In this document: piece after piece, positions 1 to 64,000 of the stretch
How the letters are laid out: every line of letters begins with the position of its first letter
Numbering within the stretch: the stretch's first letter is position 1
Assembly: GCF_003966975.1 (NCBI RefSeq)
Contig: NZ_AP018437.1
Location: 2,790,001-2,854,000 of the forward strand
Source of the DNA: Pelolinea submarina
Lineage (GTDB): Bacteria > Chloroflexota > Anaerolineae > Anaerolineales > Anaerolineaceae
Direction of reading: 5' to 3'
DNA length: 64,000 bases
The notes under the pieces: generated by a model
Told to the model about the DNA's origin: nothing
Database searches by the model: none
Seen by the model: only the letters and a program-made list of their open reading frames with translations
Translations under genes and position numbers: made by a program

Positions 1-2
1 CG

Positions 3-914
3 ACCGAAAACGTTTTCTGCAGCGCCATGATGACCCATCACAATCGCGGCATCTCCGCTGCGGCGGTTAAAGCCTGCGCAAAGGTGATATCGGACAGCGC
101 CAAATTGAGCGCGGATGGCTTTGCCAACCTGCGCTTCTGCGCCATGAGCCACGTGCACCCCTTCACCCCCTTCTTCCCCGGTTCTTACAGCTATGGCAGC
201 GAGCCGGCCTTCGCGCTGGCCATTCAAAGCGCCGACGCCGCCCTGGAAGCTTTCGAGGGCGCAGCGGATGCCGATCAAGGCAGCCGCCGCCTGGTAGCCG
301 CCATTGACGCTGCCACGCGCGCGCTTGTTCCGGTTGCCAGAGCCGCCGTGAAGAAATTCGGTGTGCCCTTCAAGGGCTTCGATTTCTCCCTGGCGCCCTA
401 TCCGGAAGAATGGTGCTCGTTGGGTAAAGCCTTTGAAAAACTGGGTGTGCCTTCCATTGGCTACATGGGTTCGCTCACCGCCGCGGCAATTCTGACCAAC
501 GCCCTCGATCAGGGCACCTGGCTGCGCACCGGTTATAACGGACTAATGCTGCCGGTGCTGGAAGACAGCATCCTGGCCGACCGCAGTCAGAACGATCATT
601 TCACCATCAAAGACCTGCTGCTCTACTCGGCTGTGTGCGGCACCGGTCTGGACACCGTGCCGCTGCCCGGAGATATTGCCGTGGAGAGTATTGTGCCGCT
701 GCTGTTCGACATCAGTGCCTTATCGCTCCGCCTGAACAAACCCCTGACTGCCCGCTTGATGCCGGTGCCCGGGTTGAAAAGCGGCGATCAGACCGCCTTT
801 ACGTTCGATATGTTCAAAAATGGGCGCATCATGGATTATCCCGCTGCCGCTTTGAGCGGTGTACTGTCTTCCTCCGAGTGGTTGGATATTCAGAAGCGCG
901 TGCGTTTGAATTAA
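3..914 (+). CDS. DUF711 (UPF0210) family protein, 5' end outside the window
   Basis: The frame is open from the first bases of the window, so the gene starts upstream and only the last 303 residues are visible. The visible part resembles the DUF711/UPF0210 family, whose full-length members are about 450 residues. Family-like stretches are GYMGSLTAAAILTNAL, the GYNGLMLPVLED segment and the CGTGLDTVPLPGD segment near the C-terminus. The family has a fold related to glycyl-radical enzymes, but no reaction is established that I can state. An internal ATG at 27 is in frame but is not the true start, because conserved-looking sequence precedes it. A terminator hairpin follows the stop directly, so this is the last gene of its transcript. 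The family assignment is from memory of motifs. Confidence 0.8.
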   Translation, partial: TENVFCSAMMTHHNRGISAAAVKACAKVISDSAKLSADGFANLRFCAMSHVHPFTPFFPGSYSYGSEPAFALAIQSADAALEAFEGAADADQGSRRLVAAIDAATRALVPVARAAVKKFGVPFKGFDFSLAPYPEEWCSLGKAFEKLGVPSIGYMGSLTAAAILTNALDQGTWLRTGYNGLMLPVLEDSILADRSQNDHFTIKDLLLYSAVCGTGLDTVPLPGDIAVESIVPLLFDISALSLRLNKPLTARLMPVPGLKSGDQTAFTFDMFKNGRIMDYPAAALSGVLSSSEWLDIQKRVRLN

Positions 915-932
915 GCATTATATGAGCTGATA

Positions 933-964
933 AAAAGACTGCCGGATCATCGGCAGTCTTTTTT
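933..964 (+). terminator. Rho-independent terminator after the DUF711 gene
   Basis: A stem AGACTGCCG / CGGCAGTCT closes a short loop (gatcat) and is followed by a run of T. It lies 18 bases after the stop codon. Confidence 0.85.
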
Positions 965-973
965 ATTTACCAA

Positions 974-1075
974 TTTGTAGGTAAAGCATTCACCTGTGCC
1001 CTACTGGGTATGCCTGACATATTTTGTCTTATCGCAATGTCACACACCCCCCGAGGGGGCAGGCGAATGTGTGAC
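974..1075. repeat. Dispersed repeat fragment and adjoining long hairpin
   Basis: Bases 974-1020 match 32297-32340 with a few changes; both contain the GTAGGT(C)AAGCATTC arm, a CCTGTGCC core and a GGGTATGCCT arm. Directly after it, 1039-1075 forms an inverted repeat with GTCACACA / TGTGTGAC outer arms and a CCCCC / GGGGG inner stem. No gene is visible between 970 and 1118. Confidence 0.7.
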
Positions 1076-1118
1076 CTACTGAATCATCAACAATTTATTT
1101 CTTCAAATTGAAGTTTTA

Positions 1119-1721
1119 TTAAGCCAGGTCTTTACGCAGCTGTTTCCCCACCGCCCCGCCGGGGTGATGCTGAGAATATCCTTCCGCGGTTAAGCCGCGC
1201 GCCTGCGCCACCGCCATAGCCAGCGCGTCGCACAGCGCCATCGCCAGCAGCGCACTGCTGGAACCGGCGAATTTGAGCGGGCCGGCTTCCTGTTGAAATT
1301 CGGTGGATAGCGTCACATCGCAGCCTTTGCCCAGACTGGAATTCGGCTTGCCCACCACCGCAATGCGCTTGGCGCCTACGCTGCGAATGCGCGGCAGCAG
1401 CGCCAGCAGCTCATCAGTTTCACCGCTGTTGGAGATCAGCACGCACACATCCTGGCCGGTCACCGCGCCTAATTCGCCGTGTACCGCCTCGGCAGCGTGC
1501 AGGAAAAAGGCATGGAGACCCAGGCTGTTGAAGCTGGAGGCTGATTTTGCCGCCACGTGCCCGGAATGGCCGATGCCGATGAAGATCACCCGCCCCTGAC
1601 AGGTATCAATCAGCCGGCAGGCTCGATTAAATGAGTCGTTTAGGTGCGCAGAAAGAGTCTGCAAGTCCCGGATCTCGTCATCCAAAACTTGCTTGCCTAC
1701 CGTTAAGTAATTTTGATTCAC
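1119..1721 (-). CDS. SIS-domain sugar-phosphate isomerase (KpsF/GutQ-like, no CBS domains)
   Basis: A 200-residue protein consisting of one SIS domain. The sugar-phosphate binding region is GHSGHVAAKSASSFNS followed by ISNSGETDELLALL, and the C-terminus has the HHPGGAVGKQL motif typical of arabinose-5-phosphate isomerases of the KpsF/KdsD/GutQ family. Those enzymes are usually about 320 residues with two C-terminal CBS domains; this one stops after the SIS domain. I place the start at a GTG at 1721 because AGAGGG lies at the right distance upstream (1731-1736); an upstream in-frame extension would run into the preceding PPIase gene. The start lies 17 bases beyond the PPIase stop, so the two are probably co-transcribed. 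The substrate cannot be read from the sequence; ketose/aldose phosphate isomerisation is the family role. Confidence 0.85.
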   Translation of the reverse strand: MNQNYLTVGKQVLDDEIRDLQTLSAHLNDSFNRACRLIDTCQGRVIFIGIGHSGHVAAKSASSFNSLGLHAFFLHAAEAVHGELGAVTGQDVCVLISNSGETDELLALLPRIRSVGAKRIAVVGKPNSSLGKGCDVTLSTEFQQEAGPLKFAGSSSALLAMALCDALAMAVAQARGLTAEGYSQHHPGGAVGKQLRKDLA

Positions 1722-1738
1722 GGGTATCTTCCCTCTGT

Positions 1739-2620
1739 TTAGGGTACCAGTATTTCGATACTGGCCTGGCCGCGCTGCTGTTCCAGCCAATTGTTCAGTG
1801 CCTTGCGCTGGATAAACTGCAGGGCATCCGGTGACAACGCGTGTTGGGCATCTTTTTCAATCACTTCAATGATTTGATAGCCGTATGACGTGTTGATAAT
1901 GCCGCTGTAACTGCCGGGTTCCAGGCTGAAAGCCGCGTCCTCGATTGCGGGCTGCAGTAAATAACCGCGCGGGAACCAGCCCAGCTCTCCGCCTGTTAAT
2001 TCATCATATTGGTATGCCAGGTCGTCAAAGCTTGTGCCGGCTGCCAGTTGAGCCATGACCGCGTCCGCTTCTTCCTGGCTGGTCAATAGGATCTGTCGTG
2101 CGTGCACCTGCTCGGCGGTCGTGCCTGCTTCCGCCAGAATCTGCTGTTTCATCCAGGTCGCCTGCATGTCGCGTTTCAGCGCCGCGCGGAAGGTTTCATC
2201 TGTATAAAAATTCGTGCTCAGCCAACCCTGCATTTTATCGCTGCCGCCGATTTCCTGCGTCAGCGTGTCCAGACGGGTCTGCAGAGCTGTGTCGTCCACA
2301 CTATATCCTTGTTGTTGAGCCGCTTCCGCCAGTAAAGCTTGGCTGACCAGTTCATCCATGACAGCCTGCGAAGCGGCTGCTTCGTCATAGGTCTCACCGG
2401 CCTCCTGGATACCAGCCTGGTAGCGCTGCAATTCCGATTGGTACTCCGAAAGTAGAATTCCCATTCCATTCACGCGCGCCGCCATGGGCAGCTCGGTGGG
2501 GGTGGGTTCCAATGTAGGTGTGGGCGTCGCTTCAGGTTCCTTCGCGCCGCAAGCCGCGGCAGCGACGGTCAGAACACCCAGCAGGATATAGATGAAGAGT
2601 TTCTTTGTTTGCTTATTCAC
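1739..2620 (-). CDS. Peptidyl-prolyl isomerase lipoprotein (SurA/PrsA parvulin type)
   Basis: An extracytoplasmic foldase of about 293 residues. It has an N-terminal hydrophobic signal ending in a lipobox (VAAAACG), a Thr/Pro linker with TPTPT repeats, a helical chaperone region and a rotamase domain with HARQILLTSQEEADAV and ELGWFPRG, both typical of parvulins. I prefer the GTG at 2620 as start because the signal peptide begins there; a TTG at 2659 would add 13 residues. A perfect TATAAT lies 7 bases upstream of that GTG and no ribosome binding site is visible, so the message may be leaderless. The SIS isomerase follows 17 bases downstream. Confidence 0.85.
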   Translation of the reverse strand: MNKQTKKLFIYILLGVLTVAAAACGAKEPEATPTPTLEPTPTELPMAARVNGMGILLSEYQSELQRYQAGIQEAGETYDEAAASQAVMDELVSQALLAEAAQQQGYSVDDTALQTRLDTLTQEIGGSDKMQGWLSTNFYTDETFRAALKRDMQATWMKQQILAEAGTTAEQVHARQILLTSQEEADAVMAQLAAGTSFDDLAYQYDELTGGELGWFPRGYLLQPAIEDAAFSLEPGSYSGIINTSYGYQIIEVIEKDAQHALSPDALQFIQRKALNNWLEQQRGQASIEILVP

Positions 2621-2627
2621 GGGGGTG

Positions 2628-2633
2628 ATTATA
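2628..2633 (-). promoter_or_regulatory. -10 box giving a probable leaderless transcript
   Basis: TATAAT on the minus strand ends 7 bases before the GTG at 2620, so transcription would begin at or within a base or two of the start codon. A -35 box is weak: TTGGTA is 20 bases upstream. Confidence 0.5.
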
Positions 2634-2838
2634 ACTGATTCCAGGTTGTGAGGTACCAAAGTTATTTGCCTGATGTGGAAATGAATAATTACTGGTCATT
2701 CAAGATAAGCCTCCGAATAAAAATTAGTTCAGATATAATTTCCGAACCAAAAAGGGTAGAAAACAATCAACTTTTGGAATCGAATATCCAATTCGGTAAT
2801 GATCTGTAATATCAAAAAATTATCGGAAAGCAGGAAGA

Positions 2839-4347
2839 ATGAGACTAATCGAAATTGTAATATTCGGGATTACATCCTTGACGCTGATATTAAAATGCCA
2901 CCCTAAATTTAAAAAGAATACTTTTGTTTACTATCTACCGTTCCTGGCTGGGGCCTTAATACCCATTCAACTCCTTGTTGAGGGTTATCGCTGGCAAATG
3001 GTCCCGATATTTATTTTTATCGGGGGATTGATCACCGTTGACATATTCCAAATCATGCGGCGAGGAGGAAAAGAGTATCTAATTTCCCATAAATTTGTAA
3101 GAAACACCCTGATTACACTTGCTTTCTTACTCTTGTTGATCTCCTTCATTTTCCCAGTTCTCTTGCCCGTTGTAGATTTGCCGGATCCTGGAGGGCCCTA
3201 TGGTGTAGGTAAAACCAGTCTCCGAATGATCGATTCAGCGCGGCAGGAGATCTATACCGCTGAAACCGACGATCATCGCAATTTGCTTGTTACGATCTGG
3301 TATCCGGCTCAAACTGACAAAGAAACACCGGTCTGCACATACTGGGATAAAAAAGGCATAATCGGAAAGGCATATTCGATCAATGCGGACATGGGAAGTT
3401 TTTGGTACAGCCACCTGTCCATTGTTAAGACAAACAGTCATTGCGATGCGGCCGTATCTTCCGCGGAAAATTCCTACCCGGTAATTATCTACTCCCACTC
3501 CTTTTACGGGCATAATACTGAAAATACCATGTTATTCGAAGAGCTTGCCAGCAATGGATATATCGTAGCCAGCATTTCCCATTCTATTGAGACAATCGGT
3601 TCTTTATACCCGGACGGTGAGTTTGTCCCGGGCGATTATGCCTACATATCCGAACTGTTTGACACCCATTCAGATATCGAAGAAAACCTGTATGCCGAAA
3701 TAACCCAGACCGATGATATTAATGTAAAGATAGAATTGGTCAAGGAAATTCTGGTAGTTGATGAAGAATCAAATAACCTGATTGAAACAAGGGTGCAGGA
3801 TGCCATATTTGTACTGGATCAATTAGAAATTTTAAATCAGACTGGTGGAATTTTCGATTCAAAGCTTAATTTGGATCGGGTCGGGATCATGGGCTGGTCT
3901 TTTGGAGGTGCAACAGCGATTGAAGCAAGCCTGGCGGATGACCGTTTTAAAGCGGGGATCGATATCGACGGTTGGCCTTATGGTGAACAATTCGCTTCGG
4001 AAAAAACAATCTCGCAGCCTTTCATGTTGATTCAAAGCGGCGATGAAGACGAATTGGAAGATATCGTGGGCCAATTGATCTTCGAAAAAACTACAGGGCC
4101 CTCATATCGCCTGGCAGTTGAGAATACCCAGCACACGAACTTCTGGGATTTCCCTTTATTTTTCAGGATTTACCAACGCTTTGATTATTGGGGATCAATG
4201 GATCCGATCAGGATGACGGAAATTAATAAAGCCTTCATCCTGGAATTCTTTAATAAATACCTCAAGGGAATGGATGTGGATTTTTTGACTGATGCTTCTG
4301 AACAGTTTCCGGATGTTTCAATAATTTCGGTAAATCCTGGTAGCTAG
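2839..4347 (+). CDS. Membrane-anchored alpha/beta hydrolase (PAF-acetylhydrolase-like)
   Basis: A 502-residue protein with about four hydrophobic helices in its first 115 residues, then an extracytoplasmic hydrolase domain. The nucleophile elbow is GWSFGG with Ser354. Upstream, YPVIIYSHSFYGHNTEN supplies the oxyanion-hole strand, and a GIDIDGW segment follows the elbow, an arrangement seen in plasma platelet-activating-factor acetylhydrolases and related dienelactone-hydrolase-like lipases. A late Asp and His (QSGDEDELED; ENTQHTNFWD) could complete the triad. A GCAGGAAGA ribosome site precedes the ATG. The gene is visibly richer in A+T than its neighbours and stands alone, which suggests a separate origin. 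Substrate unknown; an ester or phospholipid is the family expectation. Confidence 0.75.
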   Translation: MRLIEIVIFGITSLTLILKCHPKFKKNTFVYYLPFLAGALIPIQLLVEGYRWQMVPIFIFIGGLITVDIFQIMRRGGKEYLISHKFVRNTLITLAFLLLLISFIFPVLLPVVDLPDPGGPYGVGKTSLRMIDSARQEIYTAETDDHRNLLVTIWYPAQTDKETPVCTYWDKKGIIGKAYSINADMGSFWYSHLSIVKTNSHCDAAVSSAENSYPVIIYSHSFYGHNTENTMLFEELASNGYIVASISHSIETIGSLYPDGEFVPGDYAYISELFDTHSDIEENLYAEITQTDDINVKIELVKEILVVDEESNNLIETRVQDAIFVLDQLEILNQTGGIFDSKLNLDRVGIMGWSFGGATAIEASLADDRFKAGIDIDGWPYGEQFASEKTISQPFMLIQSGDEDELEDIVGQLIFEKTTGPSYRLAVENTQHTNFWDFPLFFRIYQRFDYWGSMDPIRMTEINKAFILEFFNKYLKGMDVDFLTDASEQFPDVSIISVNPGS

Positions 4348-4424
4348 ATTCAAAGAAAAAGTGATTTATTCACATCGAGCAAGTAATCAAACCTGACCAA
4401 ATATCGACTAATTAAAACAAGTTA

Positions 4425-4455
4425 GAAGACTGGCTGCCGCCCATAGCCAGTCTTC
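4425..4455. terminator. Terminator hairpin between convergent genes
   Basis: The stem GAAGACTGGCT / AGCCAGTCTTC closes a 9-base loop between the hydrolase gene (plus) and the TolB-like gene (minus). T-runs are weak on both sides. Confidence 0.6.
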
Positions 4456-4514
4456 ATAAAGTCTTTATCTTCGTACCTGATTTTTGTGTTGGTCTTCCGG
4501 TTCTTAGGAATCGA

Positions 4515-5459
4515 TTATTTCTTTAGGTCCGTGTGCTGTGGCTGCCAGGCAGGTTCCATTATGGTTTCCCCCTCCGCAACCGGCACCAACTCCCTGCTCC
4601 TGCCGGAAGTTGCATCGATCAGGAGGATATGCCCCAGGAAAATATCCCCAATCGCGATCTGCTTCCCGTCTGGCGACCAGGAAAAGAGCGCGCTCTCTGT
4701 GAACTTCGCATCGCTGATCTGGCGCGCTTTCCCGCCCTCCGCATCCATCACGTACAGCGCGAAGACGTTGTACTCCCCGTGCATTTCGGACAGGAAAGCC
4801 AACTGCTTCCCATCCGGTGACCAGATCGGATTGATGTTGGCCCAGATATTATCGGTCAACGCCCGCTCGTTACTGCCGTCGATCGCCTTGACGTAAATCT
4901 GGCTGGAGCCGTCATTGCGCCCCTGTTGTTCTTTCAGGGACATGGTTGCGATCTGCGTGCCGTCCGGTGACCAGGCCTGCTTTTGAAAGAAGAAGTCAAA
5001 ACTGGCTTCCGTTAAATCGTCCATCTTATTTGTGTTCAGGTCAACCACCCGCCACCACCACAATCCCTGCCCGTCCGTGGTGCGAACGGCAATCTGCTGC
5101 CCATCCGGCAGCCAGATCGGTTGATCGTTCTGCAAATCGGTTGTGAGCTGGCGCACATTGCCGCCGTCCGCGTCCATACGGTAAACCTGCGCCTCTCCGG
5201 AGCGGTCGGAGACAAAGGCAAGCTGCGTACCATCCGGCGACCAGGCTGGCGCGCCATCATAAGCCGGGTCGTCCGTTAAACGGGTGACATCGCTGCCGTC
5301 CGCGCAAACAGAGTAGACGTCTCCATTGTTCCCGGCATTGGCGGAGTAAAAGGTATAAGCAATACGCGTACAAGGTCCGCTGCTTTGGGCAAGCGAGTCA
5401 CAATTGGTTGAAAGAATCAGCAGCACGAACGCAAGCGAAATTATCATTAGCTTCTTCAT
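4515..5459 (-). CDS. Exported TolB-like beta-propeller (PD40/WD40-like) protein
   Basis: A 314-residue protein with an N-terminal signal peptide (MKKLMIISLAFVLLILS). A cysteine follows at position 20, but its lipobox is poor (STNC). The rest is a series of about six propeller blades of roughly 40-45 residues, each with a WSPDGxQ(L/I)A motif (for example WSPDGTQLAFVSD and WSPDGKQLAFLSE). This is the PD40 repeat found in TolB and in dipeptidyl-peptidase propellers. No peptidase domain is attached. It lies alone on the minus strand. The role is not known; scaffold or ligand binding outside the membrane is an inference. Confidence 0.8.
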   Translation of the reverse strand: MKKLMIISLAFVLLILSTNCDSLAQSSGPCTRIAYTFYSANAGNNGDVYSVCADGSDVTRLTDDPAYDGAPAWSPDGTQLAFVSDRSGEAQVYRMDADGGNVRQLTTDLQNDQPIWLPDGQQIAVRTTDGQGLWWWRVVDLNTNKMDDLTEASFDFFFQKQAWSPDGTQIATMSLKEQQGRNDGSSQIYVKAIDGSNERALTDNIWANINPIWSPDGKQLAFLSEMHGEYNVFALYVMDAEGGKARQISDAKFTESALFSWSPDGKQIAIGDIFLGHILLIDATSGRSRELVPVAEGETIMEPAWQPQHTDLKK

Positions 5460-5593
5460 GGATACACGCCTCCATCACAATTGACTGGTTAGTTCTGGAT
5501 TGCTACACCCCTTTTTTATCAACGCTATTATACCCGCTTGAAAGTCCAAAGATAATTTGTGCGCGATCACTTTTTAGTGTCAAAAGCATATGC

Positions 5594-5764
5594 AATTCCA
5601 GCCGAGATCCTCACGCGGCCTGCGGCCGCTCAGGATGACGATTCAGCCATTCAGTGTCATTCCGTCGTAGCCTGCTACAGGAGTAGCAGGCGAAGATGCC
5701 GCGCCGTTGCGGCTTCATGCCGTAAAACGGTGCGGTAAGACGTGGAGGAATCTCGGCTGGAATT
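5594..5764. repeat. 171-bp structured repeat with near-perfect terminal inverted repeats
   Basis: The ends are aattccagccgagat-cctc (5594-5612) and the inverted gaggaatctcggctggaatt (5745-5764). Inside are two hairpins: GCCTGCTAC / GTAGCAGGC (5670-5691), and CCGCGCCGTT pairing with AACGGTGCGG (5699-5735). No open frame of note. The two halves recur in swapped order at 27478-27665, and shorter parts recur in the array at 31425-32276. The rest of the gene-free stretch 5460-5929 holds only a fragment of the TCATCTGTGGTT repeat family (5818-5876) and the groEL terminator. Confidence 0.8.
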
Positions 5765-5817
5765 CGGTATCACCCTGTTAGATAACAAAATGATAAACAC
5801 CACCTATTCGGTTTTTA

Positions 5818-5876
5818 TCTGTGTAAATCAGTTCATGAATCGTTTTTGCTTTTATCCATGTTCATCTGTGGTTAAA
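5818..5876. repeat. Fragment of the ATCTGTG / TTCATCTGTGGTT repeat family
   Basis: Contains TTATCTGTGTAAATC and TGTTCATCTGTGGTTA, the same two motifs found in each unit of the array at 31425-32276 and, inverted, at 27405-27440. Confidence 0.6.
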
Positions 5877-5908
5877 AAAAAGACAGGCCATGAAAAAACG
5901 GCCTGTCT
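5873..5908 (-). terminator. Terminator of the groES-groEL operon
   Basis: Read on the minus strand, GACAGGCC / GGCCTGTC closes a 10-base loop and is followed by eight T. It lies 21 bases after the groEL stop. Confidence 0.9.
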
Positions 5909-5929
5909 GTACTGCAAATCGTTGTCGGT

Positions 5930-7561
5930 TTAGTATTCCGGCATCGGAGGTGCGGCCGGTTTGTCCGGTTCGGGCACATCCGTGATCAACGCTTCGGTGG
6001 TCAGGATCATGGCTGCGATGGAAGTAGCATTCTCCAACGCGCCGCGGGTCACCTTAGCGGGATCAATCACACCGGCTTTGACCATATCGGTGTATTTCTC
6101 ATCCAGAACATTGAAACCAAACTTGTTGCTCTTTTCCTTGGCTTGAGCCTGGCGGATGTTCTCAACCACAACGGAACCTTCGTGGCCGGCATTTTCAGCA
6201 ATGCGGCGCATGGGGGCTTCCAAAGCTCTGCGGACGATGTTGACACCGGTCTTGGCGTCGTCGCCTTCCAGCTTGAGGGCATCCAGTGAAGCAACTGCGT
6301 TCAGTAATGCAACGCCGCCGCCGGGGACGATACCTTCTTCAACTGCCGCGCGGGTAGCGGAAAGGGCATCTTCCACACGATGTTTCTTTTCTTTCAATTC
6401 AGTCTCGGTAGCTGCGCCAACACGAATGATGGCCACGCCGCCGGACAGTTTCGCCAGACGTTCCTGCAATTTTTCACGATCGTAGTCGCTGGTGGTCTTG
6501 TCGATTTCCACGCGGATCTGCTCGATGCGGGCCTTGATAGCCTTGGAATCGCCTTTGCCGCCGATGATGGTGGTGTTGTCTTTGTCGGCAACGACCTTTT
6601 CAGCACGACCCAGGTCGGCTACTACAGCGGTGTCCAGCTTGCGGCCGGTTTCCTCGGAAATAAGGGTGGCGCCGGTCAGGGTGGCAATATCCTGCATCAT
6701 GGCTTTGCGGCGGTCGCCGAAACCGGGGGCCTTGATCGCTAGAACGTTCAAAGTGCCGCGCAGTTTGTTCAATACCATGGTCGCCAGGGCTTCACCGTCA
6801 ACATCTTCGGCCAAAATGACCAGATCGCGTTTGCCAACCTGCACCATCTTTTCCAATAGGGGCAGCAGGTCCTGAGCAGCGGAGATCTTCTTGTCATAGA
6901 TCAGGATATAGGGTTCTTCGATTACCGCTTCCATGTGATCGGAATCGGTGATGAAATAGGAGGAAATGTAACCGCGGTCGAACTGCATACCTTCCACGTA
7001 TTCCTGCTCGAATTCCAAACCTTTGGATTCTTCAACGGTGATAACGCCGTCTTTGCCAACTTTGTCCATCACATCCGCAATCAAATCGCCAATCTGGCGG
7101 TCCTGAGCGGAAATGGTAGCAACATTGGCAATTTCTTCCTTGGTTGAAATTTCAATGGCTTGTTCTTTGATCGCGTCGGCCACTGCCTTTGAGGCGGCTT
7201 CGATACCGCGCTTCAGCATCATGGGGTTGGCGCCGGCGGCCAGAGTCTTCAAGCCTTCGGTAACCATGGCATGTGCCAAAACTGTGGAGGTGGTGGTGCC
7301 GTCACCGGCGATGTCGTTGGTCTTGGTAGCGGCTTCTTTCAAGAGCTGGGCGCCCATATTTTCAAAGGGATCTTCCAATTCAATTTCTTTTGCTACGGTA
7401 ACGCCATCGTGCGTGATGGTGGGGGAACCAAATTTGCGGTCGAGGGCAACGTTGCGCCCTTTAGGGCCGAGGGTAGTGGCCACAGCTTCAGCCACAATGT
7501 CAATACCATTTCGCAGTTTCCTGCGTGCTTCTTCGCCAAATACTAACTGTTTAGCTGCCAT
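5930..7561 (-). CDS. groL: Chaperonin GroEL (60 kDa)
   Basis: The ATP-driven folding chamber subunit that works with GroES. The 543-residue length is normal. The nucleotide motif [15 protein letters not shown] is near residue 86, and the C-terminal signature region [16 protein letters not shown] near 405. The C-terminus ends in PAAPPMPEY rather than the Gly-Gly-Met tail of many GroELs. The start follows a GAAGGAG site. It lies 37 bases after groES and ends at a strong terminator, so the two form a two-gene operon under the CIRCE element. Confidence 0.98.
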
Positions 7562-7598
7562 AAAAAACTCCTTCTGATTAATCCTCAGTATCTTTTAA

Positions 7599-7895
7599 CT
7601 AACCTTCAACAATCGCCAGTACGTCGCTTTCCTTCAGGATCAGCATTTTCTTTTGATCCATCTTGATTTCCGTACCGGAATATTTGGCAAACAAAACAGT
7701 GTCGCCAACTTTCACATCCAACGGAATACGCTTGCCTGCATCATCGCGGTCGCCAGGTCCGGCGGAAAGAACTTTACCCTTTTGGGGTTTTTCTTTAGCC
7801 GTTTCCGGCAGAACAATACCGGAAGCTGTTACGTCTTCCTGTTCGATTGGTTCTACTACCAAGCGGCTGCCTAAAGGTTTAAGATTTAGAGCCAT
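7599..7895 (-). CDS. groS: Co-chaperonin GroES (10 kDa)
   Basis: A 98-residue GroEL cap subunit. It has [12 protein letters not shown] at the N-terminus, the family's mobile-loop region ([21 protein letters not shown]) and [10 protein letters not shown] near the C-terminus. I choose the ATG at 7895 because GGAGG lies just upstream (7901-7905); a longer in-frame reading would run into the operator. First gene of the groES-groEL operon. Confidence 0.97.
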
Positions 7896-7926
7896 AGAAT
7901 CCTCCATAATATAAAGTTTCAGTATT

Positions 7927-7953
7927 TTAGCACTCATTCATATTGAGTGCTAA
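7927..7953. promoter_or_regulatory. CIRCE operator (HrcA binding site)
   Basis: A perfect TTAGCACTC-N9-GAGTGCTAA inverted repeat. It covers the predicted transcription start of groES-groEL, so heat-shock control by an HrcA repressor encoded elsewhere is expected. Confidence 0.98.
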
Positions 7954-7961
7954 CTAATTGA

Positions 7962-7990
7962 ATATTAATCTTCTTTTGATATCAAGTCAA
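7962..7990 (-). promoter_or_regulatory. groES-groEL promoter
   Basis: Minus strand: TTGACT (7985-7990), 17-base spacer, TAATAT (7962-7967). The start point would be near 7955, at the edge of the CIRCE operator. Confidence 0.8.
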
Positions 7991-8026
7991 GGAATTAATC
8001 AAGAATCTAATAAATTTTTAACAAAA

Positions 8027-9352
8027 TTAGCGATATCCGTAGTTGTTACAGATAGCCACACTCTCATTTAATGTAGACATGACAATAGCATCGTTGCCGT
8101 AAGCCTCGCGCACCATCTTCAGGACACGCATGGCGTCTTCGCAATACCCATTAACCGTGCGATGCATACCGGCCAGCACGGAACCATAAGTCAAGTAATA
8201 ATCCACCGTGCTGTTGCTGAGCGGCAGTCCTTCCACTGCTATCATCTCATCCGTTTCGGAATCACACTGCCGGACCTCGCAGCTTTCTTCCGCATTACAG
8301 CCTTCCAGAGCACATTTGAATGCCGGAATGGCTCCCTCATAGTTGCGCGATTTATGATAGACAATCCCCAAGCGGCCGTACATATCCGCGTTGCCGGGGT
8401 CGAAATTCAACCCCTTGAGCGCGTTGGTGCTCGCCACCAAAAACTCACCCATCTGGGTATAGGTGGTTGCAATGGAGAAATACGGAACCGAATCCTGCAC
8501 CCCTAACTGGTTATTTATCGTGGCTGCCTTATCAAAATACTCCAGCGCCATATCGTAGTTTTGAAGCGTGCGGTAATTCGCGCCGATACGCAGGTATATA
8601 AACGTCAGGTTGGGGTTAATCCTGATGGCTTCCTGATATTCGCTGATTGCCTGGCTGTAATTGCCGATGGATTCCAGCATATAACCGTTGATGCGGCGCA
8701 CATCCATGGATTCCGGATCGCGGTCAACCGCTTCACTGATGTTGGATTGGGCCTGTACCCATTTCTGTTCATCTACCAGGATTTCGGCGTAGTACGCCAG
8801 TGCCAGCGTGTTGGTGCTGTCCAGCTGCAGCGCCTGCACGGCTTCCTGCTCGGCTTCCGTCAGCAGGGAATCACGGTCGCCTGCCGCAATGTTTGGGTCC
8901 GACATCCAATCCAGCGCGAAAGCTTTGATGGCGTGCGCGTTGCTGTTTTCCGGCGCAATCGCAATGGCTTCGTTGATAGTCGCCAGCGCTTCGTTGAACC
9001 GTTTAATCTTTTCGGCGTCAATCGTTAATAGCGTCGTGGAATACACCTGAATGCGCGCCAGTTCATCCCGCAGCTCGACGTTCGTGGGATCCAGCGCAAC
9101 CGCCTGCTTGTAGGCTTCCATGGCCTTTTCCAGGTCGCCTGCCACAAAGTAGGTTTCCCCTTCCTGCGCAAAGGAATCGACCGTACGGGTGGGCGTGGCT
9201 GTTGGCAGGAACAATGGTGTCATTTTCCCGGAATTCAGATTCCGCAGCACCAGCAGCATCATCATTAAAATACCCAGCATCACCGCGATACGGTAAGGAT
9301 TACTCTCGCGCGACGGTTTACGAAATAGTGGTTTTTTCTCAGGAATATACAT
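8027..9352 (-). CDS. Membrane-anchored TPR protein, paralogue A
   Basis: About 441 residues: a short basic N-terminus, one transmembrane helix (IAVMLGILMMMLLVLRNL), a Thr/Pro spacer with PTATPTRT, then TPR repeats over most of the length (for example GDLEKAMEAYKQAVALDPTN and GNYSQAISEYQEAIRINPN). The C-terminal part carries a VEGLPLSNST motif shared with the upstream neighbour. I use the ATG at 9352; a TTG at 9364 would overlap the previous stop by four bases, and neither has a clear ribosome site. The two genes are head to tail and must be co-transcribed. A scaffold role outside the membrane is likely; no enzyme domain is visible. Confidence 0.75.
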   Translation of the reverse strand: MYIPEKKPLFRKPSRESNPYRIAVMLGILMMMLLVLRNLNSGKMTPLFLPTATPTRTVDSFAQEGETYFVAGDLEKAMEAYKQAVALDPTNVELRDELARIQVYSTTLLTIDAEKIKRFNEALATINEAIAIAPENSNAHAIKAFALDWMSDPNIAAGDRDSLLTEAEQEAVQALQLDSTNTLALAYYAEILVDEQKWVQAQSNISEAVDRDPESMDVRRINGYMLESIGNYSQAISEYQEAIRINPNLTFIYLRIGANYRTLQNYDMALEYFDKAATINNQLGVQDSVPYFSIATTYTQMGEFLVASTNALKGLNFDPGNADMYGRLGIVYHKSRNYEGAIPAFKCALEGCNAEESCEVRQCDSETDEMIAVEGLPLSNSTVDYYLTYGSVLAGMHRTVNGYCEDAMRVLKMVREAYGNDAIVMSTLNESVAICNNYGYR

Positions 9353-9360
9353 AACCGCAA

Positions 9361-10695
9361 TCAATATGGTTGCGCAGTTGCTGTAATCTCCGCGGTCGGT
9401 GCCAGGGTGGGTGTCGGTGAAGGTTGGGGTGTCCAGGTCGGGATCATCGTCGGGGTAGGCAGTTTAAGCAACTGCAAATCATTCATCTTCTGATAACAAT
9501 TCTCAATAATGTAATTCGCATTATACGTGGCAATTTCATCGTCATTAATGCTCTGCAGAATGGATTGGGCAATATCCACCGCATCGCTGCAGTAACCCAG
9601 CTCCATCAGCGCTAAACCGTAACTGTAATAATACTCCACTATGCGGGTGCTGTTGGATAGCGGCAGCCCTTCCACCACAAAGCCATCCTGGGTCACACCG
9701 CCGCGAATGGCTAATTTCAGCATTAGTATTGCCTCAGGAAATTGGTAATTTTTCTTATACATGGTTCCCAGGTTGCCGTACATATACGGATCTTCCGGGT
9801 CATCATCCACAGCCTGTTGGGCGTATTGAATGGCTTTGCCGTATTCGCCGATATTGGCGTATGTGCGCGCGATCAACGTCTCAGGGTAGGAATCGGAGGG
9901 GTTCAGTGCGTTAGCGCGCGTGTATTCTTCAACTGCTTTATCGTTTTCATCCAGGTAACGATAGTTGCGGCCCAGGGCAATGTGCAATTCGGAAATATTC
10001 TCATTTAATGCCACAGCCTGTTCAAGCTCCGCTACTGCGTCTTCGTAGTTGGAGGTGATTTCCAGCACATTGCCGCGCGCCCAGTGTGTTTCCAGGGCAT
10101 CCGGCGCGATGGACTGCGCATTGCGGGAAGCTTCGATGGCCTGATCCAGGTCGCCCAACACCTCGTTACCGTTAACCACTTTCTGCGATAAAACAATGGA
10201 AAGGTACGCGTAAGCGGTCGCGTTGCCCGAATCTAATTCAATAGCACGGTTCAAGCTGCTTTCCGCATCCAGATAATCTCCCTGCAGCCCCTGCGCAAAG
10301 CCTTGCAGAGCTTCACCCATACTGCTGGACGGATTTAACAATACCGCATTGCTGGCATTTTCAATCGCTTGTTCGTAATCCCCTGCGTAAATATTCAGCT
10401 TGGCAGCCGCCAGATAGAGGGACGGATCCTGGGGATCGGCCATGATAGCCTTCTGGTATTCAGCCAGCGCCTGGGTATATTTTCCTTCACTGGCCAGGTT
10501 CTCTGCCTGCGCCAGGTAGGTCTCTGCTGAAATGGTCGGCGTGGGCGAAGCTAAAAATAGGGTTGAGGAAAGCGGTTCCACGGTAAGGTTAACGTATACC
10601 AGAAAACCGACGATAGCTAGGAGGAGAATTAGTTTGAATGGATTATTGCGCCGTTGCTGTTGGCGCATATTCCACTGTCTGCCTTTGATTTGCAT
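9361..10695 (-). CDS. Membrane-anchored TPR protein, paralogue B
   Basis: A 444-residue protein with one N-terminal transmembrane helix (LILLLAIVGFLVYVNL), an ASPTPT spacer and about eight TPR units (for example GKYTQALAEYQKAIMADPQD and GEYGKAIQYAQQAVDDDPED). It shares the VEGLPLSNST motif with the downstream gene at the same place after the TPR block, which points to a tandem duplication. The C-terminus is rich in Thr and Pro (PTPTMIPTWTPQPSPTPT). An internal ATG giving MRQQQRR could be the real start, since the first ten codons show no family features. It is divergent from trmD. Confidence 0.75.
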   Translation of the reverse strand: MQIKGRQWNMRQQQRRNNPFKLILLLAIVGFLVYVNLTVEPLSSTLFLASPTPTISAETYLAQAENLASEGKYTQALAEYQKAIMADPQDPSLYLAAAKLNIYAGDYEQAIENASNAVLLNPSSSMGEALQGFAQGLQGDYLDAESSLNRAIELDSGNATAYAYLSIVLSQKVVNGNEVLGDLDQAIEASRNAQSIAPDALETHWARGNVLEITSNYEDAVAELEQAVALNENISELHIALGRNYRYLDENDKAVEEYTRANALNPSDSYPETLIARTYANIGEYGKAIQYAQQAVDDDPEDPYMYGNLGTMYKKNYQFPEAILMLKLAIRGGVTQDGFVVEGLPLSNSTRIVEYYYSYGLALMELGYCSDAVDIAQSILQSINDDEIATYNANYIIENCYQKMNDLQLLKLPTPTMIPTWTPQPSPTPTLAPTAEITATAQPY

Positions 10696-10815
10696 GGGTT
10701 TATCTTATCATTTGCGTGGAAAATTGGTCAAGCAGGCTTTTATACCAGGGAAAGTTCATAAATGCAAGCAGCCTTTTTTATTTGCGCCGGCTGTCAGTTA
10801 AGATAGAATCAAAAT

Positions 10816-11577
10816 ATGCGATTTGATATTTTCACACTCTTCCCGGATGTCTTCTATCCATATATTAACACCAGCATTTTACAGCGCGCCTGCGCCGGCC
10901 AAATTGTCGAAATCAATATCCATAACATTCGCGATTGGAGCACTGACAAACACCACACCACCGACGATACGCCTTTCGGCGGAGGCGGCGGCATGGTGAT
11001 GAAACCCGATCCGATTTTCAATGCGGTGGAAAGCGTCGCGCAGGGTAAACCGGATTGCCCGGTGGTGCTGATGACCCCCCAGGGACGCCAGCTTACCCAT
11101 TCGCTTGCCGAACAGTTCAGCCGCGAACCACGCCTGATGATCCTGTGCGGCCGTTACGAAGGCGTGGATGAACGCGTGCGGCGCTTCCTGGTGACCGATG
11201 AAATCTCCATGGGCGATTACGTCCTCAGCGGCGGTGAGCTGCCCGCCCTGGTTCTGCTGGAGGCTGTGACCCGCCTGCTGCCCGGCGCATTGGGCGACCC
11301 CGACGGCGCTTTCGATGATTCTTTCGCCAATGGATTGTTGGAATACCCGCACTACACCCGCCCGGCTGCTTTCCGGGACTGGACCGTCCCGGATGAACTG
11401 CTTTCCGGAAATCATCAAGCCATTGCCCTCTGGCGCCGGCGCCAGTCCCTGCTGCGTACATTGCAAAAAAGGCCGGATCTGCTCCTTTCAGCGCAATTAA
11501 GCCAACAGGACATTGATATTTTAAAGGAACTGGCATCAGAGAACAATCTGAAAATTCCGAAGGGAATCCTGGAATAA
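10816..11577 (+). CDS. trmD: tRNA (guanine(37)-N1)-methyltransferase TrmD
   Basis: Methylates G37 next to the anticodon using S-adenosylmethionine and so prevents +1 frameshifting. The 253-residue length fits. Family motifs: [11 protein letters not shown] at the N-terminus, [47 protein letters not shown] (the trefoil-knot SAM site) and [11 protein letters not shown]. In many bacteria trmD lies with rpsP, rimM and rplS; here none of them is adjacent. Confidence 0.97.
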
Positions 11578-11886
11578 CCTTTTTTAATAATTTTGGAGTT
11601 TCCAGGAAGAAATTACCCGGAGCCGGTCATGCAGTTGAATCCAGGCAGACAATCGTTGTCTTCTTAAAAATTCGCCTTAGCCTTATATCGAATATTCTAC
11701 ACATTTTCATTGTTATATAATGAAAGAAACAAGATTAATGTTTTATTGATTAAGGAGGTGATATATCTCATTATTTTGTTATCTTTTCTCTTAAAGTTTA
11801 AAAATTTACTTGATAAATAGATTTAAACCCAATATACTAAATTGATTCAGTATGGCAGATCGCCATAAAATTTTTGGAGGAGAAAA
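11578..11886 (+). other. 309-bp gene-free region before the nucleoside importer
   Basis: No gene seen. It holds an isolated perfect anti-anti-Shine-Dalgarno sequence AAGGAGGTGAT at 11752-11762 with no start codon at a usable distance, and the promoter at 11810-11838. It is strongly A+T-rich from about 11660 onward. Confidence 0.6.
11810..11838 (+). promoter_or_regulatory. Promoter of the nucleoside ABC importer
   Basis: TTGATA (11810-11815), 17-base spacer, TATACT (11833-11838). The start point would be near 11845, leaving a leader of about 40 bases that ends in TTTTTGGAGGAGAAAA before the ATG. Confidence 0.8.
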
Positions 11887-12999
11887 ATGAAAAAGGTTCT
11901 ACTTGTTTTAAGTCTCATCGTTGTTTCATCCATGCTTTTCACCGCCTGCGCAAAAACCGCAGCCCCTGAAGCTGCCGCCCCGGCAGCTGAAGAAGCAGCA
12001 CCAGCGGAAGAAGCTGCCGCTCCGGCAGAGGAAGCAGCCGCTCCCGTTGCTAAGATTTGCCAGGTCACCGACACCGGTGGTATCGACGACAAATCATTCA
12101 ACGCTCTGGCGTGGGCCGGTATGGAAAACGCTGCCACCGATTTCGGTGTGGAAATCAAATACCTGGAATCCCAGCAAGCGTCCGATTATGAAGTTAATAT
12201 CAATGCTTTCATTGAAGAAGGCTGCGATCTGATCATCTCCGTTGGTTACTTACTGGCCGATGCCACCGCGGCAGCCGCCACCGCCAATCCCGATCAGAAA
12301 TTCGCCATCATCGACAATGGCAACATGGACCTGCCCAACGTTCGTGGCAACAGCACCGAAATTGATCAGGGCACTTTCCTGGCCGGTTATCTGGCCGCTG
12401 CCATGACCAAGACCGGTAAAGTCGGTACCTATGTCGGTATCCTCTTCCCCTCAACCCAAGCTTTCATGGATGGCTATGCCATGGGCGTTGCGTATTACAA
12501 CAGCGTCAAGGGCACGACCGTGGACGTCCTCGGTTGGGACATGGCTGAACAGAAGGGTTTGGAAGCCGGCAACTTTGAAAGTCTGGATGACGGCCGCGCC
12601 TTCGGTGAAGCCCTCATGGATGACGGCGCCGACATCATTATGCCTGTGGCCGGCCCCGTTGGCCTTGGCACCTTGGCTGTCATGGCCGAACGCAACAGCG
12701 GTTTGCTGATCGGCGTCGACAGCGACTGGTCAGTTGCCAATCCTGACAAAACCGATTACGTCCTCGCAAGTGCTGCCAAGAAAATCGACGTCTTCGTGTA
12801 CGACAGCATCCAGAAAGTTCTGGATGGTACCTTCACCGGTGGTGAGGACATGGTCCTGACCCTGGAAAATGGCGGTACCGGACTCGTCTATGGCTCGGCT
12901 TGGGATTCCCAGGTTCCTGACGACTTGAAGGCAGAAATTGAAGCCCTGAAACCCATGATCATCTCGGGCGAAATCGCAACCCTGCCCACCCGCGAGTAA
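11887..12999 (+). CDS. BMP-family ABC substrate-binding lipoprotein (nucleoside)
   Basis: The extracellular ligand-binding component of a nucleoside importer. It has a lipobox signal (MLFTACAK), then a 35-residue linker made almost only of Ala, Glu and Pro, then the BMP/PnrA domain with the family opening DTGGIDDKSFNALAWAG. Other family features are KTGKVGTYVGI and the GVDSDWSVANPDK region near the ligand site. The 370-residue length fits. The ribosome site GGAGGAG is strong. A terminator follows and partly separates it from the ATPase and permease genes, as is common when the binding protein is needed in excess. Confidence 0.93.
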   Translation: MKKVLLVLSLIVVSSMLFTACAKTAAPEAAAPAAEEAAPAEEAAAPAEEAAAPVAKICQVTDTGGIDDKSFNALAWAGMENAATDFGVEIKYLESQQASDYEVNINAFIEEGCDLIISVGYLLADATAAAATANPDQKFAIIDNGNMDLPNVRGNSTEIDQGTFLAGYLAAAMTKTGKVGTYVGILFPSTQAFMDGYAMGVAYYNSVKGTTVDVLGWDMAEQKGLEAGNFESLDDGRAFGEALMDDGADIIMPVAGPVGLGTLAVMAERNSGLLIGVDSDWSVANPDKTDYVLASAAKKIDVFVYDSIQKVLDGTFTGGEDMVLTLENGGTGLVYGSAWDSQVPDDLKAEIEALKPMIISGEIATLPTRE

Positions 13000-13024
13000 T
13001 CTACAAATAACTTTTTTGAATCAC

Positions 13025-13056
13025 AAAGGAGCTAAGATTTTCTTAGCTCCTTTCTT
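13025..13056 (+). terminator. Terminator after the BMP-family lipoprotein gene
   Basis: The stem AGGAGCTAAG / CTTAGCTCCT is followed by TTCTTT. Probably partial, allowing lower expression of the downstream ABC genes. Confidence 0.85.
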
Positions 13057-13128
13057 TATCAGGATTTTCCGTATGATAAAATTCAAAATAATTTATCAGA
13101 CAATTAATATTTAATGCAAGAGGGTATT

Positions 13129-14694
13129 ATGGCGCCTATACTTGAACTGCGCGGGATTACCAAACGATTCCCAGGGGTTCTAGCGAATGACCACATAAAT
13201 CTCACTCTTGAAAAAGGCGAGATTCATGCGCTGCTGGGGGAAAACGGAGCGGGTAAAACCACTCTGATGAACATCCTTTATGGTCTGTATAACCAGGATG
13301 AAGGTGAGATCCTGGTAAACGGACAAAAAGCAGAGATCAATGAACCTACGGATGCCATCCGCGCTGGCATTGGCATGGTTCATCAGCACTTTATGCTGAT
13401 CCCTGTTTTTACTGTCACCGAGAATGTTATGCTGGGGGAAGAATTCACCAAATCCGGTGGTTTTTTGGACCGCGCAAAAGCGGCCAACCGCGTCCGCGAG
13501 ATCTCCGAGAAATACAAATTGAACGTAGACCCGAATGCTTACGTCGGCGATCTGCCCGTTGGAACACAGCAGCGTGTTGAAATTATCAAATTATTATTCC
13601 GCGATGCCGATGTCCTCATTATGGACGAACCTACTGCTGTTCTGACCCCCCAGGAAGTTGAAGAACTCTTCAAGATCATGCGTTTCCTGGTGGACCAGGG
13701 CAAATCCATCATCTTCATCACCCATAAACTGGGCGAAGTGCTGGAATGCTCTGACCGCATCACCGTCATTCGCGGCGGAAAGGTCATCGGTACTACCCTG
13801 CCCAAAGATGCCAGCACCAAGAAACTGGCCGCCATGATGGTCGGCCGGGATGTGGAACTGCAGATCAAGAAAAAGAAAGCGCAAACCGGTGACGTTGTCC
13901 TGGATGTTCAAGACCTGGAAGTCCTCAACCCGCAAAACCAGATCGCGGTGGATGGCGTTTCATTCCAGGTTAAAGCCGGAGAAGTCTTGGGCGTTGCCGG
14001 CGTGCAGGGCAACGGCCAGACAGAACTGGTGCGGGCTTTGACCGGCCTGCTTAAACCGGTGGACGGAAAAATATCCATCCTGGGCCAGGAGACCACTAAT
14101 GCTACTCCCCGCCAGATTACCGAGTTGGGCTCCGCCCACATTCCGGAGGATCGTCAAAAAGACGGTTTGGTGCTCTCCTTCCCGGTTGCGGATAATCTGG
14201 TATTGAATACTTATTACCAACCACCCTTTGCCCAGGGGTTGATCGCCCAACATGACAAGGTCATCGAAAACAGCTTGAACCTGGTAGAAAAATTCGACAT
14301 CCGTACGCCCAGCGTCACCACCACGGTCAGCGCGTTGTCGGGCGGCAACCAGCAGAAAGTCATCGTGGCGCGCGAATTTTCACGGCCCATCAAACTGCTG
14401 ATTGCTTCGCAGCCCACCCGCGGCCTCGATGTCGGTTCGATAGAATACATCCACAAACGTCTGATCGAAAAACGCGATGAGGGTACCGCCATTGTGCTGG
14501 TCTCTACCGAGCTGGATGAGGTCATCCAACTTTCAGATCGTATCGCGGTCATGTATCGGGGGAAGATCATCGATACGATCGATGGCTCCTTGGCCAATAA
14601 AGAGATTTTGGGCTTGTTGATGGCCGGTATTCACCCCGATGAAGACACTTACGCGCGGGCGAAGTCCAAGAAAGAACAGATCGTTCTCACTTAA
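13129..14694 (+). CDS. Nucleoside ABC importer ATP-binding protein (two ABC domains)
   Basis: A 521-residue double ATPase of the sugar/nucleoside importer type (like NupO/YufO). The first domain has GENGAGKTTLMNIL and LIMDEPTAVL; the second has a degenerate P-loop region (GVAGVQGNGQTELVRALTG) and the signature ALSGGNQQKVIVAREF, the usual asymmetry in this family. I choose the ATG at 13129, preceded by AGAGGG, over an ATG five codons upstream. Operon with the two permeases that follow at 12- and 6-base gaps. Confidence 0.94.
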   Translation: MAPILELRGITKRFPGVLANDHINLTLEKGEIHALLGENGAGKTTLMNILYGLYNQDEGEILVNGQKAEINEPTDAIRAGIGMVHQHFMLIPVFTVTENVMLGEEFTKSGGFLDRAKAANRVREISEKYKLNVDPNAYVGDLPVGTQQRVEIIKLLFRDADVLIMDEPTAVLTPQEVEELFKIMRFLVDQGKSIIFITHKLGEVLECSDRITVIRGGKVIGTTLPKDASTKKLAAMMVGRDVELQIKKKKAQTGDVVLDVQDLEVLNPQNQIAVDGVSFQVKAGEVLGVAGVQGNGQTELVRALTGLLKPVDGKISILGQETTNATPRQITELGSAHIPEDRQKDGLVLSFPVADNLVLNTYYQPPFAQGLIAQHDKVIENSLNLVEKFDIRTPSVTTTVSALSGGNQQKVIVAREFSRPIKLLIASQPTRGLDVGSIEYIHKRLIEKRDEGTAIVLVSTELDEVIQLSDRIAVMYRGKIIDTIDGSLANKEILGLLMAGIHPDEDTYARAKSKKEQIVLT

Positions 14695-14706
14695 AGGGAT
14701 ATATCT

Positions 14707-15948
14707 ATGGAAAAAGAAAATAAACCCCAAAAGAAGCCGAATTCCTTCGAGATTTTCCTGGAAGAAATTCAGCATAGTTCCTGGATAGTGACCTTTTTAG
14801 CCATCATGACAGGAATCATCCTGGGCGGCCTGCTCGCAGCCATTACCTCCCTCGAAATGTATGCCGCTTTCAAAGTCTCGTTTTGGGATGGTATTAAAAC
14901 CGGCTTGCAGGTTGCCTGGTCCACTTATTCGGCCCTGTTCACCGGGTCGGTGGGTGATTTTGGTAAGATCAAAATCGCCCTAGCGGGAGGCGACGCGCTG
15001 GAAATCCGCCGCGCTTTCTTCCCGTTCTTTGAAAGCCTGGTCCAATCCACGCCTTATATATTTGGCGGTCTGGCTGTCGCAGTTGGTTTCCGCGCCGGCT
15101 TGTTCAACATCGGCGTTGAAGGCCAGATTTTTATCGGCGCTTTGACCGGCACCTGGGCCGGATATGCCATCACCGGTCTGCCGGCCATTATCCACGTTCC
15201 GCTGGCGCTGTTGTGCGGTTTCCTGGGCGGAGCGCTGTGGGGCTTCATCCCCGGCCTGTTGAAGGCCAAAACCGGTGCGTCGGAGGTCATCAACACCATT
15301 ATGATGAACTACATCGCCTTCCGGTTCAGTGAATATATGCTGCGTGGGCCCATGAAGGACCCGACCGAATATACACCCAAAACACCCGTGATCGCCGATA
15401 CAGCCAAGTTGTATCATTTCTTTCAGGATCCCATTCGTTTCCACCTGGGCTTTTTCATCGCCCTGGCTGTAGCAGCCTTCATCTACTGGCTGTTGTTCAA
15501 GACCACCTGGGGCTTTGAGCTGCGCACCGTTGGCGCCAACTCAAACGCCGCCCGCTATGCCGGTATGAGCAACATCATGGTCACCATCCTGGCTATGGCG
15601 CTCTCCGGTGGCCTGGCCGGTTTGGCCGGCGCGAATGAAGTTCTGGGTGTCAATTTTCGTCTGGTGCCTGCGTTCTCTTCCGGTTATGGTTTTGACAGCA
15701 TCGCCCTGGCATTATTAGGTAAAAATCACCCCGTGGGGGTGGTGCTTTCAGCGCTGCTCTTTGGGTTCCTGCGCAGCGGCGCGCGCCAGATGCAATTGAA
15801 AGCCGGCATCCCAATTGACATTATTTCAATTCTTCAGGCGCTGATACTGGCATTCATCGCGGCGCCTGCGATTATCCGCACAATATACCGCCTGAAGGAA
15901 TCAAAAATTAAAGAAGAAGAATTTACTTTAAGCGGATGGGGAGGTTAA
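14707..15948 (+). CDS. Nucleoside ABC importer permease 1
   Basis: A 413-residue membrane protein of the BPD_transp_2 type (like NupP/YufP). It has a cytoplasmic N-terminus, one early helix (WIVTFLAIMTGIILGGLLA), a spacer, then the block of helices beginning YIFGGLAVAVGFRAGLFNIGVEGQ, the family hallmark. The conserved GANSNAARYAGMS loop, which contacts the ATPase, is near residue 277. It pairs with the next gene. Confidence 0.93.
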   Translation: MEKENKPQKKPNSFEIFLEEIQHSSWIVTFLAIMTGIILGGLLAAITSLEMYAAFKVSFWDGIKTGLQVAWSTYSALFTGSVGDFGKIKIALAGGDALEIRRAFFPFFESLVQSTPYIFGGLAVAVGFRAGLFNIGVEGQIFIGALTGTWAGYAITGLPAIIHVPLALLCGFLGGALWGFIPGLLKAKTGASEVINTIMMNYIAFRFSEYMLRGPMKDPTEYTPKTPVIADTAKLYHFFQDPIRFHLGFFIALAVAAFIYWLLFKTTWGFELRTVGANSNAARYAGMSNIMVTILAMALSGGLAGLAGANEVLGVNFRLVPAFSSGYGFDSIALALLGKNHPVGVVLSALLFGFLRSGARQMQLKAGIPIDIISILQALILAFIAAPAIIRTIYRLKESKIKEEEFTLSGWGG

Positions 15949-15954
15949 TCAATT

Positions 15955-17232
15955 ATGGAAAACAACCATTCGAATAATATCGTGGAAAAATATCTTGGGA
16001 AAACCCGGCGCATCGTGATGGGCGCAATTTTCCTGGCCATCGCTTTGCTGGTTTATTTCGTCTTTGCCAAAGGCAACAGCGCGGATTCGCTGACCACTTT
16101 TAATATGACCCCCGGCGGATCGTCCTCCTCGTACCCGGATTGGGTCTTCCCCACCAATAGCTACCTCTCATTCCTGGCCGGTGTTTGTTTGATTTTAGGC
16201 GCTTACCAGTTGGTGCGCGGCTTTGGTAAATTGACCAATGCCTTTCTGGCTTTGATTGCCGTGATCTTTATTTTTAGTTTCCTGTCGTGGGCCGCATCCG
16301 GCGGTTCCATGAACCTGGCCGGCTTGCTGCGCATCACCATCATTCGCGCGGTGCCGCTCACACTGGGCGGCCTGTCCGGTATCCTGTGCGAGCGCGCCGG
16401 TATCATCAATATCGCCATCGAAGGCATGATGTTGACAGCCGCCTTCGTCAGCACCGTGGTCGCCAGCCTCTCCAATTTATGGGTTGGCATGCTTTCCGGA
16501 ATCCTGGCGGGGGCATTGATGGGCTGGATTCTAGGCGTCCTTTCTATTAAATATAAGGTCAACCAGGTCATCGCTGGTACTGTGATCAATATCTTCGCCA
16601 CCGGCCTCACGTCCTTTTTATCGCAGAAATTCATTCAGAAAACAGATTACCAATTTCTCAATGAACCGGGTATGTTTCCTCAAATCGAGGTACCGGTTTT
16701 AAGCAAAATTCCTTTCATCGGGCCAATCTTATTCAACCATAACATCTATATTTTCCTGACCATTTTTCTGGTGATCATTTTATCCATCGCACTGTTCCAC
16801 ACGCGTTGGGGTCTGCGCATGCGCTCGGTGGGTGAACATCCCAAAGCCGCCGACACCTTAGGTATCAATGTGATCAAAACGCGCTATATATCCGTGATCT
16901 TGGGCGGCATGATGGCCGGTTTTGCCGGAACCTATTTTACACTGGGTTCCTCCGGCCGTTTCGATGAACTGCTCACCGCCGGTCGCGGATTCATCGGTTT
17001 AGCCGCCATGATCTTCGGCAACTACAATCCGGTGGGTACCATCGGTGCCAGTATCCTGTTCGGTTTCTTCGACGCCCTGGCCGTGCGCGCGTCTATCCTG
17101 AACGTGCCCGTACCCTCGGAATTCCTGGGTATGACGCCCTACCTGGTCACCATGATCGTTCTGGCCGGCCTGGTCGGCAAGGGCCACGCCCCCGCCGCGG
17201 AAGGCACGCCGTACGAGAAAGAATCACTGTAG
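15955..17232 (+). CDS. Nucleoside ABC importer permease 2
   Basis: A 425-residue partner permease (like NupQ/YufQ). It has several N-terminal helices, then PLTLGGLSGILCERAGIINIAIEGMML, the hallmark loop of this half of the transporter, and the coupling loop GEHPKAADTLGINV near residue 297. It starts 6 bases after permease 1 and ends before a terminator, so it is the last gene of the importer operon. Confidence 0.93.
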   Translation: MENNHSNNIVEKYLGKTRRIVMGAIFLAIALLVYFVFAKGNSADSLTTFNMTPGGSSSSYPDWVFPTNSYLSFLAGVCLILGAYQLVRGFGKLTNAFLALIAVIFIFSFLSWAASGGSMNLAGLLRITIIRAVPLTLGGLSGILCERAGIINIAIEGMMLTAAFVSTVVASLSNLWVGMLSGILAGALMGWILGVLSIKYKVNQVIAGTVINIFATGLTSFLSQKFIQKTDYQFLNEPGMFPQIEVPVLSKIPFIGPILFNHNIYIFLTIFLVIILSIALFHTRWGLRMRSVGEHPKAADTLGINVIKTRYISVILGGMMAGFAGTYFTLGSSGRFDELLTAGRGFIGLAAMIFGNYNPVGTIGASILFGFFDALAVRASILNVPVPSEFLGMTPYLVTMIVLAGLVGKGHAPAAEGTPYEKESL

Positions 17233-17257
17233 TAAATAGTAGTAACTAATAAAAAAA

Positions 17258-17297
17258 GGACCGTTCCCTGAGCTCCGTCGAAGGGACGGTCCGTTTT
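17258..17297 (+). terminator. Terminator of the nucleoside importer operon
   Basis: The stem GGACCGT / ACGGTCC is followed by GTTTT. Its loop contains the dispersed motif CCCTGAGC-N4-TCGAAGGG, which occurs in similar settings at 54717-54824 and 58201-58276. Confidence 0.85.
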
Positions 17298-17340
17298 AAT
17301 TTAAAAACCCCTTCGCCAGAGCTCAGGGGACTAATAATCC

Positions 17341-18504
17341 TTACTTCAACGGATACGTGCCGAACTCCAACGTGGCATCCACCATCGCCAGGATATTTTC
17401 CGGCGGCACCTCGTTCATGATGGTGTGCACGGAAGCCACCATATAGCCGCCGTCCTGGCCGAGGATATCGATGACGCGTTTCATTTCCTGGCGCACTTCT
17501 TCCGGTGTGCCGTGCGGCAGGATGTGTTGGGTGTCTACCGCGCCGCAGAATACCAGGTCCTTGCCGTATTCCCGCTTCAATCCTTCCAGGTCCGCCATCT
17601 TGCCGGCCGAGGTCTGGATGGGATTGAGCACATCCACGCCGATCTCGATGAAATCGCCGATCAGGTCGAACACGTCCCCATCCGTGTGGAAGAAGACTTT
17701 CGCTTTGGTTTTGCTTTTGATCAGCGCGATCAGTTCCGCGTGAATAGGTTTCAGCAGCTTGCGGTACATGCGCGGGGAGATCATCAGGCGGTCCTGCGAA
17801 CCCAGGTCGTCGCCGATCTTGATCATGTCGATGTTATCGCCCACCGCGTCCAGGAAATGGCTCATATGCTGCATGCAGAATTCCAGGTTCTTCTTCAGCA
17901 TGGCTTCGGCAAAATCCGGATACATGGCCATGTTCATCAGGAACTTGTCCATGCCCTGCAGGCCAAAAGCGCGTTCGAACGGGAACATCAGCCACGGGGT
18001 TGCCAGGATGGCATACTCATTTTCTTCAGCCAACCGTTTGGCGTCCTCGGCTGCCTGCGCCACACGGTATGGATCGTCCATCTTCGGCCAATTGGGGTAA
18101 TTCTCCAAATCTTCGAAGGTGGTCGCGTCCGCCAGCGGATGGTAGCCTGGGAACCACACGCCCGGTTCAATTTCGGTCTGCCCGATGCCCCAATCGTCAA
18201 TACAGGGGGCATGCGGGTCGCGCGTACGGTTACGTTCCTGCACATCTCTGGGGAAGCGGTCCAGCACGCCGCGCGCATCGCCGTGCAGGCGCTGCATGGT
18301 CTCTTCGTCGACCTTGGCCGAACCCAGTTCGGGCCAATCGTATATATAATCGTCCGGGGCTTGAATTCCCAGTTTCTCTTTCAGCGCCCGATAAGGTTTC
18401 ATTTTGATACCGGTGGCATTGCTGACGCCGATGATGATCGGCACCCGGTCCGGCACTTCGTGGTTCAATACAGCCTGTACACGCTCACGTGAAGTCATGC
18501 CCAT
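17341..18504 (-). CDS. Uroporphyrinogen decarboxylase (UroD)-family protein
   Basis: A 387-residue TIM-barrel protein of the UroD superfamily. It opens with TSRERVQAVLNHEVPDRVPI, typical of the methyltransferase-like branch (MtaA/MtbA/CmuA relatives) rather than haem-pathway HemE. A candidate metal-binding motif is FFHTDGDVFDLIGDFIEIGVD, which supplies a His, with the later FCGAVDTQHILPHGTPEEV segment supplying a Cys and two His. AGGAG lies upstream of the ATG. It stands alone between the importer and the pyr operon. The substrate is unknown; a methyl-transfer or one-carbon role is a family-level guess. Confidence 0.8.
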   Translation of the reverse strand: MGMTSRERVQAVLNHEVPDRVPIIIGVSNATGIKMKPYRALKEKLGIQAPDDYIYDWPELGSAKVDEETMQRLHGDARGVLDRFPRDVQERNRTRDPHAPCIDDWGIGQTEIEPGVWFPGYHPLADATTFEDLENYPNWPKMDDPYRVAQAAEDAKRLAEENEYAILATPWLMFPFERAFGLQGMDKFLMNMAMYPDFAEAMLKKNLEFCMQHMSHFLDAVGDNIDMIKIGDDLGSQDRLMISPRMYRKLLKPIHAELIALIKSKTKAKVFFHTDGDVFDLIGDFIEIGVDVLNPIQTSAGKMADLEGLKREYGKDLVFCGAVDTQHILPHGTPEEVRQEMKRVIDILGQDGGYMVASVHTIMNEVPPENILAMVDATLEFGTYPLK

Positions 18505-18578
18505 ATTTCTTCTCCTGTAATCAATGTCGATATTTTATTTTACACGAGAGCTCACGCTAGTGGGTCGCCCCATGTGTA

Positions 18579-19340
18579 CTATGCGGGTTGATAGAAGGAA
18601 ACCGGCCCATCCTTGCAGGTCAGCCAGCCGTGCGGCAGCCCGACAGCGTCGCAGGTGGGTTCGTCGATCTCGCACGAACCGCACAAGCCGATGCCGCAGC
18701 GCATCATAGCTTCCCAGGAGAATTGTCCGGCCAATCGGTTGTCTTTGCAGAAAGCTGCCAGCGCTAATAGCATCGGTTTAGGGCCGCAGGCGTACAGCGT
18801 TTGCGCGGGGAAATCCACCAGCGCGGCGCGCACCGCCTCCAGCACCAACCCACGCTGTCCGGCGCTGCCGTCTTCCGTGGCAGCCTCCACCCGGCAGCCG
18901 ATCTCGCGGAAATCCTCCGCCAGCAGCAGCTCGGCCTGATTGCGCGCGCCCAGGCACACACAGACTTCCTCGCCGCGCGCCCTGGCCTGTTTGGCCAGAA
19001 AATACAGTGGCGCCGCGCCATATCCCCCGCCCACCAACAGATGCTTCTTTCCTTTTAACTCAAAACCCTGCCCCAGCGGGCCGCGCACCCATAAGGGCTG
19101 CCCGGGTTCCAGGGCACATAAAGCTTCGCTGAAAGGCCCCACCGCCGCGATGGCTGCCGTGAGCGGGTCAGCGTTGGCGATGCTGAAAGGTTTTTCGCCG
19201 ACATCCGGCAGCCAGATCATTACAAACTGTCCGGGCTGCGCTTCCGCCAGCGGCCGGTCCAGTACCAAACTGCGCGTCCGGTAATTTTTCGGCTGTGAGG
19301 TGCTGATGAAATATCGTTGATATGCTTGCATGTCGCTCAT
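18579..19340 (-). CDS. pyrK: Dihydroorotate dehydrogenase electron-transfer subunit PyrK
   Basis: The FAD- and [2Fe-2S]-containing subunit that passes electrons from the PyrD dihydroorotate dehydrogenase to NAD+. The 253-residue length fits. A flavin/NAD-binding reductase domain (GEKPFSIAN; LLVGGGYGAAPLYFLAK; YACGPKPML) is followed by the cluster motif MRCGIGLCGSCEI with a fourth Cys in LTCKDGPVS. Its ATG overlaps the pyrD stop by four bases, which means translational coupling and fits the heterotetrameric class 1B enzyme. Last gene of the pyr operon. Confidence 0.95.
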   Translation of the reverse strand: MSDMQAYQRYFISTSQPKNYRTRSLVLDRPLAEAQPGQFVMIWLPDVGEKPFSIANADPLTAAIAAVGPFSEALCALEPGQPLWVRGPLGQGFELKGKKHLLVGGGYGAAPLYFLAKQARARGEEVCVCLGARNQAELLLAEDFREIGCRVEAATEDGSAGQRGLVLEAVRAALVDFPAQTLYACGPKPMLLALAAFCKDNRLAGQFSWEAMMRCGIGLCGSCEIDEPTCDAVGLPHGWLTCKDGPVSFYQPA

Positions 19341-20272
19341 CGGATTGCTATGCCTCTCATACTTGCCAGGTCGGGATAGCCCTCGCCCGCCATAAATTCA
19401 TACATTTCCTCGGCAATGACCGCAAAAACATCCACACCGCGCTGCCAAACCGCCGAACCTACGCCCACCGCGGTAGCGCCCGCCATGATCATCTCGACCG
19501 CGTCCAACCCGTTGCTCACTCCGCCCAGCCCAATCACCGGGATACTAACGGTTCTGCTAATCTCGGCCACGCAGCGCAGTGCGATGGGCTTGATGGACCA
19601 GCCCGACACACCGCCCACCTTGTTGGAAAGCACCGGCCGTCCCGCGTATGGGTCAATCAGCATGCCCGGCACGGTGTTGATGGCCGTGATTGCGTCCGCG
19701 CCTTCCTCCTGTGCAGCTAAAGCAATGCGCGCGATATTAGGCACATTGGGCGCTAACTTGATCGCGATTGGCAATTTCGTTTTGGCCCGCACCATGCGTG
19801 TGACAGCCGCCGCGCTTTCCACCGAACCGGAGAAAGGCGTGCCGAATTCATCTCCCACGTTCGGGCAGGAAATGTTCACTTCGATCAGGTCAGGCTCGGC
19901 CGCGCTGACCCCGGCCGCCATGCGCCCAAAGTCCTCCACGGTCGGCGCGAAGATGCTGGCAATCAGGGGAATCCCCTGCGCGTGCAGCCTTTCGCGCGCG
20001 TCAATAAGCGTTGGAATTTCAGCTTCCAGTCCGGGGTTGGTCAGCCCGACCGCGTTGATAACTCCGCCGGCCCATTCCACCGCGATGGGGTTGGGATGCC
20101 CGGCGCGCTCTTCCGGCCCGCAGCTTTTGGAGGTCACCGCGCCGGCGCCGCAGGCTCCCACCCGCTCCAGCAACGCCGCGCTGGTGCCCAGTACGCCTGA
20201 GGCCAGAACCAGCGGGTTGTGCATGCGCACACCCGCCAGTTCACAGGTCAAATCGACAGAAACTTTATTCAT
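19337..20272 (-). CDS. pyrD: Dihydroorotate dehydrogenase, class 1B catalytic subunit
   Basis: Oxidises dihydroorotate to orotate with FMN. It has the family opening NPLVLASGVLGTS, substrate-site NAVGLTNPG, and VNISCPNVGDEFG, in which Cys is the catalytic base of class 1 enzymes. The 311-residue length fits class 1B. The ATG at 20272 overlaps the end of the pyrF/E fusion by eight bases (ATGAATAA). The presence of pyrK next door confirms class 1B. Confidence 0.96.
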   Translation of the reverse strand: MNKVSVDLTCELAGVRMHNPLVLASGVLGTSAALLERVGACGAGAVTSKSCGPEERAGHPNPIAVEWAGGVINAVGLTNPGLEAEIPTLIDARERLHAQGIPLIASIFAPTVEDFGRMAAGVSAAEPDLIEVNISCPNVGDEFGTPFSGSVESAAAVTRMVRAKTKLPIAIKLAPNVPNIARIALAAQEEGADAITAINTVPGMLIDPYAGRPVLSNKVGGVSGWSIKPIALRCVAEISRTVSIPVIGLGGVSNGLDAVEMIMAGATAVGVGSAVWQRGVDVFAVIAEEMYEFMAGEGYPDLASMRGIAIR

Positions 20273-21662
20273 CCAGGTAATCCCGCACGGACTGATAAGT
20301 TGCCGCGTCAATCAATCCGCTTTCCTTTAAAGTGGTCATGATTTCGCTGATGGTCAACACCGCGTGCAGCTTCAAACCCAGCTCGGCCATCTTGGCCGCG
20401 CCGCCCTGCTCGCGGTCCACCAGCACCACCACATCCGTTACGCTCAAACCGGCTTGCTTCAAAACTTCCAGTGAGGTAACGATGCTGCCGCCGCTGGTGA
20501 TAACGTCTTCCAAAATCACCGCGCGCTGCCCGGCTTCAAAAGCGCCTTCGATGGCTTGCCCGGTGCCGTGTGTCTTGACTTCCTTGCGCGGATAGATGAA
20601 GGGACGCCCCAACTGTTGGGCCACCACAGCCGCGGTAGGCAGCGCCGCGTAGGGCACACCCGCGATGCGGTCGAAATCCAATTTCTCGACAATCTCCGCA
20701 TAAAAACGTGCTGTCAAGCTGAACAATGCGGGGAATGAAACCACACGGCGCAGGTCGATGTAGATGGGTGATTTTTTGCCGGACGCGAGAGTGAAATTGC
20801 CAAAGCGTACACAACCGCTTTCAAACAAACCGCCCACCAGCTCCTTCTTCAACGATTGCGGTCCGCACTTGGTCTGGCGGAAAGTTTCAACTTCCCCCGC
20901 TATTTGAGCATTGTATTCGCGTGCGGCCGCGTTCGGGTCGGCCGCCTGCATCACGCCGCGCGAAACCGGCACGATCAGCCCGCTGCCGTCGGCGCGTAGT
21001 CCCGCTTGCAGGGCTTCCTGCAGGCTGCCGCCCTGCGCGCCCACCCCGGGCGCCAGGATCCAGTTTTGCGGGCACAGTGTGCGCACGCGCGCCAGGGCTT
21101 GCGGTTGGGTGGCGCCCACCACAAAGCCGATTTGGTCGGCCGAACCCCAGCTTTGCGCTATTTGTGCGACGTGCTCATACAGCGGCGGCAGGCCGTACAG
21201 CTGTAAATCCGCGGCCGAAGGATTGGAGGTATTGCATAAGATAAAGACCATTTTCCCGTCATACTTCAGGAAAGGTTCCACACTGTCCCGGCCCAGGTAA
21301 GGGCTGATGGTGACCGCGTCCGCGCCCCACTGTTCGAAGGCCGCTTTGGCGTAAGCTTGAGCGGTGGAACCAATATCGCCGCGCTTGACATCCAGCAGTA
21401 CCGGAATGTTCCCCGGTACCGCCTGAATGATACGCTGCAGTGCGCGCAGCCCATCCGGACCATATTGTTCAAAGAAGGCAAAGTTGGGCTTATAACAGCA
21501 AGCCTGATCGTCCGTCTGTGCGATAATGCCTTGGGCCCAATTGACCAGCTTTTCTTCGTCGTTCGCGCCGTCGGTCAATTGCTCCGCGCGCGGATCCAAC
21601 CCCACGCATAACAGCGATCGGTTGGCCTGTACTGCTGCTTCCAGTTTAGAAATAAAACTCAT
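20265..21662 (-). CDS. pyrFE: Orotidine-5'-phosphate decarboxylase / orotate phosphoribosyltransferase fusion
   Basis: One 465-residue polypeptide carrying the last two steps of UMP synthesis in inverted order relative to pathway and to animal UMP synthase. Residues 1-270 are a type-2 OMP decarboxylase (NRSLLCVGLDPR; LLDVKRGDIGSTAQAY; APGVGAQGG). Residues from about 285 on are the phosphoribosyltransferase (GVPYAALPTAAVVAQ; YPRKEVKTHGTGQAIEG; PRPP loop VILEDVITSGGS). The start is the ATG at 21662 with AGGAGC upstream; a longer reading has no ribosome site. It ends overlapping pyrD. An OMPDC-OPRT order is known from cyanobacteria and trypanosomatids. Confidence 0.95.
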   Translation of the reverse strand: MSFISKLEAAVQANRSLLCVGLDPRAEQLTDGANDEEKLVNWAQGIIAQTDDQACCYKPNFAFFEQYGPDGLRALQRIIQAVPGNIPVLLDVKRGDIGSTAQAYAKAAFEQWGADAVTISPYLGRDSVEPFLKYDGKMVFILCNTSNPSAADLQLYGLPPLYEHVAQIAQSWGSADQIGFVVGATQPQALARVRTLCPQNWILAPGVGAQGGSLQEALQAGLRADGSGLIVPVSRGVMQAADPNAAAREYNAQIAGEVETFRQTKCGPQSLKKELVGGLFESGCVRFGNFTLASGKKSPIYIDLRRVVSFPALFSLTARFYAEIVEKLDFDRIAGVPYAALPTAAVVAQQLGRPFIYPRKEVKTHGTGQAIEGAFEAGQRAVILEDVITSGGSIVTSLEVLKQAGLSVTDVVVLVDREQGGAAKMAELGLKLHAVLTISEIMTTLKESGLIDAATYQSVRDYLDE

Positions 21663-21721
21663 TTTTCGCTCCTGCTTTCTTTCCCCAAGGGAAAATGTGC
21701 TTCTCAAAAATCCGGCAAAAA

Positions 21722-22717
21722 TTATGCTTCGCCTAATACGGAGGCCAGCAGCGCCATACGCACGAACATACCGTTGCGTACCTGGCGGAAATAAGCGGCC
21801 CGCGGGTCGCGATCGACTTTGTAATGAATTTCACCCACGCGCGGTAAGGGATGCATCACAATCATGTCCTTCTTGGCGTGAGCCAGTACTTCTTCAGTGA
21901 TCTCGAAATAATTTTTAACTTCTTCGTACAGGGCCATATCGGTGAAGCGTTCTTTTTGGATGCGGGTTACGTACAGGACGTCTACATCTTTGATGATATC
22001 TTCCATGCGATCCGTTTCGCGTACATCGATGCCCTTGTTGATCAATTCGTTCATCAGGTTGAGCGGCAGGCGCAGGGTATCGGGAGAAACGTAGCGCAGG
22101 CTGACGTCGTAATTTTCCAGCAGTTTGGTCAGGCTGTGTACGGTCCGTCCGTTGCGCAGGTCGCCCAGCATGGCCACCTTCAACCCATCGATGCGGCCGA
22201 ATTCCTTGCGGATGGTGTATAAGTCCAGCAGTGCCTGCGTGGGGTGCTCGCCCGCTCCGTCGCCGGCGTTGATAATCGGCACGGATGCGTATTTGGCTGC
22301 TTGTGCTGCCGAACCAATTTCGGGATGGCGCAGCACAATGATGTCGGCATATTTTTCCAGGGTCAGCATGGTGTCCACCAGGCTCTCACCTTTGGATACG
22401 GAAGAATATTGGATACCCTGCGTGATCGGGATGGTGCTGCCGCCCAGGCGTTCCATAGCGCCGATGAAAGAGGAACTGGTGCGCGTACTGGGTTCGTAGA
22501 ACACGCAAGCCTGAACGTAGCCTTTCAGCAAGTCGCAAGCGCCAACTTTTTCTACCATCTCCGCCATTTCTTCTGCCCGCGTGAAGATGTAGGAAAGTCC
22601 GGCTTTATCGAACTGGTTGACGGACAGAATATCTTTCTGATACCAGCCGTTCTTGAACTTGGGCTCTCGTGTCACTCCTTCCAGATTGAATAATTTCTCG
22701 ATTTTGATTTGGTCCAT
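21722..22717 (-). CDS. pyrB: Aspartate carbamoyltransferase catalytic chain
   Basis: Joins carbamoyl phosphate and aspartate. The carbamoyl-phosphate site [12 protein letters not shown] and the aspartate-domain motifs [28 protein letters not shown] and [10 protein letters not shown] are all present. The 331-residue length is slightly above the usual 305-310, with an N-terminal addition of about 20 residues. The start is the ATG at 22717 with AAAGGAG upstream. No regulatory chain (PyrI) gene is adjacent. Second gene of the pyr operon, 29 bases after pyrC. Confidence 0.96.
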
Positions 22718-22746
22718 TTTTTCTCCTTTAATTTTCTTTTCTCGAT

Positions 22747-23817
22747 TTATTGGATGATTCCGTTTTTGACGACCTCTTTGCCGTCCAGCACCACGCGCTT
22801 GATGCGCCCCTGCATCTGCATGCCGTCGTAGGGCGACCAACCGCATTTGGTATAGAGTGGGTGGTCCGGGAAGGTGTAACTTTCCTCGGGATCCACTTCC
22901 ACCCAGGTATCTGCCTGTTCAGGCAGGTTGAAGATGCGCCGCGGATTGTCGTACATCAGTGCTTTCAGCCGTGCCATACTCAAGCGTCCTTCCGCCACAG
23001 CCGTCAGCATCAACGGCAGCGCCGATTCCAGCCCGGGCACGCCCGGCGGTGGGTTCTGCGCCGCGGACTTCTCCGAAAGTGTGTGCGGCGCGTGGTCGGT
23101 GGCCACAATGTCGATGGTGCTTCCGATGCGATCCCACAATCCTTCCACGTCGCGCTGCTCCGCCAGACGCGGACGCATATCCCCCAGGGGGCCCAGCCGC
23201 TGCGCGTCCGCCTGCGTCAGGAATAAGTGATGCGGGGTAACCTCGCAGGTCACCGGCAGGCCGTCCCGCTTGGCCGTCGCAATCCACTCGATTTCGTCCT
23301 TACGGCTGACGTGGCAGAAATGCACCGGCCGTTCCAGCTTTTCCGACACGCGGATCCCCATACGGATGTTGTCTCCCTCGGCATGCAGCGACAGCACCTT
23401 ATCGCGCGGCCAGGCCTGCGCGATGTGCAGCAGGTCTTCTTCGTTGTCCACCTTCAATTGGCCGTAAGTTGGATCCAGGTAAATTTTGAGCGCTTTGGCA
23501 ATTCTCCCCAGCATGGTCAGTTGTTCCAGCGAGGCCATGGTCGCGCCGCAGTATAAATACACCGGGCACAAGCCTTCCCACTCGGCCTGCTCCTGGTAGT
23601 GCCGCCAGGTATCCAGGTCGGTCAGCGGCGGATTCGTATTGGGCATCGCCATCACCTGGGTAATTCCGCCTACCAGCGCGGCGGCGGTTCCGCTGCGGAA
23701 ATCTTCCTTGTGTTCCCCGCCCGGTACGCGCAGGTGCACATGCACATCTACCAAACCCGGCAGCTTGATCCAATTCGGATTTACCATCTCGTTTTCATCT
23801 CTTTCATTTTTCAGCAT
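22747..23817 (-). CDS. pyrC: Dihydroorotase (CAD-like type)
   Basis: Cyclises carbamoyl aspartate to dihydroorotate. It has the zinc motif [10 protein letters not shown] near the N-terminus, [10 protein letters not shown], and a second set of His ligands in [10 protein letters not shown] and [10 protein letters not shown]. The segment [13 protein letters not shown] replaces the Lys-containing loop of other dihydroorotases, as in animal CAD and its bacterial relatives. The start is uncertain: ATGs at 23829, 23823, 23817 and 23787 are in frame. I use 23817, which has GGAG six bases upstream. It is the first structural gene of the operon, directly downstream of the leader-peptide attenuator. Confidence 0.93.
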
Positions 23818-23846
23818 TTCCATCTCCATAACCTCTGCAAACAGGC

Positions 23847-23872
23847 AAAAAAAAGACCCCCAAAAGGGGGTC
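23847..23872 (-). terminator. Intrinsic terminator / attenuator in front of pyrC
   Basis: Minus strand: GACCCCC / GGGGGTC with an AAAA/TTTT loop, then eight consecutive T. It lies between the leader-peptide stop (23881) and the pyrC start codons, so it must be bypassed to express the operon. Confidence 0.9.
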
Positions 23873-23880
23873 AATGGAAA

Positions 23881-23937
23881 TTAATAAATAACCTCAGGTG
23901 TGCGGTGCTGCGTACGTTCCAAACCCGGGATTTTCAT
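23881..23937 (-). CDS. Leader peptide of the pyr operon (18 residues)
   Basis: A short frame reading MKIPGLERTQHRTPEVIY, with an ideal ribosome site (AAGGAG, spacing 6) and an ATG start. It lies about 30 bases after the predicted transcription start. Its stop codon is only 8 bases before the first base of the terminator stem, so a ribosome at or near the stop would cover the left arm and block the terminator. The last codons and following bases are U-rich (GTTATTTATTAATTT), which is where a polymerase short of UTP would pause. This matches the logic of the E. coli pyrBI attenuator, although the peptide itself is unrelated as far as I can tell. I do not recognise the peptide. Confidence 0.75.
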   Translation of the reverse strand: MKIPGLERTQHRTPEVIY

Positions 23938-23976
23938 TTTTCTCCTTATCCGTATATGTGGTGGCAAATTGCGCAA

Positions 23977-24005
23977 TTTATACCACAATTAGCGGCGAAT
24001 GTAAA
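23977..24005 (-). promoter_or_regulatory. pyr operon promoter
   Basis: Minus strand: TTTACA (24000-24005), 17-base spacer, TATAAA (23977-23982). The start point would be near 23970. Confidence 0.85.
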
Positions 24006-24071
24006 TAATCTAGTCTGATTTTACATCGATTTGTGGTTAAAATATACCGTATTTTAAGAATGGAGCCATAC

Positions 24072-24973
<902 letters not shown>

Positions 24974-24977
<4 letters not shown>

Positions 24978-26179
24978 AAAAGATCTGGCTGATTTTTAAA
25001 TATGAGTACACCCGGCGTGTCAAAACGCGCGGATTTATCTTTGCCGTGCTCAGCATGCCGCTGCTGGTCGTCCTGGCTATGGTCATGGCGGTCATTTCCG
25101 TTTCCCTGCAAACCAGCAAACTCCCCGCCGGTTACGTGGATCTTTCCGGTAATTTTGCCGATGCATCCACGCAAGCGGCCGCGGTTAACCTGATTGGGGA
25201 TATCGACCTGATTACCTTCAGCGATGTCAGCGCGGGGCAGGATGCTTTAGCGGATGAAGAGATTCAAGCGCTGTTTGTCATCCAACCGGATTATATACAA
25301 ACAGGCGCCATAATTGCCTATGCGAATGAGCGCCCGGGCGATAACGCTTACGAACGCATACAGGATTTTCTGCAATCCAACCTGCTGGCAGGTGAGGATG
25401 CGCAGGTCCGGGAACGCATCACGCGCGGCAGCAACATCACCGTGCGTTCGCTGGACGGCTCCCGCCAGGCCAGCATGCGCGACTGGTTCGTGGTGCTTTA
25501 CCCATTCCTGACCGGGTTAATCTTCATCATCGTGATTAACATCAGCGGCGGTTACCTGCTGCAATCTGTGGTGGATGAAAAAGAAAATCGCACCATGGAA
25601 GTTATCGTCACCTCTGTCTCTCCTGAACAATTAATGACCGGCAAGATCCTGGGTAACCTCAGCGTAGGCCTGACCCAGCTGCTGATTTGGCTGCTCTTCG
25701 CCGCCATCGGCCTGGCCGGTATGCAGATGATTTATCGGGCTGATTTTGTCCCGTCCCTCACCCCCGATCAGATTGCCCTGTTCGTTGGGCTGATCCTGCC
25801 CGGCTTTATTTTGATTGCCGCCCTGATGACCCTGGTGGGCGTCAGCGTTACGGACATGCGCGAAGCTCAACAAGTCAGTTTGCTTTTCACCCTGCCCATG
25901 GTAGCGCCCTACTGGTTTGCCGGCGCCCTGCTGCAGCACCCCAATCACCCGCTGTCCGTCATCATGAGCCTTTTTCCGTTGACCGCCGTGGTCAGCATGC
26001 CCATGCGCATCAGCATTGCCAGCGTGCCTCTTTGGCAAATCCTGTCAGCCTACATTCTGACCTGGGTCAGCGCCCTGGCCGCCCTGAAACTGGCCGCGCG
26101 CGGCTTCCGCCGCGGCATGCTGCAGTACCAGCACCGCATCCGCCTCAATGAGATTCTGAAGGGCAAAACTCATGAATAA
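24974..26179 (+). CDS. ABC-2 exporter permease 1 (NatB-like)
   Basis: A 401-residue membrane protein. One N-terminal helix is followed by a large extracytoplasmic domain (residues about 40-170), then five to six helices starting at FVVLYPFLTGLIFIIVINISGGYLL. The motif VVDEKENRTMEVIVTSVSPEQLMTGKILG is characteristic of ABC-2 permeases of the YhaP/NatB group. It overlaps both neighbours, so all three genes are one translational unit. Confidence 0.9.
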
Positions 26180-27398
26180 AATCCGCACCATCATTCACTA
26201 CGAGCTGACCAACATCTTTTCGCGTAAATCCTACATGCGCATGGTTTTTATAATGCCTATTATCGGATTCCTGGTTTATAGCGGCGCCGCCCTGGTCAAT
26301 CGCGGCATCGCCCCGGAAGGGGTCAGCAGTTTCATGAGCGCTTCCGCGCCCGCCGAGGGGGCGCAGGGTGTGCTGGATCAGTCCGGCATTATTGCCAAAG
26401 TTCCGGAGGATATGGCTGATGCGGTTGTGCTGCTGGACAGTCAGGAACAAGGCCAGCGGATGGTAGCTGACGGGCAATTGTCTGCCTATTACGTTATCGC
26501 GCCGGATTATCTGGAAAGCGGGGATATCCTCTTCGTGCAAAAGGACTACAACTTTTTGGCCACTCAAAACGAAGCTGGTGTGGTTCGCGATCTCATCGCC
26601 TGGAACTTGTTCAGCGACAAACAGGCTGCTGCCCGCTATTTGGATCCGATGGAAATAGATCTGCAATACACCCGCCCGCAAACCGCTAAGGATTTTGGCG
26701 GATCGCAGAATTTCTGGCTGCCCTACAGCCTGATGATGTTGTTTTACCTGCTCATCATCGGCTCGTCCAGCCTGATGCTGAACAGCATCACCTACGAAAA
26801 ACAAAACCGCGTCATCGAAGTGCTGTTAACATCCTACTCCACCAACGAAATGCTGATCGGCAAAACCATCGCACTGGGTCTGGCCGGCTTGTTCCAAACG
26901 CTGGTCTGGACCGGCACCGGTTTTGTGCTGCTGACCCTGGCCGGACGGCAGTTTTCTCTGGGAGCGTCTTTCAGTTTGCCGCCCATCATTTTAGTGTGGG
27001 GCGTCGTCTTCTTCTGCCTGGGTTACGCCCTCTATTCGAGCCTGATGGCCGGGCTGGGGGCGCTGGTGCCCAACCCAAAAGAAGGCAGCCAGGCCACGCT
27101 GGTGGTGATTTTCCCGCTCATCATCCCGCTCTTTTTCAGCAACCTGGTCGCCACTGCGCCCAACGCGCCCATTTTTGTGTTCTTCAGCCTGTTCCCGCTG
27201 ACCTCGCCCATCTCCATGGTCTCGCGCATGTCCGCTGCCGCGGTGCCCGCCTGGCAAGTTGCCCTGTCCATCTTCCTGCTGCTGATCGCCATCGTCTACA
27301 CCATCCGCTCCGTGGCGCGTATCTTCCGCGCCCAGGCTCTGCTGGCCGGCAAACCTTTCAAAGTGCTGGATTTCGTCAGGGCGTTTCGGATTAAATAA
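26172..27398 (+). CDS. ABC-2 exporter permease 2 (NatB-like)
   Basis: A 408-residue partner of the same topology: N-terminal helix, extracytoplasmic domain, then a helix bundle from LMMLFYLLIIGSSSLML. The YEKQNRVIEVLLTSYSTNEMLIGKTIALG segment is the counterpart of the motif in permease 1. The ATG overlaps the previous stop by eight bases. The exporter is probably a heterodimer of the two permeases with two copies of the ATPase. Confidence 0.9.
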   Translation: MNKIRTIIHYELTNIFSRKSYMRMVFIMPIIGFLVYSGAALVNRGIAPEGVSSFMSASAPAEGAQGVLDQSGIIAKVPEDMADAVVLLDSQEQGQRMVADGQLSAYYVIAPDYLESGDILFVQKDYNFLATQNEAGVVRDLIAWNLFSDKQAAARYLDPMEIDLQYTRPQTAKDFGGSQNFWLPYSLMMLFYLLIIGSSSLMLNSITYEKQNRVIEVLLTSYSTNEMLIGKTIALGLAGLFQTLVWTGTGFVLLTLAGRQFSLGASFSLPPIILVWGVVFFCLGYALYSSLMAGLGALVPNPKEGSQATLVVIFPLIIPLFFSNLVATAPNAPIFVFFSLFPLTSPISMVSRMSAAAVPAWQVALSIFLLLIAIVYTIRSVARIFRAQALLAGKPFKVLDFVRAFRIK

Positions 27399-27404
27399 AA
27401 CCTT

Positions 27405-27811
27405 TTTAACCACAAATGGACACGGATAAAAACTGATAAACCCTTTTATAGCTGATGCACACAGATGGACGCTATCATGTCATTCTGTCGCAGCCTGCTA
27501 CAGGAGTAGCAGGCGAAGATGCCGCATCGTTTGCAGTGTCATACTGCAGAACGATGCGGTAAATAGTAAGAGGAATCTCGGCCTGCCAAAGTAAATACAT
27601 GAGAGCCGAGATCCTTCGGTCGCTGCTTCCGCTGCGCGCAAGCAAACCGCTCCCTCAGGATGACACATAACTCCCTGTCATTGCGAGCCCATCAAAGATG
27701 GGCGAAGCAATCTTTTTAAAAAGGGATTTTTCAGATCCGTTCAGGATAACACTCAGGAACTATTTCCAAGACCATAAAAAAGAGAAAAAATATTTTGTGT
27801 ATTCTGTGGTT
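27405..27811. repeat. Gene-free stretch with dispersed structured repeats
   Basis: No gene seen. 27405-27440 is an inverted copy of the TCATCTGTGGTT family. 27478-27583 matches the right half of the element at 5655-5757, with the GCCTGCTAC / GTAGCAGGC hairpin (27493-27514) and a second hairpin CCGCATCGTT / AACGATGCGG (27522-27559). 27604-27665 matches the left half of that element, so the two halves are in swapped order here. 27675-27713 has a related TGTCATTGCGAGCCCAT hairpin. Confidence 0.75.
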
Positions 27812-28513
27812 CTACTCACCCAACTCCGCCCGCACCCGCGCCCACACCTCCGCGAACATTTCCATCGTCAAACGCCCCGTTTGCGTGTTCTGCCGGCTGG
27901 GATGATACGAGCCCAGCAGCCAGGGCACACCTGCGCCAAAGCGATAAACCACGTTATGCCCAAATGCAGGCTTCGTCTCCCATTCCAACGAATAGCGTTC
28001 CTGCAATAAACGTAAACTTTCCGTGAACGCCAGGCTGCCCAGCGCCACGATGCCCTGCAAATTCTCCAGCAGATCCATCTCTGTCTGTAAGTATGGCAGG
28101 CAGTTGCGAATTTCCGCGCGTGTGGGCTTGTTATCGGGCGGCGCACAGCGGCATACCGCGCTGATATATAAATCCTTCAATTTCAGGTCATCTTCGCGTG
28201 ATTCAGCTAACGGCTGGCTGGCAAATCCGGCCGTGTACAGCGCCGGATAAAGGAAATCCCCGGAAGCGTCTCCTGTGAACATGCGTCCCGTACGGTTGGA
28301 GCCGTGCGCTCCGGGCGCCAACCCCACCACCAGTACGCGCGCGGCAGTGTCGCCGAAACCCGGCACCGGCATGCCCCAATATTCACAGTCGCGATAAGCG
28401 CGCCGTTTCTCGCGGGCTACCTGCTCGCGCCAGGCTACCAGCCGCGGGCAAATCCGGCAGCTCGTAACGGTTCGGTCGTGGGCTTCCCAGTCGCTTTGTT
28501 TGGTCATCTTCAT
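27812..28513 (-). CDS. Uracil-DNA glycosylase, family 5 (UDGb)
   Basis: Removes uracil (and in this family other deaminated bases) from DNA. It has 233 residues. Motif 1 GLAPGAHGSNRTGRMFTGD has the Asn/Ala-rich form of UDGb rather than the GExPGxxED form of family 4. Iron-sulfur ligands are C19xxC22 near the N-terminus plus VCRC and NCLPYL later; motif 2 is SYHPSRQNTQTG. The ATG overlaps the queA stop by four bases, so it is co-expressed with queA and ruvB. Confidence 0.88.
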   Translation of the reverse strand: MKMTKQSDWEAHDRTVTSCRICPRLVAWREQVAREKRRAYRDCEYWGMPVPGFGDTAARVLVVGLAPGAHGSNRTGRMFTGDASGDFLYPALYTAGFASQPLAESREDDLKLKDLYISAVCRCAPPDNKPTRAEIRNCLPYLQTEMDLLENLQGIVALGSLAFTESLRLLQERYSLEWETKPAFGHNVVYRFGAGVPWLLGSYHPSRQNTQTGRLTMEMFAEVWARVRAELGE

Positions 28514-29520
28514 TCAATCAGCATCGCGTCCCCGAAGGAATAAAAGCGATATTTTTCTTCAATGGCTGCCTGATAACAGCGCCGCATATTCTCGAATCCG
28601 GCAAAGGCGCTCACCAGCATCAGCAGCGTGGATTTCGGCAAATGGAAGTTGGTGATCATCGCATCCACAACTTTGAATCGATAACCCGGATAGATGAACA
28701 GTCCGGTGGTGTCGGCGTACGGCCGCACTCCGCCCTGTCCGTCCATGGCCGATTCCAGCGTGCGCACCGAGGTAGTGCCCACCGCGATCACGCGCCGCCC
28801 TTCCGCTTTGGCTTGGTTGATTAATGCCGCGCTTTCCGGGCTGACCTGGCACCACTCGGTGTGGATCTTATGCTCTTCCACCGTATCTTCAGTCACCGGC
28901 GCGAAGGTATCCAGCCCCACGTGCAGCAGAACTTCCGTGAAAATCACGCCGTAACTCCGTAATTCCGCCATGATCTCTTTGGTGAAATGCAGTCCGGCGG
29001 TCGGTGCGGCAGCCGAGCCTTCCACCTCCGCGTACACGGTTTGGTAGCGTTCCGGATCATCCAGGTGTTCATGGATGTATGGCGGCAGCGGCATCTCGCC
29101 CAGATCTTTCAGGTGCGGGCCGACCGGTTGGTTGAATTGGATGATGCGCTTGGATCCTTCCAGTTCCGCCACGATCGTGCCTTCCACGCCCTCGTCGAAA
29201 GTCAGTTTCTTTCCTGTGGTGACGCGCTTGCCGCCCACCAGCACTTCCCACTGCTCATTTTCCAATTTCTTCAACAGCAGCACTTCCACCTTGCCGCCGG
29301 TCTCCTTGTGGGCATACAGCCGCGCCGGAATGACGCGTGTATTGTTGACCACCAGCAGATCCCCCGGCCGCAGGTATTGGCGGATGTCGCGGAAATAGGT
29401 GTGCGTAATGCGGTCCTGCGCGCGGGAATACACCAAGAGGCGCGAGTCCGTGCGTGTTTTCAAGGGCACCTGAGCAATCAGCTCAGGCGGTAAGTCGTAA
29501 TTAAAATCGTCTGTTTTCAC
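28510..29520 (-). CDS. queA: S-adenosylmethionine:tRNA ribosyltransferase-isomerase QueA
   Basis: Adds the epoxyqueuosine precursor ring to preQ1 in tRNA wobble position 34. The 336-residue length fits. Motifs: FNYDLPPELIAQVPL at the N-terminus, NNTRVIPARL, EGSAAAPTAGLHFT, HVGLDTFAPVTED and FHLPKSTLLMLVSAFAG. It is one base away from ruvB upstream and overlaps the glycosylase gene downstream. Confidence 0.97.
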   Translation of the reverse strand: MKTDDFNYDLPPELIAQVPLKTRTDSRLLVYSRAQDRITHTYFRDIRQYLRPGDLLVVNNTRVIPARLYAHKETGGKVEVLLLKKLENEQWEVLVGGKRVTTGKKLTFDEGVEGTIVAELEGSKRIIQFNQPVGPHLKDLGEMPLPPYIHEHLDDPERYQTVYAEVEGSAAAPTAGLHFTKEIMAELRSYGVIFTEVLLHVGLDTFAPVTEDTVEEHKIHTEWCQVSPESAALINQAKAEGRRVIAVGTTSVRTLESAMDGQGGVRPYADTTGLFIYPGYRFKVVDAMITNFHLPKSTLLMLVSAFAGFENMRRCYQAAIEEKYRFYSFGDAMLIE

Positions 29521-29521
29521 G

Positions 29522-30547
29522 TTATTCGATCAGTTTAGGTTGAGATGGTTTTTCCTGGTAAGGAATTTTTAAATGGTCGTAGGCTTTCCTGGTAGCCACC
29601 CGCCCCTGAGCGGTGCGCCCCAGGAAACCCAGCTGCATCAGATAAGGTTCGACCACATCCATGATGGTGTCGGCCTCTTCGCTGATGGAGGCGGCAATGG
29701 TGCTTAGTCCCACTGGGCCGCCGTTGTATTTTTGAATGATGGTCAGCAGTACCATGCGGTCGATATCGTCCAACCCCAGGCTGTCGATGCTCATCAGGTT
29801 GAGGGCTTCCAGCGCCACGTCGCGGGTCAGGTGTCCGTCCGCGCGCACTTCGGCGAAGTCGCGCACCCGCCGCAGCAGCCTCAGCGCCACACGCGGGGTC
29901 CCGCGTGAACGCCGTGCGATTTCCGCCACGCCGTCTTCATCGGTGGTAACGCCCACAATGTCGGCCGCGCGTTTGATGATTTGTTTGAGCGCCTCCTGGT
30001 CGTAATAATCCACGCGGTATACCGCGCCAAAGCGCGCCCGCAGCGGGGCGCTCAGCAGCGCCAGACGAGTTGTGGCGCCCACCACTGTGAAATGCGGCAA
30101 TTTCAGGCGGATGGAACGCGCCGAAGGGCCTTTGCCGATCACTATATCCAGTGCGTAATCTTCCATGGCCGGGTAAAGAACCTCTTCAACGGCCTTGCCC
30201 AGCCGGTGGATTTCATCGATGAAAAGGATATCGTGTCCGTTCAGGTTGGTCAGGATAGCCGCCAGGTCCCCCGCCCGTTCAATCGCCGGCCCGGCGGTCA
30301 CGCGGATGTTCGCGTGAATTTCGTTCGCCAGCACATGCGCCAGCGTGGTCTTACCCAATCCGGGCGGTCCGTAAAACAGGACGTGATCCAGGGCCTCTTC
30401 GCGCTGCTCGGCAGCCTGAATCAGGATGCCCAGGTTTTCACGCAGCTGGTTCTGGCCAATAACTTCCCCCAGCATGCGCGGGCGCAGGCCATTGCCGTAT
30501 TGGTCCTCACTGGTGTTTTCCGGGTTGCTGATGCGTTGATTATCCAA
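29522..30547 (-). CDS. ruvB: Holliday junction branch-migration helicase RuvB
   Basis: The hexameric AAA+ motor that works with RuvA. The 341-residue length fits. Walker [18 protein letters not shown], Walker [10 protein letters not shown], sensor [16 protein letters not shown], and a C-terminal winged-helix domain ([24 protein letters not shown]). Here ruvB is not with ruvA or ruvC but heads a ruvB-queA-UDG operon. Confidence 0.97.
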
Positions 30548-30661
30548 AATGTTTTCCTGAGATCATATTTTATTCCATTATAACTTCACTGCCCGCTTGC
30601 CAAATCCATGCTTGTTTTGATATGATAAATGAAATCTTACTGCAATTATACGGGAGCCTAC

Positions 30662-31288
30662 ATGGAAAATGTATTTGTATCCAGCCATCCATTGGTGAAA
30701 CATAAATTATCCAAGTTACGTGATACGGAAACTACCCCAAAGAAATTCAGGGAATTAATTAGAGAAATCGCTGGTTTGATCGCTTATGAAGCAACCAGCG
30801 ATTTGCTTATCTCGCCTGTTGAGGTGCAAACACCATTGGCCCTCACTCAGGGCTGGGAGCTCATGGAAAAAATCGGTTTGGTACCCATCCTGCGCTCCGG
30901 CTTGGGCATGGTGGAAGGCGTTTGGGAACTGGTTCCCACCGCTGAAGTCTGGCATATCGGCCTTTATCGCGATGAAAAAACCCTCAAACCGGTGGAATAT
31001 TACAACAAACTACCCATCGCGCCTTCAGTGGGTGTCTGCCTGATCCTGGATCCCATGCTGGCAACCGGCGGATCCGCCGTGGCCACCATTTCCATCCTCA
31101 AAAAATGGGGTGTACAGCGCATCAAGTTCATGGGCATCATCGCCGCGCCCGAAGGCATCCAGACCGTGCATGACGAGCATCCGGATGTGCCCCTCTATCT
31201 GGCCGCCGTGGATGAACACCTGAATGAGGTCGGCTACATTGTCCCCGGCCTGGGCGACGCCGGCGACCGCCAGTTTGGCACAGCTTGA
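30662..31288 (+). CDS. upp: Uracil phosphoribosyltransferase
   Basis: Salvages uracil to UMP using PRPP. It has 208 residues. Family opening [29 protein letters not shown], and the PRPP site [17 protein letters not shown]; the C-terminus [12 protein letters not shown] contacts uracil. The start is the ATG at 30662 with GGGAG upstream. It is divergent from ruvB. It complements the pyr operon, the nucleoside importer and udk in this window. Confidence 0.97.
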
Positions 31289-31339
31289 AATTAAAGTGGG
31301 CTGAATAGATTTCATAAACTTCGGATTGCCCAGCCACCA

Positions 31340-32390
31340 GTTCTATCTGTGTTCATCAGTGTTCATCAGTGGTTAGTAAAAATGTAGGTCAGGCATTCTT
31401 GCCTAACCTTATTCTTTTTCCAGCTGTTTTCACCTTAGCCTTTTCGGAGGGCCTCATGAAAGTAAAACAACCACCCTTCTAAGCAGTTGTTATGAAAGAA
31501 GCGTTTTATCTGTGTGCATCCACCATTAAAGGTTTTATCTGTTTTTATTTGTGTTCATCTGTGGCTAATAAAAATGTAGGTCAGGCATTCTTGCCTGACC
31601 TTATTCTTTTTCCAGCAAATCAAGAGAAGGATGCATGCGATAAATATGCAATCCTGTATCACTCCAAGCAGCCGCTCAGGATGACACTGGCACCATCCAT
31701 TGTCATTCTGAGCCCATAGGGCGAAGAATCTCGGCTGGTAGACCGTACTGTTCTCACCTAAGCGTGTTCGGAAGGCCTCATGAAAGTAAAACAACCACTC
31801 TTCTAAGCAGTTGTTATGAAAAAAGCGTTTTATCTGTGCGCATCAACTATTAAGGGATTTATCTTTTTTTTATCAGTGTTCATCTGTGGTTATTAAAAAT
31901 ATAGGTCAGACAAGAATGCCTGACCTTATTCTTTTTCCAGGGAATCAAGAGAAGGATGCATAAGATAAATATGCAATCCTGTATCACTTCAAGCAGCCGC
32001 TCGGGATGACACAAGCACCATCCATTGTCATTCTGAGCCCATAGGGCGAAGAATCTTGGCTGGCAGACCATACTATTTGCATCCTAGGTGTTCTCACCTA
32101 AGCGTGTTCGGAAAGACCCATGAAAGTAAAACAACCACTCTTTTAAGCAGTTGTTATGAAAAAAGCGTTTTATCTGTGTCCATCAACCATTAAGGTTTTT
32201 ATCTTTTTTTATCCGTGTTCATCTGTGGTTATTAAAAATGCAGGTCAGACAAGAATGCCTGACCTTGTTCTACCATGCCATCTGTGGTTATTTATATTGT
32301 AGGTCAAGCATTCGCCTGTGCCTTCCAGGGTATGCCTAACTCAATCTACATTGTTCAATAATTCCATCTGTGTTCATCTGTGGCTAGTAC
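31340..32390. repeat. Tandem array of a 324/340-bp modular repeat
   Basis: The full gene-free region 31289-32443 has no supported gene. Unit 1 is 31425-31748 (324 bp), unit 2 is 31749-32088 (340 bp), and a partial unit 3 is 32089 to about 32276. A truncated fragment precedes unit 1 (31340-31424), and a variant hairpin copy follows at 32297-32340. Each unit has, in order: a CATGAAAGTAAAACAACCA block, an AAGCAGTTGTTATGAAA block, two ATCTGTG / TTCATCTGTGGTT blocks, a hairpin AGGTCAGGCA-N4-TGCCTGACCT, and a TCATTCTGAGCCCATAGGGCGAAGAATCT block. In units 2 and 3 the hairpin is the reverse complement of that in unit 1. No spacer-repeat pattern of a CRISPR. Confidence 0.85.
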
Positions 32391-32416
32391 AAAAAAAAGG
32401 CGGTCAATGACCGCCT
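32391..32416 (-). terminator. Terminator of tpiA
   Basis: Minus strand: AAGGCGGTCATTGACCGCC hairpin followed by eight T, 28 bases after the tpiA stop. Confidence 0.9.
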
Positions 32417-32443
32417 TTTTCCTTTCCAAAAATAATGCTTTAC

Positions 32444-33199
32444 TTACGCAGCAGCTTCTACAATCTTAACGAAATCTTCCGCTTTCAGCGCAGCGCCGCC
32501 GATCAGCCCACCGTCAATATCCGGTTTGCCGAAGAAATCGGCCGCGTTGCCGGCCTTGACTGAACCGCCGTACAGGATGCGGATCTTCTGGGCCACTTCG
32601 TCGCCGAAGGCCACAACCAGGTTCTTGCGCACCACATTGCCGATCACGTCCTGGGCTTCTTCCGCGCTGGCGGCTTTGCCCGTGCCGATGGCCCAAATGG
32701 GTTCGTAAGCCACAACCAATTTCTCGGCATCTTTGGCTTCAATTTCTTTCAAGCCGTTTTTTACCTGGCGGGCAACCACATCCCCGGTCTTTCCGGCTTC
32801 ATACTCATCCAGTGTCTCACCCACGCAAACAATGGGGGTCAGGCCGATGGCGATGGCCGCTTTGACCTTCTTATTCACGGTTTCATCGGTGTCGCCAAAG
32901 TAAGCGCGCCGTTCCGAGTGGCCGATGATCACGTATTGGCAGAATTCCTTAACCATCGCGGGGGATAATTCGCCCGTGAAAGCGCCGGATTCTTCCCAAT
33001 GCAGGTTCTGGGCGCCCAAACCGACTTCGGTGCCGGCCAGCATACCCGAAATAACCATCAAGGAGGTAAAGGGCGGGCAAACCACCCGATCTACAGTCTT
33101 GACCGCTTCCAGGCCAGGCAGCATATCGGCAACCAACAGGGTCGCCTGATCAACAGTTTTATTCATTTTCCAGTTACCAGCAACAAAAGGCTTTCGCAT
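32444..33199 (-). CDS. tpiA: Triosephosphate isomerase
   Basis: Interconverts dihydroxyacetone phosphate and glyceraldehyde 3-phosphate. It has 251 residues. Catalytic residues: Lys in GNWKMNK, His in IIGHSERRAYF, and Glu in VVAYEPIWAIGTGKAAS; phosphate site ILYGGSVKAGNA. The start is the ATG at 33199 with TGGAG upstream. It stands alone here, not beside gap or pgk. Confidence 0.98.
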   Translation of the reverse strand: MRKPFVAGNWKMNKTVDQATLLVADMLPGLEAVKTVDRVVCPPFTSLMVISGMLAGTEVGLGAQNLHWEESGAFTGELSPAMVKEFCQYVIIGHSERRAYFGDTDETVNKKVKAAIAIGLTPIVCVGETLDEYEAGKTGDVVARQVKNGLKEIEAKDAEKLVVAYEPIWAIGTGKAASAEEAQDVIGNVVRKNLVVAFGDEVAQKIRILYGGSVKAGNAADFFGKPDIDGGLIGGAALKAEDFVKIVEAAA

Positions 33200-33319
33200 G
33201 TTCAACTCCAAAAATATTTGTTGTGCCCATTATAACTAGTATTTATCTTTTTAACCCTATAATTAGGGCATTAAATGATAAGAGCGTAATTAAATTCGGA
33301 TTTTCGAGGAACAATTGCC

Positions 33320-34147
33320 ATGCTGCCGCTTAAAACCAGATTACAAACCCTCCGGGAAAGAGATTTTTCCATCCCGGCTGACCTCAATCGTGTTTCTCTA
33401 TTAAACGAGATGCTGGAAAATATCGGCTCTCCCGATAGTGAATTGCGTGATGACCTGATCTATACCTGTTTGTACGAATGGATTGCGTACAAACCGCTGT
33501 TTTCTGTGGAAGAATTGCAGGAAACCTGGCCTTTGCTTCTGGATCCCCGGCATCTGTTCTTCCATATTGGCGAAGAAGGAACGGATACCGTTTTTACCCG
33601 GTCATTTTCTGTTTTAGCACTGGCGCTCATTATTTATCGCCATCGGGAAGAAGCCTTTTTATCCAAACAAAACCTACAGCGGATACTTGACGCGCTCTGC
33701 CGTTTTATATACGAAGAGCGTGATCTGCGCGGCTATGTGCCCGGGCCAGGCTGGGCGCATGCCATGGCGCACAGCGCCGATGCGCTGGACGAGCTGGCCC
33801 AATGCGCGGAGTTGGACGAAAGCGATCTGCTGCAGATCCTGGCTGCCATCCTGGCCGGCATGAGCCGCCCACAAGCGCCTTTCGTGCAGCGTGAAGACGA
33901 ACGCATGGCCACCGCCTTCGTCAGCCTGGTCGAACGCAATCGGGTTCCATTTGAAGAAATCAGCGCTCATCTCGCGGAAACGGTTGAAGTCCTGCGGGAA
34001 AAACCCTTTGATCCCCGGAATTTCAGCGCCTGGAATTTCCGAAATTTCCTGCGCGCGCTTTATTTCCGCTTAAGCCGTGCCGGTCGGGTAGACAATACCG
34101 CCGAGATCCGCAAACTCGAAGATGCTCTCAATGCACCCCGATCCTAA
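33320..34147 (+). CDS. DUF2785 family protein
   Basis: A 275-residue, mostly helical protein. The central sequence DLRGYVPGPGWAHAMAHSADALDELAQ is the family signature of DUF2785. It has no signal peptide or membrane helix. The upstream region contains a weak ribosome site. The function of the family is not known to me. It lies alone between tpiA (divergent) and rnpB. Confidence 0.8.
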   Translation: MLPLKTRLQTLRERDFSIPADLNRVSLLNEMLENIGSPDSELRDDLIYTCLYEWIAYKPLFSVEELQETWPLLLDPRHLFFHIGEEGTDTVFTRSFSVLALALIIYRHREEAFLSKQNLQRILDALCRFIYEERDLRGYVPGPGWAHAMAHSADALDELAQCAELDESDLLQILAAILAGMSRPQAPFVQREDERMATAFVSLVERNRVPFEEISAHLAETVEVLREKPFDPRNFSAWNFRNFLRALYFRLSRAGRVDNTAEIRKLEDALNAPRS

Positions 34148-34196
34148 AAGTAAACCATAGAGTTCCGAACGTATTTATTCAATCCGCCTCACCCAA

Positions 34197-34225
34197 TTGA
34201 CGGAAATGCCCGATTTGGTTATGAT
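34197..34225 (+). promoter_or_regulatory. rnpB promoter
   Basis: TTGACG (34197-34202), 17-base spacer, TATGAT (34220-34225). The predicted start, about 34232, coincides with the 5' end of the RNase P RNA deduced from its P1 helix. Confidence 0.85.
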
Positions 34226-34231
34226 GAATTC

Positions 34232-34588
34232 AAACCGGGTTGGCCGGATGATCGCGGCATGCACCGCATGTCGAGGAAAGTCCGTACTCCATAGAGCACG
34301 AAACCGGGGAAACCTCGGGACGGGGTAACCTGTCGGATAGGGCCACAGAAACATACCGCCTTTCGGGGTAAGGGTGAAATGGTGGTGTAAGAGACCACCG
34401 GGAACCGCAGTAATGCGTTCGCCGGGCAACCCCTTTCGGGAGCAAGGTTAAACAGATGCCTGGTCTCCACAGGCCGCTCACCTGGCCGGCGCAAGCCGGC
34501 GGCGTCAGGTAAACCGCTCAGACAGATGATCATACAGGCAGGCTTTGCCTGCCGGACAGAATACGGCTTATAGACCAACCCGGGTTTT
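34232..34588 (+). ncRNA. rnpB: RNase P RNA (type A)
   Basis: The catalytic RNA that trims tRNA 5' ends. The ends pair as helix P1 (AACCGGGTTGG with CCAACCCGGGTT). Conserved core pieces are in order: GAGGAAAGTCCG, GCCACAGAAA, GGTAAGGGTGAAA, GTAAGAGACCACCG, the CAGACAGATGATC region and ACAGAATACGGCTTATAGACC at the 3' end. A GCAGGCTTTGCCTGC hairpin precedes the last core strand. The length is about 357 nt. Confidence 0.97.
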
Positions 34589-34617
34589 AGCAATCATCAA
34601 CTTTAAGGAGAACAATT

Positions 34618-34992
34618 ATGTCAGTCATCCATAAGTTCAAAGGCGATACCAGCAATTACGGTTGGCAAGGCGTCAACGGAATGATTCCCTCCGAAGAAGG
34701 CGTAAAAGACACTACCCTGCACATCCTGTTGGGCAAGGATGAAAGCGAAGCTCATTTCATCACGCGCTACTTCCGCGTGGAGCCGGGCGGTTTCTCCCCC
34801 TTGCACCAGCACCCGCACGAACATGAGGTAATCATCCTGCACGGTAAAGGCACAGTGCAGATTAATGATGATGTCAAAGAAGTAACGCCTTTCGATGCCA
34901 TCCTGATCAGCGGCGGAGACATGCATCAATTCAAGAACATCTCCGATGAACCGCTGGGTTTCCTATGCATCATTCCTAAATTGGCCTCCTGA
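34618..34992 (+). CDS. Small cupin-domain protein
   Basis: A 124-residue single cupin. Metal-binding motif 1 is in SPLHQHPHEHEVIILHGKG (two His-x-His groups and Glu), motif 2 in ISGGDMHQFKNISDEPLGFL. Enzymatic or sensor roles are both possible in this fold. The ribosome site AAGGAG is strong. It follows rnpB by 30 bases and ends with its own terminator. Confidence 0.88.
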   Translation: MSVIHKFKGDTSNYGWQGVNGMIPSEEGVKDTTLHILLGKDESEAHFITRYFRVEPGGFSPLHQHPHEHEVIILHGKGTVQINDDVKEVTPFDAILISGGDMHQFKNISDEPLGFLCIIPKLAS

Positions 34993-35000
34993 ATAATGAA

Positions 35001-35033
35001 AACAAGACCGGCTGTTTCTCGCCGGTCTTGTTA
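35001..35033 (+). terminator. Terminator after the cupin gene
   Basis: The stem AACAAGACCGGC / GCCGGTCTTGTT with an 8-base loop is followed by ATTT. Confidence 0.85.
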
Positions 35034-35119
35034 TTTAAGTAAAGCTATTTTCCAATATGAAAACTATTATTGCATAATACCGTAAATAATAACGAACCCA
35101 TTCGTCGAAAGGACCCGCT

Positions 35120-36397
35120 ATGATGCAAAACAATACCATTAGCGCCAATTGGAAGAAACCCTTCTTTGCATTCTGGATCAGTCAGGCATTTTCGCTCTTT
35201 GGATCCTCCCTGGTCCAATTTGCCCTGGTCTGGTGGCTGACTAAAACTACCGGATCGGCTTCCATCCTGGCCACCGCCTCTGCCGTCGCCGTCATCCCGG
35301 AAATCATCGTGAGTCCTTTCGCAGGTGCTATCATTGACCGCTCCAATCGTAAACGGGTCATGATCCTAGCCGACGCGATTATCGCGATTGCCACCATTAT
35401 CCTGGCTGTGGTTTTCTATTTCGGCGCCGTTCAAATCTGGCAAATTTACCTGCTAATGTTCGTGCGCTCGGTTGGCGGCGCTTTTCATTACCCCGCCGAA
35501 CAGGCTTCCATTTCTCTGATGGTGCCGGAAAAGCACCTCTCCCGTATTGCCGGGTTGAACCAGGCTCTATACGGAAGCATCAACATTATCGCTCCTCCGG
35601 CCGGCGCGCTGTTGCTGGAGCTCCTGGATGTACAGGGCACCATGGCGGTTGATTTCGTAACCGCCTTCATCGCGATTTCCATCCTGCTCTTCATCCATAT
35701 TCCCCAGCCGGAAACCGAAGGAGAAAGAGAACCCATCTCCGTACCTTCGCTGTTTGCAGACCTGAAAGGCGGGTTCCTGTACATCCTGAATTGGAAGGGG
35801 CTGATAGCCCTGATTGGCATTGCCATGGTGTTCAAACTGGCGCTCTCCCCCGCTTTCTCTCTGCTGCCGCTGCTGGTCAGCAAGCACTTCAACGGTGAAG
35901 CAGCCCAATTTGCTTTGGTAGAGTCCATTTCCGGCATCGGCGTGGTCATCGGTGGGCTGATTTTGGGTGTTTGGGGTGGTTTCAAAAAGCGCATCTGGAC
36001 CATGTGGATGTCGTTGTCCTCCATTGGCCTCTGCCTGCTGTGGGTCAGCACCATGCAGCCCAGCCAATTTTCGCTCTTTCTGCCGGCCATGTTTCTGTTC
36101 GGTTTCATGGTCCCGTTTATCGACGGCCCCTTCATCGCCATCATCCAGGCCAATGTCAGTCCCGAATTCCAGGGCCGTGTGCTCACCATGACCACCAGCC
36201 TGTTATGGTTGACCACCCCCATTGGCCTGGGCATTGCCGGCCCGGTGGCGGACGCTTTTGGAATCCCCATTTGGTATGCCATAGCAGGCAGCTTGTGTTT
36301 AGCAGGTATGCTGGTCGGCATCCTGCTCCCTCAGGTGCGCAATATCGAAGGCAATAATGAAAAAACGGTCCCCGAAGTCAGCGCCAGCGTTGATTAG
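35120..36397 (+). CDS. MFS efflux transporter (MFS_3 / enterobactin-exporter-like)
   Basis: A 425-residue protein with about 12 transmembrane helices. The first helices read FWISQAFSLFGSSLVQFALVWWL, the usual opening of the MFS_3 group, followed by the loop IIDRSNRKRVMILAD (motif A form). A 24-residue hydrophilic central loop separates the halves. The family exports drugs, macrolides or siderophores; the substrate here is not known. No regulator is adjacent. Confidence 0.88.
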   Translation: MMQNNTISANWKKPFFAFWISQAFSLFGSSLVQFALVWWLTKTTGSASILATASAVAVIPEIIVSPFAGAIIDRSNRKRVMILADAIIAIATIILAVVFYFGAVQIWQIYLLMFVRSVGGAFHYPAEQASISLMVPEKHLSRIAGLNQALYGSINIIAPPAGALLLELLDVQGTMAVDFVTAFIAISILLFIHIPQPETEGEREPISVPSLFADLKGGFLYILNWKGLIALIGIAMVFKLALSPAFSLLPLLVSKHFNGEAAQFALVESISGIGVVIGGLILGVWGGFKKRIWTMWMSLSSIGLCLLWVSTMQPSQFSLFLPAMFLFGFMVPFIDGPFIAIIQANVSPEFQGRVLTMTTSLLWLTTPIGLGIAGPVADAFGIPIWYAIAGSLCLAGMLVGILLPQVRNIEGNNEKTVPEVSASVD

Positions 36398-36426
36398 GAT
36401 CATACCGGCATTAACTCCCTTATTGC

Positions 36427-36506
36427 TCTTCTCCCTCCCTATTTTGACGAAGTCAAAATGGGGAGGGGCGGGGTGGGGCGGGACGAAGCCGGAATGGGGA
36501 GGGGCG
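36427..36506. repeat. 80-bp G-rich repeat, copy 1
   Basis: Identical over 80 bases to 36723-36802. It contains a hairpin CCTATTTTGAC-GAA-GTCAAAATGG and then a G-tract series GGGG-A-GGGG-C-GGGG-T-GGGG-C-GGG at 36460-36482. The gene-free stretch 36398-37099 otherwise holds only degenerate relatives of the same repeat and A+T-rich DNA before rpsD. Confidence 0.85.
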
Positions 36507-36678
36507 CAGGAGAGGGGCAATACGAAGTCAAAATGGAGAGGGGTTAGGGTGGAGCTAGGGCCGGAACGGGTACGTCATCCTGGGATGGGGCAGCGAGATG
36601 GGAGCTATAGAGCTTTTTGCAGAAGCACGAAGTAGAGATACCCAAATCATCACTCGAATAAATATATGGCAATCTTTT

Positions 36679-36717
36679 CTCCCTCCCTATTCTGGTAAAG
36701 CCGGAATGGGAACTTTA
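36679..36717. repeat. Variant copy of the G-rich repeat hairpin
   Basis: CTCCCTCCCTATTCTGG-TAAA-GCCGGAATGGG: the same plan as the 80-bp repeat but with changed stem bases that still pair. Confidence 0.7.
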
Positions 36718-36722
36718 CAAGT

Positions 36723-36802
36723 TCTTCTCCCTCCCTATTTTGACGAAGTCAAAATGGGGAGGGGCGGGGTGGGGCGGGACGAAGCCGGAATGGGGAGGGG
36801 CG
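36723..36802. repeat. 80-bp G-rich repeat, copy 2
   Basis: Perfect copy of 36427-36506; G-tract series at 36756-36778. Confidence 0.85.
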
Positions 36803-37099
36803 GGGAGGGGCAGAACGCAGTCAAAATGGGGAGGATCGGAGAGGGGCCAGGGCCGGGGTGAGGCTGATCCTTTTCAAATTTCTTTTTCCCGAAAAGCTCT
36901 TTGATTAAAATCACTTTTTTTTAATTTTTCGTGTTTTTCGTGGTTTGCATGTTTGAATATTTCGTTGTTCAATTCTCCTAATATTTATCATTTATATAAT
37001 ACATATCTTGCTTTTTCGACCAAATTCCGCTATACTAGGCCACCTAAACCAATACCATTTTCCGCTGAAATAGCGGTGCAAAAAAAGAAGGTGTAATCG

Positions 37100-37702
37100 A
37101 TGAGTTATCACGGTCCAAAAGCCCGGCTCGCCCGCCGGTTCGGGGTGTCATGGACGCCCAAAGGAGACAAGATTCTAGCCCGCCGGCCCAATCCGCCCGG
37201 GCAGCACGGCCCCGACATGCGGAGCGGACGCGAATCGGTCTATAAGAAACAATTGACTCAGAAGCAGTTGCTGCGCGCCCAATACAACATCCGCGAAAAG
37301 CAGATGCGCAACTACTTCCTCAAGGCCCTGAAAAGCCGCGGCAATTATGATGAACAGCTCATTCAACTGCTTGAAACCCGCCTGGACGCACTGGTGCTGC
37401 GCGCCGGCTTCGCCCAAACCATCTATGCCGCGCGCCAATACGTCAACCATGGCCACGTGCTGGTCAACGACCGGCGCGTCACCTATCCATCCTACTCGGT
37501 CAAACCCGGCGACCGCATCAGCATCAAACAGAAGTCCCAGGCATCCCTGCGCGAGCAGATCATCAATCCGCCCGCGGCCATCCCGGCCTACCTGGAATCC
37601 TCTCAGGAGAATTTCAGCGCGCAGCTGCTGCGCCTGCCCGCCACTCATGAGGTGCCGGTTCTGGGTGATGTCCGTCAGGTGATCGAGTTTTACTCACGTT
37701 AA
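37100..37702 (+). CDS. rpsD: 30S ribosomal protein S4 (cysteine-free form)
   Basis: Binds 16S rRNA early in small-subunit assembly. The 200-residue length is normal. N-terminal domain with RRPNPPGQHGP, then LRAQYNIREKQMRNYF, and the S4 RNA-binding domain from LETRLDALVLRAGFAQTIYAARQYVNHGHVLVN. The N-terminus has none of the four zinc Cys of the C+ form. It is isolated from other ribosomal genes (no rpsM, rpsK, rpoA), so it could be the only S4 or a paralogue. Confidence 0.95.
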   Translation: MSYHGPKARLARRFGVSWTPKGDKILARRPNPPGQHGPDMRSGRESVYKKQLTQKQLLRAQYNIREKQMRNYFLKALKSRGNYDEQLIQLLETRLDALVLRAGFAQTIYAARQYVNHGHVLVNDRRVTYPSYSVKPGDRISIKQKSQASLREQIINPPAAIPAYLESSQENFSAQLLRLPATHEVPVLGDVRQVIEFYSR

Positions 37703-37803
37703 AAGCGAAAATCGGCCAAATTGCTAATAAAATTGCCGGGAAATCGATAAGTTTGTAATAAATGTATTAATACGCCTCCCCGGGCATCCATTTCGATAGA
37801 AAA

Positions 37804-37843
37804 GAAAACCGTATTTGTTATACTAAACAAGAACGGTTTTTCT
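37804..37843 (+). terminator. Hairpin between rpsD and the ATPase operon
   Basis: GAAAACCGT / ACGGTTTTT arms with a 19-base loop, followed by CTATTT. The loop contains TATACT (37819-37824), a plausible -10 box for the ATPase operon, though without a clear -35. It may end the rpsD transcript or act as a leader hairpin. Confidence 0.5.
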
Positions 37844-37863
37844 ATTTAATTAAGGAGTTCTAA

Positions 37864-39288
<1,425 letters not shown>

Positions 39289-39292
39289 GTCT

Positions 39293-39565
39293 ATGCGCCT
39301 GTTGATTACCAGCCCGGAAGGGGTATTGGTGGATGTCGATGGCGTGGATTGGGTCAATATTCATCTCGTTGACGGCGCCCCCATCAGCATCTACCACAAT
39401 CACGCGCCGCTGGTTGCCCTGCATGCACAGTGCGTTTTAAAATATCGCGTCGCTGATGAAGTTTTCGAACAACCCGTCACGCAGGGAGTATTATCCATCG
39501 CAAACAACACCATTAAATGCATGGTAGAGGGTAATCCGCCCGATTCTACCGGTAAAATTAAATAA
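39293..39565 (+). CDS. atpC: N-type ATPase subunit epsilon (short form)
   Basis: A 90-residue protein, equivalent to the N-terminal beta-sandwich of epsilon (MRLLITSPEGVLVDVDGVDWVN; ISIYHNHAPLVALH). The C-terminal helical hairpin, which inhibits ATP hydrolysis in ordinary enzymes, is absent. That fits an enzyme working mainly as an ATP-driven pump. It starts four bases after atpD. Confidence 0.85.
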   Translation: MRLLITSPEGVLVDVDGVDWVNIHLVDGAPISIYHNHAPLVALHAQCVLKYRVADEVFEQPVTQGVLSIANNTIKCMVEGNPPDSTGKIK

Positions 39566-39582
39566 AAAGAGAAGAAAAAGGG

Positions 39583-39897
39583 ATGAAACCAATTCTGAAT
39601 GCAATCTACGAAAATATGTATTTCTGGGCTGTAGTAGGCGGGTTGTTAGCCTACGGTTTTATTCTGCTGCAAAAACGCTCGGTGGAGCACATCGATCCCG
39701 GCCAAACGCAAAAAGTCCTTTCACAAACCATGGCACAGTCGGCGCTGCGGGTGGTTCTTTCCGTAGGCGTTCTGTTTCTCGCTTTCAAAACAGGATTGAG
39801 AAACGGACTGGCTTGTCTGATTATTTACATTCTTATCCGCTGGATTTGGATGTTTGCCTATTTACATAAGTTAAAGAAAGAAAAAGAAAAGGAATAG
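39583..39897 (+). CDS. AtpR-like small membrane subunit of the N-type ATPase
   Basis: A 104-residue protein with three predicted transmembrane helices: FWAVVGGLLAYGFILLQ near the N-terminus, ALRVVLSVGVLFLAF in the middle and GLACLIIYILIRWIWMFAYL near the end, followed by a Lys/Glu tail. Position and topology match AtpR of N-ATPase operons, thought to help assemble the c ring. The second accessory gene usually found there (atpQ) is missing; no other frame fits between atpC and atpB. Confidence 0.7.
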   Translation: MKPILNAIYENMYFWAVVGGLLAYGFILLQKRSVEHIDPGQTQKVLSQTMAQSALRVVLSVGVLFLAFKTGLRNGLACLIIYILIRWIWMFAYLHKLKKEKEKE

Positions 39898-39898
39898 C

Positions 39899-40540
39899 AT
39901 GGAATCAGTTACGCCCCAGGTTGTCTTTACTTTGTTTGGCCTGCCGGTGCGCAGCACCGTCCTGGCCACCTGGGTAGCAATGGGGTTGATCATCCTGGTT
40001 GTTCTCATCCTGGATAAAACGAAACCGCATCTCCTGGAGAATTTCGTTGAATTCATCAGCAATATGATTGCCGGGGTTATGAACCTCAAGAATGTGGAAA
40101 GATATTTACCGGTATTGGGAACCTTAATCATCTTCATCTCTGTTGCGAATACTTTGGGTGCCCTTCCGCTGTTGACTTCGCCTACCAGCGATATCAATAC
40201 CACCATCGCCCTGTCGTTAGTCGTTTTCTTTGCAGTGCATATCTACGGCATCCGTGCAAATGGATTCTTCAGGTATACCAAAAATTTTGCTTCTCCGATT
40301 TTTCTGCTCCCCTTGGAAATAATCGGCCAGGTAAGTCGGGCCGTTTCGCTTGCGCTGCGTTTGTTTGGTAACATATTAAGTGGTGAATTGATCGTTGCCA
40401 TCGTTTTCAGTTTGATCCCTGTCTTTGTTCCCCTGCCATTGATGGGCCTGAGTTTATTAATCGGTATCTTGCAGGCTTATGTCTTTACTGCGCTCTCTTC
40501 GGTTTACATCTCCACTGCCGTTGAAATCTCGGATAATTAA
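39899..40540 (+). CDS. atpB: N-type ATPase subunit a
   Basis: The Fo stator channel. It has 213 residues with five to six helices. The essential stator Arg is in SLALRLFGNILSGELI, and the last helices read LLIGILQAYVFTALSSVYISTAVE. It starts one base after the AtpR-like stop. It is shorter than the E. coli subunit (about 270), as in other N-ATPases. Confidence 0.92.
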   Translation: MESVTPQVVFTLFGLPVRSTVLATWVAMGLIILVVLILDKTKPHLLENFVEFISNMIAGVMNLKNVERYLPVLGTLIIFISVANTLGALPLLTSPTSDINTTIALSLVVFFAVHIYGIRANGFFRYTKNFASPIFLLPLEIIGQVSRAVSLALRLFGNILSGELIVAIVFSLIPVFVPLPLMGLSLLIGILQAYVFTALSSVYISTAVEISDN

Positions 40541-40564
40541 TAACCAATAAGAAAGGATTTTTTT

Positions 40565-40837
40565 ATGAATACACTTGAACCACAATTGCAAATTACGATT
40601 GTGACCATTATCGTTACCGGAGTTGGAATTGTTTTGGGCACTGTTGTCCCCGCTTGGGTGGAAGGCAAAGCCGTCCTCAAAGCGCTGGAGGGCATTACCC
40701 GCCAACCGGAATCCGCCAATGACCTTCGTACGACATTGTTGATTTCAATGGCGCTGCTGGAATCGACCGCCATTTATGTGTTGTTAGTGATGTTGATTCT
40801 ATTATTTGCTAACCCGCTGCTCGACAGGTTCTTTTAA
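40565..40837 (+). CDS. atpE: N-type ATPase subunit c with two carboxylates and a Na+ motif
   Basis: The rotor-ring subunit. It has 90 residues in a two-helix hairpin with the polar loop TRQPES. The ion-binding helix has E66-S67-T68 and Tyr71 ([11 protein letters not shown]), the same ESTxxY pattern as known Na+-binding c subunits. In helix 1, Glu33 (AWVEGKA) occupies the place of the Gln of the Ilyobacter ring, giving two carboxylates per hairpin, a feature reported for N-ATPases. Ion preference cannot be settled from sequence alone, since double-carboxylate rings may carry H+. Confidence 0.93.
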
Positions 40838-40840
40838 ATC

Positions 40841-41629
40841 ATGCTTGAAATTGATCTGGTGACTATTCTTTTTCAAATCATCAATTTTGTTGTTTTAGCT
40901 GCCGCGCTGTATTTCCTTCTATTTAAACGCATGATCAAAAAAGCCGATCAGCGTAAACAGGAGGCTGAAGTTGTTCGGCAGGAATCATTGCAAAATTTGG
41001 AGGAATCCAAGAAGCTGCGCGTTGAAGCGGAGGATTATCTGAGCAATATCAGCCAAAAGGTTGACGAACATATCGAGAAAGCCAAGCAGGAAATCGAACA
41101 GCACCGTGAGCAAGTCCTGCAGTTGACCAAGGAAGAAGCGGAGGAAATCTACAAGCAGCGCAAAGAAGACTCCATCCGCACGCAAAAGCGTACGGTCGAG
41201 AAATTCCGCAAAAAGATCCTGGATACGATTGTTGAGGTTTCCCAGCAGACGTTGCAGCTGACCACCCCGGACGAAATCCACCATCTGCTGATCAAGCAAA
41301 TGAATGAACGCGTTTGGGATTTGGGTAAAAGCGAGATGCGCCGCGTGGAAACCATCCGTAAATCGCTGGCCGACCGCGAACCGATTTTGGAAATTCACAC
41401 GGCCAAACCGCTGACGCGCGAGGAAAAAGCCCAGGCCATTCGGACCTTCTCAGCGCTGGCAGACAAGAACGTTAAACTTGAGTTGGATACCGACCCTGAC
41501 CTGGTTGCCGGTCTGCGTGTCCGTTTAGGCGATTTCATCGTCGATAATTCACTCGCCACCAAATTAAACGAAATCAGCGAAAATACTCTGCAGCAGCTTT
41601 CTGATAAATTGGATAAGCTGGAAATCTGA
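40841..41629 (+). CDS. atpF: N-type ATPase subunit b with a delta-like C-terminal domain
   Basis: The peripheral stalk. It has 262 residues: one N-terminal membrane helix (LFQIINFVVLAAALYFLLF), a long charged coiled coil to about residue 170, and then a domain resembling the C-terminal half of subunit delta (AKPLTREEKAQAI; DPDLVAGLRVRLGDFIVDNS). This explains the lack of a separate atpH gene. The stop overlaps the atpA start by one base. Confidence 0.9.
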   Translation: MLEIDLVTILFQIINFVVLAAALYFLLFKRMIKKADQRKQEAEVVRQESLQNLEESKKLRVEAEDYLSNISQKVDEHIEKAKQEIEQHREQVLQLTKEEAEEIYKQRKEDSIRTQKRTVEKFRKKILDTIVEVSQQTLQLTTPDEIHHLLIKQMNERVWDLGKSEMRRVETIRKSLADREPILEIHTAKPLTREEKAQAIRTFSALADKNVKLELDTDPDLVAGLRVRLGDFIVDNSLATKLNEISENTLQQLSDKLDKLEI

Positions 41630-43287
41630 TGAATATTAACGTTGAGCCGAAATTCACCAGCCTGGAATCTTACCTGAACGAGCTGGTTGATTTCCCGGCC
41701 TTTGAAAAAGAAGTAAAAAACCGCTTAGGTGAGACTGATTTACCGCGTCTGGACGAAGATACCAGCGATAAGCTGGTGCAGCAGTTGTTATCCACTTTTC
41801 AGCAAACCTGTGAGAACTACACCAGCCATGTAACCTTTGAAGAGATCGGCACAGTGCAGCATGTCGGCAATGGTGTTGCCAATCTCTCCGGCCTTTCCAA
41901 TGTGGGCGTAGACGAATTGGTGAATTTTCCCAATGGCGTTGATGGATTGGTCTTAAATCTGGAATCCGATTCAATCGACGTGATCCTGTTGGGTGAGGAA
42001 ACCGGCATTCACGGCGGTGACCGCGTGACTTCACGCCGGGAACGCATCCGTGTGCCTGTTGGTCCCGACCTGTTAGGCCGTGTGATCAATCCCTTGGGTG
42101 CGCCCCTGGATGACCTGCCTGAGATCCAGCCTGTTGATATGGAATTGCTGGAAAAGCCGGCTCCCGGGATCATCGAGCGCAGCCCGGTCAATGAACCGCT
42201 TCAAACCGGCAACAAAATGATCGATGCCCTATTCTCGGTTGGTCGCGGTCAGCGCGAGCTGATTGTCGGCGACCGCCAAATCGGCAAGACCACCCTGGCG
42301 GTGGACACAATTCTTAATCAGAAAAACAGCAATGTAGTCTGCATTTATGTATCTATTGGTCAAAAGAAGTCATCGGTATTATCGGTTATCAATACCTTAA
42401 AAACCCGCGGCGCTATGGAATATTCCGTGGTTGTCATTGCCAGCCCGGATGATCCGCCTGCTTTACGGTACCTCGCGCCTTTTGCCGGCTGCACCATGGG
42501 AGAATATTTCCTGCAGCAGGGTCGTGATGTGCTGATTGTCTACGATGACCTGGGTAAACACGCCGACGCCTACCGTGAAATCAGCCTCCTTCTGCGCCGC
42601 CCGCCTGGCCGCGAAGCATACCCCGGCGACATCTTCTATCTGCATTCGCGCCTTCTGGAAAGGGCTTGCAAGCTGAGCGAAGAACAGGGCGGTGGTTCAT
42701 TGACCGCCTTGCCTATCATCCCGCTGCAGCAGAGTAACCTGGCCGCATATATCCCCACCAACCTGATATCCATTTGCGACGGCCAGATTGTCCTCAACAC
42801 AGAGAAATTTAACCGCGGATTGAAACCCGCCGTTGATATTGGCCTGTCAGTATCCCGTGTGGGCAGTTCCGCCCAATCCAAAGCCATGCGTTCGGTTTCT
42901 GAAGAGTTGAAGCTTGAGTTAAGCCAATTCGAAGAAGTGGAACAGTTCACCCGCTTCGGCACGGAAATCGACGAAGCGACCCTCAATCAGATTCAGCGCG
43001 GGCAGCGGCTCCAATTGATTCTGGCCCAACCCAATAATAAACCGCTCACGCTGGCCGAGGAAGTCATCATCCTCACTGCCGGCATCCACGGCTATTTGGA
43101 TGCGGTTGATTTAAGCCAAATTGGCCGCTTTGAAGACGATCTATTGTCCTGGTTTAAGCGTCATCATTCTGATATGATGAATAAAATCAATCACGAGAAA
43201 ACGATCAACGATATCCGTGATGAAATACTAAATCTAATTCATAAATTTACAGAAATCTGGACTTCAGGAGAGTTATCGGATGGATAA
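41629..43287 (+). CDS. atpA: N-type ATPase subunit alpha with N-terminal extension
   Basis: The non-catalytic nucleotide-binding F1 subunit. P-loop GDRQIGKTTLAVDTIL, family signature around PAVDIGLSVSRVGSSAQ, and the second half LIFTELIWTS-type helices replaced by a charged C-terminus (HSDMMNKINHEK). It has 552 residues, longer than the usual 500-515: about 69 residues precede the EEIGTVQHVGNGVA strand, where standard alpha has about 25. The extension is acidic and helical (residues 1-65) and may help hold the delta-like part of b. The last eight bases overlap the PII-like gene. Confidence 0.94.
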   Translation: MNINVEPKFTSLESYLNELVDFPAFEKEVKNRLGETDLPRLDEDTSDKLVQQLLSTFQQTCENYTSHVTFEEIGTVQHVGNGVANLSGLSNVGVDELVNFPNGVDGLVLNLESDSIDVILLGEETGIHGGDRVTSRRERIRVPVGPDLLGRVINPLGAPLDDLPEIQPVDMELLEKPAPGIIERSPVNEPLQTGNKMIDALFSVGRGQRELIVGDRQIGKTTLAVDTILNQKNSNVVCIYVSIGQKKSSVLSVINTLKTRGAMEYSVVVIASPDDPPALRYLAPFAGCTMGEYFLQQGRDVLIVYDDLGKHADAYREISLLLRRPPGREAYPGDIFYLHSRLLERACKLSEEQGGGSLTALPIIPLQQSNLAAYIPTNLISICDGQIVLNTEKFNRGLKPAVDIGLSVSRVGSSAQSKAMRSVSEELKLELSQFEEVEQFTRFGTEIDEATLNQIQRGQRLQLILAQPNNKPLTLAEEVIILTAGIHGYLDAVDLSQIGRFEDDLLSWFKRHHSDMMNKINHEKTINDIRDEILNLIHKFTEIWTSGELSDG

Positions 43288-43603
43288 AATGGTCATGGTT
43301 GTGATTCCGCGGGATGAGGCGGAAATGGTACTGGATGCGCTTATATCGGCGGGTTACACAGCCACGTTCATGGAAACGAAAGGCGGCATGCTGCGTCAGT
43401 CGCAATACACCCTCTTTATTGCGGTAAAAAACGCGGACCTAAATAAAGTCTGTGAGATCATCAAAGAGAATTGCACGGTACAGATCAGCAATATGAATGC
43501 GGATTTGGAACGCGAAGAAATGCTGACGGACGAAACGCTCTCCGGGAAAATCGGCGGAGCAATCCTCTTCATCTGGAATTTACATAAGGTCGAGATTTAC
43601 TAA
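43280..43603 (+). CDS. PII-like protein of the cyclic-di-AMP receptor family, inside the ATPase operon
   Basis: A 107-residue protein similar in length and pattern to DarA/PstA/CdaR receptors. N-terminal strand MVMVVIPRDEAEMVLDALI, then the KGGMLRQSQYTLFIAV loop-strand corresponding to the GGFLxxGNTTFxIGV motif of those proteins, then IIKENC and the last strand KIGGAILFIWNL. The ligand loop differs: the usual Gly-Asn-Thr-Thr reads Ser-Gln-Tyr-Thr here, so the ligand may not be c-di-AMP. The ATG lies within the atpA stop region (eight-base overlap), giving translational coupling to alpha; atpG follows after 15 bases. A regulatory subunit or sensor of this ATPase is the natural inference. No close precedent is known to me. 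Confidence 0.78.
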   Translation: MDKMVMVVIPRDEAEMVLDALISAGYTATFMETKGGMLRQSQYTLFIAVKNADLNKVCEIIKENCTVQISNMNADLEREEMLTDETLSGKIGGAILFIWNLHKVEIY

Positions 43604-43618
43604 CAGAATTTTTGGTTA

Positions 43619-44452
43619 ATGGAAAAAAATTACCACTTTATTAAGCAGCGCCTTGAAAACCTCAAGACGATCAAACCCATGCTGATGTCTTTGCGCACCA
43701 TTTCGCTTTCCAGTTGGAGGCTTTCATTAAAAAGGCTGGAAAATCTGGAAAGCTACCGGCGTGACCTGACTTCGGTTGCTGCGCAGGTCGGTGCTCTGCC
43801 CACCGCCCAACCCAATGAAGAAAAAGTAGATTCCTGTCTGATAATCCTGGGCAGTACGCGCGGGCTTTGCGGCGGGTTCAACCGCGACCTGCTCGCGTAC
43901 TTTGAAGAACATCCCGCCGAATTGGAAGGGACCACCGAGATCATTCTATTTGGTGAAAAGATGGCGAAATTATTTTCGCGCAATCACATCGCCTACCAAC
44001 GCACAATCGAATACCCAAAAATTAACCGGATCGATTTCCAATTTATCGCTCAACTCATAGCAAATCTATCCTGCGATAACAAACCCCTCCGCATTCTTTA
44101 CAATACCTATCATGGTTCAGGTCAATACCAGCCGTCATTGCGGTTGGTGAATTGGATTCATAACAGCGCGCCAAAACCAGCCGCAACCGGCCAGAATCTG
44201 ATCTTTGACACCGAGCCGTCAACCATTTCGGAGTACCTCTCACGCCAAATCAACCTGATGGAAATATATGAAAGCCTGCTGTCCTCCCTGGCCGCCGAGC
44301 ATTCTTTTCGTTTCCAGCTCATGGAAAATGCCATCTCCAATACCGACAAACTGATTCAGGAACTTGGCCTGATGGTACAGGTCGAGAGACAGAAAAAGAT
44401 CACCAGTGAGATGCGCGAGCTCTCCATCAGCGCCGGTTTGCTCGATCGTTAG
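43619..44452 (+). CDS. atpG: N-type ATPase subunit gamma
   Basis: The central rotor shaft. It has 277 residues: an N-terminal helix (FIKQRLENLKTIKPMLMSLRTIS), a central Rossmann-like part containing LGSTRGLCGGFNRDLLAYF, which is the family signature, and a C-terminal helix (FRFQLMENAISNTDKLIQEL). The ribosome site is weak (GGTTAATG). Last gene of the ATPase operon; no delta gene follows. Confidence 0.9.
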   Translation: MEKNYHFIKQRLENLKTIKPMLMSLRTISLSSWRLSLKRLENLESYRRDLTSVAAQVGALPTAQPNEEKVDSCLIILGSTRGLCGGFNRDLLAYFEEHPAELEGTTEIILFGEKMAKLFSRNHIAYQRTIEYPKINRIDFQFIAQLIANLSCDNKPLRILYNTYHGSGQYQPSLRLVNWIHNSAPKPAATGQNLIFDTEPSTISEYLSRQINLMEIYESLLSSLAAEHSFRFQLMENAISNTDKLIQELGLMVQVERQKKITSEMRELSISAGLLDR

Positions 44453-44483
44453 TCTTTATTCCCCTCAATTTCCTTAAAAATTC

Positions 44484-44533
44484 TTGACTTCAGCTTTTAT
44501 ATTTGCTACTATATTGCTAAAGCGTATTAGCAA
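44484..44533 (+). promoter_or_regulatory. Promoter and LacI-type operator of the sugar operon
   Basis: Promoter: TTGACT (44484-44489), 17-base spacer, TACTAT (44507-44512). Operator: TTGCTAAAGCGTATTAGCAA (44514-44533), 7-base perfect arms around a central CG, right at the start point. A second, imperfect half-overlapping copy (GCAAAGCGCATTAGC) follows. The LacI-family gene directly downstream probably represses itself and the operon from here. Confidence 0.88.
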
Positions 44534-44544
44534 AGCGCATTAGC

Positions 44545-45579
44545 ATGATTAAAAGAATAACCGCCCAAGACGTGGCCAAAGCCGCTGGAGTTTCTCCGAC
44601 CACCGTTTCCTTCGTACTCAATAATATTGAGGGAATGAGAATCAGCAAGGAAACACGTGATCGCGTCTTGGAGGTTGCGAAATCACTCAATTACCATCCC
44701 GATTCCTCTGCGCAAAAAATGGCCCGCGGAAAAACTTCCGTGATTGGCCTGGTACTGCGCCAAAATCCCGAAAAAGCTTATGCCGACCTGTTCATTCAGG
44801 ATGTTATGCAGGGCATCAGCAGTGTTATCCGCGAAAACGGATACCAATTGCTCTTCATCCCGCTCCCCCCTGAAGATAAAGAGAGCAGCTACAGTAAATT
44901 GATTAACGAACGTCACGTGGACGGGTTGATTGTTTCCGGCCCGACTGAGGATGATTATGAGCTGGTGGATGCTTTCAGGGAAGGCGCCAAGATAGTCCTC
45001 ATGGGTAAAATTCCCGGTTCCAATATTCCCTTCATCGATATCGATAATATTAAAGGGGCCGAAATCGCCACTTCCCATCTGGTTTCATTAGGCCACAAAG
45101 ATATAGCAATCATCACCAACGCACCTGATAACTACGACAGTAGTAAGGACCGCTTTGAAGGGTATCGTCAGGTGCTGAAGAAAAACAAAATTACCTTGAA
45201 CGACGAATGGGTCTTCTGGGGAGATCGTACGCCCGAATCCGGGTACGAAGCCATGAGCAAGCTATTATCGCGCAAACCGCTTCCATCGGCTGTCTTCATC
45301 GCTTCCGATACCGTTGCCCTGGGTGCGTTGAATGCTTGTTACGAGAAAAATATCCGCGTACCTGATGATTTAGCCATTGTCGGTTTCGATGATATTGCGT
45401 TGTCCAGATATGTAATTCCCCCTCTGACAACCGTTCATTTACCCGCGTATAGCCTGGGCTTGGGTGCCGCCAGTATGTTAATTCAACAGTTAAATGACGA
45501 ATTCATTGAAAGCAACGAAATCATCCTGCAAACAAAATTAGTCATTCGTGAGTCTAGTGGGAAAAACATCAAACCTTAA
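44545..45579 (+). CDS. LacI-family transcriptional regulator
   Basis: A 344-residue repressor. The N-terminal helix-turn-helix is ITAQDVAKAAGVSPTTVSFVLNN, with hinge helix YHPDSSAQKMARGKT, then a periplasmic-binding-like sugar domain (VIGLVLRQNPEKAYADLF; AVFIASDTVALGALNAC; VGFDDIALSRYVIPPLTTV). The gene begins 11 bases after its operator and has almost no ribosome site. With no terminator before the next gene, it is the first gene of the alpha-glucoside operon. Confidence 0.95.
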   Translation: MIKRITAQDVAKAAGVSPTTVSFVLNNIEGMRISKETRDRVLEVAKSLNYHPDSSAQKMARGKTSVIGLVLRQNPEKAYADLFIQDVMQGISSVIRENGYQLLFIPLPPEDKESSYSKLINERHVDGLIVSGPTEDDYELVDAFREGAKIVLMGKIPGSNIPFIDIDNIKGAEIATSHLVSLGHKDIAIITNAPDNYDSSKDRFEGYRQVLKKNKITLNDEWVFWGDRTPESGYEAMSKLLSRKPLPSAVFIASDTVALGALNACYEKNIRVPDDLAIVGFDDIALSRYVIPPLTTVHLPAYSLGLGAASMLIQQLNDEFIESNEIILQTKLVIRESSGKNIKP

Positions 45580-45656
45580 TTTTAACGAGGAGGTGATTAG
45601 GGAAATATTACAGGTTCTTTTTTAGAAAAACCATCTAATAAAAAGAGGAGAAAAAA

Positions 45657-47018
45657 ATGAAAAAAAGATTTTGGTTAATTACTTCCATTGTGGTCATTTT
45701 GGCATTAGCTCTCGCAGCCTGCCAGACCGCTGCAGCTACTGAAGCAGCTGCCATGGAAGAAGCGCCCGCAATGGAAGAAGCCGCTCCCGCTGAGGAAGCT
45801 GCTCCTGCAGAAGAAGCCGCTATGGCTGATGCGATCGATTGCACCGGCGTTACCGCTGGCGATACGATCACGATGCTGTATCAATGGTCTGGTGCAGAAG
45901 AAGAGAGATTGAATGAAATTCTGCAGCCCTTCGTGGATGCTTGCGGCGTTGTCGTTGCTCCCGAATCCACCCGCGACCAGGCTTTACTGGATACCAAAGT
46001 ACAGGCCGGCACCCCGCCGGATGTGGCCTTCTGGAACGTAGCCCAATTGGTTCAGTACAAAGATACATTGAAGACAATGGACGAATTAGGCGCGCACGGC
46101 GACAACTATGCCGCTTTCTTCAAGGATCCCGGTACAGTGGATGGAAAATGGTTAGGTCTGCCCATCAAAGCGGACATCAAAACCATCATTTGGTACAGCC
46201 CGGCAGTCTTCGCAGCCAAAGGCTACACCGTTCCCACCACTTGGGACGAATTGGATGCATTGGTTGAGCAGATGGTCGCCAACGGCGATGTGCCCTGGAG
46301 TATGGGTATGGAATCCGGCGACGCCACTGGTTGGACCGGTTCGGACTTCATCCAGGATATTATGCTGGTTCAACAAGGTCCGCAATACGTACTGGATTTG
46401 ATTGCGGGTACCGTATCCTATGACGATGCCGGTGTAAAACAAGCTTATGAAACCTACGGCAAATGGGCCATGGATCCTGTCTACACCGTTGATGGTGCGC
46501 AGGGTACCCTCTCCACCAACTTCAATGACGCGATCTTCAAAGTATTCGCGGATCCGCCAGAAGCTATGATGGTCAAGCAGTCCGGTTTCGCCGGCGGCAA
46601 TGTTGCCACGCAGTATCCCGATCTGGTCTATGGTACCGACTACGATTTCTTCCCGGTACCCGGAGCGCAGGGTCTGCAGGGTGGTGCTGACTGGTTGATG
46701 GCTTTCAGCGATAGCCCCGCTGTCAAAGCGTTGGTGGCATATCTGTCCTCCACCGAGGGCGGCGCCAATTGGGCCAAGGCCAGCTTTGACCTGTCCCCCA
46801 ACAAAGGTGCCAATGGCAACTATGTTGATCCCGCTTTGATCAAGAAGGGCGATGCGTTGGCCAATACCAAGGGCTTTACCCCCGATATCGGCGACACCAT
46901 CCCCGGTGGTTTTGGTTCAGCAGAATTCAAGGGCATCTCTGATTACGTAAATGGCGGAGATCTCGATACCATTCTGAGCGGCCTGGCAGTAGTTCAAGCT
47001 GAAGGTTTAGCACAATAA
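45657..47018 (+). CDS. Alpha-glucoside ABC substrate-binding lipoprotein (AglE-like)
   Basis: The extracellular sugar-binding component. It has a signal and lipobox (LALAACQ), a 35-residue linker of Ala, Glu, Pro and Met repeats, then a family 1 solute-binding domain of about 400 residues (AGTPPDVAFWNVAQLVQYKD; GLPIKADIKTIIWYSP; VPTTWDELDALVEQM). The domain pattern is like alpha-glucoside binding proteins. A GAGGAGAAA ribosome site precedes the ATG, and an isolated GAGGAGGTGAT lies 60 bases upstream. A terminator hairpin follows, allowing excess of this component over the permeases. Confidence 0.92.
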   Translation: MKKRFWLITSIVVILALALAACQTAAATEAAAMEEAPAMEEAAPAEEAAPAEEAAMADAIDCTGVTAGDTITMLYQWSGAEEERLNEILQPFVDACGVVVAPESTRDQALLDTKVQAGTPPDVAFWNVAQLVQYKDTLKTMDELGAHGDNYAAFFKDPGTVDGKWLGLPIKADIKTIIWYSPAVFAAKGYTVPTTWDELDALVEQMVANGDVPWSMGMESGDATGWTGSDFIQDIMLVQQGPQYVLDLIAGTVSYDDAGVKQAYETYGKWAMDPVYTVDGAQGTLSTNFNDAIFKVFADPPEAMMVKQSGFAGGNVATQYPDLVYGTDYDFFPVPGAQGLQGGADWLMAFSDSPAVKALVAYLSSTEGGANWAKASFDLSPNKGANGNYVDPALIKKGDALANTKGFTPDIGDTIPGGFGSAEFKGISDYVNGGDLDTILSGLAVVQAEGLAQ

Positions 47019-47031
47019 CGTCAATAAATAG

Positions 47032-47059
47032 GGGGTGCCGATATATATATCGGCACCCC
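47032..47059 (+). terminator. Hairpin terminator after the sugar-binding lipoprotein gene
   Basis: GGGGTGCCGATATATATATCGGCACCCC is a near-continuous palindrome followed by TCTCTTGTTT. Probably partial read-through into the permeases. Confidence 0.8.
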
Positions 47060-47134
47060 TCTCTTGTTTCCATTCATCTACTTCGCCATTATTTTATATA
47101 ATCTTTTTAAGTGTTATCAAGGAAGGGAGAAGAA

Positions 47135-48058
47135 ATGAGTAAAAACGTCCCCGGCATCATGCGCCAAAAGCCGATTACCCCCTGGCTTTACCTGGTACCC
47201 TCGTTGATCGTTATGTTTACCTTCATTGTGTATCCCGGCGTGAATACTTTTTATCTCAGTTTGCGCAATGCGGATAATACCGCCTGGGCCAGCACTGCCT
47301 GCAAAGCTGGAGAATCTTGTTGGGGGATCTTTGAAAATTACCACTACGCCATCACCTCCGAAATCATGCAGACAGCTTTTCTCAATAATATAAAATGGAT
47401 CCTGATTATGGTAACCGGTACGGTTGCGTTGGGCTTGCTCATCGCGGTCTTGGCCGATCGTGTCCGCTACGAATCCGTCGCCAAGTCCCTCATCTTCCTG
47501 CCTATGGCCATCTCCTTTGTGGGTGCCGGTGTAATCTGGAAATTCATGTACAACTATGAAAGCGGAACCAATCAGATTGGCTTATTAAACGCCATCATAA
47601 CGGCCCTGGGAGGTCAGCCGGTTTCCTGGCTGACGGAACCACAGATCAACACCATTGCCTTAATTGTGGTTGGCATTTGGATGTGGACTGGTTTCTGTAT
47701 GACCATTCTGGCTGCCGGCCTGAGGGGCGTTCCCGAAGAAATCCTCGAAGCCGCCCGCGTAGACGGCGCCAATGAATGGATGGTCTTCTGGAAGATTATG
47801 ATCCCGCAGATCCTGCCGACCATCACGGTCGTCATCACCACCATGGTGATCAACGTCCTCAAGATCTTCGATATTGTCTATGTCATGACAGGCGGCAATT
47901 ACGGTACCGAAGTCATCGCCAACCGCCTCTATACTGAAATGTACAAGAGTTACCAACCCGGCCGCGCATCCGCGATTGCCGTGGTGCTGATCCTGGTCAT
48001 TATCCCAGCCATGATTATGAATATTCGCAGGTTCAATGAACAGGAGGCAACCCGATGA
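47135..48058 (+). CDS. Alpha-glucoside ABC permease 1 (AglF/MalF-like)
   Basis: A 307-residue membrane protein with six helices. The coupling (EAA) loop is EILEAARVDGANEWMVFWKIMIP near residue 202. The first extracytoplasmic loop has two Cys (ACKAGESCWG). The start is the ATG at 47135 preceded by GGGAGAAG. The stop overlaps the second permease by four bases. Confidence 0.92.
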   Translation: MSKNVPGIMRQKPITPWLYLVPSLIVMFTFIVYPGVNTFYLSLRNADNTAWASTACKAGESCWGIFENYHYAITSEIMQTAFLNNIKWILIMVTGTVALGLLIAVLADRVRYESVAKSLIFLPMAISFVGAGVIWKFMYNYESGTNQIGLLNAIITALGGQPVSWLTEPQINTIALIVVGIWMWTGFCMTILAAGLRGVPEEILEAARVDGANEWMVFWKIMIPQILPTITVVITTMVINVLKIFDIVYVMTGGNYGTEVIANRLYTEMYKSYQPGRASAIAVVLILVIIPAMIMNIRRFNEQEATR

Positions 48059-49242
48059 ATCCCTTCACTCGCTTTTGGAATTGGATAAAGAGCCTGCCCG
48101 TTCACATTATTCTGATTGGCTTATGTATCATTTGGCTGGTTCCCTCCCTGGGGCTGCTGGTGACATCCTTTCGGCCGGTTCAGGATATTAATGAGACGGG
48201 CTGGTGGACGGTTTTCGCCAAACCCAAGGGGTTTGAGGAATTCAAGACCTATTGCGCCTCCTGTCACGGGGAAGACGGTACGGCCATTGCCACAGCCGAT
48301 CTGACCGATCCCGATCTGGTTCAAAACTACCGCCGCTCTTTCAACCTGCTCAGCTCCCTGGAGCGGGATATTGATGGACAGCCGCACATGGGGGACATTT
48401 CTGTGCCGGATGAACAAACCGCTGCAACTATCGCCGCGTATATGCGCCGTATTTCCGGCATTGAAGCCCGGCCGAAATTCACGTTGAGCAACTATATCGA
48501 TGCCTTTGTTGGCTACCGCGGCAATAAATCATACCAACAGGATTGTGCGGATGGAACACAGGCGGTGGATTTGCACTGCGATGTCCGTGATTTGACCAAC
48601 CCGCGCGGAATGGGCCGCGCCTTCCTCAACAGTTTATTTGTCTCCATCCCCTCAACCATCCTGCCTATTCTCTTCGCGGCTTTCGCGGCTTATGCCTTCT
48701 CCTGGATGGATTTCAAAGGCCGCCAGTGGATGTTTGCCTTGCTTGTGGGCTTGCAGGTGGTTCCGCTGCAAATGACCCTCATTCCCATCTCGCGCCTATA
48801 CGCACAGGTGGGTCTGAACGGCACCTTCCTGGGTATCTGGCTCTTCCATACCGGTTTTGGTCTGCCCTACGCCATCTATCTGATGCGCAACTTTATGGGC
48901 AGCCTGCCGCGCGAGATTTTTGAGTCTGCCTATCTGGACGGCGCTTCACACTGGACAGCTTTTTATCGCCTGGCAATTCCGCTTTCCGTTCCGGCTATTG
49001 CCTCGCTGGCCATTTTCCAATTCCTGTGGATTTGGAACGATTTGTTGGTGGCTTTGGTATTCCTGGGTGGTCAGCACCCTGTCCTTACCTATCAAATCGG
49101 GAACATGGTCACCTCGCTCGGCAGCGGCTGGCACCTGTTGACGGCGGCTGCCTTTATCTCCATGGCACTGCCGATGCTGGTGTTCCTCTTCCTGCAGCGC
49201 TACTTCGTGCGCGGTCTTCTGGCCGGATCAGTAAAAGGATAG
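48055..49242 (+). CDS. Alpha-glucoside ABC permease 2 (AglG/MalG-like) with an inserted cytochrome c domain
   Basis: A 395-residue membrane protein. Helix 1 spans about residues 17-38. After it, where MalG relatives have a short loop, residues about 44-137 form a class I cytochrome c-like domain: haem-attachment motif C67-A-S-C70-H71 (KTYCASCHGEDGTA), then PHMGDISVPDEQTAATIAAYMRR, in which Met112 is the likely second iron ligand and the last part is the C-terminal helix. Two further Cys are at 164 and 175. The permease resumes at about residue 185 with five helices; its coupling loop is EIFESAYLDGASHWTAFYRLAIP. One open frame covers all of it, with no frameshift and no start between the parts. 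AglG-type permeases are remembered to have a long but haem-free loop here. If haem is attached, this importer could sense or conduct electrons outside the membrane; that is inference. Confidence 0.85.
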   Translation: MNPFTRFWNWIKSLPVHIILIGLCIIWLVPSLGLLVTSFRPVQDINETGWWTVFAKPKGFEEFKTYCASCHGEDGTAIATADLTDPDLVQNYRRSFNLLSSLERDIDGQPHMGDISVPDEQTAATIAAYMRRISGIEARPKFTLSNYIDAFVGYRGNKSYQQDCADGTQAVDLHCDVRDLTNPRGMGRAFLNSLFVSIPSTILPILFAAFAAYAFSWMDFKGRQWMFALLVGLQVVPLQMTLIPISRLYAQVGLNGTFLGIWLFHTGFGLPYAIYLMRNFMGSLPREIFESAYLDGASHWTAFYRLAIPLSVPAIASLAIFQFLWIWNDLLVALVFLGGQHPVLTYQIGNMVTSLGSGWHLLTAAAFISMALPMLVFLFLQRYFVRGLLAGSVKG

Positions 49243-49256
49243 ACAATCTCACACAA

Positions 49257-49300
49257 ATCAGGCTAATCTTGGTATTATCAAGCGCCTTGATTAGCCTGAT
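49257..49300 (+). promoter_or_regulatory. 12-bp perfect inverted repeat before trehalose synthase
   Basis: ATCAGGCTAATC (49257-49268) and GATTAGCCTGAT (49289-49300), separated by 20 bases that hold an inner CTTG / CAAG pair. It ends 7 bases before the ribosome site of the next gene. It has no T-run, so it is not a simple terminator; an RNA hairpin or protein site is possible. Confidence 0.65.
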
Positions 49301-49318
49301 ACGGATTTGGAGTAAGTT

Positions 49319-50938
49319 TTGGAAAAAAATCTTTGGTATAAAAATTTGGTATTTTATGAGGTACACACCCGCGCGTTCTTTGATTCCAACAATGATGGAA
49401 TCGGTGATTTACGCGGACTAACCCAAAAACTGGATTATCTTAAACATTTAGGGGTGGATTGTATCTGGCTGTTGCCCATCTACCCCTCCCCCCTTAAAGA
49501 TGATGGCTATGACATTTCGGATTTCTATAATGTCCATCCCGATTTAGGTACTTTGGATGATTTCAAAACTTTGGTCGAAGAAACGCACAAGCGCGGAATG
49601 CGTATCATCGCCGATCTGGTCGTTAACCACACCTCGGACCAGTGCGCCTGGTTTAAAGAAGCTGAATCCAATCCCGATTCTCCTTACCGCGATTATTATG
49701 TCTGGAGTGATACCGATCAGAAATACTCGGATGCCCGTATTATTTTCATCGATACCGAGCAGTCCAACTGGACTTGGAATGAAAAAGCCGGGAAATATTT
49801 CTGGCACCGTTTCTACGACTGCCAGCCCGACCTGAATTACGACAACCCGGCCGTGCGCGAGGAAATGAAATCCATCATGCGTTTCTGGCTGGACATGGGC
49901 ATCGATGGTTTCCGCGCCGATGCGGTTCCTTACCTGATCGAGCGTGAAGGCACCAATTGCGAAAATTTACCGGAAACGCACGAATACCTCAAAGAGCTGC
50001 GCGCGTTGATCGACCGGGATTATCCCGATTGCATTCTTTTAGCGGAAGCCAATCAATGGCCGCAGGACCTGCGCCCTTATTTTGGGAATGGCGATGAATT
50101 TCACATGGCTTTTCGTTTCCCGCTCATGCCGCGTATCTACAAATCCATCGCGGCGGGGGATACCACCTCAATGATCAACATTCTTGAAAAGACTCCTGAG
50201 ATACCCGAGAATTGCCAATGGTGCACTTTCCTGCGCAACCACGATGAGTTGACCGTGGAAATGGTTACGGAGGATGAACGGGAATTTCTGTGGAACTTTT
50301 ACGCGCCTGAAGCGCGCATGCGCTTGAATCTGGGCATCCGCCGCCGTCTGGCGCCTTTGATGGGCGGCGATCCATACAAAATTGAGCTGCTGTATGCCTT
50401 GCTCTTCTCGCTGCCGGGTGCTCCTATCATTTATTTTGGGGACGAAATCGGCATGGGCGATAACATTTGGCTGAATGACCGTGATGGTGTACGTACCCCC
50501 ATGCAGTGGTCCGCGGCAAAGAATGCGGGCTTCTCGGAACGGGAAGATGGCCGGCTTTTTCTGCCGGTCATTGACCAGGGTGATTACCGTTATCAGGTAT
50601 TAAACGTGGAAAACCAAATGAAGGACGAGAATTCGCTCTTCAATCGGCTGCGCGGTTTGATCGCGCTGCGTAAGCAAAATGATATTTTCGATACCCAGGA
50701 AATGGAATTTCTCTTCCGTGAAAATAAAGGCTTGTTTGCGATTCTGCGCGGCAGCCGCAGGGACGGTTTAATTTGTGTCCACAATTTAACCGATACACCC
50801 CAGCCGGTTGACTTAAGTGGTTTCAATGTCCGGGTATTGACTCAATCGGCAAACCAATCATCAAGCTATATCAATACTGAAGACGGTACCCTGCTTTTGG
50901 AACCCTACGCATATGTCTGGTTCAAAATCAACAGCTAA
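49319..50938 (+). CDS. treS: Trehalose synthase / maltose alpha-glucosyltransferase (GH13)
   Basis: Interconverts maltose and trehalose by intramolecular glucosyl transfer. It has 539 residues. Opening WYKNLVFYEVHTRAFFDSNNDGIGD; GH13 motifs VVNHTSDQ, nucleophile Asp201 in GFRADAVPYL, acid/base Glu243 in LLAEANQWP and FLRNHDE. REGTNCENLPETH separates TreS from oligo-1,6-glucosidases. No maltokinase domain is attached. The start is a TTG with GGAG eight bases upstream. Last gene of the sugar operon, consistent with import of trehalose, maltose or a related glucoside. The stop overlaps the convergent peptidase gene by four bases. Confidence 0.9.
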   Translation: MEKNLWYKNLVFYEVHTRAFFDSNNDGIGDLRGLTQKLDYLKHLGVDCIWLLPIYPSPLKDDGYDISDFYNVHPDLGTLDDFKTLVEETHKRGMRIIADLVVNHTSDQCAWFKEAESNPDSPYRDYYVWSDTDQKYSDARIIFIDTEQSNWTWNEKAGKYFWHRFYDCQPDLNYDNPAVREEMKSIMRFWLDMGIDGFRADAVPYLIEREGTNCENLPETHEYLKELRALIDRDYPDCILLAEANQWPQDLRPYFGNGDEFHMAFRFPLMPRIYKSIAAGDTTSMINILEKTPEIPENCQWCTFLRNHDELTVEMVTEDEREFLWNFYAPEARMRLNLGIRRRLAPLMGGDPYKIELLYALLFSLPGAPIIYFGDEIGMGDNIWLNDRDGVRTPMQWSAAKNAGFSEREDGRLFLPVIDQGDYRYQVLNVENQMKDENSLFNRLRGLIALRKQNDIFDTQEMEFLFRENKGLFAILRGSRRDGLICVHNLTDTPQPVDLSGFNVRVLTQSANQSSSYINTEDGTLLLEPYAYVWFKINS

Positions 50939-52299
50939 TCCTTTGTTTTCCCAAACTCCGATAATATTCGCGTGATGTGTTTGGCTGTTTTCAGGTACAA
51001 ATCCAGCCGGATATTCTCATTGGGCGCGTGCGCCCGGCAGTCGGGATAGCCGATTCCTAAAGTCGCGATTGGAATGTGCAGCGCGTCCTGAATGATAGCG
51101 TTTGGCCCGGAACCGCCTGTCATGGGGACTATCTTCATGGGTTGTTCGTAGATCTCGCCCGACGTTTTTACCACCAGTTGAATGAAATCGTCGGCCGCGT
51201 CGGTCCGTGCCGGTGCGTCGCTGCTCAATACCGTAATGCGGATGTCTTCAAATCCATGCTTATCCAGATGTTCGCGTAGTTGCCGCAGCACCTTTTCCGG
51301 CCGTTGGTTGGGTACCAACCGGATATCGATCTTGGCGCTGGCTTTGGCCGGCACAATGGTTTTCGCGCCCTGCCCATGATAACCGGAGGACAATCCGCAA
51401 ATGGTGCAGGTTGGCAGAAAAGCTTCTGCCACTGCCAGATCAACTCCGCCGCTGATGTTATTTAGAAATTCCTTGACGCCAAACCGTTTTTTATAGTCCG
51501 CCGCATTGTCGGGCAGTGCCGCCATAAAATCGATATCCTCCCGTCTGGGAGGCAGCACGTCATCATAAAATCCGGGCAAATTGATATGTTCGTCGCCCGA
51601 TTTCAACGTGTTCAGCGCCCAAACCAGACGCCAGGCGGCATTTTGAATGATTGAACCGCCCGTGCCCGAATGCACGTCCCGTTTGGCTGTCTCAACTTCC
51701 AGCTCAACGTACAGGATGCCGCGCAGCCCCAGGAATTGCAGCGGCAGATCGTTGGCGTCCACTTCTCCAAATTCCCAGATGCAGGCGTCAGCCTGCAGCA
51801 ATTCAGTATGCGCTTGCACGAATGGGCCGAAGTGTTCGGAGGTAGTCTCTTCTTCCCCTTCAATGATGAATTTCACGTTGCAGGGCAGCTCATTATTTTC
51901 CGCCAGCAGTGCGTCAATCGCCAGCAGCCGGTTGACGATATTGCCCTTGTTGTCGTTAGCGCCGCGGCCGAATACCCGTCCATCATTCCGTGATAATTCA
52001 AAAGGCGGTGTTTTCCACAAACGCAGCGGCTCGGCCGGCTGTACATCGTAATGGTTATAAAACAGGATGGTCTTATCGCTGCGGCCTTTGCGCTCCGCAA
52101 TAATAATGGGCGCGCCGTCGTTCTCAAAACGTTGAATTTGGAAATTCCTTCTTTTGAAAAGTTCAACAACCAGATCGGCGCATTCCACCAATCCTTCCCG
52201 CCGGGCGGACACGCTGGGTTGAGCGACCAGCCGTGCAAGATCTGCCAGACTGGCGTCCATATTTAAGTCTATATATTTATCGATATTTTGAAAATTCAT
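50935..52299 (-). CDS. M20-family metallopeptidase (dipeptidase type)
   Basis: A zinc peptidase of 454 residues. Metal ligands: His and Asp in LFYNHYDVQP, Asp in GRGANDNKGN, Glu pair in IEGEEETTS, and a late His in YPDCRAHAPNENIR. The lid domain begins at GILYVELEVETAKRDVHSGTGG. No signal peptide, so cytoplasmic. The start at 52299 is chosen because homologous-looking sequence begins there; a TTG at 52338 would add 13 residues and overlap the next gene. Substrates in this family include dipeptides and acylated amino acids. Confidence 0.88.
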   Translation of the reverse strand: MNFQNIDKYIDLNMDASLADLARLVAQPSVSARREGLVECADLVVELFKRRNFQIQRFENDGAPIIIAERKGRSDKTILFYNHYDVQPAEPLRLWKTPPFELSRNDGRVFGRGANDNKGNIVNRLLAIDALLAENNELPCNVKFIIEGEEETTSEHFGPFVQAHTELLQADACIWEFGEVDANDLPLQFLGLRGILYVELEVETAKRDVHSGTGGSIIQNAAWRLVWALNTLKSGDEHINLPGFYDDVLPPRREDIDFMAALPDNAADYKKRFGVKEFLNNISGGVDLAVAEAFLPTCTICGLSSGYHGQGAKTIVPAKASAKIDIRLVPNQRPEKVLRQLREHLDKHGFEDIRITVLSSDAPARTDAADDFIQLVVKTSGEIYEQPMKIVPMTGGSGPNAIIQDALHIPIATLGIGYPDCRAHAPNENIRLDLYLKTAKHITRILSEFGKTKD

Positions 52300-52324
52300 T
52301 GGGTACTGCCTGTTTAGATTTTGA

Positions 52325-52867
52325 TCAGGGGAGTTCAAACAATTTGAGGATTGACGCTCCTGTATATGAAAAAACCAGCATTTTTAAGATCTTTCCGATC
52401 GAACACCATAAAAGGAAACGTCCGACCGGTAATTTCAACATGCCTGCTGCCATCCCTGCCAGGTCAAAGACCGGATTGGGAATGACTGCTAATACTAACA
52501 CAACTACGTCGCCGTATTTGCGCATCAGTTCCACCATCCTGTCGTAGAACTCGCGCCGATCCAGGATGATCTGCCCGCTGAATCCGGCCAGATAGCCTGT
52601 CAGCTCGCCAATCGCGGCGCCGCTGCCGGCTGCTACCGCTACCCAAAAAGGGTTGAAAACGGCGCCCATGGCTGAAGTGAACACGACTCCGGGAATGGGA
52701 AAAATTAAAGTTGCGTTGGATAAAACAGAAACCAGGAAAATACCGGGATAGCCGTAATGGCCGAAATCCTGTACTTTATCTCGGTTGAGGATGAGCAGGA
52801 GTGTTAATAAAAAAACCAGAATCAGTATAAGGCCACGTGTTAAGAGCTTACGCGACTTCTCCTGCAT
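52325..52867 (-). CDS. VTT-domain small membrane protein (DedA/TVP38 superfamily)
   Basis: A 180-residue protein with four to five hydrophobic segments. The family pattern is visible as FPIPGVVFTSAMGAVFNPFWVAVAAGSGAAIGELTGYLAG, with a later VLAVIPNPVFDLAGMAAG. Proteins of this group are linked to lipid transport or membrane homeostasis. It lies between the peptidase gene and udk with short gaps, all on the minus strand. Confidence 0.82.
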   Translation of the reverse strand: MQEKSRKLLTRGLILILVFLLTLLLILNRDKVQDFGHYGYPGIFLVSVLSNATLIFPIPGVVFTSAMGAVFNPFWVAVAAGSGAAIGELTGYLAGFSGQIILDRREFYDRMVELMRKYGDVVVLVLAVIPNPVFDLAGMAAGMLKLPVGRFLLWCSIGKILKMLVFSYTGASILKLFELP

Positions 52868-52873
52868 TCCGGC

Positions 52874-53509
52874 TCAATCCATCTTCTGTAGTAGGGCCTC
52901 AATACGGGCAATGATCATATCCATAGCCACTTCATTCAGGCCGCCCTCGGGAATGATGACATGAGCATAGCGTTTGGAGGGTTCAACAAATTCAAGGTGC
53001 ATCGGCCGCACAGTGGCCATGTATTGGTTCACCACCATGTCCGTGGTCCGGCCGCGTTCGGTGATGTCGCGTTCCAGGCGGCGGATGAAGCGGATATCCG
53101 CATCCGTATCCACAAAGATCTTTACGTCAAATAATTTCCGCAGCTCCGGCTCGGCAAAAATCAAAATGCCTTCTACCAGAATGACCGGGCGGGGTTCCAC
53201 GCGAATGGTCTTTTCCGTGCGGGTGTGAATGCTGAAATCGTAAACAGGGATATCCACCGCTTCCCATTGCTTCAGGCGCAGGATGTGCGCGGTCATCAGT
53301 TCGGATTCCAAAGAATTAGGGTGATCGAAGTTGATTGCTGCGCGCTGTTCATAAGGCAGGTCATGCAGGTCGCGGTAATACGCGTCATGCGGCAGATATG
53401 CGATGCGCTGTTTGCCAACACGGTTCAGGATCACATTGGCTACCGTAGTCTTACCCGATCCGGTTCCGCCGGCAATTCCGATTACAATGGGGGATGAATT
53501 ATCTGACAT
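52874..53509 (-). CDS. udk: Uridine kinase
   Basis: Phosphorylates uridine and cytidine. It has 211 residues. Walker A GIAGGTGSGKTTVANVI, DAYYRDLHDLPYEQRAAINFDHP, and RRLERDITERGRTTDMVVNQY, all characteristic. Together with upp and the nucleoside importer it completes pyrimidine salvage in this window. Confidence 0.96.
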   Translation of the reverse strand: MSDNSSPIVIGIAGGTGSGKTTVANVILNRVGKQRIAYLPHDAYYRDLHDLPYEQRAAINFDHPNSLESELMTAHILRLKQWEAVDIPVYDFSIHTRTEKTIRVEPRPVILVEGILIFAEPELRKLFDVKIFVDTDADIRFIRRLERDITERGRTTDMVVNQYMATVRPMHLEFVEPSKRYAHVIIPEGGLNEVAMDMIIARIEALLQKMD

Positions 53510-53565
53510 AAATGTGATTATACCTTACTGGTTTTTATGATGTTTTTGATACAATTAAGAGACCT

Positions 53566-53811
53566 ATGAAAATTAAAGTCACCCTATATTATCATTTAAA
53601 AGAAAAAGCCGGAACCGGCAGCTTGGAAATAGATGTGCCGGAAAAGGCTACAATCAAAGACCTGAAAGGCATGCTCGAAGCCAGGTTTCCGGCACTGAGA
53701 ACCCACTTGGATAATATTATGATCCTCATGGATAAAAAGATTGTGCTGGATGAAGACGTTCTCAAAGAGAACGCTGAAGTGGCTTTCCTAACACCAGTAG
53801 GTGGAGGTTAA
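53566..53811 (+). CDS. MoaD/ThiS-family sulfur carrier protein
   Basis: An 81-residue ubiquitin-fold protein ending in PVGGG. After adenylation the C-terminal glycine would carry a thiocarboxylate. The start MKIKVTLYYHLKEKAGTGSLEIDV and the ATIKDLKGMLEARFP helix are typical of MoaD. The tail has one more Gly than the usual GG; the final residue is still Gly. The MoeB/ThiF-like enzyme at 61881 is a candidate partner. No other molybdopterin genes are nearby. Confidence 0.85.
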   Translation: MKIKVTLYYHLKEKAGTGSLEIDVPEKATIKDLKGMLEARFPALRTHLDNIMILMDKKIVLDEDVLKENAEVAFLTPVGGG

Positions 53812-53816
53812 ATATA

Positions 53817-54704
53817 ATGAAACGTAAACCTATCACGCAAGTTCTGGCTGTTTTATTGGCCTTGGTTATACTGACCGCATGCGGTGCGCCCGCAGCTGCC
53901 GCTGAACCGCCGCAGGAACAATCCGCGCCGGCCGCAGGCGAAGCGGCCGGAGAAGAAGCGCCGGCTGCGGAAACCGCTGCCAATCCCTGCGACAACATTT
54001 TCTATCCCATGACGCTCGATAATCAATGGGTCTATGATTTTGGCATGGAAGACACCGAAGGCACTGAAGAATCCTCAATGGCGTTTACCGTCTCTGAAAA
54101 CAGCGGTTCTTCGGCAGTCTTGGCCGCCCTCAGTTACGACACCGGTATTGTCACGGAATCCGCTGTCCAATGCAGCGATCAGGCTATCCTCAACTTCCCC
54201 ATGACCGAGTTGAAAATGGTGCTGGGTGAACTAGCCGGCAACATCGAGCTGCAATACCAGAGCGGCACCTTCATGCCCTCCGAGCAGGAATTCATCGCTA
54301 ACAACTGGTCGATGGAGTGGGAGACCAATTACACCGCTTCGGGCAGCTTGCAGGCTTATTACGAAGGCGAAGAACTCTCCGCCGTGCTGGATAACAGCCC
54401 GGTTAAGATGAATTGGAAAGTCGCGGGAATCGGTGAAACCATGCAGGTGCCTGCCGGGAATTTCAGCGATTTGGTAAAAATGGAGCGCCAGATTTCGTTC
54501 GACGTTTCCAACTTGCAAACCAACATTCAGGGCAACGATGTCAATATTTCCACTACACTGACGGTCAATACCGAACTTTGGTACGCGCCCCACATCGGCC
54601 TGGTCAAGCAAAACGTCAACGGCATATCCATCAAACTCTACGGCATCAACTTCCCCGTGGAAGCCTACGGCTACGTGCAGTTATCGTCCTACACGATCAA
54701 CTAA
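53817..54704 (+). CDS. Lipoprotein of unknown function
   Basis: A 295-residue protein. It has a signal with lipobox LTACGAP, an Ala/Pro/Glu/Gln-rich linker, and a beta-rich domain starting at FYPMTLDNQWVYDFGMED. A phrase like it begins several exported proteins of unknown role. It ends with TELWYAPHIGLVKQNVNG and a short tail. GGAGG lies five bases after the sulfur-carrier stop region, so the two genes are transcribed together. I do not recognise a function. Confidence 0.75.
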   Translation: MKRKPITQVLAVLLALVILTACGAPAAAAEPPQEQSAPAAGEAAGEEAPAAETAANPCDNIFYPMTLDNQWVYDFGMEDTEGTEESSMAFTVSENSGSSAVLAALSYDTGIVTESAVQCSDQAILNFPMTELKMVLGELAGNIELQYQSGTFMPSEQEFIANNWSMEWETNYTASGSLQAYYEGEELSAVLDNSPVKMNWKVAGIGETMQVPAGNFSDLVKMERQISFDVSNLQTNIQGNDVNISTTLTVNTELWYAPHIGLVKQNVNGISIKLYGINFPVEAYGYVQLSSYTIN

Positions 54705-54716
54705 GCAGAAATGTTA

Positions 54717-54824
54717 TAGAACCGTGAGCCTGTCGAAGGGTAGTAGAACCCTGAGCCTGTCAAAGGGTAGTAGAACCCTGAGCTTGTCGAAGGGTAGTAG
54801 AACCCTGAGCCTGTCGAAGGGTTC
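54717..54824. repeat. Four tandem 27-bp repeats
   Basis: Four units of TAGAACCCTGAGCCTGTCGAAGGGTAG (shown in pieces: TAGAACCCTGAGC, CTGTCGAAGGGTAG) at 54717, 54744, 54771 and 54798, with single-base changes in the first three. Each unit contains the CCCTGAGCNNGTCGAAGGG motif found in terminators at 17258 and 58201. No spacers, so not a CRISPR. 54825-54992 otherwise holds one terminator. Confidence 0.9.
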
Positions 54825-54842
54825 GAACCTTCAATAATCAAA

Positions 54843-54868
54843 GCCACCCATCAAACGGGTGGTTTTTT
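54843..54868 (+). terminator. Terminator after the lipoprotein gene and 27-bp repeats
   Basis: CCACCC / GGGTGG with a 7-base loop, then six T. Confidence 0.85.
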
Positions 54869-54992
54869 GTTTCAGACGTCACGTCTTCAACTCACTAAAG
54901 TGTTAATTAAAGGCAACCGTGGGCTTTGACAGGTTTAGCCACAGTTTTATTCAAATTCATTCAAGAAGAACAGGATTTTTCTTGTATGCCCT

Positions 54993-55529
54993 TTATTCCA
55001 CCGCTTCGAACACCTTGTGGCAGGCCGTGTCCGGCCGATACTCGCGCGCTTCGGCGTACCCTTCCCGCACCAGTTCGCGGTTCACAAAGACGTCATCCGT
55101 CAGCACGTAGCGCAGCAGCCGCCCGTACTTGTCCGTTTCAGACTGGTCTTTGAACAGGTAAAGTGTCTTCCCTTCCACCAGGGCCTCATTTGCCTGTGTG
55201 GCTTTTATGGCATCGGCTCGTTCCTCTGAGTAATACTCCGGCGTGTTGACGCCGATATACCGCACCTGATACACCTCGCCGTCCAGGATAACCTCGATGG
55301 AATCCCCATCGATAACCCGTTTCACCCGCGCGGTTTCAACCTCCGTCAGGTCCGGGATGCAGCTCACGCCATCCAATTGAGTATATACCGGCAAATCGTT
55401 TACCGGGTTGTTGGAATCGGCGCCAGGGGATTTTTGGGTTGGGTTTTCCTGCGATGTTAGAATATCAAAGAAAGAACAACTACCGAGAAATAGCAAAAGA
55501 ATAATGGAATAGATGAATGTTTTCTTCAT
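54993..55529 (-). CDS. Exported staphylococcal-nuclease-like (thermonuclease) lipoprotein, short C-terminus
   Basis: A 178-residue protein. The signal ends in lipobox FLGSCS, then a short linker, then the SNase OB fold: VKRVIDGDSIEVILDGEVYQVRYIGVNTPE (metal Asp and catalytic Arg/Glu) and DKYGRLLRYV (second catalytic Arg). The last helix of the family (about 15-20 residues, usually ending near GLW) is missing: the frame stops after CHKVFEAVE, and in-frame reading beyond the stop gives a Lys/Asn-rich stretch. The active site is intact. The ATG at 55529 is used since the signal peptide begins there. Confidence 0.88.
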   Translation of the reverse strand: MKKTFIYSIILLLFLGSCSFFDILTSQENPTQKSPGADSNNPVNDLPVYTQLDGVSCIPDLTEVETARVKRVIDGDSIEVILDGEVYQVRYIGVNTPEYYSEERADAIKATQANEALVEGKTLYLFKDQSETDKYGRLLRYVLTDDVFVNRELVREGYAEAREYRPDTACHKVFEAVE

Positions 55530-55562
55530 ATGAATGCAGCCCAATCCGATGCAAAATAAAAA

Positions 55563-55634
55563 GCCACCGAAGGGAATCGAACCCTTGACCCGTCGCTTAC
55601 GAAGCGACTGCTCTGCCGGCTGAGCTACGGTGGC
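55563..55634 (-). tRNA. tRNA-Thr (anticodon CGT)
   Basis: A 72-base cloverleaf on the minus strand: acceptor GCCACCG / CGGTGGC, D arm GCTCAGCCGGCAGAGC, anticodon loop TTCGTAA flanked by GTCGC / GCGAC, and T arm AAGGGTTCGATTCCCTT. The anticodon CGT reads ACG. CCA is not encoded. Confidence 0.97.
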
Positions 55635-55679
55635 ACGCGCAGAATTATATCAGTTTCCAATTATAATCGACAAGGAAAA

Positions 55680-56942
55680 ATGAACATAGCAATTATCTCC
55701 TACCACACCTGCCCTTTGGCAACTCTGGGCGGTAAAGACACCGGCGGCATGAACGTGTATGTCCGCGACCTGACCACTTACCTCGGACACTTGGGTATTC
55801 ATGCGGATGTATTCACCCGTTCTCAGGATGAGCACGTCCCGCATGTCCTGCACGATCTGGGCTGCGGCAACCGTGTTGTGCACGTTCCAGCCGGCCCTGA
55901 AAGCCCCCTGCCGAAAATCGAACTCACCAAATACATCCCGGAATTTATCAGCGGCATCGACGAATTCGCCGCTTCTAAAGGGATTCAATACGACCTGATC
56001 CATTCGCATTATTGGCTTTCCGGTCTGGCGGCGGGAGAACTGGCCCGAAGCTGGAACACGCCCATCATTCACATGTTTCATACGCTGGCTCTGTTGAAAA
56101 ATCGAATTGCCAAATCGGAGGAGGAACTGGAAAGCGTCATCCGGGTGGAAGGCGAACGTGAGGTCATCCGTCTTGCGGATAAAATCATCGCCGCGACTTC
56201 GGATGAAGTGAACCATCTGGAGAACTTATACGACGCGCCCGCGGAAAAAATTGAGGTGATCCCGCCCGGCGTGGACACCACTCGTTTTTATCCCATTCCG
56301 GAAGACGAAGCCAAGGAATTTATTGGCATTCCCAAAGATGAACGCATGCTGCTGTATGTCGGCCGCATCGAACCGCTCAAAGGCATCGACATTCTCATTC
56401 GCGCCATCGCGCAGCTCAAGCATTCAGACGTTTTATCCAACTGCCCGCATTACCTGTACATCATCGGCGGCGAACCGGACGCGGAAGAGGGCCAGATGAA
56501 CCGTGAAATGCAGCGCCTCCAAAAACTCTGCCGGGAATTGGGCGTAGGTGATTTGGTATTGTTCCTGGGCAAACAGGACCAGGACACTCTGCAATATTAT
56601 TACTCCGCTGCGGATATCGTGATTATGCCTTCGCACTACGAATCTTTCGGCATGGTTGCCCTGGAAGCCATGGCTTGCGGCACGCCCGTGATCGCCACCC
56701 AGGTCGGCGGGCTGCAGCACCTGGTGCAGAACGGCAAGACCGGCTTTACTGTACCAAATGACAATGTGGATATATTGGAAGAACGCTTGACGCAATTGAT
56801 ATGCAAAGAAGGGCTGCGCGAGGAAATGAGCCAAAACAGCGTCGTCTACGCCCGCTCCTACGCTTGGGATGTCATCACGCCCCGCATTATCGATTTGTAT
56901 CAGCAAACAATTGAATCTTACGAATCTTTCCACGAACGATAG
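55680..56942 (+). CDS. Glycosyltransferase family 4 (MshA / sucrose-synthase-like branch)
   Basis: A 420-residue GT-B enzyme. The N-terminal HTCPLATLGGKDTGGMNVYVRDL loop is shared with MshA (GlcNAc to inositol phosphate) and sucrose-phosphate synthases. The nucleotide-sugar site is LLYVGRIEPLKGIDIL, with the ESFGMVALEAMACGTPV motif at the C-terminal domain, including the retaining Glu pair. The acceptor is unknown. A PIG-L deacetylase at 61002 could be its partner in a mycothiol-like thiol, but the genes are 4 kb apart and on opposite strands. The last 25 bases overlap dinB. Confidence 0.88.
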   Translation: MNIAIISYHTCPLATLGGKDTGGMNVYVRDLTTYLGHLGIHADVFTRSQDEHVPHVLHDLGCGNRVVHVPAGPESPLPKIELTKYIPEFISGIDEFAASKGIQYDLIHSHYWLSGLAAGELARSWNTPIIHMFHTLALLKNRIAKSEEELESVIRVEGEREVIRLADKIIAATSDEVNHLENLYDAPAEKIEVIPPGVDTTRFYPIPEDEAKEFIGIPKDERMLLYVGRIEPLKGIDILIRAIAQLKHSDVLSNCPHYLYIIGGEPDAEEGQMNREMQRLQKLCRELGVGDLVLFLGKQDQDTLQYYYSAADIVIMPSHYESFGMVALEAMACGTPVIATQVGGLQHLVQNGKTGFTVPNDNVDILEERLTQLICKEGLREEMSQNSVVYARSYAWDVITPRIIDLYQQTIESYESFHER

Positions 56943-58111
56943 TCGTCGGACTGGATGCCTTTTTGGATGGCATCCCTGCCAAATCGGGCATGTAAGTCGT
57001 CCAACGCTTGCAGTAAATTCTTCTCTTTTTGGTAGCTGTCGTCCAGCAGCGATAGCTGTTGGTAAACCGTGCAGATTTGCGCCACCCCCACCCCGATTAG
57101 CCTGATTTTCTTTCCGGCCTTCCACTCGGCCAGGAACAACTCTTTTGCGGTTTGAAAGATCAGCGAATCCTGGTTGGTAGGCTGTTCCAGGGTCACCTGG
57201 CGGGTGATGGTCTCGAAATTCGGCCAGCGCAGCTTGATGCGTACGGTCTTGCCCGCCAATCCTTTTTTGCGCAGCCGTCCTCCCACTTTTTCGGAGAGGA
57301 TGCGGATGGTGCGCAGCAGCAGCTGTTGGTCGCCTAAATCCTCAAAAAAAGTCACCTCGTTGCTGATGGATTTGACTCCCTCGTATTCCGCCACTGGTCG
57401 ATCGTCAATGCCGCGCGCCCGTTCCACCAGCTCAACCGCGAATTTACCGAAATGCTGCTCCAGCCAGGGCTGTGGCTGCTTGACGATATCGCCGATTTTT
57501 TCGATGCCCAGGGCTTTGAACTTGGCCGCCGACTTTGGCCCCACCCCCCACATCTCGCCGATAGGCAAATCAGCCAGGAAGGCTTCCTCCTCCCCGGCCG
57601 GTATATTCAGGATCGCCATGGGCGAGCTGGGTAATTTATGCCGCGCCTTGCCCTGGTTGGTGGCGATTTTCGCCATCAGCTTGTTGGAGGCCACCCCAAT
57701 CGAGCAAGGCAGTCCCAGCTCGCTGTAGATCTTTTGTTGCAGCTCCCGCGCGATCTCTTCGCCGCTCTGCGGCAGGTCACTCACATCCAGGAATGCTTCA
57801 TCGATGGAAATCTGTTCCACCAGCGGGGTCAGCCCCCGGATAATGTCCATGACCTGGCGGGAAAGCTCCACGTAATCGCGATAATGGCTCCGCACCAATT
57901 TTAACTGCGGGTACTGCCGCAGCGCTTGTTTCATTGGCATGGCGGAATGGATGCCGTATTTGCGCGCGGCATACGAAGCCGAAGTCACCACCCCGCGCCC
58001 GTCCGGCGATCCGCCGGTTGCGAAGGCCTGGCCTTTCAGGGACGGGTCAAACTTTTCTTCGACCGCGCAGAAAAAAGCGTCCAAATCCATGTGCAAAATC
58101 TTGCGAGCCAT
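56918..58111 (-). CDS. dinB: DNA polymerase IV (Y-family)
   Basis: A translesion polymerase. It has 397 residues. Catalytic region MDLDAFFCAVEEKFDP, SASYAARKYGIHSAMPM, and SIDEAFLDVSD with the metal-binding Asp/Glu; helix-hairpin-helix WGVGPKSAAKFKALGI and little-finger domain toward the C-terminus. No beta-clamp binding tail is obvious. It overlaps the glycosyltransferase end by 25 bases, tail to tail. Confidence 0.96.
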   Translation of the reverse strand: MARKILHMDLDAFFCAVEEKFDPSLKGQAFATGGSPDGRGVVTSASYAARKYGIHSAMPMKQALRQYPQLKLVRSHYRDYVELSRQVMDIIRGLTPLVEQISIDEAFLDVSDLPQSGEEIARELQQKIYSELGLPCSIGVASNKLMAKIATNQGKARHKLPSSPMAILNIPAGEEEAFLADLPIGEMWGVGPKSAAKFKALGIEKIGDIVKQPQPWLEQHFGKFAVELVERARGIDDRPVAEYEGVKSISNEVTFFEDLGDQQLLLRTIRILSEKVGGRLRKKGLAGKTVRIKLRWPNFETITRQVTLEQPTNQDSLIFQTAKELFLAEWKAGKKIRLIGVGVAQICTVYQQLSLLDDSYQKEKNLLQALDDLHARFGRDAIQKGIQSDDYRSWKDS

Positions 58112-58200
58112 ATCTGTCTATATTATACGTCGGTTAGGGATTATGTTCTATTTTTCACCCCTATGTGAAGCAGCTTGTTGAGGAAAGGAGCATCAATAAT

Positions 58201-58276
58201 GTTCCCTGAGCTTGTCGAAGGGAACATTTGGATTAAAAAGAACCCGCTCACTTCGACAAGCTCAGGGAGCGGGTTC
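58201..58276 (-). terminator. Terminator of the isomerase gene, containing two copies of a dispersed motif
   Basis: Minus strand: GAACCCGCT / AGCGGGTTC (58240-58276) followed by TTTTTA. The loop is CCCTGAGCTTGTCGAAGTG. A second hairpin GTTCCCT / AGGGAAC (58201-58225) encloses GAGCTTGTCGA. Both use the same CTGAGC-TTGTCGAAG element. Confidence 0.85.
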
Positions 58277-58299
58277 ACCTTTCTGCAGTGAAAAACAGT

Positions 58300-59355
58300 C
58301 TAATTCTTCATGGCCGCTTTCAGGCGATTGAGCGCTTCTACCGGTGTCGGGTCGACCTCATACGCCATAGCGAGATAATACGAGATGTAGTCGCCCAGGA
58401 ATATCGCCGTCCAAATTTCCGCCAGCTTACTGCTGCCGCTGCAGGCAATTTTGTCGACACATACCCCTGAAACCATGAACTCATCCGAGGTCAGCGCGAA
58501 CCGTTTCTGGTTGCGGTCAAAATACCTTTCGGAATTAAGGAAAAGGGCGTAAGTTTTATAAAGGAGCGCTTCCGGATTGACCAAACCGGCCAGGGTGTTA
58601 TGGTCGGCTTCCGGGATAAATTCAAACTGGGCTAGCGCTTTGCCAATCTCGTTAATTTGTGTTTTCCAGCGCCTGGCCACAGCTTCCAGGTGTTCCGCGC
58701 CAAATACCACCGGGTTGCGATCGACCGCCTGCCCTGCGAGGCGTTTGGCAACGTTCTGCACGGCCGGCACTTCGGCGTCTATCTTTTTTCCCAACGCTTC
58801 CATTTCGGACACGGCTTGCTTTACCGGCGCTTCCTGGCTGGACAGCAATCCTAACCGGTCAAGCAGGTTTAGCAGCAGTCCAAAGGAAAAGCCCACCGCG
58901 GTGCGCGGTTGGCCTTTGTGGTCGAAATTCCAGCATACCGCTCCGGCAGCGCGTGCTTTCTCGCTCAATTTACCGCCGGTCGAAACGGTCATGGTGGTGC
59001 ATTTGCGTTCCATCGCCTCGTCAAAAACAGCCAGCGTCTCTTCCGTGTTCCCGGAATGCGAGGAGCAAACCACCAGCACATCCGGCCCCTGCGCCCATGC
59101 GGGCAGCTGGTAGCCGCGTAAAACGTACACGGGCACGGCGCATTCCATGGCAGCATACCCTGCCAGAATATCCGCGCCGATGGCCGAACCGCCCATCCCG
59201 GCCACCAAAATTTGTGTGTATTTGCGCTGTTCGGGTAATGGCAGTTTGCCTGCGGTTTCCCAGGCAGTCCACAACTGCTGCGGCAGCGCCCGGATGGCCC
59301 CGAGCATGTCTTCCGGATCGAATTTACTGAACTCTTTTGCTTGGTCTAAATCCAT
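58300..59355 (-). CDS. Bifunctional phosphoglucose/phosphomannose isomerase
   Basis: A 351-residue protein with two SIS domains. The first has GMGGSAIGADIL and SHSGNTEETLAVFDEA; the second includes PVVFGAEHLEAVARRWKTQINE and the EADHNTLAGL motif with catalytic Glu/His. This is the short archaeal/Chloroflexi-type enzyme acting on both Glc-6-P and Man-6-P. The small gene at 59373 is 17 bases upstream on the same strand, so the two are likely co-transcribed. Confidence 0.93.
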   Translation of the reverse strand: MDLDQAKEFSKFDPEDMLGAIRALPQQLWTAWETAGKLPLPEQRKYTQILVAGMGGSAIGADILAGYAAMECAVPVYVLRGYQLPAWAQGPDVLVVCSSHSGNTEETLAVFDEAMERKCTTMTVSTGGKLSEKARAAGAVCWNFDHKGQPRTAVGFSFGLLLNLLDRLGLLSSQEAPVKQAVSEMEALGKKIDAEVPAVQNVAKRLAGQAVDRNPVVFGAEHLEAVARRWKTQINEIGKALAQFEFIPEADHNTLAGLVNPEALLYKTYALFLNSERYFDRNQKRFALTSDEFMVSGVCVDKIACSGSSKLAEIWTAIFLGDYISYYLAMAYEVDPTPVEALNRLKAAMKN

Positions 59356-59372
59356 GATCGTGAATCCAATCT

Positions 59373-59573
59373 CTATTTCAGTTTTTTGGAAGCGGCAACG
59401 ACTTTCTCAAGAAAATCAAGCGCGGTCTGCCATTCTTCGGTGAAGAAATGCATGGTGACGTTGTTGAATTGCAGATGATAAGTAATTTCTCCATCCGGTT
59501 CCTCAGCGGTATAGAAAAAATTATCCTCCGTCTCGACAATACTCTCAATGTTGGTTTCAGGTTGTTCAGCCAT
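59373..59573 (-). CDS. Small acidic protein of unknown function
   Basis: A 66-residue protein. It begins MAEQPETNIES and has a beta-rich middle (FFYTAEEPDGEITYHLQFNN) and a C-terminal helix (EEWQTALDFLEKVV). The ATG at 59573 has AAAGGAG at good distance, and codon use resembles the neighbours. I do not recognise a family. It lies between the AI-2E-type permease and the isomerase genes in one run of minus-strand genes. Confidence 0.65.
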   Translation of the reverse strand: MAEQPETNIESIVETEDNFFYTAEEPDGEITYHLQFNNVTMHFFTEEWQTALDFLEKVVAASKKLK

Positions 59574-59593
59574 AATCAAATTCTCCTTTCAAA

Positions 59594-60829
59594 TTATTCT
59601 TCGTCTTTTGTCTTAATCTTTTCGTATGTCTCTTTGGTCCAGCCGGAAATTGATTTCAGGGCTTTTCCCAAAGGGGGTAAGTTTACATCCTCTTCCTCTT
59701 TTTCGGAGGGTATCTCCCATGGGTCTTGATCCAACAATTTGCGGCCTATGTAGGTTAGCAGCAATTTCAGGGTCGCCAGGATCGGGGCTGCCAATACCAT
59801 GCCCCAAAAACCAAACAGGCTCAGGCCGACGAAAACGCCAACCAGGATGGCTGCCGGATGGACCTCCAGCATATTTGCCATAAATCGCGGGCTAAAGAAT
59901 GTATCATAGATGTTATCCATAATCCAGCCGATACCCATCACGATCAGCGCGTAAGTCAAAGGATCAAGGCCAAAAGCGGTGCTGCCCTGCAGCAGAGCTA
60001 CCAGGAATATTGTGATCCAGGAAATGGCCACGCCGATGTAAGGGATAAAGTTGCCGATGGTTGCGACAATAGCCATGCCGACCAGGAAGCGCACCTGAAA
60101 AACGCTCAGGATGATGAGATACATGGCGAAACGCAGCAGGTACACAATGCCCTGCCCGCGCAGAAAAGTGCTCCAAATCGTGTTGATCTTTTCGCTCAGG
60201 ATGCTAAAATCGCGTTCATAACCCGGAATATTAATTGAGAATATCTTCCGGCGGTTGCCCCCGCTTTCATTCAAAATCAGGAAGGAGACCACCATGGACA
60301 AGAATAACGAACCTATGAACCCGGCCGCTCCGGTTGCCACACCGCCGATCACGTTGCCCAGGTTCGACAGGGCCGGTTCGATGGTCGCTAACAGTTGATT
60401 GCTGACTTCATCCCAATTGATATAGGAAAAATCCAGAACGAACGGGCCGACGCTTACTATCGTGGAAGGGATGTTATTAAAGAAATTGGTAATTTCAACC
60501 AGGCTGTCCTGCAGGAAGTTGATAAAGTTTTGTACCTGTTCAAAAATAGCGATTCCGCCCAGCGCCAGCAGCGTAAAAGTGATCACAACCGCCACAATAT
60601 AGACAATCGTGACCGACCAGCTCCAGGAAATCTTTGTCTTTTTGCTGATCAGTTCAGCCAAAGGATAAAAAATAACGCCGATTACAACCGCGGTAACCAG
60701 GGTATTTAACATGCTTGAAAAACGGATCATTAAAGCAACCACCGCGGCCAAAATCAGCAGCGTTACTATTGTCTTGGTTGAAGGACTCCATTTTGGTGAG
60801 GCGGTTTTTATATTTTCGTCTTTACTCAT
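59594..60829 (-). CDS. AI-2E family transporter (PerM/YdiK-like)
   Basis: A 411-residue membrane protein with about eight helices: a helix group at residues 20-80 and a second large group from GQGIVYLLRFAMYLIILSVFQVRFLVGMAIVATIGNFIPYIG to the helix before the C-terminal tail. The FIPYIG-VAISW region is a hallmark of this family. The charged C-terminal tail has 50 residues. Family members export small molecules or ions; AI-2 itself is not implied. Confidence 0.9.
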   Translation of the reverse strand: MSKDENIKTASPKWSPSTKTIVTLLILAAVVALMIRFSSMLNTLVTAVVIGVIFYPLAELISKKTKISWSWSVTIVYIVAVVITFTLLALGGIAIFEQVQNFINFLQDSLVEITNFFNNIPSTIVSVGPFVLDFSYINWDEVSNQLLATIEPALSNLGNVIGGVATGAAGFIGSLFLSMVVSFLILNESGGNRRKIFSINIPGYERDFSILSEKINTIWSTFLRGQGIVYLLRFAMYLIILSVFQVRFLVGMAIVATIGNFIPYIGVAISWITIFLVALLQGSTAFGLDPLTYALIVMGIGWIMDNIYDTFFSPRFMANMLEVHPAAILVGVFVGLSLFGFWGMVLAAPILATLKLLLTYIGRKLLDQDPWEIPSEKEEEDVNLPPLGKALKSISGWTKETYEKIKTKDEE

Positions 60830-60971
60830 TTTGCCCGATCTTGTTTGATATTTTTATTATACTGCCCTGAAAAAATCAGCTTGTACTATTTAACGGATAT
60901 TCACGCCTGAAGTTTTCTTTTCTGGGATATTTTAGAGAATCTCTTTAATATTCCTTTTTCTTAACTGATAT

Positions 60972-60997
60972 AAAACCTCTCGCAATGAGAGGTTTTA
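60972..60997 (-). terminator. Terminator of the PIG-L deacetylase gene
   Basis: AAAACCTCTC / GAGAGGTTTT with a 5-base loop; T-rich on the minus strand. It lies five bases after the deacetylase stop at 61002. Confidence 0.8.
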
Positions 60998-61001
60998 TTA
61001 T

Positions 61002-61856
61002 TTATTTAATCCCTTCGAAAAGATCCTTTTCCACATAGCCCTTCGCTGGCGGTGGAACCGCGCGCATGAAGGTCTCCGTTGAGCTGATTTGTCGCAGCAG
61101 CCAGGTGACCAGGTAGCCGCTGGTGCGATCCCCGCCCTGGCTGGCGTGGCAGGCCGAAGCCTGTTCGCGGATGGGTGCGACTTTTTTATAGTTGATGCGC
61201 GCGTTGGTGGGAAAATCGTTCGCCAAAACAGCCGTCAGGTCGATATCTTCATTTTTCCCGAATTTGCTCGGGTCTTTGCCGAACAGCGGCATCAGCTTCA
61301 CTGCCAGCTTCATAAAACCATGCGGCATGGTGTGAAAGTATAGCTTCTGCGGTGTAAAAGGCGGCAGTGTCTGTCCCTTGGCTTTGGGGTCGCCCGCCAT
61401 CTCGAACGCCAGCACCGTGGCGTTGTGAATGGCAATGTGATCCGGGTGCATATAGCCGCCCACCGGGTCGAAGGTCAATACCACCTGGGGCTGCAGCTCG
61501 CGGATGTAAGCTGCCACTTGTGCGGCCACTTTCTCGACCGGCGCCTGCACCAATGCCTGCGGGTGCTGGTTGTCCGCGCTGCCCGGCATGCCGGAGTCGC
61601 GGTAGCCCAGGAAATGCACCTTGCGCAGCCCCAGCACCTCCGCCGCGCAGCACAGCTCATGCTCGCGCAGCTCTCCGACGGATGCAAAGCCTGCCAGCCG
61701 CTCCGGCTCCACTTCGCCCACTTCGCCGCGCGTGGCGCACACCAGGTGCACCTCCACGCCCCGGCGCGCGTAAAGCGCCAGCGTGCCGCCCATGCCAAAA
61801 GTCTCATCATCAGGGTGCGCCAGCACCACCAATAGTCTTCGTTTATTTTCTGTCAT
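61002..61856 (-). CDS. PIG-L / LmbE-family N-acetylglucosaminyl deacetylase
   Basis: A zinc deacetylase of 284 residues. The zinc site is formed by AHPDDE (residues 15-20) with a later HPDH in GGYMHPDHIAIHN. The loop YRDSGMPGSADN is as in MshB/BshB-like enzymes. Candidates are deacetylation of GlcNAc-inositol or GlcNAc-malate in low-molecular-weight thiol synthesis, or detoxification of an acetylated glycoside. The ThiF-like gene begins 24 bases upstream on the same strand. Confidence 0.88.
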   Translation of the reverse strand: MTENKRRLLVVLAHPDDETFGMGGTLALYARRGVEVHLVCATRGEVGEVEPERLAGFASVGELREHELCCAAEVLGLRKVHFLGYRDSGMPGSADNQHPQALVQAPVEKVAAQVAAYIRELQPQVVLTFDPVGGYMHPDHIAIHNATVLAFEMAGDPKAKGQTLPPFTPQKLYFHTMPHGFMKLAVKLMPLFGKDPSKFGKNEDIDLTAVLANDFPTNARINYKKVAPIREQASACHASQGGDRTSGYLVTWLLRQISSTETFMRAVPPPAKGYVEKDLFEGIK

Positions 61857-61880
61857 TGAAATTGCGTTCCTGTGTTTACT

Positions 61881-62654
61881 TTAATATTTTGAGCAAACCG
61901 GGCAGTCGGGATCTTTCTCCACCCGGACATCCTGAAAAGTCAGCACCAACCCATCCGCCAGCAGCAGCCGGCCGCGCGCCGGGCTGCCGATACCCAGCAG
62001 CACTTTGATGGTTTCCAGTGCCTGCAGCGAGCCAATCATGCCCGGCAGCGCTCCCACCACCCCCACCCCGCGGTTGGCGCGCATATACTCCGCGTCGGGC
62101 TGTTTGCGGAACACGCACTGGAAGCATGGTCCCTTTTGCGCGTCGAAGACGCTCATTTGCCCGTAAAATTGGTACACTGCGCCGTAGATGAAGGTCTTCC
62201 CCATCTCCACGCAGGCCCGGTTGATCAGGTAGCGCGTTTCGAAGTTATCGCAGGCATCCACAATGATGGGGTAATCCGCCAGAATATCCTTGACGTTGCC
62301 TTGCTCCACGCGTGCCCGTACTGGCTCAATGCGAATATCCGCGTTCAGGTCGCCCAACCGCTTTTGCGCCGATTCCACCTTGGGCATTCCCAATGCAGCG
62401 GCGCCGTGCAGGATCTGGCGCTGCAGGTTGCTCAGCTCCACTGTGTCCGAGTCCACAATCCCCAGCCGGCCGATGCCCGCGGCGGCCAAATAATAAGCCG
62501 AAGCCGAACCCAGCCCGCCCGCGCCCACGACCAGCACGGATGCGCCCTTCAGAATCCGCTGCCCTTCCTCCCCAATTTCGGGAATGTTCAGGTGGCGCGC
62601 GTAGCGTGTTTTTTCCTCTTCGGATAAGAATTCTTGCCTGGTTTTTTCCTTCAT
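61881..62654 (-). CDS. MoeB/ThiF-family adenylyltransferase
   Basis: Activates a ubiquitin-like sulfur carrier by adenylating its C-terminal Gly. It has 257 residues. ATP motif VLVVGAGGLGSASAYYL, VDSDTVELSNLQRQILH, then DACDNFETRYLINRAC and the zinc Cys pairs CFQC (about residue 180) and CPVC (C-terminus). No rhodanese domain. The carrier MoaD-like gene is 8 kb away at 53566. Confidence 0.93.
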   Translation of the reverse strand: MKEKTRQEFLSEEEKTRYARHLNIPEIGEEGQRILKGASVLVVGAGGLGSASAYYLAAAGIGRLGIVDSDTVELSNLQRQILHGAAALGMPKVESAQKRLGDLNADIRIEPVRARVEQGNVKDILADYPIIVDACDNFETRYLINRACVEMGKTFIYGAVYQFYGQMSVFDAQKGPCFQCVFRKQPDAEYMRANRGVGVVGALPGMIGSLQALETIKVLLGIGSPARGRLLLADGLVLTFQDVRVEKDPDCPVCSKY

Positions 62655-62710
62655 AATTTAATGATAGCACTGCTGTAAAGTACCCGGCCATATTCGGGTA
62701 GAATAAAATC

Positions 62711-64000
62711 ATGCAGGTTATTCTGACGCACGAACAAGCCGATTTTGACGCCCTGGCTTCCATGTTGGGTGCTCATCTGCTCCAAAAGGAAGCGTATACC
62801 GTGCTGCCTGCGGTCATGAACCGCAACGTGCAGTCCTTCCTGCATCTATACGGCGCTGATCTGCCTTTCGTGGCTGCCGGCGACCTGCCCAACGATCCCA
62901 TCGACCGCGTCACGCTGGTGGATACGCAGTCCATGATCACGCTCAAAGGCATGCGCTTCAATACGCGCGTGTACGTCATCGACCACCACCAATTACGGCC
63001 CGATTTCCCCAAAAACTGGCATTTCGAAGGGGTCGATACTATCGCCTGCACAACCCGCTTCGTTGAAGACCTGCAGGAAAACAACGGCCATCTCTCGATT
63101 ATCGAAGCCACTTTGCTGCTTTTGGGTATCTACGAGGACAGTGGTTCGCTCAGCTACGCCCACACCACCCCGCGCGACGTTTCCGCTGTGGCTTACCTTC
63201 TGGAAAACGGCGCCAGTTTGAAGATTGCGGCAAATTTCCTCAATCAGCCCCTTTCCGCCCAACAGCATGCCATTCTGGATACCCTGCTTTCCAATCTGGA
63301 AGCATACTCTCTGCAAAACTGCAAAGTACTGGTTTCCTGGGCGGACGCACCTGAGCTGGAAGACGAAGTTTCCAGCATCGCCCACAAGCTGGGCGACCTG
63401 CTCGATCCGGACGCCCTTTTCATCTTCGTCCGCACGCGCGAAGGCATCCGCCTGGTAGCGCGTTCCATCACCGATCAGGTGAACGTGGCTGAGGTTGCCA
63501 AACGCTACAACGGCGGCGGCCATGCGCGCGCCGCTTCCGCCTTGGTTCGCAGCGACAAGCAAAATCCCGACCAGCTTACCGATCTGGTCAGGGATTTCAA
63601 GGACGACCTTCCCATTCTGGTTTACCCGGCCGTTACCGTCAGCCAGATCATGTCCAAAAAACCCCTTACCATTAGCCCTGAAACCACCGCGCAGCAGGCT
63701 TACCAGCTTATGCAGCGTTTTGGTTACGAAGGTTACCCGGTAGTTCAGGACGAACAGGTAAAGGGCTTGTTGACGCGCCGCGCGGTCGATCGTGCCCTGG
63801 CGCACAGGCTGGCGGACATGACCGCAGACAACCTGATGGATGCCGGCAGCGTCAGCGTCTCGCCGTCCGATTCCCTCGATACGCTCCAGCGCAAGATGGC
63901 CGATTCCGGCTGGGGCCAGGTGCCCGTAGTGGACCCGCGCTCCGGCAAAATTATTGCCATCACCACCCGCACCGACCTGCTCAAGGTGCTGGCCGGTGGA
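62711..64000 (+). CDS. DHH phosphoesterase with CBS domains (A-adding-enzyme-type fusion), 3' end outside the window
   Basis: 430 codons are visible and the frame is still open at the window end. N-terminal DHH domain: THEQADFDALASMLGA, VDTQ, VIDHHQ and GIYEDSGSLSY motifs, with DHHA1-type GGGHARAAS near residue 270. Then at least one CBS pair begins at residue about 310 (VSQIMSKKPLTISPETTAQQAYQLM; DLLKVLA). Proteins with this start often continue into a tRNA nucleotidyltransferase/poly(A) polymerase domain in deep-branching bacteria, so that is likely here but not visible. The start is the ATG at 62711; the ribosome site is weak. Confidence 0.85.
   Translation, partial: MQVILTHEQADFDALASMLGAHLLQKEAYTVLPAVMNRNVQSFLHLYGADLPFVAAGDLPNDPIDRVTLVDTQSMITLKGMRFNTRVYVIDHHQLRPDFPKNWHFEGVDTIACTTRFVEDLQENNGHLSIIEATLLLLGIYEDSGSLSYAHTTPRDVSAVAYLLENGASLKIAANFLNQPLSAQQHAILDTLLSNLEAYSLQNCKVLVSWADAPELEDEVSSIAHKLGDLLDPDALFIFVRTREGIRLVARSITDQVNVAEVAKRYNGGGHARAASALVRSDKQNPDQLTDLVRDFKDDLPILVYPAVTVSQIMSKKPLTISPETTAQQAYQLMQRFGYEGYPVVQDEQVKGLLTRRAVDRALAHRLADMTADNLMDAGSVSVSPSDSLDTLQRKMADSGWGQVPVVDPRSGKIIAITTRTDLLKVLAGG

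Follow-up and report, generated by a model that had tools for sequence, protein, structure and literature searches.

The pyrBI operon of enteric bacteria is the textbook example of nucleotide sensing through a race between ribosome and RNA polymerase. In its pyrL leader, pausing of the polymerase at low UTP acts together with a coupled ribosome (PMC10135430). The signature of UTP-dependent reiterative initiation is seen at carAB P1 (GUUUGC) and also at pyrBI, codBA and upp (PMC6245113), and at E. coli pyrC the selection of the start site hides the pyrC ribosome site, with no terminator involved (PMC4491880). A 2010 survey described leader-peptide systems as known only in Proteobacteria and Actinobacteria and added Firmicutes (PMC2965389). 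No literature on Anaerolineaceae leader peptides or on pyr attenuation in Chloroflexi was found, subscription literature, where absence means little, being thinly covered.

The window analysed here is a stretch of 64,000 nt from Pelolinea submarina (Chloroflexota, Anaerolineales; GCF_003966975.1, NZ_AP018437.1:2,790,001-2,854,000), and all coordinates below refer to it. Its pyrCB-FE-DK operon is probably under the control of a translation-coupled transcription attenuator of the pyrBI type, and initiation is probably a second point of UTP-sensitive control.

Architecture of the pyrC leader and its operon

The leader contains the following elements, listed in the direction of transcription.

24000..24005, minus strand: -35 element TTTACA (sequence and 17-nt spacing to the -10)
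23977..23982, minus strand: -10 element TATAAA (sequence; GGTATAA invariant across three members of the genus)
23965..23970, minus strand: AATTTG where transcription is expected to begin, a candidate site of UTP-dependent reiterative initiation (sequence, predicted start)
23942..23947, minus strand: Shine-Dalgarno AAGGAG of the leader frame (sequence; 4 nt upstream of the ATG)
23881..23937, minus strand: leader frame MKIPGLERTQHRTPEVIY plus TAA, 18 codons (reading of the ORF; TAA at 23883-23881)
23873..23891, minus strand: U-rich stretch UUAUUUAUUAAUUUCCAUU on the 5' side of the stem, proposed UTP-sensitive pause region (sequence)
23855..23872, minus strand: terminator (attenuator) hairpin GACCCCCUUUUGGGGGUC, stem GACCCCC-UUUU-GGGGGUC of 7 bp (sequence and folding)
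23847..23854, minus strand: U8 tail of the terminator (sequence)

The promoter, the 18-codon frame, the gap of 8 nt between leader stop and stem and the terminator with eight U, all claimed in an earlier note on this DNA, were confirmed to the base. The "perfect" ribosome site of that note was a generous description: AAGGAG is present, but its 4-nt spacing to the ATG is a little short. The stem segment folds with -15.5 kcal/mol (z = -3.8), equalled by 0 of 200 shuffles, and a T run flanks the hairpin in the direction of pyrC only. Because the T tail lies only on this side and the upstream neighbour, an ABC transporter gene on the plus strand from about 24073, is divergent, the hairpin cannot serve that gene, and a role as its terminator was ruled out. 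A simple scan showed no promoter-like site between the hairpin and pyrC, although the same scan skips the TTTACA-17-TATAAA pair, with its -10 ending in A. The leader TAA is placed 54 nt upstream of the first pyrC ATG, and beyond it the same frame stays open across the hairpin into pyrC. The leader peptide is of the shortest type; its start (MKIPGL) resembles that of PyrC (IKLPGL), a feature common to one sister species, G003 (MKLPG), and not to the other, G001.

Downstream of the attenuator the gene order is pyrC-pyrB-pyrFE (fused)-pyrD-pyrK, and each of these five genes matches the NCBIfam models expected for it.

22747..23829, minus strand: pyrC, dihydroorotase (TIGR00857 1e-81, 275 bits vs a cut-off of 279, just below)
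21722..22717, minus strand: pyrB, aspartate carbamoyltransferase (TIGR00670 5.7e-109)
20265..21662, minus strand: pyrF-pyrE fusion, OMP decarboxylase/orotate phosphoribosyltransferase (NF004034 6.9e-133, TIGR02127, TIGR00336)
19337..20272, minus strand: pyrD, dihydroorotate dehydrogenase (NF005574 4e-92)
18579..19340, minus strand: pyrK-like electron transfer subunit (NF000796 3.8e-61, just below its cut-off)

pyrC starts at the ATG at 23829 or further downstream in the same frame, for example at the ATG at 23787. The upp gene of the window (30629, plus strand) shows no U-run or leader. The window also contains a class A RNase P RNA (34236-34586, plus strand).

The earlier note had seen neither a PyrR gene nor a PyrR-binding-type anti-antiterminator, and this held on closer inspection. 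The best PyrR hit of a model search in this genome reaches 36 bits vs a cut-off of 138, and no Rfam family, the PyrR element included, matches the leader, a relaxed threshold giving chance-level hits only. Control by PyrR was ruled out on these two absences, of gene and of RNA element. PyrR exceeds the cut-off in 8 of 400 genomes of the order, all from one genus (g17; L145-L152), and is absent from the others of the 130 genera; in that genus it has probably replaced the control system locally.

Conservation of the layout in Anaerolineales and beyond

The comparison covered the pyrC upstream regions of 134 loci of the order. A mechanical rule, based on a promoter-like pair and a hairpin with a T tail and ignoring reading frames, detected promoter and intrinsic terminator in 90 of the 134 regions, from 13 of 14 families; the rule misses some loci, such as G055 (L018), which likewise has an open leader. 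About a third of the regions have no detected promoter-hairpin pair, including close relatives (pyrC 55-65% identical), and the device is therefore dispensable. The promoter of the order is strikingly uniform (TTGACA-16-TAnAAT), and that of the window, TTTACA-17-TATAAA, differs from it.

A single 18-codon frame is weak evidence by itself; its openness across genera is not chance. With one locus per genus and an ATG at most 20 nt from the -10, a choice that places the window's own genus outside the test, reading from the first ATG meets no stop codon before the last 10 nt ahead of the hairpin in 47 of 48 genera; the corresponding figures are 12 and 28 of the 48 for the other two frames and 26.7 as expected from dinucleotide shuffles (P = 3e-13). 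Relative to the stem, 53 of 81 leader stops are placed beyond, 15 inside, 9 at -10 to 0 and 4 early, with none 11-27 nt upstream; in each of the four early-stop leaders another ATG lies 7 nt downstream, in a frame open through the stem. The leader reaches at least to -10 nt from the stem in 77 of the 81 relatives. In most relatives the leader frame continues across the hairpin as far as the pyrC start codon, and the stop lies at most 25 nt from the pyrC start in 57 of 87. In both sister species with pyrC (G003 and G001) the frame runs through the hairpin and overlaps pyrC at ATGA, and frame and hairpin are kept in all three species of the window's genus having pyrC. The leader peptides share no sequence beyond that imposed by the hairpin (e.g. 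..ESxxGSLFF, ..PVGxFF), and what is under selection would therefore be that translation reaches the stem, whatever the peptide. In G227 (L077) leader and pyrC form one continuous frame across the hairpin, which would place the attenuator inside the coding sequence.

The U-rich run that the earlier note placed before the stem is present in the window as a putative pause stretch (UUAUUUAUUAAUUU) and is matched in relatives by a block with 53.5% U at -20 to -11 relative to the stem, with a GC-rich stretch upstream. The maximal U content per 12 nt is 7.9, vs 5.5 (sd 0.17) in shuffled leaders. The region proposed to form a pause hairpin upstream of this block has a mean z of -2.1 per genus across the order (P = 2e-12); in the window z is +0.5 and a pause hairpin is not supported. 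Across the order, conservation thus extends to the open frame, the U-rich block and the arrangement of promoter, ATG and hairpin; the exact 8-nt gap and the peptide sequence, which also belonged to the earlier account, are not conserved.

Two features are additions to that account: an apparently leaderless start in most relatives and the initially transcribed sequence AAUUUG. In 48 of 53 genera, with 6.6 expected (P = 7e-39), the first ATG is found 7-16 nt past the -10 box, and in most relatives the leader starts 8-12 nt after the box. This puts the ATG on the transcription start or within a few nt of it, and the leader of most Anaerolineales relatives looks leaderless. Predictions of leaderless initiation exist for some Chloroflexi genomes, the -10 boxes there preceding the starts by about 12 bp (PMC3160421).

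The start sequence of the window, AAUUUGCC, is of the R-U-U-U type, as in E. coli pyrBI, with a purine and at least three U at the inferred start site (AATTTG). This AATTTG, 6 nt after the -10, is invariant in the three species of the genus, whose surrounding DNA has diverged. The window reads TATAAA-TTGCGC-AATTTGCC, and E. coli pyrBI TATAAT-GCCGGAC-AATTTGCC (7-nt spacer). A purine-TTT at +7/+8 after the -10 is present at 18 of 22 loci of the window's subclade and in 9 of its 10 genus groups, a count that overstates independence, the genera being related. The same motif is found in 1 of 87 loci of the leaderless order-wide group and in 2.8% of 1025 control promoter-like sites (pyrC promoters masked). 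The start sequences of relatives are GUUUUG, GUUUAA and AUUUAA. Most of the nearest pyrC relatives lacking leader frame and hairpin (L014, L015, L016, L041-L053, L153, L155, L234) retain purine-TTT, which suggests that they may be controlled by reiterative initiation alone. The loss of the attenuator in several relatives of the subclade suggests a shift toward initiation control, the window's genus having both.

Other families of the class, outside the order, show the pyrC attenuator layout as well. Leader frames led by a Shine-Dalgarno sequence and ending at or in a GCCTGATCC hairpin are present at L160-L163 and L238-L248 (f49, f59), and at L280, L285, L301 and L303 the frames traverse the hairpin, with the leaderless arrangement at L301; these frames were chosen by eye from listed candidates and are weaker evidence than the order-wide test. 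The sister clades (L160-L163, L209, L238-L248) have in common a motif resembling CCCGGTGCnnnnnAGGCAnA after the likely pyrC -10, a basic leader peptide led by a Shine-Dalgarno sequence and the GCCTGATCC hairpin.

Ahead of carA (L237/L308, in the window's own genome at C1:about 476060-476334; L309, L311) a leaderless, Arg-rich leader frame, MFKMNRMLRTRFQPTASHREDGRLDIA and its relatives, ends 34-46 nt before a CAGCCCTTC terminator. In contrast to the pyrC leader of this genome, it is a candidate for arginine attenuation of the classical kind.

Proposed mechanism and rival explanations

RNA polymerase would start at about 23970 and make the leader, in which a ribosome would begin the short frame. 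At low UTP the polymerase would pause in the U-rich stretch before the stem, allowing the ribosome to catch up; once at the leader stop, 8 nt short of the stem, or past it, the ribosome would block the hairpin and the operon would be transcribed. At high UTP the polymerase would outrun the ribosome, the hairpin would form and transcription would end before pyrC; the AAUUUG start may also trap the polymerase in unproductive addition of U. The peptide sequence would be immaterial, selection keeping a frame that delivers the ribosome to the hairpin. At the tR2 terminator of E. coli, a ribosome at a stop a few nt before the terminator represses termination, an effect lost beyond about 27 nt (PMC4824070). 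Since such short distances suffice at tR2, the 8 nt between the window's TAA and the stem should still let a ribosome at this stop interfere with the stem.

From this arrangement we infer pausing at low UTP, interference by the ribosome, termination in vivo, slippage at the start and translation of the leader; the putative link to UTP is drawn from the anatomy of the leader and the function of the operon. The pyrBI logic read by the earlier note is supported and strengthened by the conservation in relatives, the response to UTP being predicted from sequence. On a broader proposal we are evenly divided: that a repressor-free, leaderless pyrBI-type attenuator evolved independently and class-wide, and that the window's branch re-created the full E. 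coli scheme, with an AAUUUG slippage start and a ribosome-coupled attenuator.

Control could instead reside at initiation only, with UTP-dependent reiterative transcription or start-site selection at R-UUU setting the level and the hairpin acting as a fixed partial terminator. Such a scheme is favoured by R-TTT, which the window's subclade has conserved also at loci devoid of leader frame and hairpin and with varying spacers to the -10. However, the window's genus has retained frame and hairpin in every species with pyrC, and the order-wide group has both with R-TTT in only 1 of 87, the attenuator therefore standing alone elsewhere; we consider initiation-only control unlikely. Less likely still is a classical amino-acid attenuator, in which stalling at regulatory codons (e.g. 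arginine) would shift an RNA switch. Pro, Phe, Leu and Arg abound in the leader frames, and a plausible Arg-rich leader of this kind precedes carA in the same genome, but no codon cluster is conserved across the 90 pyrC leaders, no competing antiterminator appears in the window fold, and the pyrC frames end at or past the stem, as opposed to a distance of over 20 bp between leader gene and terminator in such systems (PMC4824070), a spacing that the carA leaders here do show (34-46 nt). Amino-acid attenuation was rejected on the missing codon run and the wrong stop-to-stem distance.

Simple translational coupling, or a general sensor of coupling, would have the frame only feed ribosomes to pyrC, with termination reporting poor translation. 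The 57 of 87 stops close to the pyrC start and the ATGA overlaps of both sister species fit this, yet it leaves unexplained a hairpin with a U tail inside the frame and the U-rich block preceding it, and in the window 54 nt separate the stop from the first pyrC ATG; we hold this reading to be just as improbable as the amino-acid one. Least credible of all is a chance frame before an ordinary terminator, or an attenuator controlled by a protein or RNA (PyrR or an unknown factor). Any stretch of 60 nt is fairly likely to be open (about 56% by the shuffle expectation), but the openness and the placement of the ATG, each with one locus per genus, have P values of 3e-13 and 7e-39, and neither PyrR nor an Rfam match is found.

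If the translation-coupled attenuator is confirmed, a pyrBI layout conserved in a distant phylum would mean that evolution can arrive more than once at this design, which needs no repressor. Dozens of natural variants would become available for dissecting which parts are needed: leaders with a Shine-Dalgarno sequence or leaderless, stops upstream of, inside or past the stem, and starts of the slippage type or not. It would also imply tight coupling of transcription and translation in Chloroflexota and offer a way to predict leaderless translation there.

Comparison with known systems

PyrR-controlled pyr attenuators of the Bacillus type likewise place an intrinsic terminator before pyr genes, but here a leader frame reaches the hairpin and there is no RNA switch, PyrR gene or PyrR element. 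Amino-acid attenuators (trp, his, ilv) also combine a leader peptide with a terminator; unlike them, the pyrC leader has no run of regulatory codons and its stop is at or beyond the stem instead of more than 20 nt before it. Start-site switching at E. coli pyrC also controls this gene by pyrimidine nucleotides and lacks the terminator of the window. The purine and UUU at the start resemble the reiterative transcription of E. coli carAB P1 and pyrBI, a likeness at the level of sequence.

The closest resemblance is to E. coli pyrBI (pyrL), with which the locus shares a sigma-70 promoter, a short leader frame reaching to the attenuator, a U-rich stretch, a hairpin with U8 and a first gene belonging to de novo UMP synthesis. 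The ATG-to-hairpin distance of 88 nt, the Anaerolineales median, equals that given by the same script for pyrL, and the window start AATTTGCC is identical. As the earlier note had pointed out, peptide and first gene differ: pyrC, not pyrB, comes first and the peptide is unrelated to PyrL. The host belongs to Chloroflexota, the leader appears to be leaderless in most Anaerolineales, and the window frame stops 8 nt before the stem, whereas pyrL passes through it, with its stop 47 nt past the stem start. Relatives that read through the hairpin to the pyrC start are in this respect closer to pyrL than the window is. The leader is not a pyrBI leader by descent, because the defining operon order (pyrB first) and the PyrL peptide are absent; the other phylum, the other first gene and the dissimilar leader sequence make an origin separate from enteric pyrBI likely. 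The pyrC leader is thus probably a convergent variant of a known mechanism, with putative sensing of UTP.
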